From the NCBI GenBank assembly GCA_020051695.1, contig JAGVQM010000012.1, forward strand, positions 132,361 through 196,360: DNA of 64,000 nucleotides, in the 5' to 3' direction. This stretch comes from Candidatus Zixiibacteriota bacterium. Its GTDB lineage: Bacteria; Zixibacteria; MSB-5A5; WJJR01; JAJRUJ01. The position numbers were made by a program, and so were the translations under genes. Below the pieces are notes generated by a model, which saw nothing but the letters and a program-made list of their open reading frames with translations, had not been told where the DNA came from and searched no databases. Of this stretch, positions 1 to 64,000 are shown piece after piece. Each line of letters opens with the position of its first letter. The first letter of the stretch is position 1.

Positions 1-630
1 GAATGGTTCGCGGAGGGTTATAGTGATGTGAGTTTCGCCGGAGAGTACCGCCTGCTGCTTGCCGCCACGGTCCAAACCAAAGACTATTACTCGGATGATC
101 CTGCTGACGATTACACGCTATTGTCATTCGACGGACGCGGCGAACGGGGGCGGTACGGCGCCGGACGCCTCAGCGTGACGCTGCGCTGGGATTACTGGAA
201 TTTCGGTGCACAGGATGTTGTCACGTATGACTTTTACGAACTGCGTCCCGGCATCGAATACCGTTTCCCCCTTGACGAAACCTGGAGTATGCGTCTGGGA
301 TCGGAGTACGGACAAAGCGCAGCCGTCGATGCTCTCTATGCGCAAGGCGATTATCAGCAGCCCGCCGCAATTGTGGGGGTGGAATGTATGCAAACGCGGT
401 GGTGGGCCGATCTGAGGATCGAACTGGGGCGGCGGAATTATGCCGAAACAACAACGGGCTACACCGACTTTACGGTAATAAGATGCGATGCCTCAGCCGA
501 TATCGAACTCGGCCGCCGCCTGACCCTGGCCGCGGGCGCCAATTACGAGCGGGAGTTGCATACCGAGAGCGCCGACAATACTGATTTTTTCTTTTTCTTC
601 ATCAACCTCTACTATCGCCTGCTCAAGTAA
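1..630 (+). CDS. C-terminal part of an outer-membrane barrel-like protein (5' end outside window)
   Basis: The frame is open back to the first base, so this is the tail of a longer protein; a GTG at 28 is not the real start. The visible ~209 residues alternate polar and hydrophobic/aromatic residues in short strands, with many Tyr/Trp/Arg and Gly-Arg turns. The chain ends in a Phe-rich strand followed by LYYRLLK. That pattern fits transmembrane beta-strands of an outer-membrane barrel or surface protein. No specific family was recognised. The barrel call is inferred from strand pattern only. Confidence 0.6.
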   Translation, partial: EWFAEGYSDVSFAGEYRLLLAATVQTKDYYSDDPADDYTLLSFDGRGERGRYGAGRLSVTLRWDYWNFGAQDVVTYDFYELRPGIEYRFPLDETWSMRLGSEYGQSAAVDALYAQGDYQQPAAIVGVECMQTRWWADLRIELGRRNYAETTTGYTDFTVIRCDASADIELGRRLTLAAGANYERELHTESADNTDFFFFFINLYYRLLK

Positions 631-663
631 ACAGCAATGACCGGGCTATCCGTACCCCTTCGA

Positions 664-1230
664 CTACTTTTCTGCACGGGCGACTGCAATGTCCCCGATC
701 CCCGCTTTGAGATCAATGGATAATTTGCGGCCGGCGCTCTGGTAGTGCTCGGACTGGAAAGACACATGCGGGCCGAGGCTGCCGTCTGTTTTGCCCAACA
801 GGTTAACCGACCCGATCCCCGCACTGCCGCGCGCCGAAACCGGAATATCCGGCGGAATGATAACCGTGACATCACCGATGCCCGTGCCGATGCGGATGCG
901 GTGTTCCTTTTCCGGCAGCCCGCTCCCGGCCAGGTCGAGGCGAATATCGCCGATGCCGATCTCGGTATCCAGGCCGTTCGGACCGAGGTCGGACGAATTC
1001 AGGTGCACATCACCGAACATCCGGGTGTTGAAGGCGGCGCCCTCCGGAAAATATCGCGACCTGGCCCGGCGGCGGAGCAGGTAAATCCCAATGAGGATTA
1101 ATCCTACCGGCCAGCCGAATCTCAGGAAATCACCAAAATCGAACCGCCAATCGAAAATACCGTTCAGCAAAAAAAACACGCCCAGACACAGCAGGATCAA
1201 ACCGAATAACATATGCCAACGAATGTGCAT
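664..1230 (-). CDS. LiaF-like / cell-wall-stress membrane protein (DUF5668-type N-terminus)
   Basis: About 188 aa. The ATG at 1230 is preferred over an upstream in-frame start because GGGGGAG lies 6 nt in front of it. The N-terminal ~60 residues hold two hydrophobic helices separated by a short polar loop, then an Arg-rich stretch (YLLRRRARSRYF). The C-terminal half is a repetitive beta domain with recurring IGIGDI / GIGDV / AGIGDI motifs, as in the LiaF C-terminal (DUF2154-like) beta-helix. In Firmicutes LiaF modulates a LiaRS cell-envelope stress system; no LiaRS partner is visible here, so the role is only envelope-related by analogy. It converges with the gene ending at 630. Confidence 0.7.
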   Translation of the reverse strand: MHIRWHMLFGLILLCLGVFFLLNGIFDWRFDFGDFLRFGWPVGLILIGIYLLRRRARSRYFPEGAAFNTRMFGDVHLNSSDLGPNGLDTEIGIGDIRLDLAGSGLPEKEHRIRIGTGIGDVTVIIPPDIPVSARGSAGIGSVNLLGKTDGSLGPHVSFQSEHYQSAGRKLSIDLKAGIGDIAVARAEK

Positions 1231-1406
1231 CGACGACTCCCCCATGAGGTTTGCGCGGTCTGCAAACCGCCATATACCCTTTATAACTGCATACGGCGCT
1301 ACCACCGGTGTGTTTCACCGGCGATCGCGATTTCTCCGTCACCCGTCGAAATCACCCGGGACACTCGACAACAAGATTTCAGGCGCGGAAATGTCGGGTA
1401 GGTAAA

Positions 1407-3002
1407 TTACGGAACAGCGGTTTCGGTGGAGCGGATGACTTTAAACCGGGTCAATGTCCGCTTTTCTTTATTGGTGAGCTGGTCGGCGACATTAATCGAC
1501 AGCAGGTATTCACCGGGTTGCAGCCCGGCTTTATCGATTGACCCGAATTGATAGACATCGCGTTCCAGCGAGGTGAATACGCCCCGGGTTTCGCTGTAAA
1601 AGACATTCTTCGCCTCGGGGTCGAGGATTTCATATTCGACATTATATATCGCCGAATCTCCCGCATTGCGGGCCAGATTGTATACCTCGTAATAGAAGGC
1701 AATCGGCTGGTTTTGCATATACACGTGGCTGGGCAGCGGCATGACCAGCCGGTTGGATTTGACATACGGGCTGCCCGGCTCGTAGATCGACCAGACAAAC
1801 GAAGCCAGCTCGATGTCGGAAATTTCCTGGACCTCCCGGGAGGCGAACTCGGGCAGGCGCAGGTTTTTCCGGTAAATGCCCTTTTTCCCCGAATAGAGGT
1901 CCTCGATACAAACTGACAACTGATATGCGCCGGGCGGCAGCTCGAAATTTTTCTGCTCGACCATTAATTGCTGCTGCAACCCGGCCGCGCCGACCCGCCG
2001 GGTCACCACGCCGAGGTCTGCCGCGACTTCCCGCAGCGAATCATCGCGAATGACCACAGCGCGGCGCAGGGAAATCTGTGTTGAATCCGGTCCACCGCGC
2101 GCCAATTCGGCCAGAGGATACCCCAAATTTACATCCAGCGTGAACAATCTCCCCTCGGAACGGAACCGCGCAAAATCCAGCGCATACTCCAGATGCTCGG
2201 CGCCGTAATCGTGCATATAAATGGCCGGCTGAAGGTCCACTGCTGTAATTTTGGCCTGCACAAAATCGCCGAATTCCCGGCTCGGCCCGAGACCGTCGGA
2301 GTAGGGCACCAGAATAAAAATCCCCAACTCGTCTTCATCCTGAAATTGAAAAGTCAAACCGTGCTGATAATAATCCCAGATTTCGCCGTCGAATTCCCGC
2401 GGGTTGAACATCACCTCAGAATCATTTGATTTGAGTTGATAGGCGTTGTCCGTTTCGGACGGCCCGGAACCGGTGGCATCCGGGGAAAAATCACGCTCCT
2501 GTGCGGCGCCGGCAGATAAACCCTGCAGGCGGCTGCCGCGGGCGCTCAGGGTCCCCCGGCGGTCCCAGTATTCATCGAGACGATAGGTCCGCTCGCTGGG
2601 TTCACCGTAGCGAATATACACTTCGCCGCGATCATCCCAGGGCAGAGGCCCTAAGGGATTGGAGAAGTAGTACAGGGAATAGCGCACGCGGCGCCAGTGT
2701 TCCCGTTGAAATTCGTTTTCCGACGTGGTCGGCGTCGGGTCATGCTCCCGCCAGAAATATCTCATCCACTCGGATTTCAGACTGTCGGGCAATGCGTCAT
2801 AGGTCGCAAAGTCTTCCGGGCCTAATAACGCCGCGATACCCGCGCGGGTCTCCCGCTCGGAAAGGGGCGGGTGGCCGTCGGCATCAAGGCCGGTATATGA
2901 ACCGGCGCAGCCGCCCAGGTACGCAAGACTCAACAACCAGCCAGCAATCCACCGCCATTGTCTCGGCAGCCGATCCCAGGTTATGGTCTGCGTACCGCTC
3001 AT
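1407..3002 (-). CDS. GWxTD domain-containing lipoprotein
   Basis: About 531 aa. The ATG at 3002 has GAGG 5 nt upstream and is preferred to the ATG at 3023. A signal sequence ends in a lipobox (LAYLGGC), so the product should be a lipoprotein. Residues ~80-150 carry the family signature: MRYFWREHDPTPTT, an NE..REHWRR segment and DRGEVYIRYGEP, the GWxTD core (here PWDDRG replaces GWxTD). The rest is beta-rich and ends in an Ig-like segment. The family is common in Fibrobacterota/Chlorobiota-related and candidate phyla and its biochemical role is unknown. The gene stands alone on this strand. Confidence 0.85.
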   Translation of the reverse strand: MSGTQTITWDRLPRQWRWIAGWLLSLAYLGGCAGSYTGLDADGHPPLSERETRAGIAALLGPEDFATYDALPDSLKSEWMRYFWREHDPTPTTSENEFQREHWRRVRYSLYYFSNPLGPLPWDDRGEVYIRYGEPSERTYRLDEYWDRRGTLSARGSRLQGLSAGAAQERDFSPDATGSGPSETDNAYQLKSNDSEVMFNPREFDGEIWDYYQHGLTFQFQDEDELGIFILVPYSDGLGPSREFGDFVQAKITAVDLQPAIYMHDYGAEHLEYALDFARFRSEGRLFTLDVNLGYPLAELARGGPDSTQISLRRAVVIRDDSLREVAADLGVVTRRVGAAGLQQQLMVEQKNFELPPGAYQLSVCIEDLYSGKKGIYRKNLRLPEFASREVQEISDIELASFVWSIYEPGSPYVKSNRLVMPLPSHVYMQNQPIAFYYEVYNLARNAGDSAIYNVEYEILDPEAKNVFYSETRGVFTSLERDVYQFGSIDKAGLQPGEYLLSINVADQLTNKEKRTLTRFKVIRSTETAVP

Positions 3003-3639
3003 CGTAACCTCACGCCTGATCATTCGCCTATGTCATATACGTAAAATCGGGCCGGAGATTCCGCAATCCGCCGTTATTTTTCAAAAAATCGGTAGAAATC
3101 ATTTGCGTAAATGGCCTTCATGGCCGATCTTATGCCTTAGAGGGGGATGGTGTATCGTTCCCCGGCTGTACGGGTGACACCGAGAAAGACAGGGGGACAG
3201 CAAAATATCGTGTCTTCAAGGAGGATGAATTGCCGGAGGAGGTGATGGCCGATTAGGCCGCAACGGGGCCGGCACTACGACGAACACACGACAAGAAACA
3301 AACGTACCTTCCCTCACCTGACAAATCACGTCAAATTTTCCAATTTTGCAGCAGTAATCGCTCGTCACCGGCCATCACGTGACTTTGCATCTTGCTATGC
3401 CGGAATGAGTTACTTATCGCGGAATACATCCGCCCGGCGCCGGCGTGCGTATGGCGCGTGGCCGTGGCGGCGCATGGTTGCGGGCTGGCCGGATTTTGTT
3501 TGGAGTACACAAAACCAGGGGAACACGGGTATGGGCTAACACACTGAAAATAATCCGGTCATCGGTCGGACCGACGTACGAAGAGTTGCTGCGGTTTTCA
3601 CGGCAAACAGCTCGCGCAACTTAATCTTCTCTATGGGGG

Positions 3640-3764
3640 GTTCAGCTTGCCCGCGTTGTCTGCCGATGGCCGGCAAGATTGAACGGGGAGGTGTGTATCG
3701 ACCTTGCCGCGAGCCGGTTCGCGGCTTTCCGGGGAGCAGGCAGGGCAGCTTCCCCGTTTTTTTT
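3640..3764 (+). ncRNA. candidate structured RNA ending in an intrinsic terminator
   Basis: Three hairpins follow one another. Hairpin 1 is 3640-3684, pairing GTTCA/TGAAC and CTTGCC/GGCAAG across a small bulge. Hairpin 2 is 3706-3725, with a perfect 7-bp GCCGCGA/TCGCGGC stem. The third, 3730-3756, closes with CGGGGA/TCCCCG followed by eight T. No plus-strand protein gene lies upstream that this terminator could serve. I do not recognise 6S, SRP, RNase P or a named riboswitch. It could also be a cis leader of the gene at 3896. Confidence 0.35.
3730..3764 (+). terminator. intrinsic terminator
   Basis: Stem CGGGGA at 3730-3735 pairs perfectly with TCCCCG at 3751-3756, followed by T8 at 3757-3764. 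It reads on the plus strand although no plus-strand gene precedes it for 3 kb. Confidence 0.7.
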
Positions 3765-3798
3765 GGTGGGGTAATGTCCAGGCCGGTGCGCGATTGTG

Positions 3799-3895
3799 CG
3801 TACGGGGTATAATTTACATGAATTCAGATTGACGGGCAGCAAAGCCCGTTGGATTACAAAATCTGGCTTTGGCTCTTACAGGCCGGGGAGGAAAA
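3799..3895 (+). repeat. leader repeat copy 1 (promoter plus untranslated leader)
   Basis: Imperfect direct repeat of 5183-5299. Shared blocks include the -10-like TATAAT at 3808-3813, ATGAATT, ATTGACGG, CCGTTGGATTACAAAAT, GGCTTTGGC and the Shine-Dalgarno GGGGAGGA just before the start codon. The two copies each precede a beta-propeller gene, so they look like products of one tandem duplication. Copy 2 has about 20 extra bases in the middle. Confidence 0.7.
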
Positions 3896-4891
3896 ATGCG
3901 AAAGAGTAGATTGATGACGGCAGTCATCTTGTTTGCACTGGTTACCGCCACCGGCAATACCCAGGATTCAGTGAAATTCGGTGAACCGATGTGTATCGGC
4001 TATGGCGCGTCACTCCAATGGTCACCTGATGGCTCAATGTTGGCTTACGTGACGACCGGTTCGCTATACGTGATCACGCCGCCGGAATTTAAAAACCCTA
4101 GATTGATTGCCGCTGATATCGCCCCATTTCAATGGGTGGGAAATGTTGGCTTTGTGTGGAAAAAAGATATGCGTCGGCAGCATGAAGATGTGCAGTGGTA
4201 TTGCACATATATCTTTTCATCAGATTTGGCGGGGAATGTCGAGCTGCTGGATAGTGACAGTACGCGGGGGGATTCCCGCAGTTTTGGACGCATCGGCAAA
4301 CTGATGCCGGCTGTCGGCGGAACAATCGCTTACCACGAAATCCTAAATGGCGACCGACATAATACAAGGCCAAAAATCCTCAGACAAACCGCCTTGTCAA
4401 AACCGGCATCACCGGCTGCTGCTCCACGGCGAATGGCTTTTTCCCGGTTCGAGGTCGGATCATCTGGTGACATCTGGCTTGCCAATTTGGATGGAAGCGA
4501 ACAACGACAGGTGACCCACGGTCCGGACAAGTGGATGTGGGCATTGTTGTCGCCAAACCAAGCACTTATCGCATCCAAAAACTCAAGCGGTGAAGTGATC
4601 ATCCTTGACTCCACTGGTGTGATTAGAGGGAACGCCGGGCGCGCCGACCTTGGCAGCTGGAATCCAAACAGCAATTTACTTTTAGTTTTCGTCACGGAAG
4701 AGGATGACCTCAACATATACGCATCAGATTTATTCATCTATTATGTTGAATCGAACGAACTGCGTCAGTTGACCGCTACACCCGATTTAATAGAAGAGCA
4801 ACCTGCCTGGAGCCCTGCCGGAATATTTATTGCTTATGTCGCGACCAACACACGCCAAATCTTTGTCATGCCGGTGGAGGATGGTGAGTGA
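3896..4891 (+). CDS. secreted TolB-like beta-propeller protein (copy 1)
   Basis: About 331 aa, start chosen at the ATG behind GGGGAGG. A cleavable signal peptide (MRKSRLMTAVILFALVTATG) is followed by propeller-blade motifs of the TolB/WD40-like type: LQWSPDGSMLAYVT near residue 45, a central GDIWLANLDGSE blade, and AWSPAGIFIAYVAT near the end. No catalytic motif was seen, so a periplasmic scaffold or binding role is inferred. It is paralogous in layout to the gene at 5300 and shares its leader. Its stop overlaps the start of the short amidase-like gene. The local base composition is more AT-rich than most of the window. Confidence 0.65.
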   Translation: MRKSRLMTAVILFALVTATGNTQDSVKFGEPMCIGYGASLQWSPDGSMLAYVTTGSLYVITPPEFKNPRLIAADIAPFQWVGNVGFVWKKDMRRQHEDVQWYCTYIFSSDLAGNVELLDSDSTRGDSRSFGRIGKLMPAVGGTIAYHEILNGDRHNTRPKILRQTALSKPASPAAAPRRMAFSRFEVGSSGDIWLANLDGSEQRQVTHGPDKWMWALLSPNQALIASKNSSGEVIILDSTGVIRGNAGRADLGSWNPNSNLLLVFVTEEDDLNIYASDLFIYYVESNELRQLTATPDLIEEQPAWSPAGIFIAYVATNTRQIFVMPVEDGE

Positions 4892-5133
4892 TGCAAAGCA
4901 CAATTAAAGGATTGGCTGCGGTCGTTTTATTATATTTCGCGATGACGGCACTTTCCGTGGGCACTGATAAAGTCTGTATCGACCCCGGGCACGGCGGCCC
5001 CGGCGCCTCTAAATATGATTCTAATGGAGATAGCGTTGGATCGCACGGACCGGTTGACAGCTTATCAGAGCAATTGAAAAACCTGGACAAATTGAAAGTC
5101 CGCCAGCCGTTGTCATGTTCAACGACTGGATAA
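4891..5133 (+). pseudogene. truncated N-acetylmuramoyl-L-alanine amidase-like remnant
   Basis: About 80 aa. A signal peptide leads directly into KVCIDPGHGGPGASKY, the first zinc-ligand motif (DPGHGG) of the Amidase_3 family, and then GPVDSLSEQ. The frame then diverges and stops after ~80 residues, where the family needs ~180 or more. The remaining Glu and His zinc ligands are absent, and no continuation was seen in the other frames before 5299. The start overlaps the stop of the upstream propeller gene, suggesting translational coupling before decay. Confidence 0.65.
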
Positions 5134-5182
5134 ACGGGAATTTTGCGAAAAATATGCGGATTTTATTATTGGTTGACGGATG

Positions 5183-5299
5183 CGTATGCGGTATCATTAA
5201 AATGAATTGAACTTGTGCGGCTGTGGCGCAATTGACGGATAGCAATGGCCGTTGGATTACAAAATTCGGCTTTGGCCCTTGGAGGCCCGGGGAGGAATA
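5183..5299 (+). repeat. leader repeat copy 2 (promoter plus untranslated leader)
   Basis: Imperfect copy of 3799-3895. TATCAT at 5192-5197 corresponds to TATAAT of copy 1. A TTGACG at 5173-5178 lies just upstream. The last 60 bases are almost identical to copy 1, up to GGGGAGGAATA before the ATG at 5300. Confidence 0.7.
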
Positions 5300-6313
5300 A
5301 TGAGGAAAATCAATGCTATGATGATTTTGGCGATCCTTGGCTGGTCCGTTGCTGCCGCCGCACTGGAACCGCCGCGCGTCGTTGAGCTGACGGATGGGTC
5401 GGTTCCTATAGGGGGCGGTGTCTGGTCAATGGATAGTAAGAAAATATTCTTCTGTTCAACTGACGGCACATATTTCATCGATGCCGTCGAAGGGGCTGTG
5501 CCGCAACGAATAGTCGACATCCCCCTCGGGAATTTGCATTGTTTGTCGGATACCATGTTCATCGGAACACGCCTTGAACTGGACCGCAACTATCGTCCGG
5601 CGAAAAGAATTTGGGAGACTTATCGGTTCACACTGGGAGGAGATGTCAAGCTCCTGACCCGCAGCACAACCATGCAGGATCCATTTCGCACTTCATCCGG
5701 CGTTGTCTGGTACGACTCGGCCGGTTCACTCGTATCTTCAAGAACAGAAAACGGTCATATTGCTGCGGCGGTTGAAGATGAATTCAAGCTCATAAATCAC
5801 TTCCCGAGACAAGAAACGAATGGCATACCGTTGTATGAAGACACGGACTTGTGGCTGGCCGCACCGAACGGCACACTTATTATGCGGCCCCTGCCCGACA
5901 CAAACTTCCATTATGCAAAACTCACCAGCTCAGGAGATGCAATTGTGGGAAAGACTATGAATAATAATATCCTTGTTATCGATTTTAACGGCAATATCAA
6001 AATGAATATTACCCCGGAATTTCCCGACATTCGCGACAGTCTTGCCTCCTGGGTTGCAGACCCGGATCTTTCTCCTGACGGCAGACTGCTTATCTATACA
6101 CGCGGATACGACAACGTGGTTAAGCAATCTTCGACAGTTGCCAACCTTTTAATTTATGACATCTCCACTGCTCAGGAGATTCGAGTGACCGACGGCAATG
6201 AGATTGACTACGAGAATCCCCGTTTCAGTCCTGACGGCACCAAAGCCGTATGCACCGCAAGCAACCGACTATACTTGATCACATTGGATATGGGAGAGGG
6301 GAAAGGAGAATAA
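5300..6313 (+). CDS. secreted TolB-like beta-propeller protein (copy 2)
   Basis: About 337 aa with a signal peptide ending near AAAALEPP. The start ATG has GGGGAGG upstream, in the same position as in the first copy. Blade-like segments include WSMDSKKIFFCSTDG near the N-terminus and DLSPDGRLLIYTRGY and PRFSPDGTKAVCTAS in the last third. The two propeller proteins share architecture and the MRK start but have diverged strongly in sequence, while their leaders remain similar. The function is unknown; periplasmic location is inferred. Confidence 0.65.
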   Translation: MRKINAMMILAILGWSVAAAALEPPRVVELTDGSVPIGGGVWSMDSKKIFFCSTDGTYFIDAVEGAVPQRIVDIPLGNLHCLSDTMFIGTRLELDRNYRPAKRIWETYRFTLGGDVKLLTRSTTMQDPFRTSSGVVWYDSAGSLVSSRTENGHIAAAVEDEFKLINHFPRQETNGIPLYEDTDLWLAAPNGTLIMRPLPDTNFHYAKLTSSGDAIVGKTMNNNILVIDFNGNIKMNITPEFPDIRDSLASWVADPDLSPDGRLLIYTRGYDNVVKQSSTVANLLIYDISTAQEIRVTDGNEIDYENPRFSPDGTKAVCTASNRLYLITLDMGEGKGE

Positions 6314-6314
6314 C

Positions 6315-6422
6315 ATGCTGTGCAATAAATGGGTACGGCTGATTTATGCTACCTCAATTATTCTTCTATTTTCCGCCTGGGCCGCCGAAGCTGAAACATG
6401 TACACCCGCAAATTGTCACTGA
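6315..6422 (+). CDS. 35-aa signal-peptide-bearing small protein
   Basis: ATG 2 nt after the stop of the propeller gene, with GGAG about 8 nt upstream. The sequence is a hydrophobic signal segment (YATSIILLFSAWAAEA) followed by only ETCTPANCH. It occupies the same place as the amidase remnant behind copy 1, so it may be another decayed secreted partner gene or a genuine small secreted peptide with two cysteines. Too short for homology to decide. Confidence 0.4.
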   Translation: MLCNKWVRLIYATSIILLFSAWAAEAETCTPANCH

Positions 6423-6756
6423 TCAAATAATCCTTTTCCTCGAAAAGAAACCGTCCCGCCCCAGCGGGGCGGGACGGAAATGAATGGGGAGAGTAATTTG
6501 GATTTGAAAAACACTTACCGTTAGTCACGGTAAAGGTTTTTTACGGCCACCGTTGCCATTTTGTCCCTCGCTCTCCCTGGCGGGGTCGTGGCGACGAACG
6601 CAGGCGCCGGAGACGACCTTCATTGGTATTAATGTTCAAGGTTTTTCAAATCGGCTCTCCCCGTATTTTCTTTTCCCATACCTGATACGACACTCAATGC
6701 TGTCTTTACTCCAATTATCGACCGTCAGCAGTCACATTCTTTACCACCGAAGAAAA
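6423..6756. other. intergenic region between convergent genes
   Basis: About 330 bp. Apart from the 6451-6477 hairpin I see no coding sequence, repeat or RNA gene that I can support. Confidence 0.5.
6451..6477 (-). terminator. strong hairpin, probable terminator
   Basis: Perfect 12-bp stem CCGTCCCGCCCC / GGGGCGGGACGG with an AGC loop. The T-rich flank (TTTCTTTT) is on the minus-strand exit side, so it best terminates the minus-strand gene at 6757, though it could work both ways for the convergent genes. Confidence 0.6.
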
Positions 6757-7068
6757 TTAATTTTTGAAAAGATCATCCCACCTCTTTTTGGCACTATCTT
6801 TGCTGTTCCGGCCCAGCTTGGCATTTGCCGGGATCGGTGCATTTGCCGGCTGCCAGTAGCTGCAGAAATTCACGGCCTCGTTTTCCCCGGAATAGTCGGC
6901 TTCGGATTCGTCGCAGTCGTTGTAGCTCCCCGGGCTGAAATGACGGCACTGCCGGCAACACCTCAAGGGCGCCATACACTTCGGGCATTCCGACTGGCGC
7001 GTGATCTTCTCGTCGCGCATAAACTTATGCTTGCACGACCAGCAGTACATATATGTCGCATACGCCAT
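6757..7068 (-). CDS. cysteine-rich zinc-ribbon-like hypothetical protein
   Basis: 103 aa; ATG preceded by GAGGG. Three cysteine groups are visible: CWSC near residue 9, CPKC near 28 and CCRQC near 37. These are followed by HFSPGSYNDCDESEADY and NFCSYW, a recurrent C..C..F.P...N.C.E..A....NFC.Y pattern seen in uncharacterised small zinc-binding proteins. This predicts a two-site zinc protein of ~100 aa in the cytoplasm. The C-terminus (KKRWDDLFKN) is a basic/aromatic tail typical of that group. Role unknown. Confidence 0.7.
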   Translation of the reverse strand: MAYATYMYCWSCKHKFMRDEKITRQSECPKCMAPLRCCRQCRHFSPGSYNDCDESEADYSGENEAVNFCSYWQPANAPIPANAKLGRNSKDSAKKRWDDLFKN

Positions 7069-7222
7069 AATTCAATTCCCTCTTTCCTAAGATCGTTCCC
7101 TAGCCGCTTTGGCGCAATCTCTTTGTCGCATAAAACGACAAATATCGGCCCGGCCCCGCCAAAAGCGGCCTCACGAAAGAATTGTCCGGAACACCTTGAC
7201 CAATTATCTTACTGCCGGCGAA

Positions 7223-7879
7223 ATGGGTAAAAAGCTGGATGATAATTCATTGGAGACCCGACTCCGGCGAGGCATAATCGCCGCCGGCGTTGCGCTGACC
7301 GAATTACGGCTGATTGCCGCCGGCGAGGGAAATATTTCGGTCCGCGCAGGTACCGAACGGGTCCTGATCACCCCCAGCGGGGCGCGCAAGGGCAAATTGT
7401 CGGTTGATGAAATCGTCACCGTCGATTTGACCGGGCGCGTGGTCGGGCCGTCGTCGCGTACACCGTCAAGCGAACTGGGCTTGCACCTGTGTGTGTATCA
7501 GAACCGTCCTGATCTAGCTGCCTGTGTCCACGCCCACCCGCCGTACGCCGTGGCCTGTTCGGTGGCGGGGCTTTCACTGAACCGGCCGGTGTTGCCGGAG
7601 ATCATCGCTGCCGTGGGCGGCATCGGCACCGCCGGGTATGCCACACCGTCCACGCCGGAAATGGCCGAATCCATCATGCCGCTGATCGGCGATCATGACG
7701 CAATCGTGTTGAAAAACCACGGTGTTCTGACCGGAGGGCCCGACCTCGATACGGCCCTTGCCCGGATGGAACTAGTTGAGCACCTGGCGCAGGTTGTCTT
7801 TTTGGCCTCGCAGCTCGGGCATCTCGATTATCTGACTGACGAACAAATCGGCAACATACGCCGGATCGCGGGACGTTAA
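7223..7879 (+). CDS. class II aldolase/adducin family protein (fuculose-phosphate aldolase-like)
   Basis: About 218 aa. Family landmarks are EGNISVR with ITPSG downstream (phosphate/substrate binding), the zinc-binding pair CVHAHPPYAVA, and LKNHGV with the third histidine. These are the zinc ligands and catalytic surroundings of L-fuculose-1-phosphate and related aldolases. The exact sugar phosphate cannot be read from sequence. No good Shine-Dalgarno was found; the ATG at 7223 is chosen because homology begins just after it. It is the first of a plus-strand row leading into folate and pantothenate genes. Confidence 0.85.
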   Translation: MGKKLDDNSLETRLRRGIIAAGVALTELRLIAAGEGNISVRAGTERVLITPSGARKGKLSVDEIVTVDLTGRVVGPSSRTPSSELGLHLCVYQNRPDLAACVHAHPPYAVACSVAGLSLNRPVLPEIIAAVGGIGTAGYATPSTPEMAESIMPLIGDHDAIVLKNHGVLTGGPDLDTALARMELVEHLAQVVFLASQLGHLDYLTDEQIGNIRRIAGR

Positions 7880-7905
7880 GTAACGATCACGTCCAAGGAG
7901 AAGCC

Positions 7906-9102
7906 GTGAGAAAAATCATTATTGACCGCGCCGACCGGCTGCAACGTATGCCGCCGGAATTCACCAGTCTGGACCGGCTGGCCGCGCGGCTGGACAAACG
8001 GCTGGTCCAAACTACTGATTTGTCGGTACTGGACACTACTCTCGATGCCAATGTTGATGTCCCTGTTCCCACGGTCGAGGATCTCGTCTCACCTGCCGAC
8101 GCGGGAACGTACCGGGATTTTTGCGGAGCGGTAGCGGCGTACTTCAATGGTCGTTACGGGCTGGCGCTGAATTCGGAGCAGGAAATCTTGCCGGTGGCCG
8201 GTACCGCCGCAGGGCTGTTTCTTCTGGGGCTGGCATATGTTGATCCGGGGGAAATGGTGCTTGTTCCGGATCCCGGCCCTCCGGTGTATCGCAACGCCGC
8301 GGCGCTCTGCGGAGGAGGTGTACAGACATATAATTTACATGATCGCTATGATTACCTCCCGGACTGTCGGACAATGGCCGCGGGGCTGGCCGGCCGCACC
8401 AAATTGTGGATTATCGGTTACCCCCACAACCCGTCCACCGCGCTGGCCGACCGTGATTTGATCACCGAAATCATTCGACTGAGCCGAAAACGTGATATCT
8501 TGATTGTATACGACGGGACATTTTCACTGCTGAGCGACAACGGCCGCAGTGATGCAGAGTACTTGGCCGATCCCCGCGCGCGGTCGACCGGGATTGAAAT
8601 TATCTCATTTGATCACAATTTCGGGCTGGGTCGGTTAAACCTGGCGGTGATGATCGGCAACCGTGAAGCGATCGCGGGCATTGCCTTTTTGGCCGCCGGT
8701 GCGGGATTGATGCCGAACCGGGGGAAACTCAAAATCGGCCGGTGGGCACTGGACAACGCCGAAAATCTGCTCCGACAACGGCGGGCGCGGCTGGCAGAAA
8801 GTTACGCTTACCTGGCCGACGGACTTAAACAACTCGACTGGGTGGCGCGATGGAATAACGGTCTGCCCTTTTGCTGGTTGACGCTGCCTCGACGGTTTTC
8901 CTCACTGGGATTCGCCCGGCGGCTGTTGCGGCGCACCGGGTTAAAGATCGCGCCCGGCACAATTTTCGGCGAACAAGGAGAGGGATACGCCCGTGTTTCG
9001 CTGTTGACCGACCCGGCAGGCATGAAACAGGCGGCCTCCCGACTGGTCGAGTTCGGGACACTGTGGAAAAAACGGCGGCAACGGACGAAAACCGACGAAT
9101 GA
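7906..9102 (+). CDS. aminotransferase class I/II-fold protein lacking the PLP lysine
   Basis: 398 aa, GTG start with AAGGAG upstream. The fold is that of LL-diaminopimelate/aspartate-type aminotransferases: a VAGTAAGLFLLG cofactor-loop segment, IIGYPHNPSTA (the NP of the family's NPxNPTG), a conserved Asp in VYDGTFSLL, and a late Arg in GEGYARVSLL. The segment that should read S-x-S-K-T around the Schiff-base lysine reads SFDHNFGLGR, with His where Lys belongs. Normal transamination is therefore doubtful. It may be a binding or regulatory homologue or use unusual chemistry. It lies 26 bp after the aldolase, probably in one transcript. Confidence 0.75.
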   Translation: MRKIIIDRADRLQRMPPEFTSLDRLAARLDKRLVQTTDLSVLDTTLDANVDVPVPTVEDLVSPADAGTYRDFCGAVAAYFNGRYGLALNSEQEILPVAGTAAGLFLLGLAYVDPGEMVLVPDPGPPVYRNAAALCGGGVQTYNLHDRYDYLPDCRTMAAGLAGRTKLWIIGYPHNPSTALADRDLITEIIRLSRKRDILIVYDGTFSLLSDNGRSDAEYLADPRARSTGIEIISFDHNFGLGRLNLAVMIGNREAIAGIAFLAAGAGLMPNRGKLKIGRWALDNAENLLRQRRARLAESYAYLADGLKQLDWVARWNNGLPFCWLTLPRRFSSLGFARRLLRRTGLKIAPGTIFGEQGEGYARVSLLTDPAGMKQAASRLVEFGTLWKKRRQRTKTDE

Positions 9103-9214
9103 TTGCCCAAAACAGTCTATTTTACTGTTGGCTTGCGGGTGACCCATCTGGCAGCTTGCCTTGCCCGCCGGCGATGGCTACCTTGTACAAACCGGAAGAG
9201 GCCGGATACGGACG

Positions 9215-9580
9215 ATGAGTATTATACGCCTGCACAACATGATGTTTTACAGCTACCACGGGGCTTCGCGCGCCGAGCGGGAAACCGGCCGCCGTTATGA
9301 AGTTGATGTCGAGCTGCACGCCGACCTCACCGGGGCGGCGCGGACCGACAACCTGACTGATACAATCAACTACACTCGAGTATATGATACGGTCGCGGAA
9401 ATTATTCAGGGCAAAAAATACAACTTGCTGGAAACAATTGCGGCCATGATTACCAACGCAATAAAGGATAATTATCAGGCCGACCGGGTCGTCGTGCGGG
9501 TCAGAAAAAAAATTCCGCCGATCCCGGGAAATCTGGACCACATTGAAGTCGAATTCGATTCCGGGACTGATGTCACTTAA
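9215..9580 (+). CDS. folB: dihydroneopterin aldolase
   Basis: About 121 aa starting at the ATG before SIIRLHNMMFYSYHGA. It carries the family's N-terminal YHG motif, the ETGRRYEVDVEL strand, INYTRVYDTV, LLETIAAMI with the substrate-anchoring Glu, and a VVVRVRKKIPPIPG C-terminus. It cleaves 7,8-dihydroneopterin to 6-hydroxymethyl-dihydropterin in folate synthesis. Its end overlaps the start of folK by about 11 nt, so the next two pathway steps are translationally coupled. The 110 bp before it hold no gene I can support. Confidence 0.93.
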   Translation: MSIIRLHNMMFYSYHGASRAERETGRRYEVDVELHADLTGAARTDNLTDTINYTRVYDTVAEIIQGKKYNLLETIAAMITNAIKDNYQADRVVVRVRKKIPPIPGNLDHIEVEFDSGTDVT

Positions 9581-10142
9581 ACCGCAATCGTCCGCGTCCG
9601 GGCCGGTCACGGCCTTTATCGGGCTGGGGTCGAACCTCGGAGACCGGTTCTTCATGTTCCGTGAGGCAATGAACAGGTTGCAGCGGGTCCCGGGGACCGA
9701 AGAGCTGGTCCTCTCGCCATTGTATTTCAGCGATCCGGTCGGAATGGACGGGGGAGAGTTCCTGAACGGGGTGGCCCGCCTTCGGACAACACTTCCGCCG
9801 ATCGAGCTTTGGCAGGAAACTGAACGAATCGAAGTATCGTTGGGTCGGACGGACAAGGGCTGCAGACGGCCGCGGACAATTGATCTGGACCTCCTGCTTT
9901 ATGGAGAGTGCGTCGTCAAAACACCGCAGTTATGTATTCCGCATGCGGCGCTGGCCGAACGCAGCTTTGTGCTTCGGCCGCTCTGTGATCTGGCGCCGCA
10001 AGCCCTGGTCCCCCCGACCGGTATCACCGTCGCCGAGTTGTGGGAGCAATTGCCCGGCAAAGACAACCTGCGCGCTGTTGACGGCCGGAATGAAACGGAA
10101 AGCGAACAGCTAAAACACGCATTGAAGGTCGATAATGAGTAA
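9570..10142 (+). CDS. folK: 2-amino-4-hydroxy-6-hydroxymethyldihydropteridine pyrophosphokinase
   Basis: About 190 aa. HPPK landmarks are FIGLGSNLGDR at the N-terminus, LYFSDPVGM, FLNGVARL, and the ATP/Mg signature RPRTIDLDLLLYG with the two metal-binding aspartates, then IPHAALAERSFVLRPL. It pyrophosphorylates the FolB product using ATP. The ATG inside the end of folB is preferred over an upstream TTG. A ~30-residue hydrophilic C-terminal extension runs into the start of the next gene with an 8-nt overlap. Confidence 0.95.
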   Translation: MSLKPQSSASGPVTAFIGLGSNLGDRFFMFREAMNRLQRVPGTEELVLSPLYFSDPVGMDGGEFLNGVARLRTTLPPIELWQETERIEVSLGRTDKGCRRPRTIDLDLLLYGECVVKTPQLCIPHAALAERSFVLRPLCDLAPQALVPPTGITVAELWEQLPGKDNLRAVDGRNETESEQLKHALKVDNE

Positions 10143-10773
10143 TCCTGAATTCGGACATATTGCCGTCGAGGGGCTTCCCGGCTCCGGGCATAACCGGCTG
10201 GTCATGCTGCTTGCCGAACGATATGAATATCACCCGGAACTGGAATCAAACTGGTTTGACCCGCTGAGCTCCGATGTCCGGACAGAAAGTCCGCTGTCCG
10301 AACACCTGCGGCGGCTGGTGTGGCGGTTCGAACACCAGAAGTCGTTGATCAAAACCGACATGTTCCGTCAACGCATCGTCACCGACTATATTTTTGATAC
10401 CCACCGGTTATGGGGCGAAGCCATTCTGGAAAATTCCGCGCGCGTTTTGTACAAACATATCGCCGAGATTGTCGCCCCGCCGAAAGTGGCCCCCGGACTG
10501 GTGGTGTATCTGCAGTGCGAATCAACGACGCTGCTGCGTGCATTGCGGCATGAGCATCGGTCGATCGACCACGAACGTCTGACGGCCCTGACCGACGGTT
10601 ACAACCGGTTTTTCTTCGAGTACGAAAAATCCCCGGCGCTGATTGTCCGGATCGATCCCAATACCCTGTGGGATTCCGAGCCGCAGGTCGACGAGCTCCT
10701 GGGGCGCATTGCGGCGCATAAATCCGGGAAGCAGTATATTATGTCCCGAGATGCCGAACTGCTGAGGGATTAA
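10135..10773 (+). CDS. deoxynucleoside-kinase-like protein with degenerate P-loop
   Basis: 212 aa. Overall it resembles the deoxynucleoside kinase family that often sits between folK and panB: IAVEG start, a TDYIFDTHRLWGEAIL segment, and VAPGLVVYLQC before the lid region. The Walker A loop reads GLPGSGHN where GxxGxGK[ST] is expected, so the ATP-binding lysine is His and the Ser/Thr is Asn. The lid lacks the usual run of arginines (ALRHEHRS). Kinase activity is therefore doubtful. It overlaps folK and precedes panB by 67 bp. Confidence 0.65.
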   Translation: MSNPEFGHIAVEGLPGSGHNRLVMLLAERYEYHPELESNWFDPLSSDVRTESPLSEHLRRLVWRFEHQKSLIKTDMFRQRIVTDYIFDTHRLWGEAILENSARVLYKHIAEIVAPPKVAPGLVVYLQCESTTLLRALRHEHRSIDHERLTALTDGYNRFFFEYEKSPALIVRIDPNTLWDSEPQVDELLGRIAAHKSGKQYIMSRDAELLRD

Positions 10774-10840
10774 CATTCCGGGCGAAGAACGTACAGGAAT
10801 TGGACAAAGCAATCGACCGGGGAAACGGATCCAGCCGATC

Positions 10841-11668
10841 ATGAGCGTCAACGACAAACCCGCCGGAATCAAACCGATATCCGCGCCGGACCTAACCCGG
10901 CTGAAGAAAAAAGGCCGGGTCATCACTATGCTGACCGCGTATGATTATTTCACCGCGCGGCTGTTGGACGAGATCAGTATCGACGGGGTGCTGGTCGGCG
11001 ATTCGGCCAATATGGTTTTTTACGGCGAGAAATCGACGCTGTCGATTACGCTCGACCAGATGATTTACCATACGCTGGCGGTCGCGCGCGCGGTCCGCCA
11101 CGCATTGGTCATCGCGGACATGCCGTTTATGTCCTATCAGGCCTCGGCCGAAGAGGCGTTGCGCAATGCCGGACGGATGATCAAGGAAGGCCGCGCCGGC
11201 GCGGTCAAGCTAGAAGGCGGCGAGCACATCGCCCCGACCGTCGCGCGGCTGGTGGAAATCGGCATCCCGGTCATGGGCCATATCGGTTTGGTCCCGCAGT
11301 CGATCCATCAGTTGGGCGCATTTAAAGTGCAGGGACGCGATGATCCATCGGCCGAGTACCTCAAACGTTCGGCGCTCGCACTGCAGGAGGCCGGGTGTTT
11401 TTCGATGGTCCTGGAAATGCTGCCCGCCGAGCTGGCCGGGGACATCTCGCGGCAATTGACGATACCCACCATCGGCATCGGCGCCGGTCCCCAGTGCGAC
11501 GGACAGATTCTGGTCACCAACGATCTGCTGGGGTTATTTGAGGATTTTCAGCCGAAGTTCGTCCGGCGCTACGCTCACCTGGCCCGCGAGGCCCGCGAGG
11601 CTTGTGCGCGCTGGATGGAGGATGTGAAAAACCGGACATATCCCGGCGAAGATGAGAGTTTTCATTAA
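10841..11668 (+). CDS. panB: 3-methyl-2-oxobutanoate hydroxymethyltransferase
   Basis: 275 aa, normal length. Conserved blocks include ITMLTAYDYFTARLLDE, LVGDSANMVFYG (metal-binding Asp), IADMPFMSYQ, AVKLEGG, PVMGHIGLVPQS and IGIGAGPQCDGQILV. It makes ketopantoate from alpha-ketoisovalerate and methylene-tetrahydrofolate, so its place after folB-folK links C1 supply with coenzyme A synthesis. panC and panD are not adjacent. Confidence 0.96.
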   Translation: MSVNDKPAGIKPISAPDLTRLKKKGRVITMLTAYDYFTARLLDEISIDGVLVGDSANMVFYGEKSTLSITLDQMIYHTLAVARAVRHALVIADMPFMSYQASAEEALRNAGRMIKEGRAGAVKLEGGEHIAPTVARLVEIGIPVMGHIGLVPQSIHQLGAFKVQGRDDPSAEYLKRSALALQEAGCFSMVLEMLPAELAGDISRQLTIPTIGIGAGPQCDGQILVTNDLLGLFEDFQPKFVRRYAHLAREAREACARWMEDVKNRTYPGEDESFH

Positions 11669-11745
11669 CACATGTATCGTCCGAAAATAATTCGGCAAAC
11701 TGCAAGACCGCTGGATACGTCTATATATATGAGATTAAATAAGTA

Positions 11746-11761
11746 TTGGATTAATATCCAA
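11746..11761. promoter_or_regulatory. short palindrome upstream of the CBS gene
   Basis: TTGGAT at 11746-11751 and ATCCAA at 11756-11761 form a perfect 6-4-6 inverted repeat in an AT-rich stretch 25 bp before the start codon. It could be an operator or a chance palindrome. Confidence 0.25.
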
Positions 11762-11786
11762 AGCCCGGCAGCGATAAGGAGGAAAT

Positions 11787-12221
11787 GTGCCGACGGTCAG
11801 GGAAATCCTCAATAAAAAGGGAAACAAGGTCGCTTCCATGGAGAAGACCCATGCGGTACTTGAAGCGGCCAAAAAAATGAACACCGAGCGGATCGGCTCG
11901 CTGGTCGTCGTGGACGGCGACAGCGTGGTGGGTATCTTCACCGAGCGCGATATCCTGACCCGGGTCGTCGCCGCCGGCCGCAACCCGGAGACCACGCGGG
12001 TCGGAGATGTCATGACCTCCCCCGTGGCCTGTTGCCGCCGTGAGACAACGATTGAAGAATGCCGGGCAGTCATGACCACGAAACGCATCCGTCACCTGCC
12101 GGTCGTAGAAGACAATAAATTGCTGGGAATCATTACGAGCGGGGACATCCTGGCGCATAACCTGGAAACCCATAAAGAGACCATTCAATATCTGCATGAG
12201 TATATTTACGGGCCGTATTGA
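11787..12221 (+). CDS. CBS domain-pair protein
   Basis: 144 aa; GTG start with AAGGAGG just upstream, in preference to an overlapping ATG in another frame. Two CBS repeats fill the protein: residues ~8-65 (RIGSLVVVDGDSVVGIFTERDIL) and ~72-130 (RIRHLPVVEDNKLLGIITSGDIL). Such stand-alone pairs bind adenine nucleotides and regulate partner proteins; no effector domain is attached. It lies about 120 bp after panB and may have its own promoter. Confidence 0.9.
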   Translation: MPTVREILNKKGNKVASMEKTHAVLEAAKKMNTERIGSLVVVDGDSVVGIFTERDILTRVVAAGRNPETTRVGDVMTSPVACCRRETTIEECRAVMTTKRIRHLPVVEDNKLLGIITSGDILAHNLETHKETIQYLHEYIYGPY

Positions 12222-12310
12222 CCCGGCCCTCGGGTGCGCCGGACTGCACGATCGTCCTCGTCATTGAGATGATACCGGCAGGAGTCGGATTGTGCTGCGG
12301 AGCACGGGGG

Positions 12311-12982
12311 TCAGACAATATGGCCGGTAGGTGAGGTCTTGTCGATTGCCGCTTCAATTATCTCTCCCACGGTGCTTTGCTGAAGTTGTCCTGTCTGATA
12401 ATCGTACATCGTAAACCGGCGTCCATCGTGCCGCAATTTCTCCACAGCGGCGCGTCCGCCGCCGGGATCCACTACTAGTACGACGCTTGCTCCCAGAGCA
12501 CGAATTGCCGGATCGGGGTCGCCCAATGATCGACGAAGATCAGCAAGGTACGGGGTAAAAACCTGTGGTCTGATTTCGGCGATCCGGTGGATGGCGCGGT
12601 GCGTGCCTGCCTCGAACGGCTCCTCGGCCAGGTAGTGCGGCAGGAGAGGGGCGAATTCACCGATCAACTCCGGAACGTTGACCAGGATCTCGCCGATCGC
12701 CTCGGGCGCGTGCCAGCCCAGTCCTCCGGATTCGTCATTCATCAGCCATAACAACCGGCGGAGATAATCGCGGACGACTCCCCTATCGGTTTGCGCCAGG
12801 TGCCCGGCAATAATACCGACTGCTTCGATAGCCCGTTGACGCAGGAGTTCATCCTGTGCAAAAGTCAGCGAAAACGCCAGACGGAGCGCGCCACGGTTGG
12901 CTTCGGCCCACGCCCGAAGACTGGCCGGATCGCGCCGTTCCAGCAGACGTCGAAGCTCGGCTTTACGGGATGCGGAAGGCAT
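12311..12982 (-). CDS. DVU0298-type HEAT-like repeat protein
   Basis: 223 aa of alpha-helical repeats. It contains LRRLLWLMNDESGGLGWHAP followed by EAIGEILVN, a highly conserved signature of the DVU0298 family first named in Desulfovibrio, and then IRPQVFTPYL and a DPGGGR turn before a YDYQTG beta element. Function unknown; the repeats suggest protein binding. It is the last gene of the minus-strand row, 18 bp after the ZIP transporter. Confidence 0.8.
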   Translation of the reverse strand: MPSASRKAELRRLLERRDPASLRAWAEANRGALRLAFSLTFAQDELLRQRAIEAVGIIAGHLAQTDRGVVRDYLRRLLWLMNDESGGLGWHAPEAIGEILVNVPELIGEFAPLLPHYLAEEPFEAGTHRAIHRIAEIRPQVFTPYLADLRRSLGDPDPAIRALGASVVLVVDPGGGRAAVEKLRHDGRRFTMYDYQTGQLQQSTVGEIIEAAIDKTSPTGHIV

Positions 12983-13000
12983 ACCATGAACCAGATACGG

Positions 13001-13801
13001 TTAACCCAACGCGACATCCAGAAGCATCATCACCGTGAAACCCAGCATGGCGCCGGTAGTCGCCGGATGAGTGTTCCCGCTGCGCTGGGCCTCGGGGATA
13101 ACCTCCTCGACCACGACAAAAATCATGGCACCGGCGGCGAAAGCCAGCGCATAGGGCAGAATCGGCCGGGCAATCAATAAAACCAGGACCCCCAGGACCC
13201 CGGCAATCGGCTCGACAACTCCGGAAAGCTGCCCATACCAGAAACTTTTCCACTGAGAAAGACCCTCGCGCCTCAAGGGAACCGATACGGCAGTACCTTC
13301 CGGCAAATTCTGGATGCCGATGCCCAGCGCCAGGGCGATAGCCGCACCCAGTGAAGCCGAGGGGTCGCCCGTGGCAACCGCGCCGAAAGCCACGCCGACC
13401 GCCAGCCCCTCCGGGATATTGTGCAGAGTTATCGCCATTACCAAGAGCACACTGCGATGCCAGGAGGTCTTGATACCCTCGGCTTCCGAGGTCGGGTAAC
13501 CCAGATGCAAATGGGGCAGGACCAGATCCACGCCGCGCAGAAAAATGCCACCGAGTAGAAAGCCGACGACCGCCGGAACCCAGGCCGGCAACGACTGGCC
13601 TTCGGACATCTCGATCGCCGGGGCCAACAGCGACCAGTAACTGGCCGCGATCATCACCCCGGCGGCAAACCCCAGCATAAAATCAAGCATGCGCCGGCTG
13701 AGGTCCCGGGCCAGAAAAACCGCCGCCGCCCCGATGGCGGTCATGCCCCAGGTGAAGCCCGTGGCCAATAAGACCTGAATGATCGGATGCAAGTCAGCCA
13801 T
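13001..13801 (-). CDS. ZIP family metal transporter
   Basis: 266 aa with about eight membrane helices. TM4 carries [11 protein letters not shown] and TM5 carries [13 protein letters not shown], the metal-binding HNxPEG motifs of ZIP/ZupT transporters. A histidine-containing loop ([15 protein letters not shown]) precedes TM4. ZupT-like members import Zn, Fe or Mn; the neighbouring ferritin and peroxidase genes favour an iron or manganese role, which is inference. The Shine-Dalgarno AAGGATG lies ~7 nt before the ATG. Confidence 0.9.
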
Positions 13802-13848
13802 ATTATATCATCCTTGCTCGATCAAAGGACCGACGACCAGTGATTTGG

Positions 13849-14865
13849 TTAGTAACCTTCGTCGGTGAGGACCGTTTTCCCTTTAAAAATCCGGTAAATA
13901 TAAATCGTGTATGCCAGGACTATCGGTACACCGATCAGGGCGATTACCAACATCACCGTGAGCGTCCGTGGCGTCGATGATGCGTTATAAATGGTCAGAC
14001 TGTAGGCCAGGTCGATGCTCGACGGCAGCATCCGCGGAAACAAACTGACCCCGGCCAGCCCGATCATTGAGGCGATCATCATCGATGAGGCGAGAAACGC
14101 CCGCAACGGCTGCCCGCAACGGGCAAAAACAGGAACGGCGATAATGCCGGCCAGAAGCAGGATGAAAAACACCCAAAACAGCGGCAAAGACAGGACGCCC
14201 TCGAAAAGGAACGGTGAAACAAAATACGTGGCCAGGGTCGCGATAAAATAGAGGACCACGACCAGCACCCAGGTCCCGGTGACCCACCGCACCATCCGTT
14301 TTTGGAATTCCCCTTCGGTCTTGAAGGCCATATATGCGGCGCCGTGCATGACGAATAAAACCAGACTGAGCAGCCCGATCAAAATCGCGTATGGATTCAA
14401 CAACGATAAAAACGAGGCCTGCAGCGAACCATCCGCCGCAACGGGCATGCCGCGCAGGACATTGCCCACCGCCGCGCCATACAAGACAGCAGGCAGCAGA
14501 CTCCCCAGACCGAACGCCCAATCCCAGATTCTGTGCCAGAGCCGGTGATCGATTTGTTCACTGAATTCGAGTGACACCGCGCGAAAAATCAGGGCGAACA
14601 ACAAGAGCATAAACGCCAGGTAAAAACCACTGAACGCCGTGGCGTACACTACCGGGAATGCCGCGAATAATGCGCCGCCGCCGGTCAACAGCCAGACTTC
14701 GTTGCCATCCCACACCGGCCCGATGGCTTTCATATTCATTTGCCGATCATGGGCTTCGCGGGTGAACAGGTGCAACACTCCCACGCCGAGATCGAAGCCG
14801 TCGAGGATAGCATAACCGGTCAGTAACACGGCGATCAGGATAAACCAGGTCGTATTCAGGTCCAT
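13849..14865 (-). CDS. cydB: cytochrome bd-type quinol oxidase subunit II
   Basis: About 338 aa. The start ATG overlaps the TGA of cydA (ATGA), which fixes the reading. Family features are LLTGYAILDGFDLGVG near the N-terminus, GPVWDGNEVWLLTGGGALFAAFP and a LRGMPV segment, with eight or more membrane helices. CydB pairs with CydA to form the bd oxidase that reduces O2 to water with quinol and has high oxygen affinity. Confidence 0.95.
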   Translation of the reverse strand: MDLNTTWFILIAVLLTGYAILDGFDLGVGVLHLFTREAHDRQMNMKAIGPVWDGNEVWLLTGGGALFAAFPVVYATAFSGFYLAFMLLLFALIFRAVSLEFSEQIDHRLWHRIWDWAFGLGSLLPAVLYGAAVGNVLRGMPVAADGSLQASFLSLLNPYAILIGLLSLVLFVMHGAAYMAFKTEGEFQKRMVRWVTGTWVLVVVLYFIATLATYFVSPFLFEGVLSLPLFWVFFILLLAGIIAVPVFARCGQPLRAFLASSMMIASMIGLAGVSLFPRMLPSSIDLAYSLTIYNASSTPRTLTVMLVIALIGVPIVLAYTIYIYRIFKGKTVLTDEGY

Positions 14866-16199
14866 CACGCCCCCCCCTCTCCGGCCGGGCCGCGCTTGAC
14901 GATTCGGGCCAGGATAAAAATATACAATATACCCAGAACGAGATAGATCAAACTGAACATGATTATTGAAAAGAGGATTTCTCCGCCGCTGACATTGGTC
15001 GAGAAGGCGTCCGCCGTTTTCAGCACCCGGTAAACGACCCACGGCTGGCGGCCGACCTCCGCGACAATCCAGCCGAACTGACAAGCCAGCAGCGGCAGCG
15101 GGATCGACCACAAAAGAAGTTTCAAATACCAGCGTGTTTCATACAACCTCTTTTTCATCAGCAATAACGTTCCCAACGCCATGAAACCAATAAAATACAT
15201 TCCCAGCCCGACCATGGTGTGGAAGGAAACGAAAGTGGCAACAAACGGCGGGGTGGGATATCCGGCGGCCTGCAGGTCGGCCATGCCGGGAACGAACGCC
15301 TCGGCGGAGCCGTAGGCCAGATAGCTTAACATCCCCGGAACATCGATCACCGCGCGCAATGCCGAGGATTCCTCGATGGGGATGCCGAACAGGATAATCG
15401 GCGCATGGGTCGTACCGTGCGTCAAGCCCTCCAAAGCGGCGAATTTCTCCGGCTGGGTCCGCGCAACCTGCTCGGCGTGAAAATGTCCGGAGGGAAACAA
15501 CTCGGCCATGGATACGATCAGACCGAAAACCACCGCGATGAATAGCGCTTTCCGGGCGGCATCTCCGCCCTTGTTTTTTAGAACGAGATATGCCGCCAGG
15601 CCGCCCATTATAAAGGCGCCGGCAATCAAACTGGCGATAATCGTGTGGAAAAACCGATGAAACGTCGAGGGATTAAACACCGCATCCCAAAAGCTAAGCA
15701 ATTCTGCGCGGCCGTTCTGGACAATATATCCGGCCGGAGTCTGCTGCCAGGAATTGGCTACGATAATCCAGAATGCGGAAATGGTCGCCCCGACAGCAAC
15801 CATCAGGATCGAAAACCAGTGCACGCCCTTGCTGACTTTGTTGCGGCCAAACAGGTACAGACCCAGAAAAGTCGATTCCATGAAAAAGGCAAACAACCCC
15901 TCGGCGGCCAGGGGCGCGCCGAAGATATCACCGACGAACTTGGAGTATTCCGCCCAGTTGGTGCCGAATTGGAACTCCATCACAATGCCGGTGGCGACGC
16001 CGACCGCAAAGGTCACGCCGAGAATCTTTCCGAAAAATCTGCCGGCCGCAACATAAGCCCCATCGCCCCGTTTCCAGCCCAGCCATTCGAGGATGACCAG
16101 CAGCCAGGCCAGCCCGATGGAAATGGGCGGAAAAAGAAAATGGAACCCAATGGTCAAGGCAAACTGCACGCGTGAAAGCAGCAGAGGGTCCAGATCCAT
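14865..16199 (-). CDS. cydA: cytochrome bd-type quinol oxidase subunit I
   Basis: 444 aa, nine membrane helices. Heme ligands and signatures visible: RVQFALTIGFHFLFPP with the N-terminal His, FFMESTFLGLYLFG with the conserved Glu, FNPSTFHRFFHT, and GWIVAEVGRQPWVVY near the C-terminus. The quinol loop is short (SGHFHAEQVARTQPEKFAALEG), as in the short-Q-loop/CIO type. GGGGAG precedes the ATG. Its place behind peroxide and iron genes suggests oxygen scavenging. Confidence 0.96.
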   Translation of the reverse strand: MDLDPLLLSRVQFALTIGFHFLFPPISIGLAWLLVILEWLGWKRGDGAYVAAGRFFGKILGVTFAVGVATGIVMEFQFGTNWAEYSKFVGDIFGAPLAAEGLFAFFMESTFLGLYLFGRNKVSKGVHWFSILMVAVGATISAFWIIVANSWQQTPAGYIVQNGRAELLSFWDAVFNPSTFHRFFHTIIASLIAGAFIMGGLAAYLVLKNKGGDAARKALFIAVVFGLIVSMAELFPSGHFHAEQVARTQPEKFAALEGLTHGTTHAPIILFGIPIEESSALRAVIDVPGMLSYLAYGSAEAFVPGMADLQAAGYPTPPFVATFVSFHTMVGLGMYFIGFMALGTLLLMKKRLYETRWYLKLLLWSIPLPLLACQFGWIVAEVGRQPWVVYRVLKTADAFSTNVSGGEILFSIIMFSLIYLVLGILYIFILARIVKRGPAGEGGA

Positions 16200-16368
16200 G
16201 TATCATCTCCCCGATTCGAAAGCATGTCATGCCGGGCCCACATGTGCGCTCGCTCAGGTTTCCCGCAGGCCTGCAGTTACAGAACGTCCGCGTAATACGA
16301 CCGGTACCGGACCCGGGGATCTCGCACACGGCGGTCCGCCGGGCTTCCGGAACCGACGGCAGACCTGA

Positions 16369-16884
16369 TTAGTTGGCTGCCGCAGTCGGCGGGACGAATA
16401 CCCGTGAAATCATTTCGCGGTCCAGCATCAGCAGACCGTGGCCATTGTCGCCGATAATCTTGAGCTGATTGACAAACTCGTCGGCAGTTGCTTCCTCCTC
16501 GACTTGCTCGGTGATAAACCACTGCAGCATGGCGTAGGCGGCGTTGTCGTTTTCTTCACGGGCCAGCGCTATTAAACCGTTGATCCGGCCGGTAACAAAG
16601 CGTTCGTGCTTGAGCGTTTCCTCAAACACCTGCTGCGGCGATTTGAAATCAGCGGGCGGCTGATCGATCGCCTGCAGCACCACCCGGCCGCCGGCGTCGT
16701 TGATATAATGCATGAACTTCTCGGCGTGGGCCTGCTCCTCTTTGGCCTGTACTTCCATCCAATTGGCGAAGCCCTTCAGACTCAACCCGTGGAAATACAT
16801 GGCCATCGACATGTACAGGTATGACGAATACAATTCGTATTTGACCTGCTCGTTGAGTGCCTGTTCCATCTTCCCCGAAATCAT
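16369..16884 (-). CDS. ferritin
   Basis: 171 aa. Ferroxidase residues are in NEQVKYELYSSYLYMSMA (Glu), AKEEQAHAEKF (Glu, His) and ITEQVEEE, as in bacterial FtnA. It oxidises Fe(II) and stores Fe(III) in a 24-mer shell. GAGGTG precedes the ATG. Iron removal limits Fenton chemistry, consistent with the peroxidases around it. Confidence 0.95.
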   Translation of the reverse strand: MISGKMEQALNEQVKYELYSSYLYMSMAMYFHGLSLKGFANWMEVQAKEEQAHAEKFMHYINDAGGRVVLQAIDQPPADFKSPQQVFEETLKHERFVTGRINGLIALAREENDNAAYAMLQWFITEQVEEEATADEFVNQLKIIGDNGHGLLMLDREMISRVFVPPTAAAN

Positions 16885-16966
16885 CTGTTCACCTCACAGC
16901 TTCCCGGGCCGTTTATCCGGCCCCGATGTGCATTGCCTATCGTGTACTGCCCGGCCTGTTTTCCGC

Positions 16967-17473
16967 TCAACCTTCAAGGTTGACCTCCAGCGCGTGAAAC
17001 CAGGCGCCGGTGCCGTTGAGCGAATCGATCTCGGCCTGCACGATATCCAAATGCCCTTCCTCGATATCGACGAACCGTTCGAACAATTTTTGGCCTTCCA
17101 GCGGCAGCTCCGCGACCATTTTTTTGTAGAAACCACTCGTGCGGCGCTCGGCCTCGAGTGCCCGGCGCAACAGTTCCATTTCGGTGCCGCGGTCCTGCCG
17201 GGACATCACGACCGATAAATTGTGCGCGGCGTGATCAAGTTCCCGTTGCGACGGTATCGCGGTCTCCAATTCATCAGCGTCGATCGAACCCGATTTGCGC
17301 CATTCGGTCATACAGTTTTCCAGATAGTCGATATGACGCTGCTCCTCGCGGGCCAGAACGGAAAAGATCTTCTTCCCCGCCGGGTCCGTTACTTTGGCCA
17401 CTGCATCATGGTAAACATCGCGGACGTTGTTTTCCAGTTCAATTGCGGTCTTGATTGCCTCTTCAATGGTCAT
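16967..17473 (-). CDS. rubrerythrin-like diiron protein (ferritin-like domain only)
   Basis: 168 aa. A four-helix diiron pattern is clear: ELENNVRDVYHDA (Glu), AREEQRHIDYLE (ExxH), ALEAERRTSGFY (Glu) and VDIEEGHLDIVQ (ExxH). The rubredoxin FeCys4 domain of classical rubrerythrin is missing, so reduction would need a partner. A peroxide-reducing role is inferred from fold and neighbours. AGGAG precedes the ATG. Confidence 0.88.
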   Translation of the reverse strand: MTIEEAIKTAIELENNVRDVYHDAVAKVTDPAGKKIFSVLAREEQRHIDYLENCMTEWRKSGSIDADELETAIPSQRELDHAAHNLSVVMSRQDRGTEMELLRRALEAERRTSGFYKKMVAELPLEGQKLFERFVDIEEGHLDIVQAEIDSLNGTGAWFHALEVNLEG

Positions 17474-17537
17474 TGCCTGACTCCTGTTTCACATGTTCTT
17501 CAACGCGTTCGGCCTGACCCTCCGGGCCTGGACGGTA

Positions 17538-18053
17538 TTAAAGCACCGCCTTGACTGCCTCCAGGACCGGCCCGTACTCCGGCTCAGTGCCGACCTCTTT
17601 GACCAGTTGAATATACCTCACGATACCCTTGCGGTCGATGACAAAAACCCCCCGGGCCAGCAGCCGCAATTCCATGATCAGCATGCCGAAAGCCCGGCCG
17701 AACGAGGCGTCGCGGTGATCCGACAGAGTGTGTACCTTATCGACCCCGGCCGCGCCGCACCAGCGTTTCTGGGCGAACGGTAGGTCCATGCTGATCGTGA
17801 GCACGACCACATCGTTCCCCAGTTTCCCCGCCTCGACATTGAAGCGGCGGGTCTGTGCGTCACAGACCGGCGTATCCAGCGAGGGTACCGATGAGATGAC
17901 ACATACTTTGCCGCGAAACGACGAAAAATCAACGGGCTCAAGACTATTGTCCAGGACAGTAAAATCCGGCGCGGCCTGGCCCACGCGGACCTCGTCACCC
18001 AATAATGTCAGGGGGTTGCCTTTTATGGTGATTAAACCCGGTCGTTCGGTCAT
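17538..18053 (-). CDS. tpx: thiol peroxidase (Tpx-type peroxiredoxin)
   Basis: About 171 aa; ATG at 18053 with AAGGAG upstream. The peroxidatic cysteine is in SVPSLDTPVCDAQTR and the resolving cysteine in KRWCGAAGVD, the Tpx arrangement. It opens with ITIKGNPLTLLG, also typical. It reduces H2O2 and alkyl peroxides using thioredoxin; a trxA lies at 24183 in this window. Confidence 0.95.
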   Translation of the reverse strand: MTERPGLITIKGNPLTLLGDEVRVGQAAPDFTVLDNSLEPVDFSSFRGKVCVISSVPSLDTPVCDAQTRRFNVEAGKLGNDVVVLTISMDLPFAQKRWCGAAGVDKVHTLSDHRDASFGRAFGMLIMELRLLARGVFVIDRKGIVRYIQLVKEVGTEPEYGPVLEAVKAVL

Positions 18054-18084
18054 TCTTCTACTCCTTATATGTTGCCTCGCCCTG

Positions 18085-18297
18085 CTACTCGGGGCCGGTC
18101 GTTCCGTTTTTTTGCCGGCACTCCCGGCAAACCCGGTTCGGCCCATGTGACTTCAGGCGCTGCCGTTCAGCCGGCTCCGCGTCCTGCTCTTGCCCCGCGG
18201 CGTAAGCGGGCTGCTGTTCGAACCGCGCCCGCTCACAGTCATCGCCCAAACAACGGGATTTTATGTCGTCAGGGGCAGCGGAAGATCTCTGGTTCAC
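18085..18297 (-). CDS. possible small zinc-ribbon protein
   Basis: 70 aa from a GTG start, filling most of the gap between the ferritin-like gene and tpx. Cysteines are in CLGDDC and CRECRQK, with an intervening EQQPAYAAG segment that loosely resembles small zinc-ribbon proteins of the form CxxC...EQ..YA..G...C..CR. Third-base GC is as high as in its neighbours. No convincing Shine-Dalgarno was seen. It could be a chance frame in a 290-bp gap. Confidence 0.35.
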   Translation of the reverse strand: MNQRSSAAPDDIKSRCLGDDCERARFEQQPAYAAGQEQDAEPAERQRLKSHGPNRVCRECRQKNGTTGPE

Positions 18298-18343
18298 CGG
18301 TTGCCGTCCAGTTCATTTGGCCCAATAGCGCAGAGAAAAATCA

Positions 18344-18784
18344 TTACGAGGATTTATACATCCCGCGCTTGATCGTATCCAGGTCGGACAGCATTTTGTC
18401 GTGCTTTTGTTCGTCGGTCAACAGATAATCGACGAGGTACTGCTGCAATACTGTCTTGCTGGTCCCTTCGAGGGCCGCCAGACTGGCCTGGGCCAGTTCG
18501 ATGGTCTTCTTTTCGATTTTGATGTGGTTTTCAATGGAATCCCACACGCTGACCAGGTCATCCGGATTAATCCCGATAAACCCGCCTTCGGTGGCATCGA
18601 TAATCAACTGCTGCACCCGGTGGTGCATATTCGAATCGCGCTGGATAATTTCCATGACCAGACGGATCAACGGGTGATCGATTTCGGTCATGATTTTGGC
18701 GGTCTGGGCCACCGCGTTATTTTCCAGCTTCTGCCACTGCTTCATCGTTCTGACAAGCTCTTCTTGCTTCGCCTTGACTGACAT
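18344..18784 (-). CDS. uncharacterised ferritin-like helical protein
   Basis: About 146 aa; ATG at 18784 with GGGGAGG upstream. It is entirely helical. Candidate diiron ligands recur in four helices: KLENNAVAQ (Glu), IQRDSNMHHR, IEKKTIELAQ (Glu) and TDEQKHDKML (ExxH). This spacing resembles ferritin/hemerythrin-like four-helix bundles, but I recognise no named family. Its position between ahpC and tpx suggests a redox or iron role. Confidence 0.65.
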   Translation of the reverse strand: MSVKAKQEELVRTMKQWQKLENNAVAQTAKIMTEIDHPLIRLVMEIIQRDSNMHHRVQQLIIDATEGGFIGINPDDLVSVWDSIENHIKIEKKTIELAQASLAALEGTSKTVLQQYLVDYLLTDEQKHDKMLSDLDTIKRGMYKSS

Positions 18785-18851
18785 GGTACCTCCCCGATAC
18801 GGTGGGTTATATAAGATGTGCGCCGGCCGGGCTGCGCGCCGGTTTTGGATT

Positions 18852-19439
18852 TCAGGCGTGTGCTGCCAGATATTCGGCGACCCCGCGGGCAGTCGGTTCC
18901 ATGCCCTCGTCGCCTTCTTTCCAGTTGGCTGGACACACCTCGCCGTACTTTTCGGTGAACTGCAACGCGTCGACCATGCGCAATGCCTCATCCACATTGC
19001 GGCCAAGCGGCAGGTCGTTGATTACGGCATGGCGGATGATCCCGTCCTTGTCGATTAAAAACAAACCGCGCAAGGCCACGGCGCCGTTAAACAATACCCC
19101 ATAATCGCGCGAAATATTTTTGCTTAGATCCGCGACAAGCGGATATTTGATCTGCCCGATACCGCCATGGTCCGGCGGCGTGTTCTTCCAGGCCAGATGC
19201 GTAAATTCAGAATCAACGGATACGCCGATGACTTCTACACCCCGCTTTCTGAATTCGCCGAGCGCTTTATCGAAAGCGATAATTTCCGATGGACAGACAA
19301 AGGTGAAATCCAGCGGGTAAAAGAACAGCACGACCGGCTTCCCCCGATATGACGAAAGCCGCAAATCGGCAAATGAATTGTCCGGCATCACCGCCTTGGC
19401 AGTAAAGTCCGGGGCTTCTTTGGTTACCAGATACGACAT
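18852..19439 (-). CDS. ahpC: alkyl hydroperoxide reductase C-type 2-Cys peroxiredoxin
   Basis: About 195 aa; ATG with GAGGAGG upstream. The peroxidatic cysteine is in [11 protein letters not shown] and the resolving cysteine in [11 protein letters not shown], as in typical 2-Cys Prx1/AhpC. It reduces peroxides in the cytoplasm. No ahpF is adjacent, so thioredoxin is the likely reductant. It follows perR directly, which suggests PerR control. Confidence 0.95.
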
Positions 19440-19511
19440 TACTTCCTCCTCAAATGTGTATTGAATAGATACGAATTCACCAGCGACAATTGATATAGCC
19501 GACATCACTAC

Positions 19512-19925
19512 TCATGTATTTTCGATTTCCTCGCACCGCTCCCGGCATTGCGGACACAATCCGAAAAATTCAATCCGCCGGCCCAGAATACGGTACCCGT
19601 TCAACTCAATTGCACGATCATCCACACCATCATCCGCCAATTCGGTCAAATCATCCAGCCGGCCGCATTCCATGCAGCGCACGTGATTATGCCGGGCGAC
19701 AGTGGCATCAAACCGGGTTTTTGAACCGGCGAACTCAAACTTCTGAACGGCCCCTTCCCGGGATAACAAATCCAAATTGCGGTAGACAGTCCCCAGACTG
19801 ATCAGGGGCACCCGCCGGCGAACCATCTCGTACAAATCACTGGCCGTGGGGTGGGTGGTAACTTTCGCCAGTTCCTCCAGGATCACGCGGCGTTGTTTCG
19901 TTCGTCTATGCAAATTCTTCTCCAT
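19512..19925 (-). CDS. perR: Fur-family peroxide regulator, PerR-like
   Basis: 137 aa. The winged-helix part has QRRVILEEL, HPTASDLYEMVR and ISLGTVYRNLDLL. Metal-site residues follow in RHNHVRCMECGRLDDL (HxH and CxxC) and CPQCRERC (second CxxC). The gene order with ahpC, tpx and rubrerythrin supports a PerR rather than a Fur role. The ATG at 19925 has no Shine-Dalgarno. The in-frame TTG at 19913 has GGAG 6 nt upstream and may be the real start. A palindrome lies directly in front, so autoregulation is likely. Confidence 0.88.
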   Translation of the reverse strand: MEKNLHRRTKQRRVILEELAKVTTHPTASDLYEMVRRRVPLISLGTVYRNLDLLSREGAVQKFEFAGSKTRFDATVARHNHVRCMECGRLDDLTELADDGVDDRAIELNGYRILGRRIEFFGLCPQCRERCEEIENT

Positions 19926-19928
19926 ATT

Positions 19929-19947
19929 AATAATAATTACTATTATT
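19929..19947. promoter_or_regulatory. candidate PerR/Fur operator
   Basis: AATAATA (19929-19935), spacer ATTAC, TATTATT (19941-19947): a perfect 7-5-7 inverted repeat in an AT-rich stretch just upstream of perR. It resembles the 7-1-7-type AT-rich boxes of Fur-family regulators in composition, though with a longer spacer. Confidence 0.5.
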
Positions 19948-20078
19948 GATACGATATCTATTAATGAGTGATTGAATTATTGGAAATAAGAATGGGGCTT
20001 AGTGACAACAGTCAGCAAGCTATTAAAATGCAAGTAATTGCATTAAAAGCGACCGACTTGGCGATCCTGCCAAAAAAA

Positions 20079-21995
20079 TCAACGGATTCCAGACATCTCG
20101 GAAACCATGTCATCCGGACTGATGATCCCCTGTAATACCCGTTCAACCTTACCCGAAGAATCCAGTAAGAGCGTCGTAGGCAACGAGTAATGCGCAATAC
20201 CGAAACGGGTCATAAAGTCCCGGGCCATGGGCGAATCTGCGGTTTCCAGTTGAATTTTTATGGGGACGAAACGCTCGGCCGCGGCGATGACCTCCGAGTC
20301 TCCGAAGGTCTTTTTGTCCAGCACACGGCAATTAACGCACCAGGTCGCCCAGGTGTCGATTAACACCGGCTTGCCTTCGGTTGCGGCGCGGGCCAGCCCG
20401 GCCTCGAGGTCGGTTTCCCACCTGATTTTCGGCGCGGACGACTCGTGCTTGGAATTTGCTCCCTGCGGCAGCCACTCCGACGCCGGCGGCAAAACCAAAC
20501 CCTGCGTAATCATGGACCCTAGGAGCAGATACACCCCGACAAGGAACGCCAGGATGCCCACGAATTTCTTCAGACGGCCAAAGAACCGCGTCTCGGCAGT
20601 CAGCCGATCCAGCCCGCCGCCGAATACACCAAATGCCACAAGTAGCAGTCCGGTCAGGACAGCAATCACTGGCGGCGAGATAATCGTGCGCAGGAAATAC
20701 AACGCCATCAGCAACAGGACAAAACCAAAGAATTTCTTGACTGTCTCCATCCATTCCCCTGCGCCGGGCAGCCGGGAGATGGCCGAGGAAAACGTGCCGA
20801 TAATCACGAACAATGTCCCCAATCCCAGGGCAAACACGAACAACACCAAAAAACCGATGACCGGCGAGCCGTGCGTAGCCACATACAACAGGATCCCCGC
20901 CACAAAGGGGCCGACGCACGGCGAGACGACCAGGGCCGCCACGACGCCCAGCACCATCGCCCCCCCGATCCCGCCCCCGGCCTGCGCGGAACCCAAACGC
21001 TGCCGCAGGGAGGACGGCACCTGCAATTCGTACAAGCCGAACATTGACAAGGCGAAAACGACAAAAACCACTCCGATGCCGATGACCACTGCCGGACTGG
21101 CCAGCCAGGCCCCGAACACACCACCCACCAGTGAAACGACTAGCCCCATGATGCCGTAGACCACCGCCATGGTCCCCACATAAAATAACGAAATTATGAA
21201 GCCACGGCCCACCGAACGTTCCCGGCCTGCAAAAATACTGACGGTAATCGGGATCATCGGATACGTGCACGGCGAAAACGACAGCAATAAGCCGGTGCCG
21301 AAGGCCAATCCCAGAGCGAGGAAATATCCCCAGAAACCATGCGTTTGGATAAGACGCTGTAAATCAGACTCCGGTGCCGCCGAGGCGGTCTGGGAAGTGG
21401 TCGTATCACGCTGGGCAGTAGTCTGCGCATCGCCGAAAATATGGGAGGAAGTTGGTTTCCCGTTTGCACCGACAGTGACTTTCAAATTCCGGGTTACTGT
21501 CTGCGGCGCGCGGCATTCCCGATTATCACAGGGTTGATACGTGAATCTCACGGGAATGGGGTACTCCCCGGCCGGTGTCTGCTCGGCAACGGTGAGCGCA
21601 AAACGGACGATAATCTGCCCGTCATAGACCGACATTGTGTCACCGGCCAATAAGGCCTTTTTCGCCGGGGGGTAGGCGATGGAATGCGGAGTCAGATAAT
21701 TGATTGAGTCAAAGGCCAGTTTTGCGGCAATCAGCCAGTCTTCCCGTGGCTGCGCTGAATTGATATGCCAGCCGGGGACGATGGTGACGATTACCGCGGC
21801 AGGATAGGTGTGCCCCGGCGCAGCGGCAGAGATCGAAAACGCTGTAGAGACCTCAACCAGTTCTCCCGATGGATCCTGACCAAGTCCCGGAGGCACGGAG
21901 GCCATCAGCGTCAAACTGCCTGCAACAGCCGCAATAATTGTGGCAAATCCGATCAGGAAAATTATCGAATGGAATTTGTTGTACGGTCCTGTCAT
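20079..21995 (-). CDS. dsbD: thiol:disulfide interchange protein DsbD
   Basis: About 638 aa, full domain set. An N-terminal periplasmic domain has the CDNREC pair (DsbD-alpha). Eight membrane helices carry the CcdA-type cysteines in LLSFSPCTYPMIP and LVVSPCVGPFVAG. A C-terminal thioredoxin-like domain has DTWATWCVNCRVLD. It moves electrons from cytoplasmic thioredoxin to the periplasm. The ATG at 21995, behind GGGGGTG, is preferred to the one at 22025. trxA is 2.2 kb upstream. Confidence 0.95.
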   Translation of the reverse strand: MTGPYNKFHSIIFLIGFATIIAAVAGSLTLMASVPPGLGQDPSGELVEVSTAFSISAAAPGHTYPAAVIVTIVPGWHINSAQPREDWLIAAKLAFDSINYLTPHSIAYPPAKKALLAGDTMSVYDGQIIVRFALTVAEQTPAGEYPIPVRFTYQPCDNRECRAPQTVTRNLKVTVGANGKPTSSHIFGDAQTTAQRDTTTSQTASAAPESDLQRLIQTHGFWGYFLALGLAFGTGLLLSFSPCTYPMIPITVSIFAGRERSVGRGFIISLFYVGTMAVVYGIMGLVVSLVGGVFGAWLASPAVVIGIGVVFVVFALSMFGLYELQVPSSLRQRLGSAQAGGGIGGAMVLGVVAALVVSPCVGPFVAGILLYVATHGSPVIGFLVLFVFALGLGTLFVIIGTFSSAISRLPGAGEWMETVKKFFGFVLLLMALYFLRTIISPPVIAVLTGLLLVAFGVFGGGLDRLTAETRFFGRLKKFVGILAFLVGVYLLLGSMITQGLVLPPASEWLPQGANSKHESSAPKIRWETDLEAGLARAATEGKPVLIDTWATWCVNCRVLDKKTFGDSEVIAAAERFVPIKIQLETADSPMARDFMTRFGIAHYSLPTTLLLDSSGKVERVLQGIISPDDMVSEMSGIR

Positions 21996-22107
21996 TGTCA
22001 CCCCCGGCCGTTTTACAGGTATCAATTATACCATCGCCACGGCACAAAATCCAGATACGAAACATACGGGCATATTGAAAGTGGCAACGACGAACGCGGA
22101 AATCACA

Positions 22108-23046
22108 CTATGATGAAACGTTCGGGGGACCGAGGGGGGCATCGGCCGCCGGTGCGGCGAGGACCTGCTCGATCATCCGGCGTACGGTTTGCGGGTCAAT
22201 CCGGGAAACCAGCTCATCGGCCAGCCGCACCGCCAGCTTGTCGAGAATTTCCCGGGTCATACGTTCGATTTGATCGGGACTCGTCGGCAAACCACCGGAG
22301 TGAGTAGTCGTATCCATGATCTTCTCATTGACCAGCTTAGGATGTGATGTCGTGGTCCTTTTGCGCGGGACGACTCCATAGGACCCGGTGTCGATTTCTT
22401 CGGAATCCAGGGTGATGGAGGATTCCTCAGTGAATTCATCAGCAGTCGCGGAGGGTTTGTCGGTATTGTTGTTTTCAACAGGACCCGGCTTTCCGTTGCC
22501 GTTTTTCACCGCCCCGCCGGCCATCTCTGATACCAGCCATTCTTCCCGCTCCACCGGCAGAGAATTTTGTAACGGCCCATTATCCATCCCATCGAAAATA
22601 CTGAGGGCATTCTCGATAATGTCCTCCCCGGGTTCCCAACCATTTTGCTTTGCCCGGCGCAGTGCTCCCTCACTACGGCGGGCACCGGCAGCGAGGGTAG
22701 TGATGGCCTGGACCAGTACCTGTGAATCAGGGCGGGGGGGGACCAGTCGGCTCTGGGGTGTCGAGGCCAGTGTATTCAAAAGGGCAGCCGAAACATCGCG
22801 GCCGACCCAGGCAACCGGCACTATGCCGAGGTCCGGGTCGTTCACCTGAAAATTCAGCCACTCCTCGACAGGCATCGCCGGCCGCTGGATATCAAATACA
22901 ATCACATCCACCGGCCGGGATTTCACCAGCCGGCTCAGTGTCGGACAATCCAGCGCGGAGACAATAGTAAATTGCTCCATGGGCAACAAAGAACGGTATC
23001 GCCGCTGGCGGTCCAGGGTCCGCGCGGCTATGGCCACCGTGATCAT
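22108..23046 (-). CDS. receiver-like protein with a long acidic linker and C-terminal helical tail
   Basis: About 312 aa. Residues 1-120 resemble a response-regulator receiver fold (ITVAIAARTLDRQRRYRSLL, then PVDVIVFDIQRPAMPVEEW) but acidic-pocket residues after strand 1 are absent. A low-complexity acidic/Asn-rich linker runs over ~180-250. The last 60 residues form an amphipathic helix pair (MTREILDKLAVRLADELVSR, then TVRRMIEQVL) resembling tails that bind partner proteins. No output domain is recognised. An alternative TTG start at 23100 would overlap the rhomboid stop. Confidence 0.6.
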   Translation of the reverse strand: MITVAIAARTLDRQRRYRSLLPMEQFTIVSALDCPTLSRLVKSRPVDVIVFDIQRPAMPVEEWLNFQVNDPDLGIVPVAWVGRDVSAALLNTLASTPQSRLVPPRPDSQVLVQAITTLAAGARRSEGALRRAKQNGWEPGEDIIENALSIFDGMDNGPLQNSLPVEREEWLVSEMAGGAVKNGNGKPGPVENNNTDKPSATADEFTEESSITLDSEEIDTGSYGVVPRKRTTTSHPKLVNEKIMDTTTHSGGLPTSPDQIERMTREILDKLAVRLADELVSRIDPQTVRRMIEQVLAAPAADAPLGPPNVSS

Positions 23047-23096
23047 ATATCCAGTATCGGCAATGAGGCAGGGCTGATGTAGAAAAGAATGCGGCC

Positions 23097-23918
23097 TCAA
23101 TCCGGCTCGGAGAGTTTGGCGGAAGCGCGGTTGAGGATTTCTTTTTCCCTTTCGGTCAAACCTTCATAACCGACTTCATTGATTCGATCCAGCACCCGGT
23201 CCACTTCGGCCATGAAGTCCATGTCCCGCTCACGTTTCCGCGTGAGCTTCACTTTTTTCCGTTGCCGCCGCCGCTTGCCCCACCAACCGGAAAACGAAAA
23301 AAGCCGCCCCTCGATTTGCAACAGGTACAGCCAGCCGACCAGTACCCCGCCAAGGTGTGTAACATGGGCCACATTTCCCGCTTGCGGCATGCCGGCCACG
23401 GCCAGCAGATCGATCAGGATCATGAAGGCCACGAAATACTTGGCCGGCACTGGGAACAGAAAATAGACATAAATCGGATTGTTCGGCCAGGCGCGCGCAT
23501 AAGCGAATAAGACCGCCAAAACCGCACCGGAAGCGCCAATGATGACGTTATTAAAATTAAACGGCGTTACGGTAGTGATGATCCCCGCGCCGATCCCGGT
23601 GACCAGAAAATATTTAAGGAAAGCACGAGTACCCCAGACATTTTCCAGCGACCTGCCGAACATCCACAAGGCGAACAAATTAAATAGAATATGGAATAAC
23701 CCGCCGTGAAGGAACATGTAAGTCACTATTTGCCAAATAAATCCGCGCGTCCAGACGTCCACCGGACGCAGGCCGAAAACCGAGGCGATTTGCGCCCCCC
23801 AAAACATTTGGAACAGAAAAACCACCCCGTTGATCAACAACAGGGCTTTGATCCCCGGCGGTAGCATTCCTCCCGAGTCGTGATCCAGTCCTCCAAATGT
23901 GCGGTATCCGTATTTCAT
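23097..23918 (-). CDS. rhomboid family intramembrane serine protease
   Basis: 273 aa, six membrane helices. The catalytic Ser is in IIGASGAVLAVLF and the catalytic His in VAHVTHLGGVLVGWLY; the HGGLFHILFNLFALWMFG helix carries the conserved His and Asn residues. The C-terminal ~70 residues are basic then acidic, with DRVLDRINEVGYEGLTEREK, a common cytoplasmic tail of environmental rhomboids. Substrate unknown. Confidence 0.92.
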   Translation of the reverse strand: MKYGYRTFGGLDHDSGGMLPPGIKALLLINGVVFLFQMFWGAQIASVFGLRPVDVWTRGFIWQIVTYMFLHGGLFHILFNLFALWMFGRSLENVWGTRAFLKYFLVTGIGAGIITTVTPFNFNNVIIGASGAVLAVLFAYARAWPNNPIYVYFLFPVPAKYFVAFMILIDLLAVAGMPQAGNVAHVTHLGGVLVGWLYLLQIEGRLFSFSGWWGKRRRQRKKVKLTRKRERDMDFMAEVDRVLDRINEVGYEGLTEREKEILNRASAKLSEPD

Positions 23919-24182
23919 TGGCGTATTGTATCCCTACCCCGGCTCCGACATTGGCCCATGCTTACTATAAGATACGCGGGAGACAGAATTTCCGTTCCCC
24001 CTTAGATGTACTATCGTCAGGATCTTTTTGATCCATCACGAAAAAAGCCGCGTCTGACGCAGATTATGCCCCTGCTGCCGGCGAAACCAGGACAATCCCG
24101 ACCAAAACCCGCAGTAATTCCAACAAGTGATCTATGAAACAACTACCGCCGGCGTTGTCGCTTTCAGGAACGGCGGGCGTGA

Positions 24183-24509
24183 CTAACTGATGAGACCGTC
24201 GACTTTATCGATCAGTTGCTGCTTGGGTACGGCACCGATGATTTGATCGACCTTGTCCCCGCCCTTGAAGAACAGCAGACTGGGTATCGACATGATGCGA
24301 TACTGCGACGCCGTCTGGTTGTTCTTATCCACATCCAACCGGGCCACTTTCAGTTTGCCGTCGTATTCCTCAGCCAGCTCATCGATAATCGGATGAATCA
24401 TCTTGCATGGCCCACACCACACCGCCCAAAAATCCACTAAAACCGGGATTTCAGACTTCAAGACTTCCTGCTCGAAGGTGGAATCGGTGACTTCTATTGA
24501 TTTCGCCAT
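24183..24509 (-). CDS. trxA: thioredoxin
   Basis: About 108 aa; ATG at 24509 with GGGAGG upstream. The active site is [11 protein letters not shown] and the cis-proline is in [13 protein letters not shown]. It is the general cytoplasmic disulfide reductant and likely serves Tpx, AhpC and DsbD encoded downstream on the same strand. Confidence 0.97.
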
Positions 24510-24712
24510 GTTCGCCTCCCTTTGCGGCCGGCCTTTTCCATGTAAATAGATGCCGGCAGTCGTGTCAACATTTCTTTCCCAAGCACAGGGTGTCAGTATA
24601 AAAACTTTATTGTATACGCCGGTCGTTGGGCAGTTTGAGGAGGATTTTGTCAGATTCCGACTATTGTCGTCAATAACCACGGCGGCCGGCGTCACCCGGC
24701 GCGTGGAAATTG

Positions 24713-26029
24713 TCAAATCGATGACCGGCAATGACTGTGCCCGGCAAGCGGGGCCAGCGGCGCCGGATCAATAAGTGCTTGCGGTATGACCTGTCCGACG
24801 AGGAAATGAGAACCGAACACCAGGACAACACCGTCGCGTGGGGTCTTGCGGACCGCCAGCCGCACCATCTCTCGCGGATCGCGTCCGGCCACGAAAGGCA
24901 ACCGCCGTTCGCCGGCAAATCGGCGTACGTCACTCAATCGCCACGACCGTGGATTGGGAAATCGCGTAAAATACCAGGTATTGACCAGCGGGGCGAGAAA
25001 GCGGAGCATCTTGCGCCAGTCCTTGTCGTCGGCCACGGCACAAACTGCAGTAACCTTGCGCCGGCCAACAACCTCCGGCAAGGCCTCGGCCAGCCCGCGG
25101 GCAGCTGCGGCATTGTGCGCCACGTCATAAATAATTAATGGATGGCCGGGCTTGATCTGAAATCGTCCGGGCCAGCGTGCGGCGGCCAGTCCGCGGCTAA
25201 TTTGCCGGTCGCCCAGGCGACAGCCGTTCTCCCGCAACTGGGCTATGGCCGCAATAATCGTACGCAAATTATCACGTTGTGCCGCGCCGGGGTAACGCCA
25301 GCGCACCGGGGATGGGAATCGCCCGTTGCTGCAAACCAGGTAGCCGCGACCTCCCGGAGCACGATCCAAAGTGAGTGAACCAGCGGCATCGATTACCTGC
25401 GCATTCCGCCGCGCGGCAATGGCTTGAATAGCGTCGAAGGCCGGCGCAGCCATCGGGGCACACACGACCGGGACCCCCGGCTTAATAATTCCTGCCTTTT
25501 CCCCGGCAATTTTGCGCCGTGTCGCGCCCAGCGTCCGGGTATGGTCAAGGTCGATGGCCGTGATGACCGAAAGCACCGGCTGGAGGATATTGGTTGCATC
25601 CAGCCGTCCACCCAACCCTACTTCCACCACGGCGAAATCACACCCCGTCCGGGCAAACCACTCTAAAGCCATTGCTGTCGTCGTTTCAAAAAACGTGATG
25701 CGGTTGCTGCGAATGAATTGATGATGGCGCTCCACAAAGCGCGAAACCTCAGCCCGGGGGATCCGCCGGCCGTCCACGCGAATGCGCTCGCGGTAATCAG
25801 CCAAATGGGGTGAGGTGAACAGGCCGGTTTTATAACCGGCAGAGGTCAGGACTGCGGCCAACGTCGAACACACCGTACCTTTGCCGTTGGTGCCCGCCAC
25901 ATGGATACAACGGAAACGCGCTTCGGGATGTCCCAGCCGCTCGACAAATAGGCGAATGTTATCCAGCCCCAGTTTGATGCCGAAGCTCTCCAGTCCGAAA
26001 AGGATGCGAATTGCCTGATCGTAACGCAT
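24713..26029 (-). CDS. folC: folylpolyglutamate synthase / dihydrofolate synthase
   Basis: 438 aa. The Mur-ligase-type P-loop is [18 protein letters not shown]. Other landmarks are [36 protein letters not shown] with [12 protein letters not shown], and [13 protein letters not shown]. It adds glutamate to dihydropteroate or folates. The clusters with folB/folK at 9215 and accD here are separate. No clear Shine-Dalgarno is visible before the ATG. Confidence 0.95.
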
Positions 26030-26129
26030 CTACAGTTTACCCGGTTACAGACCGCACCGAATGAAGGTCCGTTCCTTGCCTTGCCGGCGGCAGCCGTTCA
26101 GGAATTCAACTACCGATCGCAGCCGCCTG

Positions 26130-27014
26130 CTACGTCGCCGGACCCTCTTTCAATGATTGATGAATGCCGGCCTGCGGGCCGCACATATATTCCAGCAAGA
26201 GCGAGAGCGTTTTGCGCAATTCTGCGCGCGGGGCGATGATATCAAGAAAACCGTGATCGCGGATGAATTCCGAAGACTGGAAACCCTCGGGCAATTCTTG
26301 CCGGATCGTCTGCCGGATCACCCGTGGTCCGGCAAACCCGACCAGGGCCTGCGGTTCGGCCACAATGACATCCCCCAGCGAGGCAAACGAGGCAGTCACT
26401 CCGCCGGTGGTGGGATTGGTCAATACAGAAATATAGGGAATTTTTGCTTCGCGGAGCTCGGCCAGCAGCACACAGGTCTTCGCCATCTGCATCAACGAAT
26501 AAATCCCCTCCTGCATCCGCGCACCGCCGGAACAACTGATCAAGACCAGCGGAATCCGGCGATCCAGCGAGCGCTCGATGGCCCGCGCGACTTTTTCGCC
26601 GACAACAGAACCCATACTGCCGCCGATAAATGAAAAATCCATCACCCCGAAACTGATAGTGCGCCCGTCAATCCGCCCGATCCCGCAGATGATGGCATCA
26701 TTGATCCCGGTTTTCTGCTGCGTCTTGCTGATCCGCTCCGGGTAGGAAATTCGGTCTTCGAAATGCAGCGGATCGACACTGCTCAGCGAGGCGTCGAATT
26801 CATCGAGTTTGCCGTCATCCAGCAACAGTGCGATATACTGATTATAACGGATCTGGAAATGATAATGACAGGCCGGGCAAACCCACAGCAGCCGTTCCAA
26901 TTCCCGCCCGTAAACAATTTCACCGCAACTGGTACACTTGGTCCAAATGCCGTCGGGAATTGTCTTCTTCTCCTGGCGGACCAGCCGTTCCTTGTTTTTA
27001 CGAAACCATTCCAT
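26130..27014 (-). CDS. accD: acetyl-CoA carboxylase carboxyltransferase subunit beta
   Basis: 294 aa. An N-terminal zinc ribbon (WTKCTSCGEIVY and CPACHYHFQI) is followed by the carboxyltransferase crotonase-like core with FSFIGGSMGSVVGEK, LISCSGGARMQEG, TNPTTGGVTASFASLGD and VGFAGPRVI. It transfers CO2 from biotin-BCCP to acetyl-CoA in fatty acid synthesis with AccA, which is not in this window. GGAGGTGA precedes the ATG. It is commonly next to folC, as here. Confidence 0.97.
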   Translation of the reverse strand: MEWFRKNKERLVRQEKKTIPDGIWTKCTSCGEIVYGRELERLLWVCPACHYHFQIRYNQYIALLLDDGKLDEFDASLSSVDPLHFEDRISYPERISKTQQKTGINDAIICGIGRIDGRTISFGVMDFSFIGGSMGSVVGEKVARAIERSLDRRIPLVLISCSGGARMQEGIYSLMQMAKTCVLLAELREAKIPYISVLTNPTTGGVTASFASLGDVIVAEPQALVGFAGPRVIRQTIRQELPEGFQSSEFIRDHGFLDIIAPRAELRKTLSLLLEYMCGPQAGIHQSLKEGPAT

Positions 27015-27119
27015 AATTCACCTCCGAGCGGGCACACCCTTCCCAGCTCGGTACCGCGGCAACATACTCAGATTGTCTGCCGTTGGCCAGCCAAATTCCG
27101 TGACCGGGAAAACCGGATA

Positions 27120-27602
27120 TTACATGAATTTTGCCACGTCCCCCTGCAGCACTTTCATGAACACCAACGCATCCTCTACCGGTGTATCATAATAACGCCT
27201 GCGGCGGCCGATCATCTCATATCCCACTGTTTTGTAAAAACTTATCGCGGAGATATTTGAAACGCGAACGTCCAGGATGGCACAGAGTTTAAGCCGGTCG
27301 CGCCCCCATAATTCCGCCTGCTGCAAAAGCGATCCGCCGATGCCCCGGCCCCGGTGTGATTGCCGCACCGCAATATTATGAATTTGCAGCTCGTCATCTT
27401 GTTCGACTGCGCAGATATATCCGGTGACGGTGCTGTCGTCAACCGCCACGAAATTGGCCGCCCAGTCTTCAGCCAACCATTGCGTGAAGGCATCTCGTGG
27501 CCACGCATCGGTGAAGGTCTCCAACTCGATGGCCACCACCGCATCGACATCGCCGGGGACCATCGGGCGAATGCGGACGTTTAGTGGGTCGGTTTGGACC
27601 AT
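27120..27602 (-). CDS. rimI: ribosomal-protein-alanine N-acetyltransferase (GNAT)
   Basis: About 160 aa GNAT domain. The acetyl-CoA loop is VRQSHRGRGIGGSLL, preceded by LQIHNIAV and followed by DVRVSNISAISFYKTVGY, the RimI pattern. Its start lies inside the end of tsaB (about 22-nt overlap), the usual tsaB-rimI coupling. A role in acetylating S18 is the family default. Confidence 0.85.
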   Translation of the reverse strand: MVQTDPLNVRIRPMVPGDVDAVVAIELETFTDAWPRDAFTQWLAEDWAANFVAVDDSTVTGYICAVEQDDELQIHNIAVRQSHRGRGIGGSLLQQAELWGRDRLKLCAILDVRVSNISAISFYKTVGYEMIGRRRRYYDTPVEDALVFMKVLQGDVAKFM

Positions 27603-28255
27603 TTGCGAAAACCCGGCGTCGGGCCGTAATCCAACCGCCAATCGCGGCGGTCAATGATGTCGCCGGCGGCAATTTTCTCTTCACCCCAGAGGGCCAAACG
27701 CCCCCCGGCACTGGACGCCGGAGATTGGTGGAATTCGATATCGCTACCCCGCTGCACCGACGCCTTTTCCAGTTCCTGCAGATGCGGGCCGACGATTCGC
27801 ATCGCACCCGAGATCATGGCGGCGATTTCCTCTGCGGTACGGATTTCAACAGGGGGAGCTGCGCTCTGCTGCGCCGCAAACATCCTCCAGTAATACAAGT
27901 TTCCACGACAGGGGATCAGGATGCCCAGCGGTTTGTCGGGATCGGCATATTCCCGCGACAAAAATTCAAAACTGGTCAGGGTGGCGACCGGCAAGTTCGC
28001 CGGTGTGGCCAAACCCATCACGCAGGCCGCGCCGACCCGCAAACCGGTGTAAGACCCGGGACCGGAAATGACGGCATAGCCGTCGATCTCGGCCGGGGAA
28101 TACCCGTACAATTGGATAAACGTGATGAATTCGCCCGGCAGCAATTCGGCATGACGCCGTTGCGCACTCACCCGGCGCGTCCCGATGACCCGCTGGTCCA
28201 CCGCCAAACCCAGCAGTAAATCCTCACCCGAACAATCCAGGCCGGCGACAATCAT
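27581..28255 (-). CDS. tsaB: tRNA threonylcarbamoyladenosine biosynthesis protein TsaB
   Basis: 224 aa. N-terminal ASKHA fold: VAGLDCSGEDLLLGLA, QRRHAELLPGEF, and the diagnostic VISGPGSYTGLRVGAA. TsaB scaffolds TsaD and TsaE in making t6A on ANN-decoding tRNAs. The ATG overlaps the tsaE stop (ATGA). tsaD is not in the window. Confidence 0.94.
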   Translation of the reverse strand: MIVAGLDCSGEDLLLGLAVDQRVIGTRRVSAQRRHAELLPGEFITFIQLYGYSPAEIDGYAVISGPGSYTGLRVGAACVMGLATPANLPVATLTSFEFLSREYADPDKPLGILIPCRGNLYYWRMFAAQQSAAPPVEIRTAEEIAAMISGAMRIVGPHLQELEKASVQRGSDIEFHQSPASSAGGRLALWGEEKIAAGDIIDRRDWRLDYGPTPGFRKWSKPTH

Positions 28256-28707
28256 GACGGCATCCTGTCGTTTTGCGGCAGCACGTCCTCGCGTATGACG
28301 ATCACCCGCTCGCGATCGCCGGTCCGCTCGAACTCAATGTGCCAGCGGAAGGGGAACTCCAGCTCGGGCAGGTTTCCGGCCCATTCGACCAGCACCACGG
28401 TCTGCCCATCATCACAAGCATCCAGCCCAAAATCGACGATCTCCCCGCTCGAACGCACACGATACAAATCAAGGTGGCATACGCGCAGGCGTCCCTGATA
28501 GAGATTTAACAGACTATACGTGGGTGAGACAATGTGTTCCTGAATGCCCAACGCCCGGCCAACGCCCCGGACCCATACTGTCTTGCCCGCGCCCAGTGGC
28601 CCGGTAAGGCCGACCCAGTCGCCGGGAACCAGCGACGCGGCAAATGCAGCAGCGAAGTCTGCGGTCTGTTCCGGCGAAGTGCTGACCAGACGTTCTGTCG
28701 TGCTCAT
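28252..28707 (-). CDS. tsaE: tRNA threonylcarbamoyladenosine biosynthesis ATPase TsaE
   Basis: About 151 aa. Walker A is LTGPLGAGKTVWVRGVG, then HIVSPTYSLLNLY and HLDLYRVRS, and the VLVEWAGNLPE strand typical of TsaE. The start overlaps the stop of the PorX-type regulator gene by 4 nt, so tsaE translation is tied to the regulator gene. Confidence 0.95.
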   Translation of the reverse strand: MSTTERLVSTSPEQTADFAAAFAASLVPGDWVGLTGPLGAGKTVWVRGVGRALGIQEHIVSPTYSLLNLYQGRLRVCHLDLYRVRSSGEIVDFGLDACDDGQTVVLVEWAGNLPELEFPFRWHIEFERTGDRERVIVIREDVLPQNDRMPS

Positions 28708-30263
28708 CTTGGTTCGAGGGTCGCCACGGGCAATACCATTTCGGGCAGACTGATCCCCCCGTGCTGGAATGTCCCGGCAAACCGGCGCTGGTATTCGTTG
28801 AATTGCGTGGGATAGACAAAAAAGAAATCTTCCTTGGCGATCAGATACGATGTCGAGATCGTAAACGTCGGCAGGCGGTATTCTTCCGGATTGCGGATCA
28901 GCATCGATTCCTTGGGTTCGCCGTTTAAGTTGTCGCCGTATTTGTACCGCAGGTTGGTCGAGGAATCCTTGCGGGCGCGGGCAACGGTGCCGCGCGTCCC
29001 CAGAATACTGCCGTGATCGGAGGTGACCACGACCACACAATCCTGCCGCGCCAACTGCCTGAGGACTTTGAACCAGGAGGAATTGGTGAACCAGGTTTTC
29101 ATTAGATCGCGAAACGCGCCCTGATCGGGGGCCAGCTCGCGCAACAACTCCGATTCCGAGCGGCCATGGGTCAGGTTGTCCACGAAGTTGTAGACGACCG
29201 ACAACAGCGGCGCATTGGCATACGTGCCCACTTTTTTGGCCAGCCGGTCACCTTCTTCCTGGTCGAGGACTTTGACATATTTTGCCTCGGGTTTCAGCCG
29301 AATCCCCAGCCGGGCGAGCTGTTCGTCGAGCAATTGACGTTCAAGGCGGTTGCGGGAATATTCGTCCTTGCTGCCGATCTGCCACAATTCCGGGTGCAGG
29401 CGTTTGACATCGGCCGGGTATAACCCGGAAAAAATGGCGTTACGGGAAAACGGCGTAGCCGAGGGCAAAATCGAAAAGTAATGTTCGCGGCGGACATTGA
29501 AATATTCGGCCACTTCCGGTTCGATATGCAGCCATTGATCCAGACTCATACAATCGATGACAAAGAAAAACACCTGCCGGCCCGCTTTCAGGTGCGGCGC
29601 AACCCAGCGCGGGACGACATCGACCGACAACGGCGGGCGGGCGGCAGCGTCATTCACCCAGTCGAGATAATTTCTTTCGACGTACTTGCCAAATTCCGCG
29701 GACCACTGGCGATGGTGCTCCAGCCGGATATCATCCAATCCCAGATTGGGAAACCGCGCAATATCGAGGTCCCACTGCGACAGCTTGAGATGGACATCGA
29801 TCCAGTCCCCCCAGGCCATTGGGCCGTAGAGTCTTTGTTGCAATTGGGCCAGGTCGGCGGCGTACTGGCGCGAGAGGTGTTCGGTTTGAATTTTGCCGGA
29901 ATGGAGGTGCCGTTTGATGACCGAAAGGATCTGTGAGGGGTTGACCGGTTTGGTCAGATAATCGTCGATTTTTTTGCCGATCGCCTGCTCCATTAAATGT
30001 TCTTCCTCGGACTTGGTCACCATGACCACGGGCAGGTTCGGGGCGATGTGTTTAATCTCCTCCAGCGTCGAAAGCCCGTCGCGGCCGGTCATCATTTCGT
30101 CCAGCAGCACCAGGTCATACCGGTTGTTGGCGATCAATTCGAGCGCCTCATCACCGCTGGTCGCCCCGCTGACCAGATAACCGCGCTCCCGCAGGAACAT
30201 CATATGCGATTCGAGGTGATCGATTTCATCGTCGACCCAGAGGATACTGTTTGTTTCCGGCAT
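28704..30263 (-). CDS. porX: response regulator with PglZ domain (PorX-type)
   Basis: 519 aa. Residues 1-120 are a receiver domain with WVDDEID, phospho-acceptor Asp55 in DLVLLDEMM and Lys105 in YLTKPVNP. After a helical linker, residues ~200-510 form a PglZ domain of the alkaline-phosphatase fold with metal-ligand motifs FFFVIDCMSLDQW, ILPSATPFSRNAIFSGL, VVVTSDHGS and TFQHGG. In Bacteroidota the same architecture is PorX, which controls type IX secretion. A histidine kinase gene lies 36 bp upstream. The symbol is by architecture only; no type IX genes are visible here. Confidence 0.85.
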   Translation of the reverse strand: MPETNSILWVDDEIDHLESHMMFLRERGYLVSGATSGDEALELIANNRYDLVLLDEMMTGRDGLSTLEEIKHIAPNLPVVMVTKSEEEHLMEQAIGKKIDDYLTKPVNPSQILSVIKRHLHSGKIQTEHLSRQYAADLAQLQQRLYGPMAWGDWIDVHLKLSQWDLDIARFPNLGLDDIRLEHHRQWSAEFGKYVERNYLDWVNDAAARPPLSVDVVPRWVAPHLKAGRQVFFFVIDCMSLDQWLHIEPEVAEYFNVRREHYFSILPSATPFSRNAIFSGLYPADVKRLHPELWQIGSKDEYSRNRLERQLLDEQLARLGIRLKPEAKYVKVLDQEEGDRLAKKVGTYANAPLLSVVYNFVDNLTHGRSESELLRELAPDQGAFRDLMKTWFTNSSWFKVLRQLARQDCVVVVTSDHGSILGTRGTVARARKDSSTNLRYKYGDNLNGEPKESMLIRNPEEYRLPTFTISTSYLIAKEDFFFVYPTQFNEYQRRFAGTFQHGGISLPEMVLPVATLEPR

Positions 30264-30299
30264 ATTTTTTCCGCCTTTGACTGTGCGTCTCCGCCCCGA

Positions 30300-31646
30300 T
30301 TATGGTACACCGGCCCCGCCGGTTTGTTTGGCCGGAATTTTACCGGGCTTGTTCCCGGCAGTCGTGTCGATGATCGGCAATTCCACAACAAATTCCGTTT
30401 GTTCGTGCGGCACGCTGCGGGCCAGATAAATCCGCCCGGCATGGTATTCGGCCACGATGCGGCGGGACAGGGTCAGCCCCAGCCCCCACCCCCGCTTTTT
30501 GCTGGTATGTCCGGGCGAAAATATTTTTTTCTGCTCAGCCGTCGGGACCCCGCGACCGTTATCCGATACTTTGATGACCGCGACATCACGCAGGTCGTTT
30601 TTTTCCAGGGACACGGCAATCCGGCCGGTCCGTGGGTCCACCGCCTCGAGCGCATTTTTGATCAGGTTTTCCAGGACCCAGCCCAGCAATTCGGCATTGA
30701 CCCTGGTTTCCACCGGGTGATCGCACGAGGCGGATATCGTGGCCCCTTTGCCCCGAAACGGCATCCGCGCCTGGAAATATTCCACGGTGCCGCAGACAAT
30801 CTCCCGCAAATCGACCGTGGTCTTGGTCGGTTCGGAACCAATCAAACCGAAACGGTTGGCGACCTGCTCCAGACGATGTGTATCGGCCAGCATCCGCGCG
30901 ATGATATCATCAAAGCTGTTCCCCTGCTCGGCCTGCATGGTAATTTTCCCCTGACGGCTGCGCTCGCGGAAAATCTCCAGCCACCCCAGCAGCGAGGACA
31001 GCGGCGTCCCCAGTTGATGTGCTGTTTCCTTGGCCATGCCGACCCAGATGTACCGCTGTTCGGCCCGTTTCAGATTGCGAAAACCGATATAGGCAATCAA
31101 CAAAAACAGGACGACCAGCCCGACTTCGAGAAACGGTAACAACCGCAAATTGCGGATCAGACGGTAATTGCCGTAATGGATGTAATGCAGCAACTGCCCC
31201 TGATATTCGATGGGCACGGGCGGATAGTATTCATCCATCGCCGCCACGATTCCACGGACCCGTTCGATGTCCCGCGGGCTGCGGCTGGAATCGGAATCGA
31301 CGACCCCGTCCAGCTCGCGCCAGTGCATGGGATTATTGCCCGGGTCGGTGACCACCAGCGGGAACGACCGTTTCTGAATGATCTGCTCAAAGAGGAAGCC
31401 GGTGACCGCCTCGGATTGCGACTCGACCGCCTCGCGCCATTGCTCGGCATAGTTGTTGGCCATGCGCCGTTCGGCGGTCTTGAGCTGCCCGACGACTTCC
31501 TGAGTGTAATAGGCCAGTACCCCGGCGATGACCGCAATACCGAAAATCAAAAAGCCCTTGAACCATAAGGGCAACCCGGTATATCCCGTGGGGTCGTGAA
31601 ACACCAGCCAGCCGTGGTTGAGCAGACTTTTTCGCGACATTGCCAT
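30300..31646 (-). CDS. membrane sensor histidine kinase
   Basis: 448 aa. Two membrane helices (~29-46 and ~169-189) flank a periplasmic sensor segment of ~120 residues with no recognised domain. There is no clear HAMP or PAS. The phospho-acceptor is His210 in KETAHQLGTPLSS. The kinase core has NLIKNALEAV (N box), VSDNGRGVP (G1) and RGWGLGLTLSRRIV (G2). It directly precedes the PglZ response regulator and is the likely partner. Confidence 0.92.
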   Translation of the reverse strand: MAMSRKSLLNHGWLVFHDPTGYTGLPLWFKGFLIFGIAVIAGVLAYYTQEVVGQLKTAERRMANNYAEQWREAVESQSEAVTGFLFEQIIQKRSFPLVVTDPGNNPMHWRELDGVVDSDSSRSPRDIERVRGIVAAMDEYYPPVPIEYQGQLLHYIHYGNYRLIRNLRLLPFLEVGLVVLFLLIAYIGFRNLKRAEQRYIWVGMAKETAHQLGTPLSSLLGWLEIFRERSRQGKITMQAEQGNSFDDIIARMLADTHRLEQVANRFGLIGSEPTKTTVDLREIVCGTVEYFQARMPFRGKGATISASCDHPVETRVNAELLGWVLENLIKNALEAVDPRTGRIAVSLEKNDLRDVAVIKVSDNGRGVPTAEQKKIFSPGHTSKKRGWGLGLTLSRRIVAEYHAGRIYLARSVPHEQTEFVVELPIIDTTAGNKPGKIPAKQTGGAGVP

Positions 31647-31679
31647 TCAGAGACATCGGCGAGAATCCGGCACAGCCGT

Positions 31680-32945
31680 TCAGCCGATTTCATCCTCACC
31701 GCCGAAATACGGCCGCAGCTTTTCGGGAATACGGATTGTCCCGCGCGCGGTTTGATGGTTTTCCAACAGGGCGATCATGGTGCGCGGGAGCGCCAGCCCC
31801 GAACCGTTCAGGGTGTGCACAAAACGCAATTTTTCCTTGGGCGCGGGGCGATAGCGGGTATTCATCCGCCGCGCCTGAAAATCAAGAAAATTGGAACAGG
31901 AGGACACCTCCAGATGATTGTCCACTCCGGCCGACCAGACCTCCAGATCGTAACATTTGGTCGCGGCAAACGACAAATCCCCGGTGGCCAGCATGCGCAC
32001 CCGATAGGGCAGCTCCAGGGCCTGCAAAATATCCTCGGCATCGGCAGTCAGTAATTCCAGCTCGGCGAATGAAGATTCCGGCTGGACGATTTTAACGAGT
32101 TCCACCTTATCGAATTGGTGGACCCGCATCATCCCGCGCGTGTCTTTGCCGTGCGCTCCCGCCTCGCGGCGGAAACAGGGTGTATACGAAACATACTTGA
32201 GCGGTAGGGCCTCGGCTTTCAGCGTCTCGCCGGCATGCAGGTTGGTCACCGGCACCTCACCGGTGGGGATCAGATACATGTCTTCCTCGCCGAGTTTGTA
32301 CATATCGTCGGCGAGCTTGGGCAACTGCCCGGTACCGGTCATGGTTTGTGTGGTCACCAGATATGGCGGACGGATTTCGGTGTAGCCCTCGCGGACATGG
32401 CGGTCGATCATGAAATTGATCAACGCCCGCTGCAACCGCGCGCCGCGGCCGGTCAGCACAAAATACCCGGAGCCGGAAATTTTTGCGCCGCGCGCCAAGT
32501 CCAGCATGCCGAGTTTCTCCCCCAATTCCCAATGCGGGGCGGGGGTAAAAGAAAACGCCGGTTTCTCACCCCACGTACGGATGGTCACGTTGTTGGATTC
32601 GTCGCCGACCGGCACTGATTCATCCGGGACATTGGGCACCCAGAGCAATTTGGCTTGCAAGGCGCTTTCAATTTCCCGCAGTCGGGCATCCATCCCACCA
32701 ATTTGTTCCGAGACGGCTTTCATGGCGGCGATGGCTGCAGCGGCATTCTCTCCGGCCTTTTTCCTTTTGGCGATTTCGGCCGAAGCGGTGTTTAATTGTT
32801 GTTTGAGTTTTTCAACCTCGAGGATATTCTCGCGGCGTTCCTTATCCAGCCGGAGAAGACCATCGAGATCGAGATCGGTGTTTTTCCGCGCGGCGGCGGT
32901 CCTGACCAGTTCGGGATTTTCCCTGATGAATTTTATATCCAGCAT
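31680..32945 (-). CDS. serS: seryl-tRNA synthetase
   Basis: 421 aa, class II. The N-terminal coiled-coil tRNA arm (RRENILEVEKLKQQLNTASA) is followed by motif 2 (YTPCFRREAGAHGKDTRGMM) with RVHQFDKVEL, and motif 3 (LNGSGLALPRTMIALLEN). AAAGGTCAC precedes the ATG. Confidence 0.98.
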   Translation of the reverse strand: MLDIKFIRENPELVRTAAARKNTDLDLDGLLRLDKERRENILEVEKLKQQLNTASAEIAKRKKAGENAAAAIAAMKAVSEQIGGMDARLREIESALQAKLLWVPNVPDESVPVGDESNNVTIRTWGEKPAFSFTPAPHWELGEKLGMLDLARGAKISGSGYFVLTGRGARLQRALINFMIDRHVREGYTEIRPPYLVTTQTMTGTGQLPKLADDMYKLGEEDMYLIPTGEVPVTNLHAGETLKAEALPLKYVSYTPCFRREAGAHGKDTRGMMRVHQFDKVELVKIVQPESSFAELELLTADAEDILQALELPYRVRMLATGDLSFAATKCYDLEVWSAGVDNHLEVSSCSNFLDFQARRMNTRYRPAPKEKLRFVHTLNGSGLALPRTMIALLENHQTARGTIRIPEKLRPYFGGEDEIG

Positions 32946-33058
32946 AGTGTGACCTTTCAGTGATCCTCCTCGCCGCGGTGTGCGTCGATTTCACAGACAC
33001 AAACAATGAACAACCAGTGGTCCCCAATTCCATGCGGGTCCGCATCATTTGCGATTGA

Positions 33059-35383
33059 TCAGGATTCCGATCCCGATTTCGATGGTTCGTACATCGGTGG
33101 ATCGGCCATGCGATAAGTCGGCACCAGCTCGACCAGCCCGCGCCGGGTCGCGACCCGGTCACCGGTCCGGGCAATCTCGAGCAATTTTTCGACGCGCTCG
33201 GTCAAATCTTCAGGCGGCGGCGGGTCATCCGGGGCAATCATGATTTTCGGATGTGCGGACGGCCGCCCGGCGGCGCCGTTTTCGAACAATACCTCGTCGA
33301 GTTTTTCCCCGGCACGCAAGCCGGTGATTTTAATTTCAATATCGACATCCGGCGTCAGCCCCGACAGGGTCACCAGGTCGCGGGCCAGCTCGATGATCCG
33401 TACCGGCTCACCCATATCCAGGACCATAATGTCCCCCGTCCGGCCCAGGGCCGCCGCCTGGACCACCAGCAGCGCCGCTTCGGTACAGGTCATGAAATAC
33501 CGCGTGACCTCCGGATGGGTGACGGTCACCGGGCCGCCCGCCGCGATCTGGCGGCGGAATAACGGTACCACCGAGCCCTCGCTGCCTAATACATTGCCGA
33601 ACCGCACGGCCACCACTTTCATCGGCGAGCCGTGGGCGTACATGCCGCCGATCATCTCCGCGGCACGTTTGGTCGCGCCCATGACGCTGCGCGGATGGAC
33701 CGCCTTGTCGGTCGAGATCAGCACAAATGCGCGCACGCCGACCCGTCCGGCCCAATCCAATAAAAACGATGAGCCGCCGATATTATTGAGCACCGCCGCA
33801 TCGGGATGTGCTTCCATCAAGGGAACCTGCTTGTATGCCGCCGCATGAAAAATGATCTCCGGCGGCGTTTTGGATAACAATCGCTCAAACCGCGTGCCGT
33901 CGCAGATATCAGCGACAAATACCCGGAACGGCAGGTGCGGATACAGGCGGCGCAGCTCGTCGGCCAGATCATGCAGGCCATTTTCCGAGCGGTCGACCAG
34001 ATCGACCCGCGACGGTGAAAACCGGTGCATCTGCCGCACCAGTTCCGAACCGATCGAACCCGCCGCACCGGTGATCATCACCGCACGATTTTGCATAAAT
34101 TCGGCGATGCGCGGCGTATCCAACACTACTGCCTCACGGCGCAGCAAATCCTCGACGCGCACATCACGCAATTGATGAACGCTGACCCGTCCGCCGATGA
34201 GCTCTTTCAGCACCGGCACGGTCTTGAACTCGACATCGATCTTGCGGCAGTTGGTGACAATCCGCCGCATCTGCGCCCCGGTCGCCGAGGGAATGGCGAT
34301 GAGCACTTGGTCGATGCCGTAACGGCTGACCACGGGAGAAATTTCATCGGTGGTCCCCAGCACCGGGACGCCGTGCAGGCGGGTGCCCCGCTTGGCCGGG
34401 TCGTCATCGATCAGCCCCACCGGCCACTGGTTGAGGTCGGGGTTTTTTTTCAATTCCCGGATAATCATTTCCCCGGCATCACCGGCGCCTATAACCAGCA
34501 CACGCTGCCCCGTGCGGAAAAAGCGCGGGGTGAACTCACGCAGCCCCCGGATGAGAAAACGTGAACCGCCGAGAAAAACGATCAACAAAAACCATTCAAT
34601 GATAAATACCGAGCGCGGGTACCCTGCCGCCTGCGCAAAAAATACCGGCAATACCAGAAAACCGGTGCCCACACTCACGGCTTTAACGATGGATAACAAA
34701 TCATTGATCGAAGCGTACCGCCACAGCCCCCCATATAACCGAAAATACAGCAGGGCAGCAGTCCGAATGATAATCACCAGCGGCAGCGTGTTATAGAAAA
34801 GCGAGAAATGATCGGCCGGGATCCCGCCATCGAAACGCAGCCAGAACGCCAGGTAATAGGCCAGGATAATCAACACCAGGTCGCTGACCAGGATCAGCAG
34901 CCGCCGGCGATAGGTCCCCTCCCACGCGCCGGTTTCGGGGCCCGGCGCCGGGTCATACCGGCGAAACACCCACCAGCGCGGCGCTCCGAGAAACAAGATC
35001 ATGACCGCCCAGTACCCCAAAAGAATCCCCCGCGTGGAGGAAACCGGGTCCACCGGATCAAATGTCAGGACGGCAATGACCAGCGTGCCGAAGGTCACCG
35101 CGTTGAATACACGGGTGATTTCCCGAAACGGAGTAGTCACTGTACGGTGGCGATACAGACCGAACAGACCGAACAACAGCATCCAGCCGATGGTCAGATA
35201 TAGCGCGGGGACAGCATGCTCGATTAACGTAAGGTTTTCCCCGGCCGGCGGACTCAGCCATGCCGATTTATATCGCGCCCAGTATACCAGAGCGAGGGAC
35301 AGCTGCAGGGCCAGCATATCCCAGACCACCCACCATCGGATTGTCCTGACTCGCCCCGTCTTGTCCGCGTTTGCATCCATCAT
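33059..35383 (-). CDS. membrane nucleotide-sugar 4,6-dehydratase (CapD/FlaA1 family) with an extra N-terminal membrane module
   Basis: About 774 aa, while the family is usually ~600-650. There are two successive four-helix membrane modules: residues ~15-130 (sugar-transferase-like, with ALYLTIGWMLLFGLFGLYRH) and ~160-290 (the usual CapD type, with YYLAFWLRFDGG and FRLYGGLWRYAS). A first Rossmann domain follows (VLVIGAGDAGEMI), then the dehydratase SDR domain with MITGAAGSIGSELV, AAYKQVPLMEAHP and STDKAV..SVMGATKRAAEM (Met/Lys active site). It likely makes UDP-linked 4-keto-6-deoxy sugars for glycans. Confidence 0.9.
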   Translation of the reverse strand: MMDANADKTGRVRTIRWWVVWDMLALQLSLALVYWARYKSAWLSPPAGENLTLIEHAVPALYLTIGWMLLFGLFGLYRHRTVTTPFREITRVFNAVTFGTLVIAVLTFDPVDPVSSTRGILLGYWAVMILFLGAPRWWVFRRYDPAPGPETGAWEGTYRRRLLILVSDLVLIILAYYLAFWLRFDGGIPADHFSLFYNTLPLVIIIRTAALLYFRLYGGLWRYASINDLLSIVKAVSVGTGFLVLPVFFAQAAGYPRSVFIIEWFLLIVFLGGSRFLIRGLREFTPRFFRTGQRVLVIGAGDAGEMIIRELKKNPDLNQWPVGLIDDDPAKRGTRLHGVPVLGTTDEISPVVSRYGIDQVLIAIPSATGAQMRRIVTNCRKIDVEFKTVPVLKELIGGRVSVHQLRDVRVEDLLRREAVVLDTPRIAEFMQNRAVMITGAAGSIGSELVRQMHRFSPSRVDLVDRSENGLHDLADELRRLYPHLPFRVFVADICDGTRFERLLSKTPPEIIFHAAAYKQVPLMEAHPDAAVLNNIGGSSFLLDWAGRVGVRAFVLISTDKAVHPRSVMGATKRAAEMIGGMYAHGSPMKVVAVRFGNVLGSEGSVVPLFRRQIAAGGPVTVTHPEVTRYFMTCTEAALLVVQAAALGRTGDIMVLDMGEPVRIIELARDLVTLSGLTPDVDIEIKITGLRAGEKLDEVLFENGAAGRPSAHPKIMIAPDDPPPPEDLTERVEKLLEIARTGDRVATRRGLVELVPTYRMADPPMYEPSKSGSES

Positions 35384-35584
35384 TGATCCCGGCTCCCAAG
35401 CCAAGTACGTATTATACAGGCTCGAACCGAATTCGCAAAATCTTTTACCCGGCACGGAGCGCCGTCAATTACGGGAAGTCTTTATATTGTATTGGCTTAT
35501 GTATTATATGTGGGGCGCACACAGGGGAGAGCAAACAAATGAGATAATGGCCGATTGACTGCAAACGCCCGGGCTTTTGCACGA

Positions 35585-37018
35585 TCACGACACAGTCGGA
35601 ATGCGCCCGGTAATCGAGAATTTTCCGGTCTCATTCCGGCCAAGCTCTGCAGACTCAGGGCTTTCCGCCAGGGCCCGCGCGACCTCGGCCGTAATAATCC
35701 GCCGTTTGGCAAGCTGGCCCAGGGACGCATCGAGACTATGCATGCCGACCGCGCCCCCCGTCTGGATCATCGTGGGAATCTGGTTGATCTTCATATCGCG
35801 GATGACCGCGCGGACCCCGGAGGTCCCGACCAGGACCTCAGTAGCCACGACCAGCCCGCTTTTATCCGCACGGGCAACCAATCGCTGGCAGATAATCCCG
35901 CGCAGCCCTGCCGCCAACTGCACCGCGGCCTCCTGCCGTTGCGCCGGGGGAAACAAGCCCAGAATGCGATGGATAGTCTGCATGGCGTTCGAGGTATGCA
36001 GACTGGTCAGGACCAGGTGCCCGGTCTCCGCGGCGGTGAGCGCCACCGACAGCGTCTGACGATCGCGGATCTCGCCGATGAAGATGACATCGGGGTCCTG
36101 CCGCAACAGGTTTTTCAAACCCGCATCGAACGAGTGGGTATCGGCGCCTACTTCACGCTGCTTGATGATTGACCGTTTGCCCTGGTGCAAAAACTCGATC
36201 GGGTCTTCCAGCGTAATAATTACTTTACGGAATTCACTGTTGATCAGGTCGATCATCGAGGCCAGGGTCGTGCTTTTCCCGACATTGGTGGGACCCGCGA
36301 CGATGACCAACCCGTCGGGCAGCCGGGCCAGATCGGCGACCACCGAGGGCAGGCCGAGGCGTTCGATGGGTTTGATTTCCAGATCGATCGCGCGATAGGT
36401 GGCCTCCACAGCCCCCTGCTGATAATGGACATTGACCCGCCAGCGGCCGATGCCCGGAATGGTCAGGGCATAATTCGCCTCCCGCTCGGCTTCGAAACGC
36501 CGGATCTGGTCGTTGTCCATCACCGAATAAATCAACAGCCGGACATTGGCTTCCGAAAGGGGATCGGCCTTCATGGGGAACAACTCTTTCTGGATGCGCA
36601 AAATCGGCGGCCGGTTCACCGCCAGGTGCAAATCCGATGCATCTTTTTCCACCATGGCCGAGAACAGCTGGACAATGTCGATCGAGGAAATATGGCGGCG
36701 GATCGTCTCTTTGGTCACCGGGTCCATCTCGCCGAATTCCACGCCGACAAAATAGCCCTCTTCACCGGCTTCTGAGATATGCACCGCGCGCCCGGAAAAT
36801 TGCAGGGTCAACGGCGGTTCACTCAGGGGCAGAGAAAACTGCAGGGCAGCCCCCACCGGCAGTTTATCCGCGGTGAAAAAGCGCAAACCGCTGAAGGAAA
36901 CATCATTTGTCCGACCGGAAATTACCTGATCCTGGCCGGCCAACCGAAAACTCAACGAATATTCGGTTTTAATTCGGCGTTCACCGCGTTTTTCATTACC
37001 CCAGAACTCCGGCTGCAT
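35585..37018 (-). CDS. PilZ-PilT fusion: c-di-GMP-binding domain plus pilus retraction-type ATPase
   Basis: About 477 aa; the ATG at 37018 sits 9 nt after GGAGG, better than the ATG at 37027 which touches it. The N-terminal ~100 residues are a PilZ domain with RGERRIKTEY (RxxxR-type) and NDVSFSGLRF ([DN]xSxxG). The rest is a PilT/PilU ATPase: DASDLHLAVNRPP, Walker A GPTNVGKSTT, ITLEDPIEFLH, the LRQDPDVIFIGEIRD Walker B region, and TGHLVLTSLHTSNA. The usual PilT P-loop GPTGSGKST is changed to GPTNVGKST but keeps the key residues. c-di-GMP control of pilus retraction is inferred. Confidence 0.9.
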   Translation of the reverse strand: MQPEFWGNEKRGERRIKTEYSLSFRLAGQDQVISGRTNDVSFSGLRFFTADKLPVGAALQFSLPLSEPPLTLQFSGRAVHISEAGEEGYFVGVEFGEMDPVTKETIRRHISSIDIVQLFSAMVEKDASDLHLAVNRPPILRIQKELFPMKADPLSEANVRLLIYSVMDNDQIRRFEAEREANYALTIPGIGRWRVNVHYQQGAVEATYRAIDLEIKPIERLGLPSVVADLARLPDGLVIVAGPTNVGKSTTLASMIDLINSEFRKVIITLEDPIEFLHQGKRSIIKQREVGADTHSFDAGLKNLLRQDPDVIFIGEIRDRQTLSVALTAAETGHLVLTSLHTSNAMQTIHRILGLFPPAQRQEAAVQLAAGLRGIICQRLVARADKSGLVVATEVLVGTSGVRAVIRDMKINQIPTMIQTGGAVGMHSLDASLGQLAKRRIITAEVARALAESPESAELGRNETGKFSITGRIPTVS

Positions 37019-37209
37019 CGCGATCATCCTCCATGGAACAACAACGGAACTCGGCCTGCTGTATTACATCCATATTCATCAGTATCGGAAGATTGCCGGG
37101 TGCGATTAATGGGGCGAACCCGGCGAGTTTCGTGATCCACCGATGGGTTTTTCTGATTTATGGCTGCCGGATTTATCTCGCAGGACTGACGAAGGACCCT
37201 GCCACCCGG

Positions 37210-38214
37210 TCAAGGGAACAAATCATACGCCGTGCCGGGCCCGGCATCACGGCCGCCGGCCATATCGACTGCATCTTTTCGGCTCAGATGGCGCGCGCAT
37301 AAGCCGGTTTCTCGCAATCGCGCTGCCAGCTCGGGGAAGCCGTGAAAGGTGAAGACCGTCCGTGCGCCGGTTTTTTGAATGTACTGGACAAGTTGAGGAT
37401 AATCGGCATGGTCCGAAAGCGGCAGCACCAGGTCCGCCCCCGAACGGCGGGGAACTCGGTCCAGCGCCCACCCGGTAAGAAAAATGGTGTACGGGTTACT
37501 GATTTGCCGCCATTCCCGAGATTGCGGCACACCCGGCGGCATAACGACGACTTTGTCCCGCAGTTTTTGCGGCGAAAACAATTCGGCGCCCGCCAGCGGG
37601 ATCCCATGCGCGCGATAAATCAGGACTGCGTCATAAATCAAACGGTGACAGGCGAAAGCAAACCCCTGCTGCGCCAGCAGCGCCATGGCCTCCTGCGCCT
37701 TGCCTAGGCCATAGGCCAAGAGCACCGGCGTCAATCCCCGGACAAAGACTCGTTTGATTGTCGTCACCAGCAGATCAACGGTCTGTTCAACGGGCGGAAA
37801 CACATACCCCGGCCGGCCGTAGGTCGCCTCGATAATCAGCGTATCACAAGCCGGGGCCGCCGCCGGCGGTGTCGTTTTGCCTCCTGCAGGTTTCACATCT
37901 CCGGTATAGAGGACCCGGTGCCCGTCGATGACCAGCAGAATCTGCGCCGAACCGAGGACATGGCCCGCATCGAATAACGTCACCTGAATCCCCTCGATCT
38001 CGATTGTTTGGCCGATCTCCGGCGTTATTGTCTCGGTCCGGCCGAAGCGCGCGCAGGCCAGCTCGGCGGTTGCGGTTGTACACAGTATGCGGTGGTGGCG
38101 CCCGCAATGATCGGCGTGAGCGTGAGAGGCGAAAGCGAATCGTTCGGGGCGGACCGCATCGAGAACGAACGGCACACCGCTGATGCGCAGACCATTTTGC
38201 AGAGAGAGTATCAT
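37210..38214 (-). CDS. MBL-fold exonuclease-like hydrolase (beta-CASP-type)
   Basis: About 334 aa. The zinc motif is ASHAHADHCGRH (HxHxDH), with AGHVLGSAQI, VLYTGDVKPAGG and a DTLIIEATYG strand, followed by a helical insertion and LPLSDHADYPQLV plus a final FTFHGF. This matches metallo-beta-lactamase nucleases of the YSH1/DNA-repair exonuclease type. No ligase gene is adjacent. An in-frame ATG at 38253 lies inside the mobile-element-like repeat, so 38214 is preferred even though no Shine-Dalgarno precedes it. Confidence 0.85.
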   Translation of the reverse strand: MILSLQNGLRISGVPFVLDAVRPERFAFASHAHADHCGRHHRILCTTATAELACARFGRTETITPEIGQTIEIEGIQVTLFDAGHVLGSAQILLVIDGHRVLYTGDVKPAGGKTTPPAAAPACDTLIIEATYGRPGYVFPPVEQTVDLLVTTIKRVFVRGLTPVLLAYGLGKAQEAMALLAQQGFAFACHRLIYDAVLIYRAHGIPLAGAELFSPQKLRDKVVVMPPGVPQSREWRQISNPYTIFLTGWALDRVPRRSGADLVLPLSDHADYPQLVQYIQKTGARTVFTFHGFPELAARLRETGLCARHLSRKDAVDMAGGRDAGPGTAYDLFP

Positions 38215-38225
38215 TGCCGGAGGGG

Positions 38226-38398
38226 AGTGTTGAAAAACCTCACCATATGACATTTGATGTCATCGCGAGGAGTCCCGCCATCAGGCGGGACGACACGGCG
38301 ATCTCGATGTCGCCCATAGATATCATCGACGTGTGAGATTGCTTCGTCCCGCTCAAAAGCGGGACTCGCAATGACGATTTTTGGACCTTTTCAACACT
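38226..38398. repeat. MITE-like palindromic element with 11-bp terminal inverted repeats
   Basis: AGTGTTGAAAA at 38226-38236 and TTTTCAACACT at 38388-38398 are perfect terminal inverted repeats. Inside, the left arm (GTCATCGCGAGGAGTCCCGC and on to GGCGATCTC) and the right arm (GAGATTGCTTCGTCCCGC and on to GGGACTCGCAATGAC) are imperfect complements. Each arm has its own hairpin (CCCGCCATCAGGCGGG, CCCGCTCAAAAGCGGG). The arms match the widespread GTCATTGCGAG/GCAATCTC repeat family. It encodes no protein. Confidence 0.75.
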
Positions 38399-38534
38399 TC
38401 GGGTGACGGGCACGCAACAGACCGGCAACCGGACGGACGGGCATTCTCGGCAATCCGCTGCAGCGCCGGGAAACTGTCCGCTTGCGCTGCCGCAAACCAA
38501 CCGTAACAGGTCCGCTCGTCCTGTTCCGCAAACC

Positions 38535-39014
38535 TCAGCATTTATAACCGATTGTTCGCAGGAATTTTTTTCGGTCGGCGATATCCTCGCTGCCTTCCAC
38601 GCCCATCGGGGAGTTGCCGTCCACCACTCCGAGGACCGCCCGGCCCAGTCCGGTCTCGCCAAGGACCACTTCCACCGGGTTGGCGGTCGCGCAAAAGACC
38701 CGACAGACTTCAGGACAATTTTTGACTGAGTTCAAGACCTGAATCGGAAAGCCCTTTTTTAGGACGATCAGGAATGTGTGTCCTGCCCCGATGGCCTGCA
38801 GATTGTCAATTGCCGTCCGTTTGGCATCATCGTCGTTGCCGGCATGGCGCACCAGGCGGTGCTGGGAGGCCTCGGAAAATGCCACGCCGAATTTAAGCTC
38901 GCCTGCTGCAGCGAGGATCTCGTACAAGTCTTCGATCGTCTTGATGAAGTGGGACTGGCCGAAGATAATGTTCCATCCATCGGGGACATTCAACGGGACC
39001 GTCAATATATTCAC
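38535..39014 (-). CDS. adenosine-specific kinase-like protein
   Basis: About 159 aa, family length. Conserved blocks: IIFGQSHFIKTIEDLYE, KFGVAFSEAS, HRLVRHAGND, IGAGHTFLIVL, EVCRVFCATANPVEVVLGET and the C-terminal DRKKFLRTIGYKC. Members bind AMP/adenosine; the cellular role is poorly known. AGGGAGG precedes the GTG at 39014 by 5 nt, whereas the GTG at 39020 touches it. Confidence 0.9.
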   Translation of the reverse strand: MNILTVPLNVPDGWNIIFGQSHFIKTIEDLYEILAAAGELKFGVAFSEASQHRLVRHAGNDDDAKRTAIDNLQAIGAGHTFLIVLKKGFPIQVLNSVKNCPEVCRVFCATANPVEVVLGETGLGRAVLGVVDGNSPMGVEGSEDIADRKKFLRTIGYKC

Positions 39015-39053
39015 GTGCACCTCCCTGCGCCTGGGGCAATTGTCGATTCCGGC

Positions 39054-41051
39054 TCAGGCCGGCCCGGACAGGATAATCTCCACATGTTCTATAAGATCCA
39101 ACGGCCGCAACTGTTCGGCCACATCCATTCCTTCGACTACTTTGCCGAAAATTGTCCGGGCAAAATCGGACAGCGGCTGCGGCACCAGGCAGATACCGAA
39201 GACACTGCGGGCATCATGCCGGTGATCGACCCACCATACCAATGACCCGCGCTCGATGCGGCGCAGGTTGATTTCATCCCGAATCGATTCCGGGCACACA
39301 CCCCAGCCGTCGGCCCGCTGATCGCCAAGATACACCGTGCGCCCGTCGTCTTTTGCCCCGACCGGGGTGCCGTTATAAAACCCGGACTCCGCCAGCGTGA
39401 TGAAATGGTGCACCGAACGCGGCGCATCGGCCGGGTATAACTCCACGGTGAATTCACCCCGCGAGGTGGTAAAGCGCGCGCGCGGAGGCGCGGGGTATTC
39501 GCGGTAAATCTCGTCATAGGTCTCCGCATTAATCTGCGTGGCAAACGGTCCGACCTCCGCCCGGTGATCTTCCCGAAACTTCAGCCAGACCGCCGCGGCA
39601 TACTGGCGCACATGCCGGTCCGGGTCGGCTATACCCAGTTGAAAGATTTCGCGCTGCACCGGACCGATTTGCACCGAGGGCGATAGGTTCCCGGTCAGGG
39701 CCAGGATGGCCATCCGTACCTCCGGCCGCGGGCTGTCCTGCTGGGCACGGTACCACGCCAGCAGGGAATCGAACGTCACGCGTCCCCCGGCAAACGGCAG
39801 CACGTTGAGTGCATAATAGCGGACCAGCTCATCGGGGTCTTCCAGGGCGCCTAGGGTCACATCAGTCAATGTGCCGCTGAATGCCATCGAAGACTTGACC
39901 GCCACCGCGCGCACCGCCGCCACCGAATCGGCCGCGAGTTTCCGCAGGATCTCCGCCGCCGGGCCACTGTGGCCCCAGGCCGGCTGATTGAACGACTCCA
40001 GCTCTTTGGGGACTGCGGCACGAACCGCCCATGATGGATCGTCGGCCATCCCGGCGATGGCTTCAAAACTATCCTGCCTCAGGCACCGCAGCAGCGCACT
40101 CGGCAATTTGATCCGCACGCCGATATCGGGGTGGGTTTGCAGCCGCTGAAAATAAGGCGCAACCGACCCCTGCCAATGCCAACCCAGCGCGAAAACAAGC
40201 TGGGCCAGGACGCCGGGGTCCTGTTCGGTCTCAAGGAACGGATACACATCCCGTACCAGCAGCGTATCGCGCATCGCCCCGATGCCGGTTACCGCCGCCA
40301 GACGAATGTCCCGCCGCGGATCGGCGAGCGCCTGCAGCAGATACGGATAGTACGCCGGGTCTTTTGTATTGCCCAGCGCGATAAGGGCGGCGCCGGCGAT
40401 ATCGACATCCGGGTCGGCAAGGCAGGGGACAATTTTTTCTCCTAACCCCGAGGGGGACAGCCGGGACAGCGCAGTCGCCGCGCGCAGGCGCGCGACCGGC
40501 TCAGGATCGTCCAGCAACTCGGCCACTGCACCCGCCGCTTTCTGATGCGCCATCAAATTCAAACTCAGGGCGGCCTGGCCCCGCACACGGGCATCGGCAT
40601 AGTCCAGGAACGGCACCAGACTGTCAGCGATTTCCTGGACATACAACCGGCCAAGCGACCACAGCAGGTGTTCGATGACAAAGGCGTTCTTTTCTCTTTG
40701 TAACGCCTGAAAAACGTCGGATTGAATAGTCTTATGCCGGATATTCCCCAAAGCGATTGCGGCAGATGCGCGAACGAGGGTATCCTTGTCGGCCAACAGC
40801 GGGGCAAGCGCTGTGGCCGCCATCGTGTCCCCCACGCGGCCGACAGCCAGCACTGCGCGCCGCCGGACCTCGACATCAGCATCCCGAAGATAGGCCAGCA
40901 GGTTCTCGCTCAGTACCGCTTCGTCCTCGGCGACGGCAATCTCGATGAATTTGCTGTCCCGGGAAAGGCCGCCGAAAACCCCGCAGCCGATGCCGACCAG
41001 GGCAATACCTAATACCGTCAGTTTCAACCATGAACTTGTCGGGATACGCAC
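39054..41051 (-). CDS. HEAT-repeat lipoprotein with C-terminal cyclophilin-like domain
   Basis: 665 aa; GTG start with GGAGG upstream. The lipobox is in ALVGIGCG. Residues ~40-470 are HEAT repeats (e.g. DADVEVRRRAVLAVGRVG, KDTLVRASAAIALGNI). Residues ~520-660 form a cyclophilin-type domain: FTTSRGEFTVELYPADAPRS, FYNGTPVG, FGKVVEGMDVAEQL. The catalytic FHRV..F.IQGGD region is replaced by a sequence without the Phe-His-Arg triad, so isomerase activity is doubtful. A periplasmic chaperone or scaffold is inferred. Confidence 0.85.
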   Translation of the reverse strand: MRIPTSSWLKLTVLGIALVGIGCGVFGGLSRDSKFIEIAVAEDEAVLSENLLAYLRDADVEVRRRAVLAVGRVGDTMAATALAPLLADKDTLVRASAAIALGNIRHKTIQSDVFQALQREKNAFVIEHLLWSLGRLYVQEIADSLVPFLDYADARVRGQAALSLNLMAHQKAAGAVAELLDDPEPVARLRAATALSRLSPSGLGEKIVPCLADPDVDIAGAALIALGNTKDPAYYPYLLQALADPRRDIRLAAVTGIGAMRDTLLVRDVYPFLETEQDPGVLAQLVFALGWHWQGSVAPYFQRLQTHPDIGVRIKLPSALLRCLRQDSFEAIAGMADDPSWAVRAAVPKELESFNQPAWGHSGPAAEILRKLAADSVAAVRAVAVKSSMAFSGTLTDVTLGALEDPDELVRYYALNVLPFAGGRVTFDSLLAWYRAQQDSPRPEVRMAILALTGNLSPSVQIGPVQREIFQLGIADPDRHVRQYAAAVWLKFREDHRAEVGPFATQINAETYDEIYREYPAPPRARFTTSRGEFTVELYPADAPRSVHHFITLAESGFYNGTPVGAKDDGRTVYLGDQRADGWGVCPESIRDEINLRRIERGSLVWWVDHRHDARSVFGICLVPQPLSDFARTIFGKVVEGMDVAEQLRPLDLIEHVEIILSGPA

Positions 41052-41162
41052 AGTACAATTCCTCCTTTTCCCACGTCTGTCTGCCGCCGGGTATTATACA
41101 CAATTGGCGCAGCGATTGAAACCATTTCGGTGCCACATGCAGCCCCGCGCGTGTTCAGCGGG

Positions 41163-41813
41163 TTACGGGGCATAGCTGGGACACAGCGTGCCGACCCGGC
41201 ACTCGGCGCACCGAGGTTTTCGCGCCGCACACACCTGCCGGCCGTGGAAAATCAGGCGATGTGAAAAATCGATCCATTCCTTCTGCGGCAGGAGTTTCAT
41301 CAAATCCGCCTCGATTTTTTCGGGAGTTTTCTGCGCGGAGAGGTTTAGCCGGCGGGAAAGCCGGGCGACATGAGTGTCCACCACCACGCCCGTGGCGATG
41401 CCGAACGCCGAGCCCAGTACAACATTGGCAGTTTTTCGGCCGACACCCGGCAGACGGACCAATTCCTCCAGTGAACGGGGGACTTTTCCGCCATGTGACA
41501 TCAACAGCCCCCGGCAACACCCCTGAATATTCCGGGCTTTATTGCGGAAAAATCCAGTCGGGCGGATATCCTCTTCCAATTGCCGCGGGTCGGCAGTGGC
41601 GAAGTCCGTGGCTGTTTTATATGTCGCAAACAGAGTACGGGTCACCTGATTGACACGCTCATCAGTACATTGTGCCGAGAGGATCGTCGAGACCAATAGC
41701 TGCAGGGGATTTTCATGGTGCAACGCAGTATGTGCCTCAGGATAGCAGGACCGCAGAATGTCGTTAATCCGTCCGGCCCGTTTTTGTCGTGCAGCCAGTG
41801 TTTCACGCGGCAT
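41163..41813 (-). CDS. nth: endonuclease III
   Basis: About 216 aa. STILSAQCTDERVNQVT carries the conserved N-terminal block, LPGVGRKTANVVLG the helix-hairpin-helix with catalytic Lys, VVDTHVARLSRRL the catalytic Asp, and CAARKPRCAECRVGTLC the 4Fe-4S cluster in C-x6-C-x2-C-x5-C spacing. It excises oxidised pyrimidines. It follows pyrC by 60 bp. Confidence 0.97.
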   Translation of the reverse strand: MPRETLAARQKRAGRINDILRSCYPEAHTALHHENPLQLLVSTILSAQCTDERVNQVTRTLFATYKTATDFATADPRQLEEDIRPTGFFRNKARNIQGCCRGLLMSHGGKVPRSLEELVRLPGVGRKTANVVLGSAFGIATGVVVDTHVARLSRRLNLSAQKTPEKIEADLMKLLPQKEWIDFSHRLIFHGRQVCAARKPRCAECRVGTLCPSYAP

Positions 41814-41873
41814 AATGTTCGGTCCGGTCACTCAGGGATTTAAGGCGGGGATACTACCCCGGAATTACCTGTG

Positions 41874-43196
41874 TTACTCGTCAATATGGGTCACTTTTCC
41901 CCGGCAGATAGTCATCTTCACGCGTCCGGTCAGGCTCCAGCCGGCAAACGGCGAATTATGAGACAACGAGAAAAACTTCTCCGGGGCGACAGTCCATTCC
42001 TCATCCGGATTAAACACAGTGATGTCGGCGGGAGCGCCTTCGGCCAGAGTTCCCCCCGGTACTTTCACAATTTTCGCGGGATTGGTGCTCAGCAATTCGA
42101 TGGCCCTCGGCCAGCCAAGGAACCCGCCGACGACCAGCACTTTGCCGACCAGCCCCAGGGCAGTCTCCAATCCGACCATGCCCGGAGGGGCTTTATCGAA
42201 TTCATTGTCTTTTTCCTCTACCGAATGCGGGGCGTGGTCGGTGGCAATGCAGTCGAGCGTGCCGTCGGCCAGCGCGGCAATGACGGCCTTGCGGTCTTTT
42301 TCCGTACGCAACGGCGGATTGACCCGTAGATTACTGTTGAACGATTCGGCGATCATCCTGTCAATCAGTGAGAAATGGTGCGGCGCGGCTTCGCCGGTGA
42401 CCCGCACGCCATCCCGTTTGCCGCGCTTGATGAGTTTTACCGAACCGGCGGTCGAAACGTGGGCAATATGCAGCCGTGCGCCGGTGAACGCGGCCAGTTG
42501 AATATCCCGGGCGACCATGATTTCCTCGGCGGCGCCCGGCTGACCGGACATCCCCAGCAGGGTGGAAACCGTACCCTCGTTCATCACCCCGTTATTGGCC
42601 AGGGCGGCGTCCTCACAGTGAGAAATGACCGGGATGTCAAACATCCGCACATATTCCATGGCCCGGCGTTGCACCTCGGCTGAGGCCACCGATTTCCCGT
42701 CTTCGGAAATACCGACGGCTCCGGCCGCGACCATATCGCCGATCTCGGTCAGGAATTCACCCCGCTGTCCCTGGGTAATGGCGCCAATCGGATAAACCCG
42801 GCAGGCGGCATCCCGGGCCTGGTCGATGACAAACTGCACGGTCTCCTGGTCATCGATCGGCGGGTCGGTGTTCGGCATGCAGCATACGGAAGTGAACCCG
42901 CCGGCCGCCGCCGCCCGCGCGCCGGATTCTATGGTCTCTTCGTCTTCCCGCCCCGGCTCACGCAGGTGCACGTGCACATCGATAAATCCGGGGGCGACGA
43001 TTAATCCCCGGGCATCGGCGATGCTGCGTTCGGCATCCATCTCCGCAGTGGTCTTGAGCGCTTTTTTCTTCAACTCTATTTTGTCGATCACGCCGCCCTT
43101 GAGATAGACGTCGCCGACCGCATCGATTCCCGAGGCCGGATCGATGATTCGTCCACCGGCAATGATAGAGACAGTTTTGGGAAATTTCACGCTCAC
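41874..43196 (-). CDS. pyrC: dihydroorotase
   Basis: 440 aa, class I amidohydrolase. Metal ligands are in APGFIDVHVHLREPG, ISHCEDAALA and LHIAHVSTAGS, with the catalytic Asp in IATDHAPHS. CMPNTDPPID and NSNLRVNPPLRT are substrate-side motifs. It closes carbamoyl-aspartate to dihydroorotate. It starts 8 nt after pyrB with GGAGG at the pyrB end. Confidence 0.97.
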   Translation of the reverse strand: MSVKFPKTVSIIAGGRIIDPASGIDAVGDVYLKGGVIDKIELKKKALKTTAEMDAERSIADARGLIVAPGFIDVHVHLREPGREDEETIESGARAAAAGGFTSVCCMPNTDPPIDDQETVQFVIDQARDAACRVYPIGAITQGQRGEFLTEIGDMVAAGAVGISEDGKSVASAEVQRRAMEYVRMFDIPVISHCEDAALANNGVMNEGTVSTLLGMSGQPGAAEEIMVARDIQLAAFTGARLHIAHVSTAGSVKLIKRGKRDGVRVTGEAAPHHFSLIDRMIAESFNSNLRVNPPLRTEKDRKAVIAALADGTLDCIATDHAPHSVEEKDNEFDKAPPGMVGLETALGLVGKVLVVGGFLGWPRAIELLSTNPAKIVKVPGGTLAEGAPADITVFNPDEEWTVAPEKFFSLSHNSPFAGWSLTGRVKMTICRGKVTHIDE

Positions 43197-43203
43197 CTGA
43201 TCA

Positions 43204-44196
43204 TTACCTCCGGTTGACTTTCTTGCCGCCGCCGCACAACAGATACAGGACAGCCATCCGGACCGCGAGGCCGTTGGTCACCTGCGATAAAATCACCGAT
43301 TGCGGCCCGTCGGCCACTTCCGGTGTGATTTCCACACCGCGGTTCATCGGTCCCGGGTGCATCACCACAACATCAGGTCCCGCCCGCCGCAGACGTTCAC
43401 GATTCAGACCAAACAACAATGTGTACTCCCGCAGCGACGGCAACAGTGCACCCGACTGGCGTTCTTTTTGAATCCGCAGGACATTGATCGCATCCACGCC
43501 GGCCAGTGCCTGATCGAGGTCATAAAACACCTCGACGCCCAGTTTGTCGACATCAACGGGGATCAATGTCGGCGGACCGCAAACCCGGACTGTGGCACCC
43601 AGGGTTACCAGGCCGAAGATATTGGAGCGGGCGACGCGGCTGTGCGCGATATCACCGACGATCAGGATTGTCCGGCCCTTCAATGAGCCGAATTTCTCCC
43701 AAAGCGTGTAAATGTCGAGCAGGCCCTGCGTGGGGTGCTCGTGCGCCCCATCACCGGCGTTGATCACAATGGACGAACAACAGGTCGTCAGGTAATGTGC
43801 GGCGCCGGGGAAACTGTGCCGGATAACCACGACATCGGTTTTCATCGCCTCAATATTCTTAATCGTATCCTTGAGCGTCTCGCCTTTTTGTACCGAGGAG
43901 GAGGAAGTGGTAAAACTTACCACATCGGCCGACAATCGTTTTTCAGCGAGTTCGAAAGAGATCCGGGTCCGTGTGGACGGTTCGTAAAAGAGGTTCACGA
44001 CCGTCATGCCGCGCAGCGGGGGGACTTTTTTAATCGGCCGCTCGAGGATTTCCTTGAACGGGACGGCTGTCTCCAGAATCAACTGGATATCCTCGGCGGG
44101 CATTCCCTCCAGTCCCAGCAGGTGGCGGGAGGATAATTGCGCCGCGCGTCGTGCTTTGCGCGGTGCGCCATCTTTTGCTTTCACCGTTGTGCCCAT
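43204..44196 (-). CDS. pyrB: aspartate carbamoyltransferase catalytic subunit
   Basis: About 330 aa. FYEPSTRTRISFELA binds carbamoyl phosphate. SSVQKGETLKDT, NAGDGAHEHPTQGLLD and VMHPGPMNRGVEI are further active-site motifs. It makes carbamoyl-aspartate, the first committed pyrimidine step. Its start lies 31 nt after pyrR. No pyrI is adjacent. The first ~20 residues are a basic extension. Confidence 0.97.
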   Translation of the reverse strand: MGTTVKAKDGAPRKARRAAQLSSRHLLGLEGMPAEDIQLILETAVPFKEILERPIKKVPPLRGMTVVNLFYEPSTRTRISFELAEKRLSADVVSFTTSSSSVQKGETLKDTIKNIEAMKTDVVVIRHSFPGAAHYLTTCCSSIVINAGDGAHEHPTQGLLDIYTLWEKFGSLKGRTILIVGDIAHSRVARSNIFGLVTLGATVRVCGPPTLIPVDVDKLGVEVFYDLDQALAGVDAINVLRIQKERQSGALLPSLREYTLLFGLNRERLRRAGPDVVVMHPGPMNRGVEITPEVADGPQSVILSQVTNGLAVRMAVLYLLCGGGKKVNRR

Positions 44197-44227
44197 AGTT
44201 TTTCTTGTCTTGGCTTGGCTTGTGCCG

Positions 44228-44821
44228 TTATAAGTCCATATCAATAACCGCACTATCGCCCTCGCGGAGTTTTTTACGCGTCGATCCCCGTTCAATGACC
44301 ACCGAATCGGTCTTGTCGATTTCCTTCAAACGAACATCTACTTGTTCATTGGCGGTGGTGGGGATGTTCTTCCCGACAAAGTCGGCCCGTATCGGCAGCT
44401 CCCGGTGGCCGCGGTCGATGAGTACGGCCAATTGGATGGCCCGCGGCCGGCCCAGATCGGTCAGGGCATCCAACGCCGAGCGAATCGTCCGTCCGGTATA
44501 CAGGACATCGTCGACCAGGACCACCGTCTTGCCGGTGATGTCAAACAGGATTTCTGTCCGCTGGACCACCGGTTGATCGAAAGCGGTTTGGAAATCATCG
44601 CGGTAGAAGGTAATATCCAGGTAACCCACCGGGAGTTTGACTTTTTCCACCTGCTCAATCGCCGCGGCAATACGGTCGGCCAGCGGTGCCCCGCGCGATT
44701 TGATCCCGATCAGGATGAGGTCCCGCGCGCCGCCGTTGCGCTCCAGAATTTCGTGCCCGATCCGGGTAATCGCCCGGCGAACGGTGGCCGCGTCCATTAC
44801 CTTCTGGCGTGAAACACTCAT
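44228..44821 (-). CDS. pyrR: bifunctional pyrimidine operon regulator / uracil phosphoribosyltransferase
   Basis: About 197 aa; ATG at 44821 with AGGAG upstream. The PRPP-binding motif is [21 protein letters not shown], preceded by [16 protein letters not shown]. PyrR binds pyr leader RNA when UMP is high. It heads the operon pyrR-pyrB-pyrC and a terminator-like hairpin lies directly in front of it, so attenuation is plausible. Confidence 0.95.
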
Positions 44822-44849
44822 GACGAACAGCTCCTGCGTAACGGACAAT

Positions 44850-44879
44850 AAAAAAACCGTCGGTTTGTCCCCACGGTTT
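44850..44879 (-). terminator. candidate pyr leader attenuator
   Basis: On the minus strand AAACCGT pairs with ACGGTTT across a 12-nt loop, followed by a T7 run, placed ~30 nt before the pyrR start. Its position upstream of the first operon gene suggests transcription attenuation rather than termination of another gene. I did not find a clear match to the Bacillus PyrR-binding consensus. Confidence 0.5.
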
Positions 44880-45297
44880 GAGTGCACAACTCGAACATCG
44901 ATTCTTTCACGCCCTTCCCGACCTCACAGGATCGGATTAAAAGGTCGGCGGTAGTGTACGACTCCGGTATCGACGGGTCAACATGATTTTCGAAAAAAGT
45001 CTTCGAACACCGTAACCTGCAAGCACGGAATATATTAGCCGGCAGCCGCGATGCAGGCCGTGCCGGCCATCATGGCCGAGGCGCGGCATCTTCGTCGGAG
45101 GGATAAAATGACTGGCATCTCGGCAGGATCGCCGTACTTTCGGGGCAAAGAGGGGGTGGCTGAATAACGCGACTATCAGAAGGGTAATGAGATACAAGAT
45201 GATATCCCAGCTGGTCCGTGCCGGGCATCAAGTTGAGACCGGTTTACGACCATGCGGAAACAATCAATCGAGAAGACAATAACCTGAAGGAGGACCA
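44880..45297. other. divergent promoter region of the pyr operon and the SPFH gene
   Basis: About 420 bp between two divergently transcribed genes. No supported gene. Both promoters must lie here; I could not pick out clear -35/-10 pairs. Confidence 0.5.
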
Positions 45298-46098
45298 ATG
45301 AGCAAACGTGCCAAACTGCTGGTGATGCTGCCGTTGTTATTGCTGGCGGTCGGCTGCGGGACGAACATCCCCTCCGGCCATCACGGGATCAAGTACAAAC
45401 GTTTCAGCGGCGGGACGGAAATGGGCCAGATCTACGCGGAGGGTTTCAACTGGCACATGCCGTGGAATTCGATTTTTGTTTACAAGACCCAGTATTCCGA
45501 ACGCAAAGAGGATATCACCGTATTGTCCTCCGACGGCGCATCAATCCAGCTGGAAATTTCAATCTGGTACCGTCCACTGGCCGAAAAGCTGGACAGTCTG
45601 CAGGTCAAAGTCGGCCCGGATTATTATGATGTGATGGTCGGCCCCGGCCTGCGCGGAGAAGCGCGGCGCATTTGCGGGCATTATAAACCCGAGGAAATTT
45701 ATTCGACTAAACGCGATACGATCGCGGTCGAATTATTCGATGCGCTCAAGTACCTGATGGCCGACAAATATATCGACATCAACGGCGTGATCTTCCGCAA
45801 TGTGATCCTGCCCAACAAAATTTCGGACGCGATCAATGAAAAACTGGCGGCCCAGCAGGAAGCGCAACGCATGGAGTTCACCCTCCAGAAAGAAACCCAG
45901 GAGGCCGAACGCAAACGCATCGAGGCGCAGGGTATCGCCGATTTCCAGAAAATCGTGTCCTCGGGCCTCAATCCCATGCTCCTGCGCTGGAAAGGCATCG
46001 AAGCCACCGAAAAACTCAGCGCCTCACCGAATACCAAGGTGATTGTCATCGGCAACTCGAAAGACGGCATGCCGCTGATCCTGGGCGGACTGGAATAA
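45298..46098 (+). CDS. SPFH/prohibitin-family lipoprotein
   Basis: 266 aa; AAGGAGG precedes the ATG. A lipobox (LLLLAVGCG) implies lipid anchoring instead of the usual N-terminal helix. The SPFH core includes GIKYKRFSGGT, EGFNWHMPW, DGASIQLEISIWYRP and YDVMVGPGLRGEARRI, then a Glu/Lys/Gln-rich coiled coil (EAQRMEFTLQKETQEAERKR) and a compact C-terminus. Such proteins form oligomeric membrane scaffolds; the partner is unknown. Confidence 0.88.
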   Translation: MSKRAKLLVMLPLLLLAVGCGTNIPSGHHGIKYKRFSGGTEMGQIYAEGFNWHMPWNSIFVYKTQYSERKEDITVLSSDGASIQLEISIWYRPLAEKLDSLQVKVGPDYYDVMVGPGLRGEARRICGHYKPEEIYSTKRDTIAVELFDALKYLMADKYIDINGVIFRNVILPNKISDAINEKLAAQQEAQRMEFTLQKETQEAERKRIEAQGIADFQKIVSSGLNPMLLRWKGIEATEKLSASPNTKVIVIGNSKDGMPLILGGLE

Positions 46099-46132
46099 CC
46101 GGCCCGGCGTCCGGAATCCGGCCATAAAGAAA

Positions 46133-46161
46133 CCCGGCCCGGTCTTGCCGACCGGGCCGGG
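46133..46161. terminator. bidirectional terminator hairpin
   Basis: Perfect 12-bp stem CCCGGCCCGGTC / GACCGGGCCGGG with a TTGCC loop, between two convergent genes. The T-rich exit (TTTCTTT) is on the minus-strand side. Confidence 0.7.
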
Positions 46162-46184
46162 TACATCATCATTGTCAGCGGCGC

Positions 46185-46871
46185 TTATTTCGCCGCTCGA
46201 TTGTATTCACCAAGGATACCGAGTACCTCGTCATGACCATTAAGGGCGGCCCAATGCATTGCTGTCCGTCCCTCGCGGTCTCTGGCGTCAACATCGGCCC
46301 CGGCGGCCAGCAGCATGGTCACGGCCTGCTCATGGCCGTTTAACGCGGCCCAGTGCAAGGGCGTCCGGCCTTCGCGGTCGCGGGCACCGGGGTTGACACC
46401 GCCTTCAAGGAAAATCCGCATGACTTTATGATGCCCGTTCAATGCCGCCCAATGCAGGGGTAACCGGCCTTCCTGGTCGCGCGCGCCCGAATCGGCGCCC
46501 CCGGCCAGCAACAATTCGACCGATTTTTCATGCCCATTCAGCGCGGCCCAATGCAACGGCGTTCGGCCTTCACGGTCTCGCGCTTGCACCACGGCATGGT
46601 GCGTCAGCAGTATTTTCAGTGTGTTGTTATGGCCGTTCAATGCGGCCCAATGGAGCGGTGTCCGGCCCTCATTATCCTCGGCATTCACTGCAGCGCCTTG
46701 TTCGAGCAGGACTTCCACAATGCGGTCGTGCCCGTTAAGCGCCGCCGAATGCAGGGGTGTTCGTCCCTCGGCATCTTTAGTTTCTTCAGCCCAGTGCCGT
46801 GGTTCGGCCGCCTGGGCGATGCTTACTGAAAACAAACAGACGATATACCAAACCAAAGCCCTGGTTTTCAT
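46185..46871 (-). CDS. secreted ankyrin-repeat protein
   Basis: About 228 aa; ATG at 46871 with GGAGGAA upstream. A signal peptide (VWYIVCLFSVSIAQA) precedes six 33-residue ankyrin repeats, nearly all containing EGRTPLHWAALNGH. The uniformity of the repeats suggests recent internal duplication or gene conversion. Secretion and the repeats suggest a protein-binding role in the periplasm or outside. No other domain is present. Confidence 0.9.
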   Translation of the reverse strand: MKTRALVWYIVCLFSVSIAQAAEPRHWAEETKDAEGRTPLHSAALNGHDRIVEVLLEQGAAVNAEDNEGRTPLHWAALNGHNNTLKILLTHHAVVQARDREGRTPLHWAALNGHEKSVELLLAGGADSGARDQEGRLPLHWAALNGHHKVMRIFLEGGVNPGARDREGRTPLHWAALNGHEQAVTMLLAAGADVDARDREGRTAMHWAALNGHDEVLGILGEYNRAAK

Positions 46872-47096
46872 CGTCAATTCCTCCACAAGTCACTTTCGTT
46901 CATTATGGTTTAACATACGGCAGTACGTGGCGAAAGTTTCGGCGCCACGGCGGATGACACCACCCCTTCCGGCATTCTCAGACCTGATTCCGTTTCGAGA
47001 GACAACCCTCAAAACGCTTGAAAATCAATATGTTATGCGAATAAACGCAAACCTGACAAATAAATGGACATGCCGGTCGGTATATGTGTGGAGTAC

Positions 47097-47125
47097 TTGA
47101 CAAGTTTGGCCGGCCAAACTTTATT
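47097..47125 (+). promoter_or_regulatory. feoAB promoter
   Basis: -35 TTGACA at 47097-47102, a 17-bp spacer, and -10 TTTATT at 47120-47125, ~28 bp before the feoA start. The spacer is almost entirely a palindrome and a second palindrome starts at the -10. Confidence 0.6.
47102..47121. promoter_or_regulatory. operator palindrome 1 of feoAB
   Basis: AAGTTTGGCCGGCCAAACTT, a perfect 20-bp palindrome filling the spacer between -35 and -10. A repressor bound here would block RNA polymerase. The binding protein is not known from sequence. Confidence 0.6.
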
Positions 47126-47137
47126 AGGCGCGCCTAA
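47124..47137. promoter_or_regulatory. operator palindrome 2 of feoAB (DtxR/IdeR-like)
   Basis: TTAGGCGCGCCTAA, a perfect 14-bp palindrome overlapping the end of the -10. The TTAGG/CCTAA ends resemble DtxR/IdeR iron-regulator half sites. Regulator identity is inference. Confidence 0.55.
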
Positions 47138-47152
47138 AACAGGGAAATCTGG

Positions 47153-47473
47153 ATGGGATTCTTCGGGCCGAGAAAAGGCACAACCGACAAAGATGGCCGC
47201 GGTCAGCAACACCGCAAACGGTACCGGGGTGGGCGCGATCGCCAGCTGACCCTGGCCGATTTAGACCACGGGGGCCGGTTTCGCATCCTGGCGGTGGAAG
47301 CGGCCGGGGAAATCGGCCGCCGGCTGTTGGACATGGGTTTTATCCGTGGGGCAACCGGCACTATGCTGCGTGAAGCCCTGCTTAAAGACCCCATTGAACT
47401 GGAAATGATGGGGTACAAAGTCTCCCTGCGGCGGGCAGAGGCCCGTGAAATCATCATCGAGGAAATCGATTGA
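47153..47473 (+). CDS. feoA: ferrous iron transport protein A
   Basis: 106 aa. After a basic ~30-residue extension, the SH3-like FeoA fold is clear: LTLADLDHGGRFRIL, GEIGRRLLDMGFIRGATGTML, DPIELEMMGYKVSLRRAEA. It modulates FeoB. Its end overlaps the start of feoB (TTGA). The start ATG has only a weak Shine-Dalgarno (AGGGAAAT). Confidence 0.9.
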   Translation: MGFFGPRKGTTDKDGRGQQHRKRYRGGRDRQLTLADLDHGGRFRILAVEAAGEIGRRLLDMGFIRGATGTMLREALLKDPIELEMMGYKVSLRRAEAREIIIEEID

Positions 47474-49716
47474 ACCTGCCCCACCGGAAGCAAAGCAACC
47501 GGTCCACGGCCGGAGAACAACCGCCGGAGGGGCGTCGGACCGTCCGGGTAGCCCTGGCCGGTAACCCCAATTCGGGCAAGACGAGCTTGTTCAATGCCTT
47601 GACCGGCGGACACCAGCATATCGGCAATTATCCCGGCGTGACGGTCGAAAAAAAATACGGCCGGGTGGACTATGACGGCTACCGCGTCGAACTGGTCGAT
47701 TTACCGGGCACGTATTCCCTGAGCGCCTACTCGCTGGAGGAAGTCGTCACCCGCGATTACCTCCTGAGCGAGACTCCGGACATCATAATTGATGTAATCG
47801 ATTCGACTAATCTTGAACGCAATCTATATTTGCTGCTGCAGTTTCAGGAAATGGGCGTGCCGGTCATTGGCGCGCTGAACATGACCGATGAAGCCGAGAC
47901 CAAGGGCATCGCCATCGATGACCGCCAACTGGGCAAAATCCTCGGGATTCCGTTTGTGAAAACCATCGGCCGTACCGGCCGGGGCAAGCTCGACCTGCTG
48001 AAAATCATCGTGCAGCTGGCCGAAGGGTCGATTTCCTCGAATATCCGGCACCTGAATTACGGCCCGGAACTGGAGCAGGAACACAACAAAATCATTGCCG
48101 TTTTACAGACCGATCCGGCATTTATAGCTAAGTATCCCCCGCACTGGATGGCCATCAAACTTCTGGAAGATGACACGGACGCCGCCATAAAAATTCGCGG
48201 CGAACATCATCGACCGGACGATGTCCTGCATGCGGCGACGGCGGCCCAGGCGTGGATCGCCGGCCATTTCGGCGAGGACAGCCCGACTGTCGTCGGCGAA
48301 CAGCGCTACGCCTATATCCGGGGCGCAATTCGGGAAACGGTGGTTGTCGACCGCGCAAAAAAGCGGATCGACATGACGGAAAAAATCGACGCGGTCGTCT
48401 TGAACCGGTACCTCGGCGTCCTGGTCTTTTTCGGGGTGATGTTTCTAATTTATCGCCTGACGTTCTCGCTGGGCAATCCGATCTCGGATTTTCTGGAAAA
48501 CACGTTTGCCCATACCGGGCAGCTCCTGGGGACCATGATGCCGCCGGGAATGCCGGCAGACCTGTTGATCGACGGCATCGTCGGCGGTGTCGGCGGCGTG
48601 CTGACGTTTTTCCCGATCGTAATTCTGTTGTTTGTGGGGTTGTCGTTTTTGGAAGACGTCGGTTATATGGCCCGCGCGGCGTTTGTGATGGACAAGTTTT
48701 TCCATATCTTCGGCATGCACGGGCGCAGTTTTATTCCCTTTATGATTTCCACCGGCTGCGCGGTACCTGGCGTAATGAGCGCGCGCACGCTGGTCAATCC
48801 CAAAGATCGGATCATCACCGTGCTCGTCGCGCCGATTATGGTGTGCGGGGCCAAAACACCGATAATCGCCATGCTGGCCGCCGCCTTTTTCCCCGACTAT
48901 GCGGGCACGGTCTTCTGGTCGGTGTGGTTTTTCGGCTGGCTGTTGGCGTTTGTGACGGGCTGGGCGATGCGTAAAACTTTATTCCGTGGGGAATCATCCC
49001 CGTTTGTCATGGAACTTCCCCCCTATCGCATGCCGACTTTGCGCGGCATCCTGACGCATATGTGGGACCGGAGTTGGATGTACATCCGCAAAGCCGGAAC
49101 AATCATTCTGGCGATTTCGGTCATCGTCTGGTTCCTCCTGTATTTCCCGAAACCGGCGGAGTACACGCAGGATTATGCGGCGAAGCAGGCGAACATCACC
49201 GCGGTGTATGCCCCGCAACTGGCAGTTCTTCCCCCGGAGCAGCGCGTCATTCTGGAAAATGAACGTGACCAGGAACTGGCGGCGTTGTCCGCACAACGGA
49301 CTGCCGAGGAACTCAACTACAGTATCGCCGGACGGATCGGCGCGGCGCTCGAACCCGTGTTCCGCCCCGCCGGCTTCGACTGGAAAATGAATGTCGCCTT
49401 GTTTGCCGGTTTTGCCGCCAAAGAAGTCATTGTTTCGACCATTGCCATCGTCCACGGCATTGGTGATGCCGGTAATCATCGTTTCACCGGGCTGAAAGAA
49501 CGCCTGCTCGAGGACCCGGCGTATACTCCGGCCACCGCGCTGGCCCTGATGGTTTTTGTATTGATTTATGCGCCGTGTATGGCTGTCCAGGCGGTGATTA
49601 AAAAAGAACTCGGCAGTTGGAAATGGTCGGCGTTTTCCATCGGTTACACAATGATCCTCGGCTGGATTCTGGCGGTGCTGGTGTATCAGGTCAGTACATT
49701 GATGGGTCTGGGATAG
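47470..49716 (+). CDS. feoB: ferrous iron transport protein B
   Basis: 748 aa from a TTG overlapping the feoA stop, with GAGGA upstream. The GTPase domain has ALAGNPNSGKTSLFNALTG (G1), GNYPGVTVEKK, LVDLPGTYSLS (G3) and ALNMTDEAE (G4). The membrane core carries the FeoB Gate motifs PFMISTGCAVPGV and GFAAKEVIVSTIAI. It imports Fe2+ across the inner membrane. No feoC follows. Confidence 0.97.
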   Translation: MNLPHRKQSNRSTAGEQPPEGRRTVRVALAGNPNSGKTSLFNALTGGHQHIGNYPGVTVEKKYGRVDYDGYRVELVDLPGTYSLSAYSLEEVVTRDYLLSETPDIIIDVIDSTNLERNLYLLLQFQEMGVPVIGALNMTDEAETKGIAIDDRQLGKILGIPFVKTIGRTGRGKLDLLKIIVQLAEGSISSNIRHLNYGPELEQEHNKIIAVLQTDPAFIAKYPPHWMAIKLLEDDTDAAIKIRGEHHRPDDVLHAATAAQAWIAGHFGEDSPTVVGEQRYAYIRGAIRETVVVDRAKKRIDMTEKIDAVVLNRYLGVLVFFGVMFLIYRLTFSLGNPISDFLENTFAHTGQLLGTMMPPGMPADLLIDGIVGGVGGVLTFFPIVILLFVGLSFLEDVGYMARAAFVMDKFFHIFGMHGRSFIPFMISTGCAVPGVMSARTLVNPKDRIITVLVAPIMVCGAKTPIIAMLAAAFFPDYAGTVFWSVWFFGWLLAFVTGWAMRKTLFRGESSPFVMELPPYRMPTLRGILTHMWDRSWMYIRKAGTIILAISVIVWFLLYFPKPAEYTQDYAAKQANITAVYAPQLAVLPPEQRVILENERDQELAALSAQRTAEELNYSIAGRIGAALEPVFRPAGFDWKMNVALFAGFAAKEVIVSTIAIVHGIGDAGNHRFTGLKERLLEDPAYTPATALALMVFVLIYAPCMAVQAVIKKELGSWKWSAFSIGYTMILGWILAVLVYQVSTLMGLG

Positions 49717-49818
49717 GATCAACACCTGTTTGCGAATTGTCCCGATCGATTTCGATCACGCCTCAAATCACAAATTGCCGCCGACGTACTTTCCGGTAAT
49801 GAGGGAATATAAATTGCT

Positions 49819-50459
49819 ATCCCCGATAGGGGATCAACAAGAATAGCCGTGGGTAAAACCCACGGGAAGAGGAACTAATCCATCGCCGACCCCGAAGGGG
49901 TCGAACCTTTACTCAGGCAGATATTTTTCATCATATGCAATCCCCGCTTCTTTCAACAATCGCTTCAATTCTTCCCTAAACGGTAATTTCCGATGGTGTT
50001 CTCTTGATTGCCGACATACTCTATTAAGACGTTCTTTTCTTTAATCGAATGCGTAAAAGCGGCATAACCATCCTGCCAATTCGCGAAATCCGGCATACTC
50101 TCATTCGTCTTAATCCATTTGGACGCGCTGACCTTGATATCCTTGACAAAATCGGACAGGGCGATCGTTGGATGAAGACATACCAGGAGATGGATATGAT
50201 CCTCCACACCGTTTACTCGATATAGATGACATTGTTTGTTTTTACAGATTCCCCAGATATAGCGGAACAGGTTTTTCCGTTTTTCGGGCAGGAGGCACGG
50301 AATCCTGTGTTTTGTGGAAAAGACGATATGGTATATAATTTGGGTATAGGTGGACAAGCGGACCGCCTTTTGTTCAACCCCTTCGGGGTTGGACTTGATA
50401 TAATTCTACTATTCCACGGGTTTCACCCGTGGCTATTCGCATTTATCCCCTTCGGGGAT
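49819..50459. mobile_element. IS200/RAYT-type element with complex hairpin ends
   Basis: Each end has three hairpins in mirror order. The left end has ATCCCCGATAGGGGAT (49819-49834), CCGTGGG/CCCACGG (49847-49865) and CCCCGAAGGGG (49890-49900). The right end has CCCCTTCGGGG (50378-50388), CCACGGG/CCCGTGG (50414-50432) and ATCCCCTTCGGGGAT (50445-50459). These flank a transposase gene. The ends are ~85-bp imperfect inverted copies of each other. Confidence 0.75.
49909..50357 (-). pseudogene. REP-associated (IS200-like) transposase, frameshifted
   Basis: The first 130 residues contain the Y1 transposase core: YHIVFSTKHRIPCLLPE, a VEDHIHLLVCL HUH motif, and DFVKDIKVSASKWIK. The frame ends early at YRLGKN. 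The other frame reads EHHRKLPFREELKRLLKEAG and ends DEKYLPE, the normal C-terminus of this family. A single-base deletion near 50000-50004 explains this: 449 nt here against 450 for an intact 149-aa product. Non-functional unless the frameshift is programmed. Confidence 0.8.
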
Positions 50460-50624
50460 TCCGGGGGATGATATCGAACGTATTCATCTCCCAGCAAATA
50501 CACCATAATACGCCAATGAAACGATGGATATCATTTTTTTCGACAAATTTGGATGCCAATGTTTTTTACATGCCAAGCCGTCTGAATATGACTTTATTTT
50601 ACCGATAGAGTCCATGAGGCGCTA

Positions 50625-52802
50625 ATGAACGACTCACATCTCCGTAAAATCGCCGCCGAATTGAACCTGCCGACCGAGCGGGTGCGGGCCACGGCGGAAC
50701 TGCTCGGCGACGGTGCGACCGTCCCCTTCATTGCCCGCTATCGCAAAGAGACCACCGGCTCGCTGGACGAGGTGGCCATTACCGCGGTCCGTGACCGGCT
50801 GGAACAACTCGCCGCGCTGGATGCGCGGCGGGCAGCAATTCTCGAATCGCTGAGCGAACGTGAATTATTAACCGACGCGCTTGCCGATCAGATCAACGCT
50901 GCCGAGACTATGGCAGTACTTGAAGACATCTACCTGCCTTATCGCCCCAAGCGGCGCACGCGGGCCACCATTGCCCGCGAACGGGGGCTGGAGCCGCTGG
51001 CGGTGATGATCCTGGCCCAAAAAACCGACCCGTCGATTGACCCGTGGGCCGAAGCCGCGGCCTTTGTTGATGAAGAGAAAGGTGTGGCCACGGTCGAAGA
51101 TGCATTGGCCGGAGCACGCGATATCATTGCCGAACAGATCAGCGAGGACCAGCAGGCCCGCGCCCGTATCCGGGAGTTGTTCGCCAAAAAAGCGTTGATC
51201 AGCTCGCGGGTGGTCAAGGACATGGACGAGGACGGCGCCAAATACAAAGACTATTTCGAGTGGGATGAACCACTCCATGCAGCGCCGTCCCATCGAGTGC
51301 TGGCCATGTTTCGCGGCGAAAATGAGGGTTTTCTAAAATTGCGGATCGAGCCGCCGGAAGAGGAGGCGCTGGACCGGCTTTTGGGGTTGTTCGTGACCAC
51401 CTCCACACCCGCTGCCGAGCAGACAGCACAGGCGGTCGAAGACGGCTACAAACGGCTGCTGCACCCATCCCTGGAAACCGAATTCCGCAACGGCATCAAG
51501 GAACAATCAGACGTGGAAGCCATCCGGGTCTTTGCCGCCAACCTGCGTGAGCTGCTGCTCGCGCCCCCGCTGGGGCGTAAAAAAGTGCTGGCGCTCGACC
51601 CCGGCTTCCGCACCGGGTGCAAGCTGGTGTGCCTGGACGGCCAGGGCAAACTGGTGCACCACGACACGATCTATCCCCATACCGGCGAACGCAAGGCGCA
51701 GGAAGCCGGAGAAATCGTCGGCAACCTGTGCCGGCAATTTTCCATCGAAGCGATTGCCGTCGGCAACGGCACCGCAGGCCGTGAGACCGAGCGCTTCATC
51801 CGCGCCCTGCAGTTACCCGGCAAAATCCCGGTGATTATGGTCAACGAATCGGGCGCCTCGGTGTATTCGGCCTCAAAAACGGCGCGAGAGGAATTTCCGG
51901 ACTATGATGTCACTGTCCGAGGTGCCGTCTCCATCGGGCGGCGCTTGCTGGACCCGCTGGCTGAATTGGTCAAAATCGACCCCAAATCAATCGGGGTCGG
52001 GCAATACCAACATGATGTCGATCAGGCCGCCTTGAAACGCAGTCTGGATGATGTCGTCATGAGCTGCGTCAATGCCGTCGGCGTAGAGGTGAACACCGCC
52101 AGCAGGCAGTTGCTGACCTATGTTTCCGGTCTGGGGCCGCAACTGGCCGGGAATATTGTTGCCTATCGTGACGAACACGGGCCGTTCACCTCGCGGGATG
52201 GGTTGAAAAAAGTCCCCCGGCTGGGGCCCAAGGCCTTTGAGCAGGCGGCCGGTTTCCTGCGCATCCCCGACGGTGACAATCCATTAGATGCCAGTGCGGT
52301 CCATCCGGAAAGTTATCACATACTCGATATAATAACCAAAGATCTGGCTTGTACGGTTGCCGACCTGATGCGCGACGCGGAATTGCGCGAATGTGTCGAG
52401 CTGGAATCCTACATCACCCAGACAGTCGGTCTGCCTACCCTGCAGGATATCATGGCGGAGCTGGCCAAACCCGGCCGCGATCCGCGCAAAAAATTTGAAC
52501 CCTTCAGTTTTGCCGAGGGTATCGAGAAAATTGAGGATGTGCGCGCCGGCATGCGTCTCCCCGGCATTGTGACCAATGTCACCGATTTCGGCGCCTTCGT
52601 CGATATCGGCGTACACCAGGACGGCCTGGTCCATAAAAGCCGGCTGGCCGACCGCTACGTCAAAAACCCAGCCGAGGTGATCAAAGTCAATCAACAAGTC
52701 ATGGTGACCGTACTGGACGTCGATCTGGCCCGCAATCGCATTTCACTGTCGATGAAAAGCGATACCGCTCCACGTTCTCCAATTTCCGGCAGCAAAGATT
52801 AG
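50625..52802 (+). CDS. tex: RNA-binding transcriptional accessory protein Tex
   Basis: 725 aa; GAGG precedes the ATG. N-terminal helical domain with VPFIARYRKETTGSLDE and LEDIYLPYRPKRRTRATIAR. The YqgF-like RNase H fold has LALDPGFRTGCKLVCLD. There are helix-hairpin-helix elements (NTASRQLLTYVSGLGPQLA) and a C-terminal S1 domain (LPGIVTNVTDFGAFVDIGVH). It associates with transcription or RNA. Confidence 0.97.
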   Translation: MNDSHLRKIAAELNLPTERVRATAELLGDGATVPFIARYRKETTGSLDEVAITAVRDRLEQLAALDARRAAILESLSERELLTDALADQINAAETMAVLEDIYLPYRPKRRTRATIARERGLEPLAVMILAQKTDPSIDPWAEAAAFVDEEKGVATVEDALAGARDIIAEQISEDQQARARIRELFAKKALISSRVVKDMDEDGAKYKDYFEWDEPLHAAPSHRVLAMFRGENEGFLKLRIEPPEEEALDRLLGLFVTTSTPAAEQTAQAVEDGYKRLLHPSLETEFRNGIKEQSDVEAIRVFAANLRELLLAPPLGRKKVLALDPGFRTGCKLVCLDGQGKLVHHDTIYPHTGERKAQEAGEIVGNLCRQFSIEAIAVGNGTAGRETERFIRALQLPGKIPVIMVNESGASVYSASKTAREEFPDYDVTVRGAVSIGRRLLDPLAELVKIDPKSIGVGQYQHDVDQAALKRSLDDVVMSCVNAVGVEVNTASRQLLTYVSGLGPQLAGNIVAYRDEHGPFTSRDGLKKVPRLGPKAFEQAAGFLRIPDGDNPLDASAVHPESYHILDIITKDLACTVADLMRDAELRECVELESYITQTVGLPTLQDIMAELAKPGRDPRKKFEPFSFAEGIEKIEDVRAGMRLPGIVTNVTDFGAFVDIGVHQDGLVHKSRLADRYVKNPAEVIKVNQQVMVTVLDVDLARNRISLSMKSDTAPRSPISGSKD

Positions 52803-52932
52803 TTTACGGCGATTTTTCCCATCGACTTTTTCTCCCAACCCCGGAGCGTGGACCGCACGGTATTCATTCCATTCCAGCAAAGAAACCTGCAAACGTGCCG
52901 ATAACGAAAGATTAGGGAGAGAATTTGCAACT

Positions 52933-54669
52933 ATGGCTGATCAAACGACAACACAGGGGAAAAAACCGGGGGGCACGGGGAATCCGTTTCCGCGGCTGGG
53001 CGACCTGCTTTTAACACACAAGCTCATCACCGAAGACGAGTTGCGAGAAGCGCTCGCCCAGCAGCAAGCGACCGGCCGTCGGTTGGGCGAAATCCTGACC
53101 AGTTCCGGGCGCATTTCACCCCATGAACTGGTGGAAATTCTCTCCGAACGGCTGGGAATTCCCAAAATCGGGATCGAGGGGATGATCGCCGATCCGGAAG
53201 TGGTCAATGTTATCCCCCTGCGCATCGCCAAGAAATACCAGGTCGTGGCCTTGTTCAAGATCAATGGGCGGCTCACCGTGGCCATGGCCGACCCACTGGA
53301 CATGGTAGCCATCGATGAAATCCGGTACCAGACAGGTTTGACCGTCAACCGCGTCATCGCCGCCCCCGCCGATATTGATGAAGCCATCACCCGCTTTTAT
53401 TCGGTGGCCGACTACGTTGAACGCGTCATTCACGATTCGGCAAACGCTATTGCTGCAACCGGCGGCGCCGGCGATGCGGAAGAGACGCCGGTGGTCCGGC
53501 TAGTCGATGTGTTGCTCTCCGAGGCGATAAAACAAAAGGCCTCGGATATGCATGTCGAACCCCTCGACGGGGGGCTCCGCGTACGTTTTCGCGTCGACGG
53601 CGTCCTGCATGAAGAGGCCGAACCGCCCGCCCGGCTGCATACCGCCATTGTCTCGCGCATCAAGGTCCTGTCCTCGATGGACGTTTCGGAGAAACGGCTT
53701 CCGCAGGACGGCCGCTTTGCTGTGGGCGCCGGGCCGACAGCGGTGGACATGAGAGTCTCCACGATCCCCACCATCCATGGAGAAAAAGTGGTCATCCGTA
53801 TCCTGGGCCGCCAGGGGCATGATTTACAACTGGAGCATCTGGGGTTATCCCGAACTCAACTGCACCTGCTGAAAAACGAAATCCGGGCGACCGAGGGGAT
53901 GATCCTGATCAGCGGGCCGACGTCCAGCGGAAAAACCACGTCACTTTATGCCGCATTACGGGAAATCACCACGCCGGAAAAAAATATCGTCACCGTTGAA
54001 GACCCGGTGGAATATGCCTTACCATTGATCAACCAGGTCCAGATTAATGAGAAGGCGGGGTTGACTTTTCCCGCCTGCCTTCGGGCCTTTTTGCGTCAGA
54101 ATCCTGATGTGATTATGGTCGGCGAGATCCGCGACGGCCCCACGGCCCAGATCGCCATTCGTGCGGCCATGACCGGGCATCTGGTCCTTTCCACGATCCA
54201 TACCATAGACGCCGCCTCCGCGCCCTACCGGTTGGTCGATATGGGGGCCGAACGCTATCTGGTCGCCACGGCCATCCGAGCGGTCCTCGCCCAGCGGCTG
54301 GTCCGCCGTCTGTGCGCCAAATGTGCCGAACCGACTACACCGTCGGAAATACTCCGTGAACAATTGGGGTTCGATGCGCTGGCCGGCGCGGGAAGCTGGC
54401 GCCGCGCGGTCGGCTGCCAGGCCTGCCGGGGGACCGGGTATTCCGGCCAGATCGGCATCTACGAGTTATTCGCGGTGGACGATACTATCCGCAGCATGAT
54501 CACCGAGGGTTCAGGCACCACACAATTGCGCGAACACTTGCGCACCAGGCCGGGCTTTTCCGACCTGCGCGCTCAGGCGCGGTCCCTGGTCGCCGATGGA
54601 GTGACCACCGCCGAAGAGGTCATCCGCGTTATCCCGCGGCGCGCGGAAGTCTGGGAGACAATTGCCTGA
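52933..54669 (+). CDS. type II secretion/type IV pilus assembly ATPase (GspE/PilB family)
   Basis: 578 aa. N-terminal T2SSE_N domain (LGDLLLTHKLITEDELREAL to ~160), then the ATPase: ASDMHVEPLDGGLRVRFRVD, Walker A ISGPTSSGKTTS, Asp box VTVEDPVEYALP, Walker B LRQNPDVIMVGEIRD, His box GHLVLSTIHTIDA. Two cysteine pairs, CAKC and CQAC, form the GspE zinc finger before GYSGQIGIYELF. It energises pseudopilus or pilus assembly. It heads the secretion cluster. Confidence 0.95.
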   Translation: MADQTTTQGKKPGGTGNPFPRLGDLLLTHKLITEDELREALAQQQATGRRLGEILTSSGRISPHELVEILSERLGIPKIGIEGMIADPEVVNVIPLRIAKKYQVVALFKINGRLTVAMADPLDMVAIDEIRYQTGLTVNRVIAAPADIDEAITRFYSVADYVERVIHDSANAIAATGGAGDAEETPVVRLVDVLLSEAIKQKASDMHVEPLDGGLRVRFRVDGVLHEEAEPPARLHTAIVSRIKVLSSMDVSEKRLPQDGRFAVGAGPTAVDMRVSTIPTIHGEKVVIRILGRQGHDLQLEHLGLSRTQLHLLKNEIRATEGMILISGPTSSGKTTSLYAALREITTPEKNIVTVEDPVEYALPLINQVQINEKAGLTFPACLRAFLRQNPDVIMVGEIRDGPTAQIAIRAAMTGHLVLSTIHTIDAASAPYRLVDMGAERYLVATAIRAVLAQRLVRRLCAKCAEPTTPSEILREQLGFDALAGAGSWRRAVGCQACRGTGYSGQIGIYELFAVDDTIRSMITEGSGTTQLREHLRTRPGFSDLRAQARSLVADGVTTAEEVIRVIPRRAEVWETIA

Positions 54670-54711
54670 TGAGTCAGGATTTCGCGGAACTGTCTCACTG
54701 GGATGCCAAAC

Positions 54712-55923
54712 ATGCCCACATTTAACTATCAGGCGGCCAATCACCAGGGCGCGATGTCCAAAGGGCGGGTCACCGCCGTGTCGGTGGACCAGGCCGGTGA
54801 ACAATTGAAAGAACTGGGGTTAATCCCGCTGGAGTTAAAGCCGGTCAAATCGTCGGCCGCTGCATGGTCTCGCGGACGGCGGGGTCCACACTGGTCAATC
54901 GAAGAAAAAATCCTTTTTACCCGCAAATTTTCCTCACTCATCAAAGCGGGTATCCCTCTGCTGACGGTAATCGAGATGATCAGCCGGCAGTCTCCCTCGC
55001 CGCAGATTGCCGGGGCGTTGTCCCGGGTGGGGGACTCCATTGCCAACGGCAATACCCTGCACGGTTCGCTGACGGCTTTCCCCAGTCTGTTCGACGCCAT
55101 TTACCTGGGAACGGTCCGGGCCGGCGAGGCCACGGGACAACTGGACGGCGTCCTGGATCACCTGGCCGAATTCCTCGAGCGCGAAATGGATACCCGCCGC
55201 AAAATCAAGGAAGCCCTGCGCTACCCAATAATGGTGGTCGCGGCTATCATTGCCGCCGCTGTCGTCGTGCTGAAATTCGTCGTGCCGCAGTTTACGGCCT
55301 TCTATCAAAATTACGGGGGGACCCTCCCGGCCCCGACGCGGGCCCTGATGTTTGCCTCGGAACTGGCCGGCACGTTGTGGTGGCTGATCTTTCCCCTCGG
55401 CGGGCTGGCTTGGGCCGGCTGGCGGTGGATAAACCATACGCCCCGGGGCCAATTATGGCGCGACACCCGGCTTTTGAAATTACCCCTGGCGGGAATGTTG
55501 ATTGTAAAAATCGCGGTCAGTCGGTTTGCCCGATTATTCAGCGTTTTATTCTCTGCCGGCGTTCCCGCAACCATGGCGCTGGAAACGGCGGCCGAGGGCG
55601 TCGGCAACCGAGTCGTGGCCGATGAAGTGGCCGAAATGGGCCGGCGAATGGCTGCGGGGGGGGCAATCATCACCACCTCGTCTGCAGCGGTCATCCCCAA
55701 CCTGGTGTACCAGATGATCGACATCGGTTTCGAGTCCGGTGAAGTCGACCGCATGCTGCTGGAGGTCGCCCGGCATTATGAACAGGAAATCGACTACGAT
55801 GTGCGGAAGATTACCGACCGGCTGCAACCGTTCCTCCTGTTGTTTCTGGCCGCCGGGGTCCTGGGTCTGGCCATGGCGGTGCTCCTGCCGCTGTGGAACC
55901 TGACCACGCTGTTCAAGCCGTAG
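54712..55923 (+). CDS. inner-membrane assembly platform protein (GspF/PilC family)
   Basis: About 403 aa. Two T2SSF domains, residues ~65-190 (FTRKFSSLIKAGIPLLTVIE, then FLEREMDTRRKIKEALRYP) and ~270-395 (ARLFSVLFSAGVPATMALE, then EQEIDYDVRKITDRLQPF), with three membrane helices. It couples the ATPase to the pilin base. The ATG at 54712 is chosen because homology starts MPTFNYQA; an in-frame ATG at 54703 is possible. Confidence 0.93.
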   Translation: MPTFNYQAANHQGAMSKGRVTAVSVDQAGEQLKELGLIPLELKPVKSSAAAWSRGRRGPHWSIEEKILFTRKFSSLIKAGIPLLTVIEMISRQSPSPQIAGALSRVGDSIANGNTLHGSLTAFPSLFDAIYLGTVRAGEATGQLDGVLDHLAEFLEREMDTRRKIKEALRYPIMVVAAIIAAAVVVLKFVVPQFTAFYQNYGGTLPAPTRALMFASELAGTLWWLIFPLGGLAWAGWRWINHTPRGQLWRDTRLLKLPLAGMLIVKIAVSRFARLFSVLFSAGVPATMALETAAEGVGNRVVADEVAEMGRRMAAGGAIITTSSAAVIPNLVYQMIDIGFESGEVDRMLLEVARHYEQEIDYDVRKITDRLQPFLLLFLAAGVLGLAMAVLLPLWNLTTLFKP

Positions 55924-56044
55924 GGCCACATTCAGTAAACAAAAAAACTCGTCCTTTCGTCGCACGTGGACCGCAAAAGTTGCGCGAGGATTAGCCGATA
56001 AGATTAGTAAGATTGAGCGGTGCTGTTAAACTGAAAACGGGGTT

Positions 56045-56050
56045 TATAAT
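56045..56050 (+). promoter_or_regulatory. -10 element upstream of the first pilin gene
   Basis: A perfect TATAAT 18 bp before the pilin ATG, with a weak upstream -35 candidate. It could give the pilin mRNA its own promoter inside the cluster. The implied leader would be only about 11 nt. Confidence 0.35.
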
Positions 56051-56067
56051 CAAAAGGGAGTGGCAAC

Positions 56068-56505
56068 ATGAAAGTCATGCGTCATACCTTGCGTAACCAA
56101 TCAGGGTTTACTCTGATCGAACTCGTCATCATCATCGTTGTTCTGGGTATTCTCGCCGCGGTGGCGATCCCCAAGTATTTTAACATGATTGATGATGCAA
56201 AAGTATCGGCGTGCAAAGGCGCGCTCGGCGGGTTGCGCTCCGGAATTTCTATTTATTATGCTAATCGGGCATTGAAGACCGGCACGGCAACCTGGCCGGC
56301 GAGGGATTCACTGCGAACCATCGGTGTGGTCATGGAACAGATTATTCCCAAGAATCCATATCAAGCGTCCGGTAATGCACCGGATTCGATCGTTACCGGA
56401 GTCACCAGAGGCGTCATCGTGGGCAGCCGTGGCGGATGGGCTTATAAACCCTCCACAGGGGAAATCTGGGCTAATACTTCGGTCGCCGGCGAAAACAACT
56501 TTTAG
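56068..56505 (+). CDS. type IV pilin/pseudopilin (GspG-like)
   Basis: 145 aa; AAAGGGAG precedes the ATG. A short basic leader then the prepilin signal SGFTLIELVIIIVVLGILAA with Gly at the cleavage site and Glu5. The helix continues through VAIPKYFNMIDDAKVSACKG. The globular part has a small beta region (GVIVGSRGGWAYKPSTGEIWANT). Likely the major subunit of the system, judged by size and position. Confidence 0.9.
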   Translation: MKVMRHTLRNQSGFTLIELVIIIVVLGILAAVAIPKYFNMIDDAKVSACKGALGGLRSGISIYYANRALKTGTATWPARDSLRTIGVVMEQIIPKNPYQASGNAPDSIVTGVTRGVIVGSRGGWAYKPSTGEIWANTSVAGENNF

Positions 56506-56542
56506 CCGGTGCTTCATACAGGTCTGACCGAGGGTGACCCAC

Positions 56543-56989
56543 ATGACTGCAGGGAAAAGACCACTGGAGGCGCTCGCCGCAGGCGGTTTCACGCTGATCG
56601 AGTTGGTCATCGTCATTCTGGTCCTCGGGATTCTTTCGGCGGTGGCCATTCCGGTAATCGGGTCCTTTTTGACCTCCTCGAAGGAAACGGCCACCAAAGA
56701 CGAAATGCGCCGCCTCGCGGTTGCCATCGCCGGGGCCGACGCTGCGACCGACCGGGGATTTGAAGGGGATGTCGGCTTTCCGCCCTCCGCGCTGGCCGAT
56801 CTGGTAGCCAAACCCGATACGCTGGCGGCGTACAACCCCTATCAGCACATCGGCTGGAACGGCCCATACATCGACGGGTCCGGAGGAGAATACAGCACCG
56901 ATGCCTGGGGGCAGGCCTATGTGTATGATCCCTCCGCGCGGACCATCTCCAGCGTTGGGGCGGGCGATACTATTACCATTAGTTTCTAA
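56543..56989 (+). CDS. pseudopilin (GspG-like)
   Basis: About 148 aa; GAGGGTG precedes the ATG at 56543. The prepilin motif is AGGFTLIELVIVILVLGILS. The C-terminal part has GFPPSALADLV, WNGPYIDGSGGEYSTDAWG and YVYDPSARTI, like GspG-type major pseudopilins with the Pro-Tyr and DAWG signatures. It lacks a long extension, unlike the next gene. Confidence 0.9.
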   Translation: MTAGKRPLEALAAGGFTLIELVIVILVLGILSAVAIPVIGSFLTSSKETATKDEMRRLAVAIAGADAATDRGFEGDVGFPPSALADLVAKPDTLAAYNPYQHIGWNGPYIDGSGGEYSTDAWGQAYVYDPSARTISSVGAGDTITISF

Positions 56990-57001
56990 GGACGGTCGTT
57001 G

Positions 57002-58168
57002 ATGGCCTGCTGCAAGCGCAAGAGTAATCAGGAGCACGGTTTCACCCTGATGGAAGTCCTGGTCGTGGTGGTGATCCTCGGCATTCTCTCCTCTGTCGCG
57101 CTCCGCGCCGTCCAAAACGGCGTTGAAAGTTCGCGGATCAAGGAAACGCAAAACGAGATGCTCAACCTGGCGCAGGCCATCGCCGGGAACCCCGACCTCT
57201 ACGCCGGCGGGTTGCGTTCCGATTTCGGGTACATCGGTGATGTCGGCGCGTTGCCGGGCAGTCTCGATAACCTGATCACCAATCCCGGCAGCTTCACCAC
57301 GTGGAACGGCCCTTACGTCGGCGGGCGGTTTGCCGAAGATGCGGACGGTTTCAAAAAAGATGCCTGGGGCAATATCTACGCCTTTTCCGGCGGGATCACG
57401 ATCGCTTCGACCGGGGGCGGCAGTACACCGCTGACCACTTCGGTCGCGGCCGCAGCCACGGACTTAACCAGTACACCCGTAGCCGGGACGATCACCGACG
57501 CGGTGGGCAACCCCCCTGGTGACTCCTCGGTGGCGGTTTCGGTAGTCATTACCTACCCGGACGGCTCGGGGAGCACGACAACCTCCAGCACAAACCCTTC
57601 TTCAGGCGGCCTGTTTTCCTTTGCCGGGATTCCGGTCGGCATTCGGTCGATCGCGGCGGTCTATCGGGCCACCGATGATACGGTCGCCGCTTTCGCGGCG
57701 GTTCTACCCCGGACCGGGGCCACGGTAAGTCTCAGATTGCCGGGCAGTCCCTTTGCCGGGGGCGGGGGCGGTGGTGGCGGCGGCACACCCGGATCAATTG
57801 AATATGTTCCCGGCTCGGCAGGAGTCGGCTGGCCGCTGGCCGATGACGTGGAATTTGATATCACCAACCCCGGGACGACGGGAGTGACGGTCACTTCGTT
57901 GCTTGCCAACTACAGCACCGGGGGATTTTTTCGCAGGATTAAATGGAATGGCTCGACGGTCTTCGATGAAAACAGTCCGCGGGCAGGAAGCGGTGATACC
58001 TGTCCGTTCACGGCGGCTCAGACATTGGCCGCCGGCGCGACAGTTACCATTGAACTGGAAAATTTCACCTGGTGGGACTTTGGCGGCCCACCCGCGGACA
58101 TGTCCAACACTGATTTTACAATCACATTTTCCGAAGGGACGTCGGTCAACTTCAACAGCGGATCATGA
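57002..58168 (+). CDS. large pseudopilin with extended C-terminal domains
   Basis: About 388 aa, more than twice a normal pseudopilin. After the prepilin motif (HGFTLMEVLVVVVILGILSS) and a GspG-like head with WNGPYVGGRF and KKDAWGNIYAFSGG, there is a carboxypeptidase-regulatory-like beta domain (~155-240, VAVSVVITYPDGSG, FSFAGIPVGIRSI). A run of nine Gly follows (FAGGGGGGGGGTPG). A last beta domain (~265-388) includes a WWDFGGPP turn. This may be a tip or adhesin-like subunit. A TTG at 56999 is an alternative start. Confidence 0.85.
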   Translation: MACCKRKSNQEHGFTLMEVLVVVVILGILSSVALRAVQNGVESSRIKETQNEMLNLAQAIAGNPDLYAGGLRSDFGYIGDVGALPGSLDNLITNPGSFTTWNGPYVGGRFAEDADGFKKDAWGNIYAFSGGITIASTGGGSTPLTTSVAAAATDLTSTPVAGTITDAVGNPPGDSSVAVSVVITYPDGSGSTTTSSTNPSSGGLFSFAGIPVGIRSIAAVYRATDDTVAAFAAVLPRTGATVSLRLPGSPFAGGGGGGGGGTPGSIEYVPGSAGVGWPLADDVEFDITNPGTTGVTVTSLLANYSTGGFFRRIKWNGSTVFDENSPRAGSGDTCPFTAAQTLAAGATVTIELENFTWWDFGGPPADMSNTDFTITFSEGTSVNFNSGS

Positions 58169-58206
58169 CCTACCTGATCTCGCTTATCGACGAACGTATG
58201 TGAGTG

Positions 58207-59919
58207 ATGGATAGCAGGCCAACAGAACTCTGGACCGTGCCCCGACAGGAGGTCATTCAGCCGGGGCTGACCGCCGGGGAGGACTATGCCCGGTCTTCAG
58301 CCGGCCATCCCAATACAGAAACACCTGAGCGAGGTCCGACGACCATTTTGCAGTGGGTCCGCCCCGGTAAAAGGAATCTTGGCCGGCAAACACTCGGCAT
58401 GGAATTCGACGGCCGCCGCCTGAGTATCGTGGGCCTGTGGGCCGCAGGAACGCACCGGCGGCTGACCCGGATGTCGATTGTCGAATGGGCTGAGCCGCCT
58501 TCGGCGGAGGTCCTCGTTGAATACCTGCAAGCGGCCGTTCCCCGTGGAAAGCCCAGTGTGCGGCTCACCATTAATTCCTCGCACGGAATTGTCCGGCGGT
58601 TTTATATTCCACGCGTACCTGCCCGAAAACGGCAAGCGGCTGCGTTGTGGGAAGGCAAGCAACTGGTCCCCTTCCCGTTAAACGAACAAAGCGCCTACGT
58701 GGGGATGGAATTTGTTTCGGCCGGCGAACGCGGCTGGCGCGTCACGCTTGTTGCCCTGCCTCGGCAGGATGCCGAGGTCGTCGTGGAGGCCGTCAGAAAG
58801 CTCGGGTGGTACCTGAGCGGGCTGTCCCTGGCCGGGACGTTGCCCTGCCGAAATACCGGGCACAGACCGAGGGCCAAAAACCCTGCACCCGAAGCTGTTG
58901 TGTTTTACTCACCACGACGGAATTCCTTCGCCGTCTTTGATAATGGCCGTCTGGTCTTTCATTACGATCTGGGTCCGCTGCCGGGGTATTCCGCCGACCC
59001 CACCGATTGGATTTTCTCCGATAAGGAGCGGTCAACGGGGTCATGGATTGCAGGCCTCGGCCCGGCCATAAATGATGCCTTCGATTTTTATATTAGTGCC
59101 CAACAGGGAACGCCGCCTTCCCGCCTGACGCTGGCCGGAGTACGGCAGTCGGTCGGAGGAGCTTCCGATCATATCGGCGAGTGGGAGGAACGGTTTACTG
59201 ACGGGATTGATGTCATGGACCCACTTCATGACCTGACCGAGGGCATCCCTGACCATGTGTCCAAATGGATCGATGCCAACATGGGCCTGTTGACATATGC
59301 GGCGATGACTGCATCCATAGTGGCGCCCATAGACCTGACCCCGGCACCGGTCAGGAAACACCAAAGAAACCGCCGGCTGATCACCTGCGCCCGGACGGCA
59401 TTCATCCTGTCGATCATGGGGGCAATCATGGCCACCGGCCTGTTGTTTGAAAAACGACGGACTACAAACCAAGAGGTCGAGACGGCACGCCGGGATTCTC
59501 AAATTCTGGCAACATCCAAGCCGGTCGTCCAGATCACCGCAAATCTCGGCGAATTGGCCCGCCTGCACGCCCGGTTAGCCGAAATTCGCAGGTCCCCGAC
59601 CAAATGGATGCCGTGGACGAAGACCATTCTTGGTACCTTGCCCGCGAACGCTCGGCTGACCGAGTTGGATGCTCAACTTGATCATCAGGATGCCGGTGGT
59701 GCAGCACTGCAGGTCCTCCTGGGCGGTACCTTGTCGACCGACAATCCGCCCCACGCCATCCAGTACAAAGACTGGCTGAAACAACTGGAACTGTTGTCCG
59801 GTCCCGGGCGGGTCAAACTGACCCGGGAGCAGACGACAGTCTGGAAGGGCCGCCAGCGGTCGGCCTTTGCCATCGAACTACAGCCGGAAACCACAACTAT
59901 TACGGGGCCGGGCAAATGA
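58207..59919 (+). CDS. PilM-PilN fusion (GspL-like) assembly protein
   Basis: About 570 aa. The N-terminal half resembles an actin-like PilM/GspL cytoplasmic domain (LGMEFDGRRLSIVGLW, RFYIPRVPARKRQAA, LVPFPLNEQSAYVGME). One membrane helix follows at ~400-420 (TAFILSIMGAIMATGLLF). The periplasmic end resembles PilN (LPANARLTELDAQL, LLGGTLSTDNPP). Such fusions bridge the ATPase and outer parts. The first ~60 residues are extra and unrecognised. Confidence 0.75.
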   Translation: MDSRPTELWTVPRQEVIQPGLTAGEDYARSSAGHPNTETPERGPTTILQWVRPGKRNLGRQTLGMEFDGRRLSIVGLWAAGTHRRLTRMSIVEWAEPPSAEVLVEYLQAAVPRGKPSVRLTINSSHGIVRRFYIPRVPARKRQAAALWEGKQLVPFPLNEQSAYVGMEFVSAGERGWRVTLVALPRQDAEVVVEAVRKLGWYLSGLSLAGTLPCRNTGHRPRAKNPAPEAVVFYSPRRNSFAVFDNGRLVFHYDLGPLPGYSADPTDWIFSDKERSTGSWIAGLGPAINDAFDFYISAQQGTPPSRLTLAGVRQSVGGASDHIGEWEERFTDGIDVMDPLHDLTEGIPDHVSKWIDANMGLLTYAAMTASIVAPIDLTPAPVRKHQRNRRLITCARTAFILSIMGAIMATGLLFEKRRTTNQEVETARRDSQILATSKPVVQITANLGELARLHARLAEIRRSPTKWMPWTKTILGTLPANARLTELDAQLDHQDAGGAALQVLLGGTLSTDNPPHAIQYKDWLKQLELLSGPGRVKLTREQTTVWKGRQRSAFAIELQPETTTITGPGK

Positions 59920-60503
59920 AACGGACGATTCCCTGGACGGCCTGGGTTGCGGCGACCATTATCTTGTGGATCGTCTGGATTTGGGGCGTGTTCGGGCAGA
60001 TCCAGGACGGGATCACCAAACTCCGGGCCGAATCAATGGAGTCCAGAACCCGGGACACCCACACCCTGCAATTACTGGCGAATGCGCCGGTGATTATGGC
60101 CCAAATCGATTCGCTTTCCAACGAGTATCGTCGGGCAGTGGCCGATTTTGTCTCGGCCGATAATCTACAACTTTTGCCGGAGGAACTGACCGACAGCGGC
60201 CGGCGGAGCGGTGTCCCCCAGACGGAAGTCACGCTCAATTTAGCCAGTGTGCTGACCCTGGCCCCCTCCCCGGCGCCCGAGACCCGTATGCTCGATACAG
60301 TGCAGGTCCAGCTTGCCGCACAGGGCGAATTCGGCGCCCTTGGCCGCTGGCTGGATGAAGTGGAAGAACGTGCCGATTTCTTACTATGGACCTCTTGTCG
60401 GTGGGAACCGGCGCCGACCGATGGTCTGACCCGGTTTTCCGGGACGGCGCAGTTCCGCGTCATTGCCGCAGGGGGCAAAAGTCTGTTGTCCCAGGGCGAG
60501 TAA
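59916..60503 (+). CDS. PilO/GspM-like inner-membrane protein
   Basis: 195 aa. One N-terminal membrane helix (WVAATIILWIVWIWGVF), a coiled coil (~28-80) and a small ferredoxin-like periplasmic domain. Its start overlaps the end of the PilMN gene by 4 nt. Identification rests on topology and position between PilN-like and PilP-like genes. Confidence 0.7.
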   Translation: MKRTIPWTAWVAATIILWIVWIWGVFGQIQDGITKLRAESMESRTRDTHTLQLLANAPVIMAQIDSLSNEYRRAVADFVSADNLQLLPEELTDSGRRSGVPQTEVTLNLASVLTLAPSPAPETRMLDTVQVQLAAQGEFGALGRWLDEVEERADFLLWTSCRWEPAPTDGLTRFSGTAQFRVIAAGGKSLLSQGE

Positions 60504-60505
60504 CC

Positions 60506-60982
60506 ATGGATGAAAAAAAACGGAAATGGCTGGTGTATGCTTCATTGGTTGGGGCAATCATTTTTGCCTTGATCATGCGGCCATGGGAGGGGCGAAAGCG
60601 CAAACCACCCGAGACCCTGACATTAACCGCCGGAGCCGAAACCATGACCCAACCCTCACAGATAACGGCAAACGAAACTAATTCGACGCAGGCGACGGAC
60701 TCGGCCCTGCCGACGTTTGCGACTGCCTGGCCTCGGGACCCGTTCGGAGAAACACCCGAACCGGCACGGATGGCAATTGCGTCGGCGGGCGGGACTTCCA
60801 CTGAATTGTTCTCCTGGAACTTGCAGGGAATAATGACTGTGGACGGACAACCTGTCTGCCTGTTGAATGGGCAGACATTAAAAATCGGATCATTCATCGA
60901 CGGCTGGGAGCTTGCTCATATCGCCGACGACGGCGTGCGACTGCGCCGCGGCGCACAGACACAAAGTGTGGCCTTACCCTGA
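60506..60982 (+). CDS. PilP/GspC-like protein
   Basis: About 158 aa. A membrane helix (VYASLVGAIIFALIM), a Thr/Ser-rich linker, and a C-terminal beta domain with WPRDPFGE, LQGIMTVDGQPVCLLNGQ and WELAHIADDGVRLRRG, like the HR/PilP domain that contacts the secretin. ATG two nt after the previous stop. Confidence 0.75.
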   Translation: MDEKKRKWLVYASLVGAIIFALIMRPWEGRKRKPPETLTLTAGAETMTQPSQITANETNSTQATDSALPTFATAWPRDPFGETPEPARMAIASAGGTSTELFSWNLQGIMTVDGQPVCLLNGQTLKIGSFIDGWELAHIADDGVRLRRGAQTQSVALP

Positions 60983-61007
60983 ACCGGACCGTTAAAACGA
61001 GTAAACT

Positions 61008-62300
61008 ATGATAGCCAAACGACATCTGATTCGCTGTCTGGGGCCGCTGGTTGTTCTTGCGGCCGTGATGCTGCCACATGCCGCGCCGGCCGAGCCCGGG
61101 CCGCATACAATCAGCATGCATTTTGTCGACACGGAAATTTCCGCAGTGCTGGCCACGCTTGCCGCCCAGGTGGGGATCGACCTGGTCCTGGGGCCGGGGA
61201 TCGAAGGTCCGATCAATATCAACCTCAACGAGGTCGACTGGAAGACTGCGCTGAATGTCATCGTGGGCGCCAATGGACTGACCTATCATTGGACGGATAA
61301 TGTGCTGGTCATCCTGGCCGCCGGAATGTCCGGCGGCGGCGAACTGTTGCATCGGGTAATCCCCCTAAAATACGCTGATCCGGCGTCGGTCAAGACCGCG
61401 CTGGCCAATGTCCTTTCGACAGTCGGCCGCATTGAAATTCTGGGTGGCGGGACGGGGAGTTCAACGGGAAACGCATCGGTCCTGATTGTCAGCGAACTGG
61501 CATTCCGCATGCCGGGCATTGAAGAGTTAATCAAATCGCTTGATGTTCCCCGGCCGCAATTCGAAATCGCAGTGAAATTTGTCGAAACCGACATTGACGA
61601 CGACCTCGGCTATGGCTTCAACTGGCCGACTAAACTATCGGCCTCCGTCGGCATTGTCGACGAAACCGAAGGTTCTACCACAACGCAGACTAGTGTATCG
61701 TCAGTGGAACGCGAGCTGCCGGACCACAACGAATGGCGGGTGGGCAAACTGTCCATTTCCCAGCTTAGCGGGTTCCTCGAATTCCTGCAGCAAAACGGCG
61801 AATCGAAATTACTTTCCGATCCGCGCGTGACCGTGCTGGAAAACGAAACCGCGAATATGAAAGTTACCACCACCTTCCCTATCCAGACCTTAAGCCGTTT
61901 CACCGAAGGCGCGGTGATCCAGGACATCGTCGATTTCCAGGACCTCGAGGTCGGGATTACGCTGAAAGTAACGCCACGGTTGAATGACTCGGCGACGATC
62001 ACCCTCGATGTCGAGCCGATCGTCGAGGAAATCACCGGCTACACCGGCCCGGCGGACAACCAGCGGCCGATCACGGCCCGCCGCACGGTGAAAACCATGG
62101 TACGGGTCGACGACAACGAGACCATCGTCCTCGGCGGGCTAGTCCGGGAAATTAAGGTCGTCAACGAAAACGGTGTCTTTTTATTGAGTGAAATTCCGCT
62201 TCTGGGTTCGTTATTTAAGCATAAACAAGTCGAGACCAAGAAAACCGACCTGCTGATTTTCATCACCCCGCGCATTATCGACGAATTGGCGGGAACGTAG
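61008..62300 (+). CDS. secretin (PilQ/GspD family)
   Basis: 430 aa with signal peptide (VVLAAVMLPHAAPAEP). N-terminal STN/N0-like domain (ISMHFVDTEISAVLATLAAQ), an N1-type repeat (HRVIPLKYADPASVKTAL), then the secretin beta domain with LLSDPRVTVLENETANMKV, LEVGITLKVTPRLND, VRVDDNETIVLGGL and IPLLGSLFKH. It forms the outer-membrane channel. Shorter than classical GspD, having fewer N domains. Confidence 0.93.
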   Translation: MIAKRHLIRCLGPLVVLAAVMLPHAAPAEPGPHTISMHFVDTEISAVLATLAAQVGIDLVLGPGIEGPININLNEVDWKTALNVIVGANGLTYHWTDNVLVILAAGMSGGGELLHRVIPLKYADPASVKTALANVLSTVGRIEILGGGTGSSTGNASVLIVSELAFRMPGIEELIKSLDVPRPQFEIAVKFVETDIDDDLGYGFNWPTKLSASVGIVDETEGSTTTQTSVSSVERELPDHNEWRVGKLSISQLSGFLEFLQQNGESKLLSDPRVTVLENETANMKVTTTFPIQTLSRFTEGAVIQDIVDFQDLEVGITLKVTPRLNDSATITLDVEPIVEEITGYTGPADNQRPITARRTVKTMVRVDDNETIVLGGLVREIKVVNENGVFLLSEIPLLGSLFKHKQVETKKTDLLIFITPRIIDELAGT

Positions 62301-62321
62301 AATCGTAACCATGTCGTTCCG

Positions 62322-62337
62322 CCCCGCCGTGGCGGGG
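62322..62337. repeat. REP-like palindrome
   Basis: CCCCGCC / GGCGGGG hairpin followed by AATCCAGTGAA, resembling the widespread CCCGC..GCGGGAATCCAG intergenic repeat. It may also serve as terminator of the secretin operon, though no T-run follows. Confidence 0.4.
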
Positions 62338-62482
62338 AATCCAGTGAACAAGTTGCTATTTAGACTGTTCCCTTGCCACAGCGTCCCTGCCAAGCAACAT
62401 AATAATCGGCCGCAGTTTTGCCAAACTGGGCCGCCTGCGGCCGCGTACAACGTACAATAACGAATGTCAAGACGGAGGCGGG

Positions 62483-62809
62483 ATGGTCAACATCAGCGAC
62501 AAAGCGGGCGAGGAAATCAAAAAAGTCCTCGACCACGACGACTACAAGGGCAAGAAACTCGTGCTATATTTTCAGGGCGCCGGCTGAAGCGGCCCCTCTT
62601 TGGGGATGACTCTGTATGAGTCAACGGACGGCCTGAAAGAATGTGAATCGGGCGGGGTAAAGGCCTACATCGATTCGGGACTTTACGATCAATTGGAAAA
62701 AATCGGCGATATCAGCGTCGATTATGTAACTAATCAGATCGGCCAGAGCGGCTTCAAAATCACCATCGGTAACGGCGACTGTAAGTCAGGCGGTTGCAGT
62801 GGCTGCTAA
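62483..62809 (+). CDS. HesB-like (IscA-family) selenoprotein, Sec35
   Basis: 108 aa if the in-frame TGA at 62585-62587 is read as selenocysteine; GGAGG lies 4 nt before the ATG. The N-terminal part (NISDKAGEEIKKVL, LVLYFQGAG) and the C-terminal part (SGPSLGMTLYES to CKSGGCSGC) are in one frame and both match HesB/IscA-type proteins. The TGA stands where GAGC-SGPS is expected, giving GAG-U-SGPSLG, the known HesB-like selenoprotein motif. A hairpin fitting bacterial SECIS geometry follows. A terminator lies just after the stop. Read as two pieces it would be a pseudogene, but both halves are intact. Confidence 0.85.
62608..62622 (+). promoter_or_regulatory. candidate bacterial SECIS hairpin
   Basis: GACTC (62608-62612), loop TGTAT, GAGTC (62618-62622). 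The apical loop starts about 25 nt after the TGA and has G in its second position, both within the range described for bacterial SECIS elements. A second small hairpin CCCC/GGGG (62593-62605) lies nearer the TGA. Confidence 0.5.
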
Positions 62810-62836
62810 GCCATCTCCTCGGCAATTCGGTATTTC

Positions 62837-62861
62837 GCCCCCTCTGCGGGGGCTTTTTTTT
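62837..62861 (+). terminator. intrinsic terminator after the selenoprotein gene
   Basis: GCCCCC (62837-62842), loop TCTGC, GGGGGC (62848-62853), then T8. A textbook rho-independent terminator 28 bp after the stop codon. Confidence 0.92.
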
Positions 62862-63512
62862 GCCTGCCGCGATGCCCGGACTCTTTTCTTCAGTCGTATA
62901 TTCCGCCATGATCATCTGTGTGCAGCTTTTTGCACTGTTTGCGAAACACCCCGATCCAGTCCAAGCGAAATAAAACAGGCGGCATCCGGCGTTTTTCGAC
63001 CATCCCCACCGGCACTTGGCATTTATCTCGCTGATTGACAATCACATACAAAAATAAATGCTCCACACCGCTCACAAAACACTTCGGAAATGATTATTGG
63101 CACACGCGGTGCATTGATCGCCTCCGGTGAAATAATATGCATGATGGCGAAATATGCAGAAAACCTGAAATTATGCGAGAAATCAGCATGCCAATATCGG
63201 TTGACAAATTCGAAAATTGGTTTATTATTAAGGAGTTGAGCGGGTTTATTTGGAGTGTTGCTCGACGGTTGGGGGGAATGAGGGACGGCTGTTGCCGAGT
63301 AGAAAAACCTGACATTACCTCGGTTGGCCAGATTGCAGTAACCCGGGTGCGCGAAACCCGGAAAATATTCATGCCAATTACCTGTTTGCGCGGGTTAAGT
63401 GTTGCCAAAATGCACGGTGAGGCCATATCATCCTCATGAAAATTCATGGTGGCTCATGTTTGGGAAAGTGAAGAGACAAACAAATAACCATTCAAATCTG
63501 GGAGGTGCAGGT
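62862..63512. other. gene-free region before the last gene
   Basis: About 650 bp, AT-richer than its surroundings. A small hairpin CCGGGT/ACCCGG lies at 63343-63361. A 100-codon frame at 63137 has no recognisable product. No known RNA family was identified. Confidence 0.5.
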
Positions 63513-64000
63513 ATGCGCCAACGCATCATTGTACTTCTGATGCTCGTACCCCTCGTGTTATGTACCACGACCGCCTTCGCCAGTTGGGGCGTGGACATCC
63601 AATCAAAGACGGTCAACGCCGGCGATGTCGGTGTGACCGTGGGCGTCACGGGACACTGGGACCTGGCGATTTCCTCGATTAGTATCCCGATGGTGGCCCG
63701 CAATGTCTCCGGCGGAGCATTCTGGGCGGGCCCGCTGCCCTACGATACGGGCGGCAACGGGTACTGGCACCCGTACGCGCAGGGCGTGACCTGGAGCTGG
63801 TTGTTCCCCTGGGCGGCGTTGCTGGAAGAATTCAATCCGAAAAAACCGGTTGCTCCGTGTGCCACGGAAGGTGATGTGGCTTACGATGCGATTTCACCGG
63901 ATCATTTTCTGATCGCCTCAGTTGGTTCCGGAGCGGCTCCGCCGGCGGAACCCGCCGGGCGGACATTTTGTACATTTAGCTTCACGGCAGGAGCGGCCGG
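63513..64000 (+). CDS. secreted cohesin-like domain protein (3' end outside window)
   Basis: ATG with GGGAGG upstream; 162 residues visible, frame open at the window end. A signal peptide (RIIVLLMLVPLVLCTTTAFA) is followed by VDIQSKTVNAGDVGVTVGV, then WDLAISSISIPMVARNVSGG, a beta pattern like the cohesin-type domains of secreted proteins in FCB-related candidate phyla. The following segment is Gly/Pro/Trp-rich. The rest cannot be judged. Confidence 0.6.
   Translation, partial: MRQRIIVLLMLVPLVLCTTTAFASWGVDIQSKTVNAGDVGVTVGVTGHWDLAISSISIPMVARNVSGGAFWAGPLPYDTGGNGYWHPYAQGVTWSWLFPWAALLEEFNPKKPVAPCATEGDVAYDAISPDHFLIASVGSGAAPPAEPAGRTFCTFSFTAGAA

Follow-up and report, generated by a model that had tools for sequence, protein, structure and literature searches.

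The stretch of DNA analysed here (the window, 64,000 nucleotides from a Candidatus Zixiibacteriota bacterium) carries on its forward strand a reading frame with one internal TGA, which raises the question whether this triplet ends translation or specifies selenocysteine (Sec). The gene comprises 108 codons from an ATG at 62483 to a TAA at 62807-62809, and the TGA at 62585-62587 (codon 35) is the sole interruption of the frame. A Shine-Dalgarno sequence GGAGG lies at 62474-62478, and a Rho-independent terminator with a 6-bp all-GC stem (GCCCCCTCTGCGGGGGC + T8) follows at 62837-62861. With the TGA read as U, the product would be MVNISDKAGEEIKKVLDHDDYKGKKLVLYFQGAG-U-SGPSLGMTLYESTDGLKECESGGVKAYIDSGLYDQLEKIGDISVDYVTNQIGQSGFKITIGNGDCKSGGCSGC. 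A preliminary description of this DNA had recognised the same frame, ribosome binding site and terminator and had expected gene calling to yield the C-terminal fragment alone; all of this was borne out, the plain list of open reading frames giving for this gene nothing but a 69-residue C-terminal piece at 62600-62809.

Judged from sequence comparison, the gene almost certainly encodes a 108-residue selenoprotein of the HesB/IscA fold (A-type carrier-like) with Sec at the UGA, and we infer that Sec is actually inserted in the source organism. This reading, the one proposed in the preliminary description, is supported by the frame itself, the machinery genes in the genome, the UGA common to all aligned homologues, purifying selection on both of its sides and the conservation of hairpins at synonymous sites. 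Upstream of the gene lies a secretin gene (61008-62300, Pfam Secretin 1e-43) within a pilus/type II secretion-like cluster, which has no evident link to the selenoprotein.

Family, fold and possible role

HesB-like selenoproteins have been on record since about 2006. The joined protein matched NF038090 (IscA_HesB_Se) with 4e-14 and 52.7 bits, model positions 1-101 covering residues 1-107, TIGR01911 (HesB_rel_seleno) with 3e-10 and 40.5 bits, and Pfam Fe-S_biosyn with 3e-4. The C-terminal piece alone gave a family match of 1e-4. The claim that both halves belong to the HesB/IscA family as one protein is therefore confirmed by the extent of the NF038090 match. The two HesB-selenoprotein models are the best-matching ones for the window protein; the relationship is, however, less close than had been implied, since the scores miss the curated cut-offs of both models (85 bits for NF038090 and 66.35 bits for TIGR01911). 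The Pfam match likewise stays under its curated cut-off.

Of 147 related genomes, 87 yielded homologues in a search that allowed read-through of stops, and 79 of these have a TGA-containing copy. The resulting alignment comprises 79 distinct Sec sequences from eight families of the class, with two sequences from one genome (G058) and without the truncated copy of another (G114), which was not extracted. All 79 matched both models, the best E-values being 6.9e-20 and 1.7e-12, values that by our estimate again mean scores short of the cut-offs. Among eight Sec-bearing relatives scored outside the class, seven likewise fell below, and only L138 passed NF038090 (101.6 bits). For this reason we regard the curated cut-off as a threshold for annotation and not as a biological defining feature.

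By sequence, the nearest solved structure is HI1723 (E 3e-6), in which the Cys of GGGCSG aligns with the UGA residue. An AlphaFold model built from two sequences showed its best Foldseek matches to HI1723, IscA and SufA; since its confidence is low (pLDDT 60.7), no Sec-Cys geometry was drawn from it. By the NF038090 match and this model, the HesB/IscA fold extends over the full length of the protein, and the UxGP motif is present as GAG-U-SGP with the UGA standing in for the codon of the first ligand Cys, in line with the earlier placement of the TGA at the family Cys. Compared to the known HesB-like selenoproteins, the window protein shares the position of Sec (GxGUxGP), the fold and a hairpin after the in-frame UGA, but it scores under both cut-offs and carries a longer C-terminal Cys tail (CxxxxCxxC). 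It is a well-supported addition to this family and not a surprise. Compared to the A-type carriers IscA, SufA and ErpA, the fold is the same according to sequence and the low-confidence model, and their first ligand Cys is the residue aligned with Sec35, whereas the window protein has Sec for this Cys, followed by GP, and no CGCG tail motif. This C-terminal ligand motif of the canonical carriers was found in none of the 79 Sec copies; a canonical A-type carrier that does have CGCG is encoded separately in the same genome (L109).

The Cys tail of the window protein (62780-62806) comprises Cys100 (62780-62782), Cys105 (62795-62797) and Cys108 (62804-62806), of which the last two are kept in at least 90% of alignment A2. 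Homologues have one to five tail Cys, mostly three (three in 66 of 79), and hardly any other Cys is conserved. Invariant among the Sec homologues are G32, U35, G37, P38, G41 and L44.

The function of the family has been described as unclear, and for the HesB-like selenoprotein of M. maripaludis, identification through mutagenesis and 75Se labelling has been reported (PMC11097638). Sec35 and the C-terminal Cys cluster on an A-type-carrier fold suggest either metal or Fe-S binding or selenol redox chemistry, and with low confidence the protein may work via these residues. The binding and handing over of a soft metal or Fe-S unit comes close to an even chance. A selenol-dependent redox enzyme, in which Sec35 and a tail Cys would form a selenenylsulfide, is a tentative but serious alternative that is compatible with Sec insertion, and the choice between the two roles is nearly even. 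Sec usually occurs in redox sites (PMC13188914), Sec35 together with one to three tail Cys makes up almost all Cys-like residues that are kept, and both the missing CGCG motif and the separate canonical carrier fit a protein that is not itself a carrier. On the other hand, the fold matches that of IscA, with Sec35 placed where IscA has its first metal ligand, and neither UxxC nor CxxU motifs are present. Gene-neighbourhood clustering revealed no conserved neighbour hinting at function; the neighbours, for example glutamate dehydrogenase, vary between families.

Two tandem hairpins behind the UGA

The criteria for a bacterial SECIS element were taken from the bSECISearch model (PMC13188914): a stem of 4-16 bp, a loop of 3-9 nt with a G in the first two loop positions, a distance of 16-37 nt from the UGA and a free energy of at most -7.5 kcal/mol. 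Two hairpins follow the UGA on the forward strand, helix 1 with 4 bp (CCCC-UCUUU-GGGG, 62593-62605) and helix 2 with 6 bp (UGACUC-UGUAU-GAGUCA, 62607-62623). Helix 2 agrees with the published geometry, having a 5-nt loop UGUAU that lies 25 nt from the UGA and contains G within its first two positions, followed by U. The SECIS-like hairpin noted in the preliminary description is accordingly present, but the one that fits the geometry is that at 62607-62623 and not the CCCC/GGGG hairpin nearest to the UGA, and the element is a pair of hairpins. Stem, loop, position of the G and distance correspond to the bSECISearch type, whereas the second selected 4-bp hairpin between the UGA and helix 2 sets the window element apart from it. 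The folding energy is -7.1 kcal/mol for helix 2 alone, slightly short of the threshold of -7.5 kcal/mol, and -15.5 kcal/mol for both helices together. A hairpin of the same shape at the same offset follows 6 of the 1958 TGA triplets on both strands of the window, that at 62585 included. An Rfam scan of the region gave chance matches only.

The inner 5 bp of helix 2 are formed in 76 of the 79 sequences, compared to 3.0 ± 1.7 (maximum 9) expected if synonymous codons are sampled by usage. Compensatory changes occur within the class, namely GGUUC/GAACC in L070 and GGCCC/GGGUC in L071, one pair varies between G-U, A-U and G-C, and another lineage shows a changed stem GUCUC/GAGAC. In simulations on the tree, pair 24-36 of helix 2 was not significant by paired count (p 0.23; mutual information p 0.02) because its columns vary too little, so that the support for this helix rests on the synonymous-codon null. 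Shuffling codons for the same amino acid within columns says little about helix 2, since its codons are nearly invariant.

For helix 1, the covariation exceeded both the synonymous and the phylogenetic null. The complete helix is present in 51 of the 79 sequences, compared to 10 ± 3 expected, and when independent evolution was simulated 1000 times along the protein tree, the value of pair 8-20 was never reached (0/1000), with a paired-count p of 0.004 for pair 11-17. The outer pair of this helix joins the wobble bases of two codons that specify Gly in every sequence, and constraint on the protein can therefore not explain it. When the window gene is compared with four relatives, the codons of the SECIS show strongly reduced synonymous change, with a pS of 0.11-0.39 compared to 0.61-0.87 elsewhere. 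Measured against these nulls, both hairpins are maintained far beyond what protein coding requires.

Outside the class, helix 2 is built from other bases that still pair in the Sec copies L133, L137, L138 and L140, and both helices are present in L138, the relative above the NF038090 cut-off. In L132, L135 and L139, helix 2 was not seen at the corresponding offset.

In the proposed mechanism, SelB with Sec-tRNA-Sec would bind the apical hairpin at 62607-62623, selenocysteine would be inserted at the UGA as residue 35, where A-type carriers have their first ligand Cys, and translation would continue past the UGA to the TAA. The insertion of Sec by SelB at 62585 has as strong a backing as can be had from sequence. 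It is conceivable, though we consider it rather doubtful, that the SECIS of HesB-like selenoproteins is in general a two-part element in which both tandem hairpins are needed for full Sec insertion, unlike the standard single stem-loop. Helix 2 would then bind SelB, and the UGA-proximal helix 1 would act before or during the arrival of the ribosome; this early action is proposed because during decoding of the UGA a part of helix 1 is inside the mRNA channel of the ribosome.

Decoding machinery and cysteine copies

The source genome (3.53 Mb, 98.9% complete) contains a tRNA-Sec at C6:152281-152374 (69.9 bits), for which ARAGORN gave the anticodon tca. The gene selA adjoins this tRNA gene and selB adjoins selA, the SelB match of 342 bits lying above the cut-off. 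Two copies of SelD were found, one of which (L016) has an in-frame TGA at 1528 and its own hairpin GGUCC-GGU-GGACC. Together with the machinery genes, this copy makes it very probable that at least one further selenoprotein is made and that the genome decodes Sec. With tRNA-Sec, SelA, SelB and SelD all present, the decoding of Sec by this organism, which the preliminary description had implied, finds its genetic basis. The other SelD has Cys and is fused behind a NifS-like cysteine desulfurase (L015:325-2529 on C38, 734 residues), a domain that was named by eye from its sequence.

Over the 147 genomes, the co-occurrence of the UGA gene with SelB and tRNA-Sec shows the expected tendency but falls short of significance (p = 0.08), since the Sec trait is present in almost the whole class. 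In six drafts with the UGA gene (G033, G037, G047, G074, G090 and G130; 66-96% complete) SelB and tRNA-Sec were both below threshold, which is probably due to missing contigs. In a sister family of the same order (f2, G002-G008), SelB and tRNA-Sec are mostly kept and the HesB-like selenoprotein is absent, which suggests a loss.

Copies of the gene with Cys in place of Sec serve as natural controls. Those of the class are nested inside the Sec clade of the tree, from which we conclude that they arose from Sec copies. The G of the loop is absent in all four Cys copies of the class and the stem is lost in three of them; the copy of G078, the most Sec-like one, keeps a remnant. The hairpin is also lost in the Cys copy of G156, a genome outside the class. 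For Desulfitobacterium hafniense, a Cys-containing member of the HesB-like family with remains of a SECIS has been reported (PMC1794560).

Three lineages, represented by G078, by three genomes of one genus in the class and by G156, have genomes in which a Cys copy precedes a Sec copy. The neighbouring pairs are L026 (G078), L065 (G044), L075 (G105), L076 (G109) and L134 (G156), always with the Cys copy upstream and with gaps below about 0.3 kb, except for about 5 kb in G044. They belong to at least three separate lineages, one of them outside the class. Such pairs could act as a switch that depends on selenium, or their products could form a heteromer.

These data also bear on the possibility that the UGA specifies an ordinary amino acid, either by global reassignment or by near-cognate decoding as Cys or Trp. 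Canonical family members do have Cys at this position. However, TGA closes 17 of the 36 long open reading frames of the window, which shows that UGA is not globally reassigned, and 32 homologues of the selenoprotein themselves end with TGA. Furthermore, the genome possesses tRNA-Sec and SelB, and the SECIS hairpin is under selection and degraded where the codon is Cys. Decoding as an ordinary amino acid is therefore highly improbable compared to insertion of Sec.

Conservation and selection across the class

Between the window gene and four relatives, codons 1-34 showed a dN of 0.19-0.46 and a dS of at least 1.3 or saturated, and the picture after codon 47 is similar. By these estimates, purifying selection acts on both sides of the UGA in all pairs tested. 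The earlier observation that both halves are conserved thus holds, as the part upstream of the UGA is present in the 79 homologues and dN lies well below dS on either side.

Viewed alone, a frame broken by one stop and intact elsewhere resembles a pseudogene or a sequencing or assembly error, in which a Cys codon became TGA and merely fragments are made. This explanation was rejected and its probability is negligible, since all 79 aligned homologues, which come from many independent genomes, have TGA at this very codon, purifying selection acts on both halves and the synonymous sites downstream preserve the hairpins. Two separate short peptides, the second starting at an internal TTG at 62600, would match the 69-residue fragment of the list, but are just as improbable, as this TTG is kept in just 38 of the 79 homologues and the fragment alone is a weak family match.

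A scan of contigs with the single protein matched one relative, in Candidatus Zixiibacteriota, and a search of a plasmid collection with the protein gave no match. In the genomes searched by reading through stops, the distribution is broad: with 79 of 147 genomes, the class related to Candidatus Zixiibacteriota uses the HesB-like selenoprotein widely; the genes concerned are cut short by ordinary gene callers and score below the current NCBI family cut-offs. Conservation of the SECIS at synonymous sites, extending over two neighbouring hairpins, is seen with unusual clarity in this set, and the Cys copies that lost the element provide built-in controls. The tandem-hairpin SECIS and the repeated tandem pairs of Cys and Sec genes are modest extras beyond what is known of the family.
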